Origin: Zoogloeaceae bacterium | GTDB taxonomy: Bacteria; Pseudomonadota; Gammaproteobacteria; Burkholderiales; Rhodocyclaceae | NCBI GenBank assembly: GCA_031290535.1 | Contig: JAITNI010000030.1 | Coordinates: 1-13,896, forward strand | DNA length: 13,896 nt | Reading direction: 5' to 3' | In this document: piece by piece, positions 1 through 13,896 of the stretch | Position numbering within the stretch: position 1 is the stretch's first letter | How the letters are laid out: every line of letters begins with the position of its first letter | Program-made: the position numbers and the translations under genes | Notes under the pieces: generated by a model | What the model saw: the letters and a program-made list of their open reading frames with translations, nothing else | The model's database searches: none | Told to the model about the DNA's origin: nothing

Positions 1-61
1 CCGGTAGAGCACTGCGTTCGGGACGCAGGGGTCGCATGTTCGAATCATGTCACTCCGACCA
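1..61 (+). tRNA. tRNA-Pro (anticodon CGG), 5' part cut off by window edge
   Basis: The window opens inside the D-loop (the CCGGTA run), followed by the 3' half of the D-stem at 7-10. The anticodon stem pairs CTGCG (12-16) with CGCAG (24-28) around the loop TTCGGGA. This puts the anticodon CGG at 19-21, which reads proline CCG codons. A five-base variable region (29-33) leads to a T-arm with stem GCATG/CATGT, whose first pair is G-U, and loop TTCGAAT. The 3' acceptor strand is 51-57, the discriminator is A58, and CCA is encoded at 59-61. The 5' acceptor strand and most of the D-arm lie outside the window, so acceptor pairing cannot be checked. Confidence 0.93.
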
Positions 62-63
62 TC

Positions 64-97
64 AAAACCCGCATGGCGATTGGCTTGGCGGGTTTTT
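64..97 (+). terminator. Rho-independent terminator of the tRNA-Pro transcript
   Basis: AAAACCCGC (64-72) pairs perfectly with GCGGGTTTT (88-96) around a 15-base loop, and a T run (93-97) ends the structure. It starts three bases after the CCA end, where a terminator for a single tRNA transcript is expected. Confidence 0.8.
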
Positions 98-262
98 GCA
101 GACTTTCAGGACGCTGTAAACCATCCCCACGCCACGCATTTCCCGTGCCGGAATGTCGCGTCTTGATCGGTCAATCCGATGACTTTCAGCGCCAGTGTCC
201 CCCAAAGACCTCTCCCCCACGAATCCCAAGCCTCCCTCCCCCAACGCGCCGACGCCGCCATG
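97..262. other. Non-coding stretch with C-rich tract
   Basis: No open frame here resembles a protein, and the short frames lack ribosome binding sites. The only structure seen is the run of C tracts at 214-242. On the minus strand this gives four G tracts of three or more bases with loops of 1, 6 and 6 bases, the G3+N1-7 quadruplex pattern. Its function is unknown. Confidence 0.4.
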
Positions 263-387
263 TATAGTTCCCATAATTTTCTGTTCAGGAAGCGCTGAAC
301 AACTTCCAGCCGTTCGGACTGAGCCTGTCGAACCATGAACGGAAAAAACAGGCTCACCATGAACGAAAAATTATGGGAACGGCTATA
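263..387. repeat. MITE-like intergenic repeat with terminal inverted repeats
   Basis: The left end TATAGTTCCCATAATTTT (263-280) is the inverse of the right end AAAATTATGGGAACGGCTATA (367-387), apart from a 3-base insertion. The similarity continues inward (TGTTCA against CGTTCA). Inside lie a perfect 7-bp hairpin TGTTCAG/CTGAACA (282-301) and a 33-bp unit (310-342) bounded by CCGTTC/GAACGG that contains GAGCCTGTCGAACCATGAAC. It encodes no protein. A related copy in opposite orientation lies at the far end of the window. The GAGCCTGTCGAA core resembles dispersed repeats common between genes in betaproteobacteria; that link is from memory, not a search. Confidence 0.75.
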
Positions 388-438
388 AAACCAATGAAAT
401 CTGCATGAATCTTGAGGACATTTCAGCAGTGCGCGCAG

Positions 439-468
439 GCTGGGTCAGGCCAAAGGCCGTAACCCAGC
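439..468. other. Strong palindromic hairpin downstream of cheA
   Basis: GCTGGGT (439-445) pairs with ACCCAGC (462-468), and an inner GGCC-AAA-GGCC (448-458) extends the stem. On the plus strand it is followed by TTTTCCCTT. On the minus strand, the direction of cheA transcription, no T run follows. It lies 53-82 bases beyond the cheA stop, so it may protect or weakly end the cheA message, or be a REP-like palindromic repeat. The GGGTTACGGC-type core resembles known intergenic palindromes. The assignment is open. Confidence 0.45.
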
Positions 469-520
469 TTTTCCCTTCGGGCAATCTCCAACGCCGGATT
501 TCCGTTGCTGATCCCTATCC

Positions 521-2380
521 CTACACCGAGTCCAGCACCGCAGGCAGGCGACCGCTGTCGATGCGGGGGCTTTCGGAGAGGAGTTCCTTCATGTCCAGAA
601 TGAGCACGATCTGGCCATTGGAGAGCGTGGTGACGCCTGCCACGCCGTGCGGGCGGAAATCCTCCAGGGATTTGATGACCGCGTCGTCGCGGCCAGCAAA
701 ACTGTCTACGCCCAGAATAAAACTCCGCTCCGCCGTCTGCATGAAGACGCCGAATTCGGGATAGCGGTTCTGCGGCCAGCCAAGCAGGCTGGCGAGCGAG
801 ACCAGCGGCAGGATTTCGCCGCGCACCACCATTGTCGATTTGCCGCCCACTTCCTGCACCTTGTCGCGCTCGATGGGCAGAATTTCGCGCACCAGCGAGA
901 GCGGCAGGGCGAAGGGCTGGTCTTCCAGCAGCACGAGGAGCACCGGCAAAATCGCCAGCGTCAGGGGGAGCGAAATCAGGAATACGGAACCCTTGCCGGG
1001 TTCGGAACGGATTTCAATGGAGCCGTTCAGTTTCTGGATATTGGTCTTCACCACGTCCATGCCGACGCCGCGCCCGGAAACATCGGAAATTTCCGTCTTA
1101 GTGGAAAAACCGGGCAACAGGATGAGATTGAAGCTCTGCCGGTCATCCAGCGTATTGGCTTCCTCTTCGGTAATCAGCCCCTTTTCAACCGCCTTGGCGC
1201 GGATGCGGTCGGCCACCATGCCGCGCCCGTCGTCGGCCACGATCAAAACAATGTGGTCGCCTTCCTGACGCGCTTCCAGCCGCACCAGACTCTTGGCGGA
1301 CTTGCCCGCCGCCGCCCGTTCGCCGGGGTCTTCGACGCCGTGATCGACGGCATTGCGAATCAGGTGAATCAAGGGGTCGGACAAATCCTCGATCATGGTT
1401 TTGTCGACTTCGGTTTCTTCCCCCGCCAGCACCAGTTCCACGTCCTTGCCCAGTTGCCGCGCCAGATCGCGGGCGATGCGGGGATACTTCTGGAACAGCC
1501 GTCCAATCGGCTGCATCCGGGTCTTCATCACCGAGTTTTGCAGGTCGGAGACCAGCAAATCCAGTTGGCTCACCGCCTGATCGAGCGCGTGCAGGGTTTC
1601 GGAATCGTTCTTGCCCGCCAGAATGTCGGCTCTGAGGCTGGTGAGCCGGTTCTTGGTCAGGCCGATTTCACCCGACAGGTTCAGCACCTGATCGAGCCGC
1701 GAGGTATCGACCCGGATGGTGGTTTCGCGGGATTTTTCCTCCGCCCGCCGCACGCCAGAACTCCGTCCGCCGCCGCCGGACGACTTGACGGCGGGCGCGG
1801 CGGGCGGCGGGGCCGTCTGAATGGCATGGGCAGCGTCTGCCGCCGCGTTCGCCTCGTGGCGCGGGATCACTTCGCCTGTCGCGGCGGTCGCGCCGCCCAC
1901 AGCGGCGTGCAGGGCATCCCAATCCGGCGCGGGGGTGCCTGCCGTGGCAGAGGCGGCAGCAGCAGGCGCGGGGGCGGCGGTCTCCCCTTCCCCGCGCGCG
2001 GCGGCTTCCAGGGCGCTGATGAGTTCCGGCGGCGCGGCTTGCGGCAGGACGCTGGCGGAAAGGTCGCCAAACATGTCCCGCACGCCCTTGGTCGCAATCA
2101 TGATGAGATCCATCAATTCGGGCGACAGGCGCAATTCTCCGTTCCTGAGCTTGTCGAACAGGGTTTCCGTGCGATGGCACAGCGTCACCAGTTCCGCCGC
2201 GTTCAAAAACCCCGCGCCGCCCTTGATGGTGTGAAAGCCCCGAAAAATGTCGTTCAGCAAGCCCCGGTCATCGGGCATTTTTTCCAGATCGACCAGTTTG
2301 TTGTCGACATCCGACAAGAGGTCGTTGGCCTCCTGCAAGAAATCCTGCAACAGATCTTCCATGCCAGCAAAGTCGCTCAT
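521..2380 (-). CDS. cheA: Chemotaxis histidine kinase CheA
   Basis: CheA autophosphorylates in response to receptor state and passes phosphate to CheY and CheB (and CheV) at the inner face of the membrane. The 619-residue product opens with an HPt (P1) domain at about 1-105, with the phospho-accepting His50 in GFHTIKGGAGF. Residues 106-215 are an Ala/Pro/Gly-rich linker without a recognisable CheY-binding P2 domain. P3 dimerisation helices follow from about 218 (TIRVDTSRLDQVLNLSGEIG). The P4 ATPase has the N box HLIRNAVDHG (339-348), G1 DDGRGM (383-388), F box GFSTKT and G2 GRGVGMD (436-442). The CheW-like P5 domain occupies about 475-605. The ATG at 2380 is preceded by GGGAGA. The gene starts 15 bp after cheZ and is the last of the cluster. 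Absence of P2 is a reading of composition, not a fold search. Confidence 0.97.
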   Translation of the reverse strand: MSDFAGMEDLLQDFLQEANDLLSDVDNKLVDLEKMPDDRGLLNDIFRGFHTIKGGAGFLNAAELVTLCHRTETLFDKLRNGELRLSPELMDLIMIATKGVRDMFGDLSASVLPQAAPPELISALEAAARGEGETAAPAPAAAASATAGTPAPDWDALHAAVGGATAATGEVIPRHEANAAADAAHAIQTAPPPAAPAVKSSGGGGRSSGVRRAEEKSRETTIRVDTSRLDQVLNLSGEIGLTKNRLTSLRADILAGKNDSETLHALDQAVSQLDLLVSDLQNSVMKTRMQPIGRLFQKYPRIARDLARQLGKDVELVLAGEETEVDKTMIEDLSDPLIHLIRNAVDHGVEDPGERAAAGKSAKSLVRLEARQEGDHIVLIVADDGRGMVADRIRAKAVEKGLITEEEANTLDDRQSFNLILLPGFSTKTEISDVSGRGVGMDVVKTNIQKLNGSIEIRSEPGKGSVFLISLPLTLAILPVLLVLLEDQPFALPLSLVREILPIERDKVQEVGGKSTMVVRGEILPLVSLASLLGWPQNRYPEFGVFMQTAERSFILGVDSFAGRDDAVIKSLEDFRPHGVAGVTTLSNGQIVLILDMKELLSESPRIDSGRLPAVLDSV

Positions 2381-2395
2381 TTTCGTTTCTCCCTT

Positions 2396-3268
2396 CTAAA
2401 AACCCAGGCTGTCGAGCAGATCGTCGACCTGTTGCTGATTGACCACCACATCGGAACGGCCTTCGGCATTGATGACCGGGCCATTCATGAGGGTGGTGAC
2501 TTCCTCCGAACGTTTGTTCAGGGGCACGACTTCAATCAACGCTTTCATCAGGCCGTTTTCAAGCTCCTGGGCCAGACTGACGATTTTTTTGATGACCTGT
2601 CCGGTCAAATCCTGAAAATCCTGCGCCATCATGATTTCCAGCAACTGCGCTTTCAGGATGCCGGTTTTGTCGGAAAGGCCGCTGTTCAGATAGGCGCGGG
2701 TCTCGGTCGCCAACTGTTTGAATTCGGCGGTACTCATCTGGCCGGCAAACACCTTGTCCCAACGCCCGCCCAGAGCTTTGGCGGCGGCTTCCAGCGCATC
2801 GACCGCCGGATTGGCGACATCGGTGGCATTCAAGACCCGGCAAGCCGCCTGTTCGGTCAGGCTGGCAACGTAGGCCAGCCGATCCTTGGCGTCCGGCAGG
2901 GTATTGCTGACGGTTTGTTCCAGAAGTTTGTCGTAGCCCAGTTCGTGCAGGGTGCTGTGCAACTGGCGCGCCATTTGCCCCAGACTGTTGAACACCCTGG
3001 CCTGTGAGGGCCATTCGTCATCCGCTGCATCACCCTCGCCGCCTTCCGCAACGGGCAGGATGCTGCCGCTGGCGGCGGAAGCGGTGTGAGATTGGGATTC
3101 GGCCACAACGCTGTCGAACAGGGCTTGCAGGTCGTCGTTGTCGCTCGTCGCGCGGGCAGGCGCGGCGGCGGGACGTGGTGGTGGCGGAGGCGGCGCGGCA
3201 GCGCGCACACTGGCAGCCACGGAATCAAAGAGTGCCTCAAGGTCGGCAGAATCATTAGCATTTGTCAT
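2396..3268 (-). CDS. cheZ: Protein phosphatase CheZ
   Basis: CheZ removes phosphate from CheY-P and so ends the tumble or reversal signal. The 290-residue product has the long helical hairpin with the active-site stretch MMAQDFQDLTGQ. Asp220 and Gln224 here correspond to E. coli Asp143 and the catalytic Gln147. The C-terminus QVDDLLDSLGF matches the CheY-binding tail of enteric CheZ. The protein is longer than the E. coli form (about 214 residues) because of an N-terminal extension of about 85 residues. This extension contains two repeats, DLEALFDSV (9-17) and DLQALFDSV (46-54), separated by a Pro/Ala run. The ATG at 3268 is preceded by AAGGAG at 8-base spacing. It lies between cheY (18 bp) and cheA (15 bp). 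Confidence 0.95.
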   Translation of the reverse strand: MTNANDSADLEALFDSVAASVRAAAPPPPPPRPAAAPARATSDNDDLQALFDSVVAESQSHTASAASGSILPVAEGGEGDAADDEWPSQARVFNSLGQMARQLHSTLHELGYDKLLEQTVSNTLPDAKDRLAYVASLTEQAACRVLNATDVANPAVDALEAAAKALGGRWDKVFAGQMSTAEFKQLATETRAYLNSGLSDKTGILKAQLLEIMMAQDFQDLTGQVIKKIVSLAQELENGLMKALIEVVPLNKRSEEVTTLMNGPVINAEGRSDVVVNQQQVDDLLDSLGF

Positions 3269-3286
3269 TGGTTGCGCTCCTTGTGC

Positions 3287-3679
3287 CTAGCCCATTTTGT
3301 CGAAAATCTTGTTCAGCTTTTCGGAGAGCGTTGCCGCGTTGAAGGGTTTGACGATATACCCGCTTGCCCCGGCCTGCGCGGCGGCGATGATGTTTTCCTT
3401 CTTGGCTTCCGCCGTAATCATCATCACCGGCAGGTCTTTCAAGGCCGGCGAGGAACGAATGGTCTGCAACAGGGTCAGGCCGTCCATGTTCGGCATGTTC
3501 CAGTCCGTCACCACGAAATCGAAATCGCCGCCATTGAGTTTTTGCAGGGCAGCGACGCCATCCTCGGCCTCATCGACATTCGTAAAGCCCAGGTCTTTCA
3601 GAAGATTGCGGACAATGCGCCGCATGGTGGAAAAATCGTCCACCACCAGAATTTTCAGTTTGGCGGGATCAACAGGCAT
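3287..3679 (-). CDS. cheY: Chemotaxis response regulator CheY
   Basis: This is a single-domain receiver that, when phosphorylated by CheA, binds the flagellar switch. The 130-residue product has the acid pair Asp14-Asp15 (VVDD), the phospho-acceptor Asp59 in [12 protein letters not shown], the switch Thr89, Tyr108 and Lys111. These match E. coli Asp12/13, Asp57, Thr87, Tyr106 and Lys109 with a constant offset of two, as does Trp60. Such close match to the E. coli signature, with cheZ next door, marks it as the motor-binding CheY. The start lies 5 bp beyond the cheV2 stop with only a weak GAG ribosome site, so translation may be coupled to cheV2. Confidence 0.96.
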
Positions 3680-3684
3680 GATTT

Positions 3685-4617
3685 TTATCGCTCAATCAGG
3701 GGTCGCAAGGTATCGGACAATACTTCCGCGTCGAACTTGGCCACATAGGCATCCACCCCCACCGAACGCCCCATCGCCTTGTTGGCTTCGGACGACAGCG
3801 AGGAATGCATGACCACGGGCACGCCTTCAAAGCGGGCGTCGGACTTGATGTTTTTGGTCAGCACGTAGCCGTCCATTTCCGGCATTTCCGCATCGACCAG
3901 AATCAGGTTGATTTCTTCACGCAGGGGTTTGCCGGTCTGCTGGCTGTGCGCGGCAATGGCTTGCAGGCGCGTCCAGGCTTCCGCGCCGTTGGTGGCGTGT
4001 TTGTGCTTGACGCCCAGCTTGTCCAGTACCTCGATGATCTTTTTGCGCGCCACGATGGAATCGTCGGCAAAAAAGACGCTGGCGTCTTCCTGCACCCTGG
4101 CGGGCAGAATATCCACAATCACGGCCTCGCCAAAGGCGTTCGACAAAATCTGCTCCACGTCCAGAATGGAAACCAGATGTCCGTTATCGAGTTCAATCAC
4201 CGAGGTAATCAGCCCCTGATTGTTGCTAATCAGCCCTTCCGGCGCTTTGACCCGCTCCCAGTCCATGCGGATGATGCGGTCGACCTCATGCACCAGAAAA
4301 CCCAGCGTGCGCTTGGAATATTCGGCCACCATCATCGTGCCGCCCAGCGCCGTGGGCGGATTTTCCAGGTCGAGAAAAGAGACGAGCGAGAGGACGGGAA
4401 TCACATTGCCGCGCAGGGAAATCAGCCCTTCCACGCCACGCGGCATGTTGGGCGTTTTGGTGATGTGCGGTGTGCGCCCGACTTCGCGCACCTTGAACAC
4501 GTTGATCCCGAACGTTTCCCGCGTGCCGAGGGAAAAGAGCAGGATTTCCATCTGGTTGGAGCCAGCCAGCCGGGTGCGGGCATCCACACCCTCCAGTAGA
4601 TTCTTGTTGTGCGCCAT
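3685..4617 (-). CDS. cheV: Chemotaxis coupling protein CheV (second copy)
   Basis: CheV joins a CheW-like coupling domain to a receiver domain. It links receptors to CheA and can act as a phosphate sink or adaptation element. The CheW-like domain covers about 15-165 ([31 protein letters not shown]). The receiver covers about 178-305, with Asp185-Asp186, phospho-acceptor Asp242 in [10 protein letters not shown], Ser272 at the switch position and Lys294. The product is 310 residues, the usual CheV length. The ATG at 4617 follows GGAGA. The gene begins 18 bp after cheV1 and ends 5 bp before cheY. It is a diverged paralogue of cheV1 and lacks the short basic/acidic insertion seen there after FSLG. 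Confidence 0.94.
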
Positions 4618-4635
4618 TTTGAAAGGTCTCCAGAA

Positions 4636-5610
4636 TCAGGCGGCGGTCGTCGCGGGCAGGGTTTTGGTCAACCGGCGCGCCAGGGTTTCGGAAAGCCGCT
4701 GCGGCTCAAACTTGGGCACGTATTCATCCACACCCACCGAAAGCCCCAACTGCTGGTTGGACATGCCGGAGAGGGAAGAATGCATGATGACGGGAATGGC
4801 GGCAAAGCGGGCGTCGTTCTTGATCTTTTTGGTCAGGATGTAGCCGTCCATTTCCGGCATCTCAATATCAGTGAGGACAAGACTGATGGCTTCCGCCGCT
4901 GTTTTGCCCGTCGCCTTGGCGTAATCGGCCATTTTTTCCAGTTCTTCCCACATCTGCCGCCCGTTGTTGGCCGCAACGTATTTGACGCCCATGACTTCCA
5001 GCGCACGGATGATCTGTTTTCTCGCCACAATGGAATCGTCGCAGAAAAACACGGTGACGTCCGGGTTGTCCAGCGGCGTGATGCTCTTGAAGCGAATATC
5101 GTCTTCCTCGGCGTTGTGGGCGGTATCGGCCAGCACTTTTTCGACGTCCATCATCATGATGAGGCGACCATCGTCGAGTTCCGTCACCGCCGTCACCAGA
5201 CCGCCCATCTGGGCCATCAGCATTTCCGGCGGCACGCGCATCATGCTCCAGTCCAGACGCAGAATGGTATCGACCGCCTCCACCAGAAACCCCTGCGTAT
5301 GACCGTTATATTCGGTGACAATCATGATGCCGCGTGGCGTATCGGAATTGACTTCCGCGTAACGGGCCAAATCCACGACCGGCACCAGTACGCCGCGCAG
5401 GCTCACCATGCCTTCAACAGCGGGCGGCATTTCCGGGGCGGTGGTGATCGGCGGCGTCCGCATGACCTCGCGCACCTTGAACACATTGATGCCGAAGGTT
5501 TCGCGCCGCCCGGTACGCTTGTCCTCCCCAAGGGAAAAGAGCAGGATTTCCAGCTTGTTGGTGCCCGCCAGTTTGGTGCGCTCGTCAATGCTTTTCAGAA
5601 GTTCAGACAT
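4636..5610 (-). CDS. cheV: Chemotaxis coupling protein CheV (first copy)
   Basis: This is a CheW-receiver fusion like its downstream neighbour, with 324 residues from the chosen start. The CheW-like domain lies at about 15-165, with an insertion EDKRTGRR directly after the LLFSLG strand that the other copy lacks. The receiver starts near residue 184, with the acid pair Asp191-Asp192, phospho-acceptor Asp248 in LTDIEMPEMDG, Ser278 and Lys300. The ATG at 5610 is preferred over the in-frame TTG at 5616 because AAGGA lies 7 bases before the ATG. It is the first gene of the downstream half of the cluster and follows the 291-bp gap after cheB, so it probably starts a transcription unit of five genes ending with cheA. 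Confidence 0.94.
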   Translation of the reverse strand: MSELLKSIDERTKLAGTNKLEILLFSLGEDKRTGRRETFGINVFKVREVMRTPPITTAPEMPPAVEGMVSLRGVLVPVVDLARYAEVNSDTPRGIMIVTEYNGHTQGFLVEAVDTILRLDWSMMRVPPEMLMAQMGGLVTAVTELDDGRLIMMMDVEKVLADTAHNAEEDDIRFKSITPLDNPDVTVFFCDDSIVARKQIIRALEVMGVKYVAANNGRQMWEELEKMADYAKATGKTAAEAISLVLTDIEMPEMDGYILTKKIKNDARFAAIPVIMHSSLSGMSNQQLGLSVGVDEYVPKFEPQRLSETLARRLTKTLPATTAA

Positions 5611-5707
5611 TTTCAATTCCTTACAGGTTTCAGGCGACCATCCCCGCGCGCCGCCAGCACATAGTGGAAGGATACACAGAAATCCCTTTCACTGGAACTG
5701 TTACCCC

Positions 5708-5716
5708 GTTATAGCA
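5708..5716 (-). promoter_or_regulatory. Candidate extended -10 promoter for cheV1-cheV2-cheY-cheZ-cheA
   Basis: The minus strand reads TGCTATAAC here, an extended -10 element (TGn plus TATAAC). Transcription would start near 5701, giving a leader of about 90 bases before the cheV1 ATG. No good -35 lies at 17 bases, as expected of extended -10 promoters but also a weakness. A small palindrome, GCAAAcaaaaTTTGC (5727-5741), lies just upstream and could be a binding site. The rest of the 5617-5907 gap shows no convincing gene, terminator or sigma-28 element. Confidence 0.4.
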
Positions 5717-5907
5717 CATCCCCCCGCAAACAAAATTTGCCACAGCGCGCATCAAGGCAAAATGCGTCCTCGCGGCGCGCCGGTTTCCGTGGTTCCGGCT
5801 GGCGCGGTATGTGAAAGTGTACGGCAGCCCCGCCCGGTCTGGCCGATTTTGTCGCGTACCGTTACCAAACGGGCACACAACAGGACATTCCGGCCTTTTC
5901 GCCGCCC

Positions 5908-7008
5908 CTACAGCGCATGGATGCCGAACTGCGCCAGCACCCTTGCCGCCATCTGGTCGATGCTGGCGACTTCTTCGACCGCGCCGATCAAAAAGGCTTC
6001 CTTGGGCATTCCGTACACCACACAACTGGCTTCATCCTGACCGAAGGTTCTCGCCCCGGCCTGCCGCATTTTCAAAAGCCCCTGCGCGCCGTCCTTGCCC
6101 ATGCCGGTGAGAATGACGCCAACAGCGCGGCTGCCCATCAGCGCGGCGGCGGCGTCAAAGAGCACATCCACGGACGGGCGGTGGCGATTGACGGGTTCCG
6201 TCTGCGCCAGCTCCGTCACCAGACCCGCGCCCTCGCGGCGCACCCGCAGGTGTGAATGTCCCGGCGCGAGGTACACCGTGCCCGGCGTGACGACCTCCCC
6301 GCCCTGGGATTCCAGCACCCTGGGCTGGCACAGGTCATTCAAGCGGGCGGCGAAGGAGGGCGTAAAGGTTTCCGGCATGTGCTGCACCATCAGAATCGGC
6401 GGACACTGAGCGGGAACGCCGAGCAGGAATTTTTTGATGGCTTCCGTGCCGCCCGTTGAAGCCCCCAGAAAAATCACCTTGCCCGCGCCCATGAAAGACG
6501 CCCTCCCCGCCTCATTGCGGACGGACGCGCCAGAAACAGGGGGCGTGGCGGACGCCAAGGTTTTTTTGACGGGAGGGGCAAGGCGCGAGGGCGTGTGTGG
6601 CGGCAGGCGCAGCGGCAGACGCGCCATGCGGGCGGTGCGGATTTTTTCCGCCAGTTCGCGGCCATATTCTTGCAGGGTATCGGCACGCGGCTTGGAAATA
6701 AAATCAATCGCGCCCAGTTCCAGCGCCTTCAAGGTGGCCTGCGACCCCTCCAGCGTAAAGGCGGAAACCATGACGACCCGGATGGGGCGCTCCCGCATGA
6801 TCTGCTCCAAAAACTCCAGCCCCGTTGTTTTGGGCATCTGGACATCCAGCGTCAGTACATCGGGATTCAGGGCGGCGATCATTTCCCGGGCGGCTTCGGC
6901 ATCCGGGGCGCTGCCCACCACTTCCATATCCGGCGCGGCATTGATGATCTCGATCAGACGCTTCCGCATGAACAGGGAATCATCGACGACCAGAACGCGA
7001 ATTTTCAT
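5908..7008 (-). CDS. cheB: Protein-glutamate methylesterase CheB
   Basis: CheB removes methyl groups from (and deamidates) receptor glutamates, resetting sensitivity after stimulus. The 366-residue product has an N-terminal receiver with Asp9-Asp10 and phospho-acceptor Asp55 in TLDVQMPKTTG. A Pro/Ala-rich linker spans about 130-170. The C-terminal esterase has catalytic Ser184 (GASTGG), His210 (QHMP) and Asp306 (GMGKDG), each exactly 20 residues beyond the E. coli positions (164, 190, 286). NRHRPSVDVLF (274-284) is a further family signature. The ATG follows GGAG at about 5 bases. The gene begins 18 bp after the cheR stop and ends the upstream half of the cluster. Confidence 0.96.
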   Translation of the reverse strand: MKIRVLVVDDSLFMRKRLIEIINAAPDMEVVGSAPDAEAAREMIAALNPDVLTLDVQMPKTTGLEFLEQIMRERPIRVVMVSAFTLEGSQATLKALELGAIDFISKPRADTLQEYGRELAEKIRTARMARLPLRLPPHTPSRLAPPVKKTLASATPPVSGASVRNEAGRASFMGAGKVIFLGASTGGTEAIKKFLLGVPAQCPPILMVQHMPETFTPSFAARLNDLCQPRVLESQGGEVVTPGTVYLAPGHSHLRVRREGAGLVTELAQTEPVNRHRPSVDVLFDAAAALMGSRAVGVILTGMGKDGAQGLLKMRQAGARTFGQDEASCVVYGMPKEAFLIGAVEEVASIDQMAARVLAQFGIHAL

Positions 7009-7026
7009 GCAGACTCCATGTTGACT

Positions 7027-7968
7027 TCAACCCGGCGTTTTATGCGCCAGCGCATACACCGTCTTGCCCAGAGAATGAAACAGATCGACCGCGTGTAAAA
7101 AATTTTCCGAATGCCCGGCAAACAGCAGGCCCTCCTTTTGCAACAGCGGCGCGAAGCGGGCGAGAATTTTGTACTGGGTGGGCTTGTCAAAATAAATCAT
7201 CACATTGCGACAAAAAATCACGTCCAGCGGCCCGCGCACCGGCCAGTTCGGTTCCAGCAGATTGATGCGCTTGAAACTCATCATGCGCCGCAATTCCGGG
7301 CGGGCAATCCACATGTTTTCCTGCGCGCCCGTCCCCCTGCTGAAATGGCGCTGCAATTCCCCGCCGGGAATCCGGCTCACCCGCTCAAAGGGGTAGACGC
7401 CCTTTTCCGCCGAGGCCAGCACATCGGTATCGAGGTCGGAACACAAAATGCTCACCTGCTGCCCGCTGCCCCTGGGAAAGGCATCCGCCACGGTCATGGC
7501 GATGGAATAGGGTTCCTCGCCGGTGGAGGCGGCGCAGCACCAGATATTGATCTGTTTTCGCGTCAGCGCCACTTTTTTGAGATGCTCGGCCAGCAGGGGA
7601 AAATGGTGCGGCTCGCGGAAAAAGGAGGTGAGATTGGTGGTGAGCGAATTGACGAACAGCTCCCACTCCCCGGCGTCATGGCTGGCTTCCAGATGGTCGA
7701 GGTACTGGGCGAAATTTTTCATGTTCTTGGCGCGCAGACGGCGCGCCAGACGCGAGTACACCATGTCCTGCTTGGTAGGCGAGAGCGAAATGCCCGCGTG
7801 GGCGTAAATCAGCTTCCTCACTCGCTCGAAATCCGCCGCCCGGAATTCAAACTCGCGCTGCACGCTGCTGCCGCCCGTGCCCTGGGTGGCGTTGCTGGCC
7901 TGACGAATCGCCGCCAGCCGCTCGGTGAGCGTGGGCGGTCTGGGAGGCGTCTCTGGCGTGGGGGTCAT
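7027..7968 (-). CDS. cheR: Chemotaxis protein methyltransferase CheR
   Basis: CheR methylates receptor glutamates with S-adenosylmethionine, opposing CheB. The 313-residue product has an N-terminal helical domain (about 38-118, ending in the signature LTTNLTSFFRE). The SAM-binding fold carries WCCAASTGEEPYS (143-155), DLDTDVLASAEKGVYP (178-193) and CRNVMIYFD (253-261). The first about 35 residues are Pro/Thr-rich and poorly conserved in appearance. The ATG at 7968 was chosen over an upstream in-frame ATG at 8052, which would overlap the end of motB. AAGGA stands 7 bases before 7968, leaving a 28-bp gap to motB. Confidence 0.95.
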   Translation of the reverse strand: MTPTPETPPRPPTLTERLAAIRQASNATQGTGGSSVQREFEFRAADFERVRKLIYAHAGISLSPTKQDMVYSRLARRLRAKNMKNFAQYLDHLEASHDAGEWELFVNSLTTNLTSFFREPHHFPLLAEHLKKVALTRKQINIWCCAASTGEEPYSIAMTVADAFPRGSGQQVSILCSDLDTDVLASAEKGVYPFERVSRIPGGELQRHFSRGTGAQENMWIARPELRRMMSFKRINLLEPNWPVRGPLDVIFCRNVMIYFDKPTQYKILARFAPLLQKEGLLFAGHSENFLHAVDLFHSLGKTVYALAHKTPG

Positions 7969-7996
7969 GCCGCGTTCCTTGTGGTGGGTCTGGCGT

Positions 7997-8911
7997 TCAG
8001 GGTTCCGCCGCTGACAGGGGTTCCGTGTCTTCCAGATAATACTCGGGGCCATTTTCCAGAATGGCGGTTTCTGTGCGTTTATTGAGCACGATGATGCTGA
8101 TGCGGCGGTTGATAGGATTCAAGGGGTCGTTCGGGTCAAAGAGCACCGAGGACGACAGCCCCTCCACGCGCAGCACCTTGAGATCGTCCATGCCGCCCGC
8201 CACCAGTTCCCGGCGCGAGGCGTTGGCGCGGTTGGCCGACAGCTCCCAGTTGGAAAAGCCCCGCGCGCCGCCGGAAAACTGGGCGGCGTCCGTATGTCCG
8301 GCCAGACTCAGGCGATTCGGCACGCCATTCAACACCGCGCCGATTTCACGCAAAATGACGCGGGTGTAGGGCTTCAACTGGTCGCTGGACAGATCGAACA
8401 TGGGCCGGTTCAATTCATCAACAATCTGAATCCGCAGCCCTTCGGTGGTGATGTCCAGCAGCAACTGGTTTTTGAACTGGAGGAGTTGCGGCGAATCCTC
8501 AATCAGCTTTTCGATGCGCCGCTTCAGGGTTTCGAGCGATTGCCGCTCCTGACGCTCAAAGGCCAGCCGTTTGTCCCGGAGCGAAATGCGCCGGTTTTCC
8601 GCTTCCACATCGCCCTGTTTGACCTGCCCGGAGCTGCGCGTCAAATCCTGCCCGCCGCCGTTGATAATGCTCGTCGCGTCGCCCACGCCGCTGCCGCCGT
8701 CCGCCGCCAGCTTGAGCGGATTCTGGAAAAAATCGGCAATGCCTTCCAGATCGCCCTTGGCGGTGGAACCCAGCAGCCACATGAGCAAAAAGAAGGCCAT
8801 CATCGCCGTCACAAAATCGGCGTAGGCAATTTTCCACGCCCCGCCATGCGCGGCGGCAGCGCTTTTCTTGACGCGCTTGATGACAATGGGACGGGAGGAA
8901 TCGTCACTCAT
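7997..8911 (-). CDS. motB: Flagellar motor stator protein MotB
   Basis: MotB is the peptidoglycan-anchoring stator subunit that carries the proton-binding aspartate. It has one membrane segment near residues 29-50 (AYADFVTAMMAFFLLMWLLG), with the essential Asp32 at the same number as in E. coli. A plug and linker region follows. The OmpA-like periplasmic domain occupies about 160-278, with SLAGHTDAAQF (202-212), NWELSANRA and NPINRRI. The product is 304 residues. The ATG at 8911 is preferred over an in-frame TTG at 8929 because AAGG lies 9 bases upstream and Asp32 then aligns. It is separated from motA by 55 bp and precedes cheR. The Asp32 context suggests H+ coupling. Confidence 0.96.
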   Translation of the reverse strand: MSDDSSRPIVIKRVKKSAAAAHGGAWKIAYADFVTAMMAFFLLMWLLGSTAKGDLEGIADFFQNPLKLAADGGSGVGDATSIINGGGQDLTRSSGQVKQGDVEAENRRISLRDKRLAFERQERQSLETLKRRIEKLIEDSPQLLQFKNQLLLDITTEGLRIQIVDELNRPMFDLSSDQLKPYTRVILREIGAVLNGVPNRLSLAGHTDAAQFSGGARGFSNWELSANRANASRRELVAGGMDDLKVLRVEGLSSSVLFDPNDPLNPINRRISIIVLNKRTETAILENGPEYYLEDTEPLSAAEP

Positions 8912-8966
8912 CCTGGCAAGCCTTGGCAAGAGATTCGGCAGGAGGAGAGAAGGCGCAAATCAGGCA

Positions 8967-9824
8967 TCATCTTCCCTTGCGGCTCTTCAGTTCTTCTTCG
9001 AGTTCGATAAAGCTCGGACGCGCTCCGGAAGGCAGGTTCTTGCGGCCAAACTCCACCGCCACCTGCGGCGCGTAGCCGGACATGGAGGCCAACAGCACCG
9101 CCTTGATGACGCCATACACCCGCGAATCGTCATCCGCCCGGTGCGCGAGCAAGGAGGCCACCGGCTGCACAAAGCCGTAGGAAACCAGAATCCCGAGAAA
9201 CGTGCCCACCAGCGCGCCGCCGATCATCTTGCCAAGCACGGCGGGCGGCTCGCCCACCGATCCCATGACGTTGACCACCCCCATCACCGCCACCACAATC
9301 CCGAACGCGGGCAGCGCGTCGCCGGACATCTGCACGGCGTGCGCCGGGGTGGAGAGTTCGTGGTGATGCGCTTCGAGTTCCTGCTCCATCAGGCTTTCGA
9401 TTTCCAGCGTGTTCAGGTTGCCGCCGACCATCATGCGCAGATAGTCGGTCATGAATTCAATGACGTGATGATTGCGGAGAATGTCCGGGTATTTGGAAAA
9501 AATCGGGCTGGCGTCGGGATTTTCCACGTCGTTCTCGATGGACATCAGCCCTTCCTTGCGAACCTTGGCGAGCACTTCAAACAGCAGCGCCAGCACATCC
9601 ACATAATACGCCCTGGTGTAGGGCGAGCCTTTGAACAGGCTCGGCAAAGCGCCCAGCACCGCCTTGATGACCTTGCCGTTATTGCTCGCCACAAAGCCGC
9701 CCATCAGGAGACCCAGAATGGCCAGATACTCCATCGGCATCCAAAGGGCGGCGAGGCTGCCGTGTACCGAAAACGTCCCGATGGCCGCAGCAAGAATGAT
9801 GATGTAGCCAATAATTAAAAGCAT
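8967..9824 (-). CDS. motA: Flagellar motor stator protein MotA
   Basis: MotA is the ion-channel and torque-generating stator subunit that pairs with MotB. The 285-residue product has hydrophobic segments near 2-20, 32-48, 170-190 and 200-220. The cytoplasmic loop between them carries charged residues equivalent to those that touch FliG (Arg89 and Glu97 here, Arg90 and Glu98 in E. coli). The functional prolines Pro172 (DALPAFG) and Pro221 (VQPVASLL) match E. coli 173 and 222, the same offset of one. The ATG at 9824 has an excellent AGAGGAAA at 4-base spacing, so the 20-codon longer in-frame start at 9884 is rejected. It is the first gene of the motility block. Confidence 0.96.
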   Translation of the reverse strand: MLLIIGYIIILAAAIGTFSVHGSLAALWMPMEYLAILGLLMGGFVASNNGKVIKAVLGALPSLFKGSPYTRAYYVDVLALLFEVLAKVRKEGLMSIENDVENPDASPIFSKYPDILRNHHVIEFMTDYLRMMVGGNLNTLEIESLMEQELEAHHHELSTPAHAVQMSGDALPAFGIVVAVMGVVNVMGSVGEPPAVLGKMIGGALVGTFLGILVSYGFVQPVASLLAHRADDDSRVYGVIKAVLLASMSGYAPQVAVEFGRKNLPSGARPSFIELEEELKSRKGR

Positions 9825-10027
9825 GCGCTTTCCTCTGCGCCCGCAACAGGCAATCTGGATTGGAGTAAAAGTGACGCCCGCCATTGTAATGGCTTGCCGC
9901 CATTTCGACCACCGCCAATTCTTCCTGCATGAGAAAATACGACGGGCGCGGCGGCAATCGGGGCATTATCAACCGGAGCGCCAATCCCTGCAATGCTAAA
10001 CTTCCCGAATTATCCTAAAATTTCGCC
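9825..10027. promoter_or_regulatory. Divergent intergenic region between motA and the Nudix gene
   Basis: This 203-bp stretch must carry promoters for both directions because the flanking genes diverge. No convincing -35/-10 pair or sigma-28 (TAAAGTTT-N11-GCCGATAA) site was found. On the minus strand GTTGATAATGCC partly resembles a sigma-28 -10 without its -35. On the plus strand TAAAAT (10016-10021), 6 bases before the Nudix start, is too close for a normal leader. Confidence 0.3.
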
Positions 10028-10597
10028 ATGATTTGTTACTGTCCCCACTGCGGCCACCCCGTCCGCCACTGCGTTCCGGCAGGCGACAACCGCCCACGCG
10101 CCGTGTGCGACGCCTGCGGCGCGATTCATTACGAAAACCCCAAGCTGGTGCTGGGCTGCGTCGCCGAATGGCAGGGGCGCGTCCTGCTCTGCCGCCGCGC
10201 CATTGCGCCGCGTCTGGGGCGATGGACGCTCCCGGCGGGCTTCATGGAAAACGGGGAAAGCACTCAGGCGGCCGCCCTCCGGGAAACCCTTGAGGAAGCC
10301 TGCGCCCAGGTTCGCATTGAGGCGCTCTTTGCGCTGGTGGATATTCCCGCCATCAGCCAGACGCATCTTTTTTATCGGGGAACGCTCACGGACGGCCAGC
10401 ACGCCCCCGGCGTCGAGAGTCTGGAAACGGCACTGTGGCGGGAAGAAGAAATTCCGTGGGCAGAACTGGCCTTCCCCAGTGTGCGCTTTTGCCTCGAACG
10501 TTATTTTGCCGACCGCCGCCGGGGCGCGTTCGGCACGCATGTAAAATGCGAAAACTGGCCGCCGGAGGCGGGCGACGCCGCGCTTGCTCCCCCGTGA
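10028..10597 (+). CDS. Nudix hydrolase with N-terminal zinc ribbon
   Basis: This is probably a nucleoside-diphosphate-linked pyrophosphatase, of the type that hydrolyses ADP-ribose, NADH or FAD-like compounds; the substrate cannot be read from sequence. The 189-residue product begins with a zinc ribbon (Cys5, Cys8, Cys27, Cys30). The Nudix fold starts near 40 (NPKLVLGCVAEW). Its Nudix box runs from Gly71 to about residue 93 with Glu77, Arg85-Glu86 and Glu89-Glu90. The glycine usually found near the end of the box is Cys92. The order zinc ribbon then Nudix, plus EEIPWAELAFPSV (140-152), fits the COG1051-like group with a Nudix_N_2 ribbon. The start has no clear ribosome site. It lies 111 bp before panB on the same strand, with no obvious functional link. 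Confidence 0.88.
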   Translation: MICYCPHCGHPVRHCVPAGDNRPRAVCDACGAIHYENPKLVLGCVAEWQGRVLLCRRAIAPRLGRWTLPAGFMENGESTQAAALRETLEEACAQVRIEALFALVDIPAISQTHLFYRGTLTDGQHAPGVESLETALWREEEIPWAELAFPSVRFCLERYFADRRRGAFGTHVKCENWPPEAGDAALAPP

Positions 10598-10708
10598 CGT
10601 CAAAGGCACGCTCGCGCAGTGACGCCAAATTTCGCGCTTCGTTTCCCCGCGCCGTCCTTTTCGCTGTTAGGATAACGTCCCTCATCCTTTTCGCCTGTTG
10701 ACTGATTT

Positions 10709-12366
<1,658 letters not shown>

Positions 12367-12392
12367 GATGGCGACGCTTCCGCATTCTTTGT

Positions 12393-12420
12393 TTGACAGC
12401 CTGAATTTAGTCGCTAAAAT
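12393..12420 (+). promoter_or_regulatory. Probable sigma-70 promoter of panD
   Basis: A perfect -35 hexamer TTGACA (12393-12398) is separated by 16 bases from TAAAAT (12415-12420). Transcription would start near 12427, giving a leader of about 30 bases to the panD ATG. It lies entirely in the 90-bp gap between panC and panD, so panD can be expressed apart from panBC. Confidence 0.65.
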
Positions 12421-12456
12421 GCGAATCCCTCAACCTACCTTGTGACGGATGATGCC

Positions 12457-12843
12457 ATGCAGAGAACCATGCTCAAGTCCAAGCTGCACCGGGTCACAAC
12501 CACCCATTCCGAGCTGCACTACGAAGGCTCTTGCGCCATTGACGAGAACCTTCTGGAAGCTGCGGACATCCGGGAATACGAGCAGATTGACATCTGGAAC
12601 ATCCATAATGGCGAGCGGTTCACCACCTACGCCATTCGCGCCGAGCGCGGTTCCGGCATTATTTCGGTCAATGGCTCCGCCGCCCGCAAGGCCGCGCCCG
12701 GCGACCTGCTGATTATCGCCAGTTTTGCGACGCTGGACGAGGCGGAAATCAGCGCCCGCTACGAACCCCGGCTGGTGTACGCCGACGCGCGCAATCGCAT
12801 CGCCCGCATCGGCCACCAAATCCCGGTTCAGGCCGCCGCCTGA
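12457..12843 (+). CDS. panD: Aspartate 1-decarboxylase PanD, pyruvoyl-dependent
   Basis: PanD makes beta-alanine from aspartate for PanC. The proenzyme cleaves itself between Gly24 and Ser25 to form a pyruvoyl group. From the ATG at 12457 the product is 128 residues, starting [13 protein letters not shown] like E. coli MIRTML. It places Gly24-Ser25 (HYEGSCAID), Lys9, Tyr22, Arg54 and Tyr58 at the canonical numbers. A GTG five codons upstream (12442) is in frame but would spoil this numbering. The ribosome site is weak (GGAT). A sigma-70 promoter stands upstream and a strong terminator downstream. Confidence 0.96.
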
Positions 12844-12892
12844 GTTTTTTTGCGGCGCGTCGACCGGCAAGGCATCCCTACTCGGGCACAAC

Positions 12893-12927
12893 ACCGGCTT
12901 CCCTTCCCGAAGGGCGCCGGTTTTTTT
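12893..12927 (+). terminator. Rho-independent terminator of panD
   Basis: ACCGGC (12893-12898) pairs with GCCGGT (12916-12921). An inner CCCTT/AAGGG stem (12901-12905 with 12910-12914) closes on the loop CCCG, and seven T residues (12921-12927) follow. It is 50 bases after the panD stop and ends the plus-strand unit. Confidence 0.88.
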
Positions 12928-12963
12928 GTACCCGAATTTGACGGCAGGCGCGAAAAAGTGGAC

Positions 12964-12997
12964 AAAAAAATGCGGTCACATCAGGGTATGACCGCAT
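12964..12997 (-). terminator. Rho-independent terminator of the candidate small RNA
   Basis: Read on the minus strand, ATGCGGTCA and TGACCGCAT form a perfect 9-bp stem (12997-12989 with 12978-12970) around a 10-base loop, followed by seven T residues (12970-12964). On the plus strand the hairpin is followed by AAATCC, so it works only in the minus direction. Confidence 0.85.
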
Positions 12998-13062
12998 AAA
13001 TCCACACTATCAGAAGGTGGAGGAGACAAACACAGAAACGGCCGGAAACCGACGGTTTCAAT
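12964..13062 (-). ncRNA. Candidate small RNA, about 99 nt, with anti-Shine-Dalgarno segment
   Basis: A promoter and a terminator face each other on the minus strand with no open frame between. The transcript would start near 13062. Its parts in order are: a 5' stem-loop GAAACCgtcGGTTTC (13059 to 13045); a pyrimidine-rich, apparently unpaired linker containing UCUCCUCCACCUUCU (13026 to 13012); and a terminator hairpin with a U run. The C-rich linker is complementary to purine-rich ribosome binding sites, a common design of trans-acting, Hfq-type small RNAs. No known family was recognised. The intergenic position between panD and the OsmC-like gene, convergent with panD, supports an independent gene. 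Expression is inferred only from these signals. Confidence 0.6.
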
Positions 13063-13069
13063 GCACGGT

Positions 13070-13097
13070 ATTATAACGCGCTTTTTGGGAAAAGCAA
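13070..13097 (-). promoter_or_regulatory. Promoter of the candidate small RNA
   Basis: The minus strand shows TTGCTT (13097-13092), a 16-base spacer and a perfect TATAAT (13075-13070). The predicted start is A at about 13062. The region upstream is A/T-rich, as is usual for strong promoters. Confidence 0.62.
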
Positions 13098-13129
13098 GAA
13101 TTTTTTTGCAGCGCACAAACCATACGGAA

Positions 13130-13144
13130 TGAGAATTAATGGCA
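13130..13144. promoter_or_regulatory. Weak Fur-like box
   Basis: TGAGAATTAATGGCA agrees with the Fur 7-1-7 pattern TGATAAT-N-ATTATCA at 10 of 14 positions. It lies about 70 bases upstream of the small RNA start, too far to cover that promoter, and about 175 bases from the OsmC-like gene. In an A/T-rich stretch a match of this quality can arise by chance. Confidence 0.2.
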
Positions 13145-13181
13145 TGATAACAAGCGTAACCCATTGATTTTTAATGTCTAT

Positions 13182-13217
13182 ATGGCTTTACGGCCCGGTG
13201 GAACCCAAGCCATTTTT
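13182..13217 (+). terminator. Terminator-like hairpin upstream of the OsmC-like gene
   Basis: ATGGCTT (13182-13188) pairs with AAGCCAT (13207-13213), followed by five T residues (13213-13217). The loop holds a further small GGT/ACC stem. No plus-strand gene ends just before it, so it is either accidental or closes an unannotated short transcript. Confidence 0.35.
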
Positions 13218-13259
13218 GACCGGTAAAGTAAAGTTTTTTTGTGCGCCACAACATTTGTT

Positions 13260-13272
13260 CCCCGCAGCGGGG
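13260..13272. other. Short GC palindrome before the OsmC-like gene
   Basis: CCCCG-CAG-CGGGG forms a 5-bp stem with a 3-base loop, 12 bases upstream of a possible -10 hexamer TAGAAT (13284-13289). It could be a regulator site or a leader hairpin. No good -35 stands at the right distance from TAGAAT, so the promoter itself is uncertain. Confidence 0.3.
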
Positions 13273-13316
13273 TTCGGTTTGGCTAGAATGCCAGACATTT
13301 TGAAGGAGATCGCAAC

Positions 13317-13742
13317 ATGAAATGCAACGTCAAGTGGTTGGGAGAAGGCGGGATGGCCTTTGTGGCGGAGACGGGCAGCGGCCATCTGGTCAGCATGGAC
13401 GGCGCGCCGGACGCGGGCGGACGCAATCTGGCTCCGCGTCCGATGGAAATGCTGCTGGCGGGCACGGGCGGCTGCACGGCCTTTGATGTGGTGATGATTC
13501 TGAAAAAGGGCCGTCACGCAGTCTCTGGCTGCGAGGTGCGTCTGGAAGCCCGACGGGCGGAACAAGACCCCAAGGTGTTCACCCACCTGCATTTTCATTT
13601 TCGCGTCAGCGGCAAAAACCTGAAACCGGAAGCCGTCGCCCGCGCCATTGACCTCTCGAAGGACAAATACTGCTCCGCCTCCATCATGCTCGGTAAAACA
13701 GCGCAGATTACGCATGATTTTGAGATTGTGGAGGCAGGGTAG
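13317..13742 (+). CDS. OsmC family protein, YhfA type
   Basis: The 141-residue product has the OsmC/Ohr fold layout. An N-terminal strand region is followed by the helix RPMEMLLAGTGGCTAFDVVMIL with Cys53, and a later helix KDKYCSASIML holds Cys119. OsmC and Ohr proteins use two such cysteines to reduce organic hydroperoxides. The short YhfA-like branch to which this seems to belong has the cysteines but an unproven role. The ATG has a strong GAAGGAG at 8 bases. It stands alone, upstream of the right-hand repeat. A role in oxidant defence is inferred from the family only. Confidence 0.88.
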   Translation: MKCNVKWLGEGGMAFVAETGSGHLVSMDGAPDAGGRNLAPRPMEMLLAGTGGCTAFDVVMILKKGRHAVSGCEVRLEARRAEQDPKVFTHLHFHFRVSGKNLKPEAVARAIDLSKDKYCSASIMLGKTAQITHDFEIVEAG

Positions 13743-13750
13743 GAAAGCGC

Positions 13751-13888
13751 ATCCCGTTATCGTCGTTCCCATCATTTTCCGTTCATGGTGAAGCCCTTCC
13801 GCGCATGGTAAGCCTGTCTTTTCCGTTCATGGTGAGCCTGTCGAACCATCGAACCACGCCCTTCGACCAGGCTCAGGGCAAACGGGAT
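13751..13888. repeat. Second copy of the intergenic repeat, opposite orientation, with tandem subunits
   Basis: ATCCCGTT (13751-13758) and AACGGGAT (13881-13888) form 8-bp inverted ends. Inside, CGTTCCCATCATTTTCCGTTCATGGTG matches the minus-strand reading of the 263-387 element. Three degenerate units begin at 13779, 13799 and 13823 (CCGTTCATGGTGA-GCC type). The right part (CTTCGACCAGGCTCAGGGC) is the inverse of the GAGCCTGTCGAA core. It begins 8 bp after the OsmC-like stop, and the window ends shortly after. Confidence 0.7.
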
Positions 13889-13896
13889 ATTCAGAG

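Follow-up and report, generated by a model that had tools for sequence, protein, structure and literature searches.

A PhaR-type operator in the promoter of a divergent RF02278 small RNA gene suggests that carbon storage turns the RNA on in a Zoogloeaceae bacterium

The intergenic region between panD and an OsmC-like gene in a contig of a Zoogloeaceae bacterium (the whole stretch analyzed, 13,896 nucleotides of DNA, is called the window here) very probably contains a genuine small RNA gene, and the RNA predicted from it is, by its sequence, almost certainly a divergent, single-seed member of the RF02278 family. The stretch from 13119 to 12963 on the minus strand probably represents an RF02278 small RNA that is controlled by the repressor PhaR, blocks ribosome-binding sites and is released upon the accumulation of polyhydroxybutyrate (PHB), and the PhaR site found in its promoter suggests that carbon storage turns the RNA on. 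The family, the structure, the synteny, the operator match and the co-occurrence of the operator with PhaR are results of the present analysis; the processing, the involvement of Hfq and the mode of action are taken from papers on related RNAs; and we infer transcription, repression by PhaR, the response to PHB and the targets in this organism.

A promoter and a terminator facing the same way on the minus strand had been noticed in a first-pass annotation of this DNA, and both are confirmed. The -10 box is a TATAAT at 13075-13070 and the -35 box a TTGCTT at 13097-13092, with a spacer of 16 bases. The -35 box is weak, in that it matches TTGACA at the TTG only and goes unlisted in a consensus scan that requires four of the six positions; when eight loci of the genus are aligned, all eight have the TTG and five have CTTGC. 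The terminator stem (12997-12970) is counted as 11 pairs by the scan and contains the 9-bp perfect core originally found by reading, and it is followed by seven T residues (12970-12964), so that hairpin and U tract together occupy 12997-12964. The annotation had also named conservation in relatives as a point to be checked, and in the same alignment conservation is seen at the -10 region, in the seed, along the 3' side of hairpin 1 and in the terminator tract, and the 5' extension is variable. Five of six terminator pairs show changes on both sides that preserve the pairing.

The predicted primary RNA is about 100 nt long (13062-12963, minus strand, with a putative 5' end) and is predicted to form three hairpins: one within the 5' extension (13062-13029), hairpin 1 with the loop CUGAUA (13021-13001), and the terminator hairpin, the last two making up a double-hairpin core (13028-12964). 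Folding of 13063-12962 gives -36.7 kcal/mol compared with -19.4 kcal/mol for shuffled sequences (z -5.9), and none of 200 shuffles folds as well. The claim that no reading frame lies between the promoter and the terminator survives only in part: a 62-aa frame on the minus strand (12976-13164) crosses the region, although its start codon (ATG) precedes the predicted 5' end of the RNA. The crossing frame, together with the RF02278-like hairpins that elsewhere follow phasin genes at a distance of 10-21 nt, is what could be cited in favour of the view that the feature is the tail of a longer transcript, be it a terminator, a 3' UTR or an RNA antisense to panD, with no separate small RNA. This view is hardly credible, given that a promoter with a conserved -10 region stands just upstream of the RNA, that some 120 bases separate the 3' end of the RNA from the panD stop codon (12843), leaving no overlap with panD, and that the changes in the length of hairpin 1 seen in sister loci would shift the 62-aa frame. 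A free-standing small RNA gene, as first proposed, is the best reading of the sequence.

The description of this RNA as undescribed and of no recognised family does not hold. At the curated Rfam thresholds the whole window yields only a tRNA, which is the gene at 1-58 that is cut by the window edge, but a low-threshold Rfam scan rules out an unknown family: the RF02278 covariance model matches 13028-12964 over its full length (1-64) with 44.5 bits and E 8e-8, which is 5.5 bits below the curated cut-off of 50 bits. RF02278 is the Rfam family of Betaproteobacteria toxic small RNAs, or double-hairpin RNAs, to which NcS27 and S17 belong. The toxicity was reportedly named by Kimelman in 2012, according to papers that cite that work. 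Two other models give much weaker matches than RF02278, namely Bp1_781 (23 bits) and AniS (RF02274; 19.2 bits against a cut-off of 50, E 0.76). The remainder of the window includes, at 521-9884, minus-strand frames that resemble chemotaxis and motility genes (cheA, cheY, cheW/cheV, cheB, cheR and motA/motB-like, named by reading).

The RNA in the window has the two hairpins of RF02278, the second being the terminator with its U tract, as well as the 5' CU-rich seed UGUCUCCUCC. It is the only RF02278 match in its own genome at E 1 or better; when this genome and 59 relatives are taken together, a match at E 0.01 is present in 40 of the 60 and one above the cut-off in 24. The gene order in the window is OsmC-like gene, small RNA, panD, and in two sister genomes an RF02278 RNA that scores above the cut-off lies in the same place, between the OsmC-like gene and panD (65.4 bits in G005 and 62.3 bits in G008). 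Because the model match is full length and the neighbourhood is shared with copies above the cut-off, the RNA in the window is read as a divergent RF02278 copy. The same order is found with the variant RNA in G004; panD stands beside the RNA in G006 and G001, with the OsmC-like gene not in view, and in G018 neither gene is in view, no panD lying near the RNA within the limits of its contig. An OsmC-like motif occurs near the RNA in 42 of the 64 genomes having a copy of 49 bits or more. Adjacency to panD was rejected as a trait of the family: only two of 80 named panD loci (L037 and L044) have the exact seed and terminator, and the adjacency is therefore a local arrangement of the genus. A distant search of a plasmid collection with a relative's RNA and promoter gave no match.

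In canonical RF02278 members the 5' end carries one CU-rich seed, GUCUCCUCC (site 1), and the hairpin-1 loop a second, CCUCC (site 2). In the window, site 1 is kept at 13027-13019 as a complement of the Shine-Dalgarno sequence, with its GUCUCC unpaired with a probability of 0.98 or more in the fold of the full RNA and its last UCC within hairpin 1, and site 2 is lost, CUUCUGAUA standing in its place as a short loop with GAUA. Of 20 genomes of the genus, five have the single-seed variant (the window and four sisters) and five the canonical pattern, both forms being seen in G004 only, an assembly with 6% contamination. Across the family, 86 of the 90 copies that score at least 49 bits have GUCUCCUCC, and GUCUCCUCCA occurs in all 27 cores of a chosen set that was aligned. 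The lost site 2, the score below the Rfam cut-off and the lack of any RF02278 match in several sister genomes could also be understood if the copy were decaying, that is, if the small RNA were losing its function in a reduced genome. Such decay is improbable: site 1 shows no change, the operator matches exactly, the -10 box and the terminator are intact, and five of the 20 genomes of the genus have the single-seed form with the terminator pairing kept.

The element that the first-pass annotation missed is a PhaR-type operator just upstream of the small RNA promoter. A palindrome like TTGTGCnnnGCACAA stands just before the TTG(C) in most of the RF02278 upstream regions inspected, and it is rare genome-wide, with 0 to 4 sites per genome and 11 of 40 genomes having any, while the palindrome written backwards has no site in the 40 genomes except one in G013. 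Fourteen stretches from a total of 21 palindrome sites were examined, one of them at a small RNA, with two further non-RNA sites (G004 C14 and G038 C10) left out. Among the 13 sites not at a small RNA, five precede phasin genes and one precedes a PHA-synthase-like gene, and PhaR was therefore suspected as the factor that binds the palindrome. Neighbours other than phasin were named by reading their translations. Five of the remaining sites, in five genomes (L146, L148, L150, L151 and L154), lie between a helicase gene and the gene of a small MKAPKILPW protein, which is a candidate new PhaR target, and two (L149 and L152) lie before a gene whose product resembles an ADP-forming acyl-CoA ligase. 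A site of the NtrC type was rejected as an identity for the palindrome, the half-sites facing the opposite way.

The operator consensus of Ralstonia eutropha PhaR is given as YTKNTGCRNYGCANMAR (PMC12849132, in the part of that paper covered), and the site in the window, TTTGTGCGCTGCAAAAA at 13119-13103 on the minus strand, fits this R. eutropha consensus at 17 of 17 positions and ends 5 bp upstream of the -35 box. It is the only exact match to the consensus in the 13,896 bases, four others having two mismatches; one of the four lies at 13238-13254, nearer the OsmC-like gene. The RF02278 copy on contig C1 of G029 likewise has an exact consensus site upstream. A separate observation concerns G025, in which five similar RF02278-like copies (L033, L218, L219, L221 and L222) have the operator centred at -27, a multi-copy expansion.

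The palindrome was first noticed in these RF02278 upstream regions, so the independent evidence consists of the published consensus and a hold-out set only. In the first set, drawn from the first 60 genomes and made up of 73 listed matches and a blast match in G018, with all 33 matches of 50 bits or more retained and only the weakest omitted (none above 33 bits), the consensus with at most two mismatches occurs within 130 nt upstream at 25 of the 33 copies above the cut-off, compared with none for the reversed pattern and a mean of 0.83 (maximum 3) for shuffles. By kinship, the site is found at 19 of 19 copies in the organism's own family and 6 of 14 in other families, and at 12 of 13 when the own genus is taken with weaker copies. 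Random 130-nt windows of panD loci contain a site in 49 of 2000 cases. In the hold-out set, which consists of all 57 matches in the genomes outside the first 60 (40 other genomes, one match being at 49 bits), 24 copies have a site, the reversed pattern is found once, and the shuffles have a mean of 1.97 and a maximum of 5. As a positive control, phasin upstream stretches of 330 nt have a site of at most two mismatches in 29 of 29 cases, the reversed pattern being found once; these are 29 of 30 stretches chosen one per genome from a longer phasin list, one at a contig edge having been dropped. The phasin upstream of the organism's own genome has a PhaR-type site with two mismatches.

The operator also tracks the presence of the regulator, which was searched for in the compared genomes as TIGR01848. 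With copies of at least 49 bits, 40 of the 51 genomes that have phaR show the core TGCRNYGCA no more than 130 nt upstream, and none of the 13 without phaR does (p 1.9e-7); with the looser criterion of up to two mismatches the counts are 40 of 51 and 2 of 13 (p 4.8e-5). Counted by copy, the core is found at 47 of 71 copies in phaR genomes and at 0 of 19 in genomes without phaR, and the reversed core at 0 of 90. Phylogeny was handled only by counting families, of which 15 of 19 have the core with phaR compared with 0 of 9 without it (p 1e-4), and outside the organism's own family the core is found in 23 of 33 with phaR and in 0 of 12 without. Three genomes (G112, G114 and G128) are scored as lacking PhaR on the basis of their absence from 83 listed matches, which assumes that the same 120 genomes were covered by both searches. 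Two of the phaR-less genomes (G031 and G078) have the looser site at an RF02278 copy, and two (G002 and G031) have phasins with PhaR-type sites, so some of the phaR absences may be assembly gaps.

The correspondence is not complete. In 11 of the 51 phaR genomes every RF02278 copy lacks the core site; in G042 five of eight copies of 50 bits or more have neither the core nor a site with two mismatches, and G091, G135 and G152 also contain bare RF02278 copies. Within the genus there is no clean pattern between the presence of the small RNA and that of phaR, and seven phaR-bearing sister genomes (G009, G010, G012 and G014-G017) have no RF02278 match.

The operator sits in an intergenic region that the small RNA shares with the OsmC-like gene, and it must be asked which of the two it serves. 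One possibility is that the RNA is an ordinary RF02278 small RNA without PhaR regulation here, the palindrome serving another factor or the divergent OsmC-like gene. The weaker second site at 13238-13254 is closer to that gene, and copies with an OsmC-like gene in sight have the core site more often (31 of 40) than copies without one (16 of 31). In addition, no phaR turned up in the organism's own genome, which is 62.6% complete; phaR is present in 17 of 19 sister genomes. Against these points stand the 16 RF02278 copies in phaR genomes that have a core site and no OsmC-like motif in a stretch of about 0.9-4 kb, the operators kept in G006 (one mismatch) and G001 (no mismatch), in both of which the RNA has no OsmC-like neighbour in view, and the association of the core site with phaR across genomes. 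The operator, being present where the OsmC-like neighbour is not seen, does not merely follow that gene, and an RF02278 RNA free of PhaR control is accordingly unlikely in our view, while the operator may in part serve the OsmC-like gene as well. Control of the small RNA by PhaR is the preferred reading.

Related RNAs, as described in the parts of the literature covered, make the proposed function concrete. Burkholderia cenocepacia has four double-hairpin RNAs whose CU-rich sites are predicted to cover ribosome-binding sites (PMC5688073, PMC4603805), namely ncS03, ncS05, ncS27 and ncS62, of which ncS27 is 92 nt long and can be processed (PMC5688073). These RNAs and the RNA in the window have in common the full-length model match, two hairpins, a core that starts at UGUCUCCUCC and a U-tract terminator, and the predicted long form resembles that of ncS27; the window RNA departs from canonical RF02278 in scoring 5.5 bits under the cut-off and in the CUGAUA loop, which replaces the second CU-rich seed of hairpin 1. 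Relatives are reported to slow growth on overexpression and to repress mRNAs at the ribosome-binding site (PMC5688073, PMC11722255), but S17S does not impair exponential growth of E. coli (PMC11722255). In Bordetella pertussis, S17 depends on Hfq, is processed by RNase E into an RNA of 67 nt and represses a sigma-54 activator; it was studied as a Bvg-responsive RNA, and repression of its promoter in one growth mode has been postulated, no repressor being named in the parts covered (PMC11722255). The window RNA is like S17 in its predicted long precursor (S17L to S17S), its sigma-70-type promoter and its core beginning at the conserved CU-rich site 1, and unlike it in having site 1 only, S17 having sites 1 and 2. 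A homologue of S17 has been reported in Ca. Desulfobacillus denitrificans AP021857.1 (PMC11722255), and four family members in Herbaspirillum (PMC7011215). CU-rich single-stranded sites complementary to ribosome-binding sites are also known in the NmsRs of Neisseria (PMC5688073), and these siblings and AniS share such sites with the window RNA, although the AniS model gives 19.2 bits only.

A precedent for the regulatory part exists in Sinorhizobium meliloti, in which the small RNA MmgR is repressed by PhaR (PMC12542648, PMC8401924), its promoter being bound by PhaR (PMC12542648). PhaR (AniA) represses the MmgR promoter through a dyad; MmgR is described as belonging to another RNA family (alpha-r8), in alphaproteobacteria. 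Small RNA control of PHA in other bacteria has been described (PMC9049629), with no RF02278 RNA in the parts of that source covered. The terms PhaR, PHB, polyhydroxy and phasin are absent from the main texts of PMC5688073 and PMC11722255, and the first three from the main text of the review PMC10987360; none of the literature titles among the matches listed joins PhaR to the RF02278 family, and the literature covered, which takes in few subscription papers, identifies no transcriptional regulator of RF02278 RNAs.

The mechanism proposed from these observations would operate as follows. When PHB is absent, PhaR would occupy TTTGTGCGCTGCAAAAA beside the -35 box and repress the promoter; when PHB granules form, PhaR would be titrated off the operator, and the RNA of about 100 nt, ending at the terminator, would be made. 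The 5' extension would probably be removed by RNase E, as in S17 and in keeping with the processing of NcS27, leaving a core of about 65 nt that begins at UGUCUCCUCC, and the exposed GUCUCC(UCC) would pair with the Shine-Dalgarno sequences of target mRNAs and block their translation. By analogy with the studied relatives, the targets are probably functions of carbon and amino-acid uptake and catabolism. In the organism's own genome, GGAGGAGA before an ATG is found four times on the forward and seven times on the reverse strand (one place twice) compared with two and four times for a backwards control, which is no clear enrichment, and in ten of these stretches the only frames of at least 110 aa that follow a site are one FliW-like and one TfoX-like (named by reading), so no target is claimed.

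A further connection to stored carbon lies in the phasin genes themselves, some of which are followed, 10-21 nt after the stop codon, by a weak RF02278-like hairpin with a CU-rich start (twice in G027, and in G021, G029 and G020); in a sixth case (G056) the frame test gave no confirmation. These loci (L232, L233, L241, L243 and L246) may represent 3'-UTR small RNAs of phasin mRNAs. In a scan of 30 phasin loci for TCTCCTCC, the loci of the organism's own genus have no such element close behind the phasin gene.

For the family as a whole we lean, with less assurance than for the window itself, towards the view that RF02278 RNAs form a post-transcriptional arm of PHB-granule sensing in betaproteobacteria, kept off by PhaR until granules titrate it away and then lowering uptake and catabolism by masking ribosome-binding sites, with the same output made in some lineages by a hairpin directly behind phasin genes. 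The mode of action of these RNAs is known; a named, testable regulator and signal, PhaR and stored carbon, would be new. If the view is correct, PhaR would be a candidate for the repressor postulated at the S17 promoter, and the link between PhaR and MmgR in S. meliloti would be carried over to another family of small RNAs.
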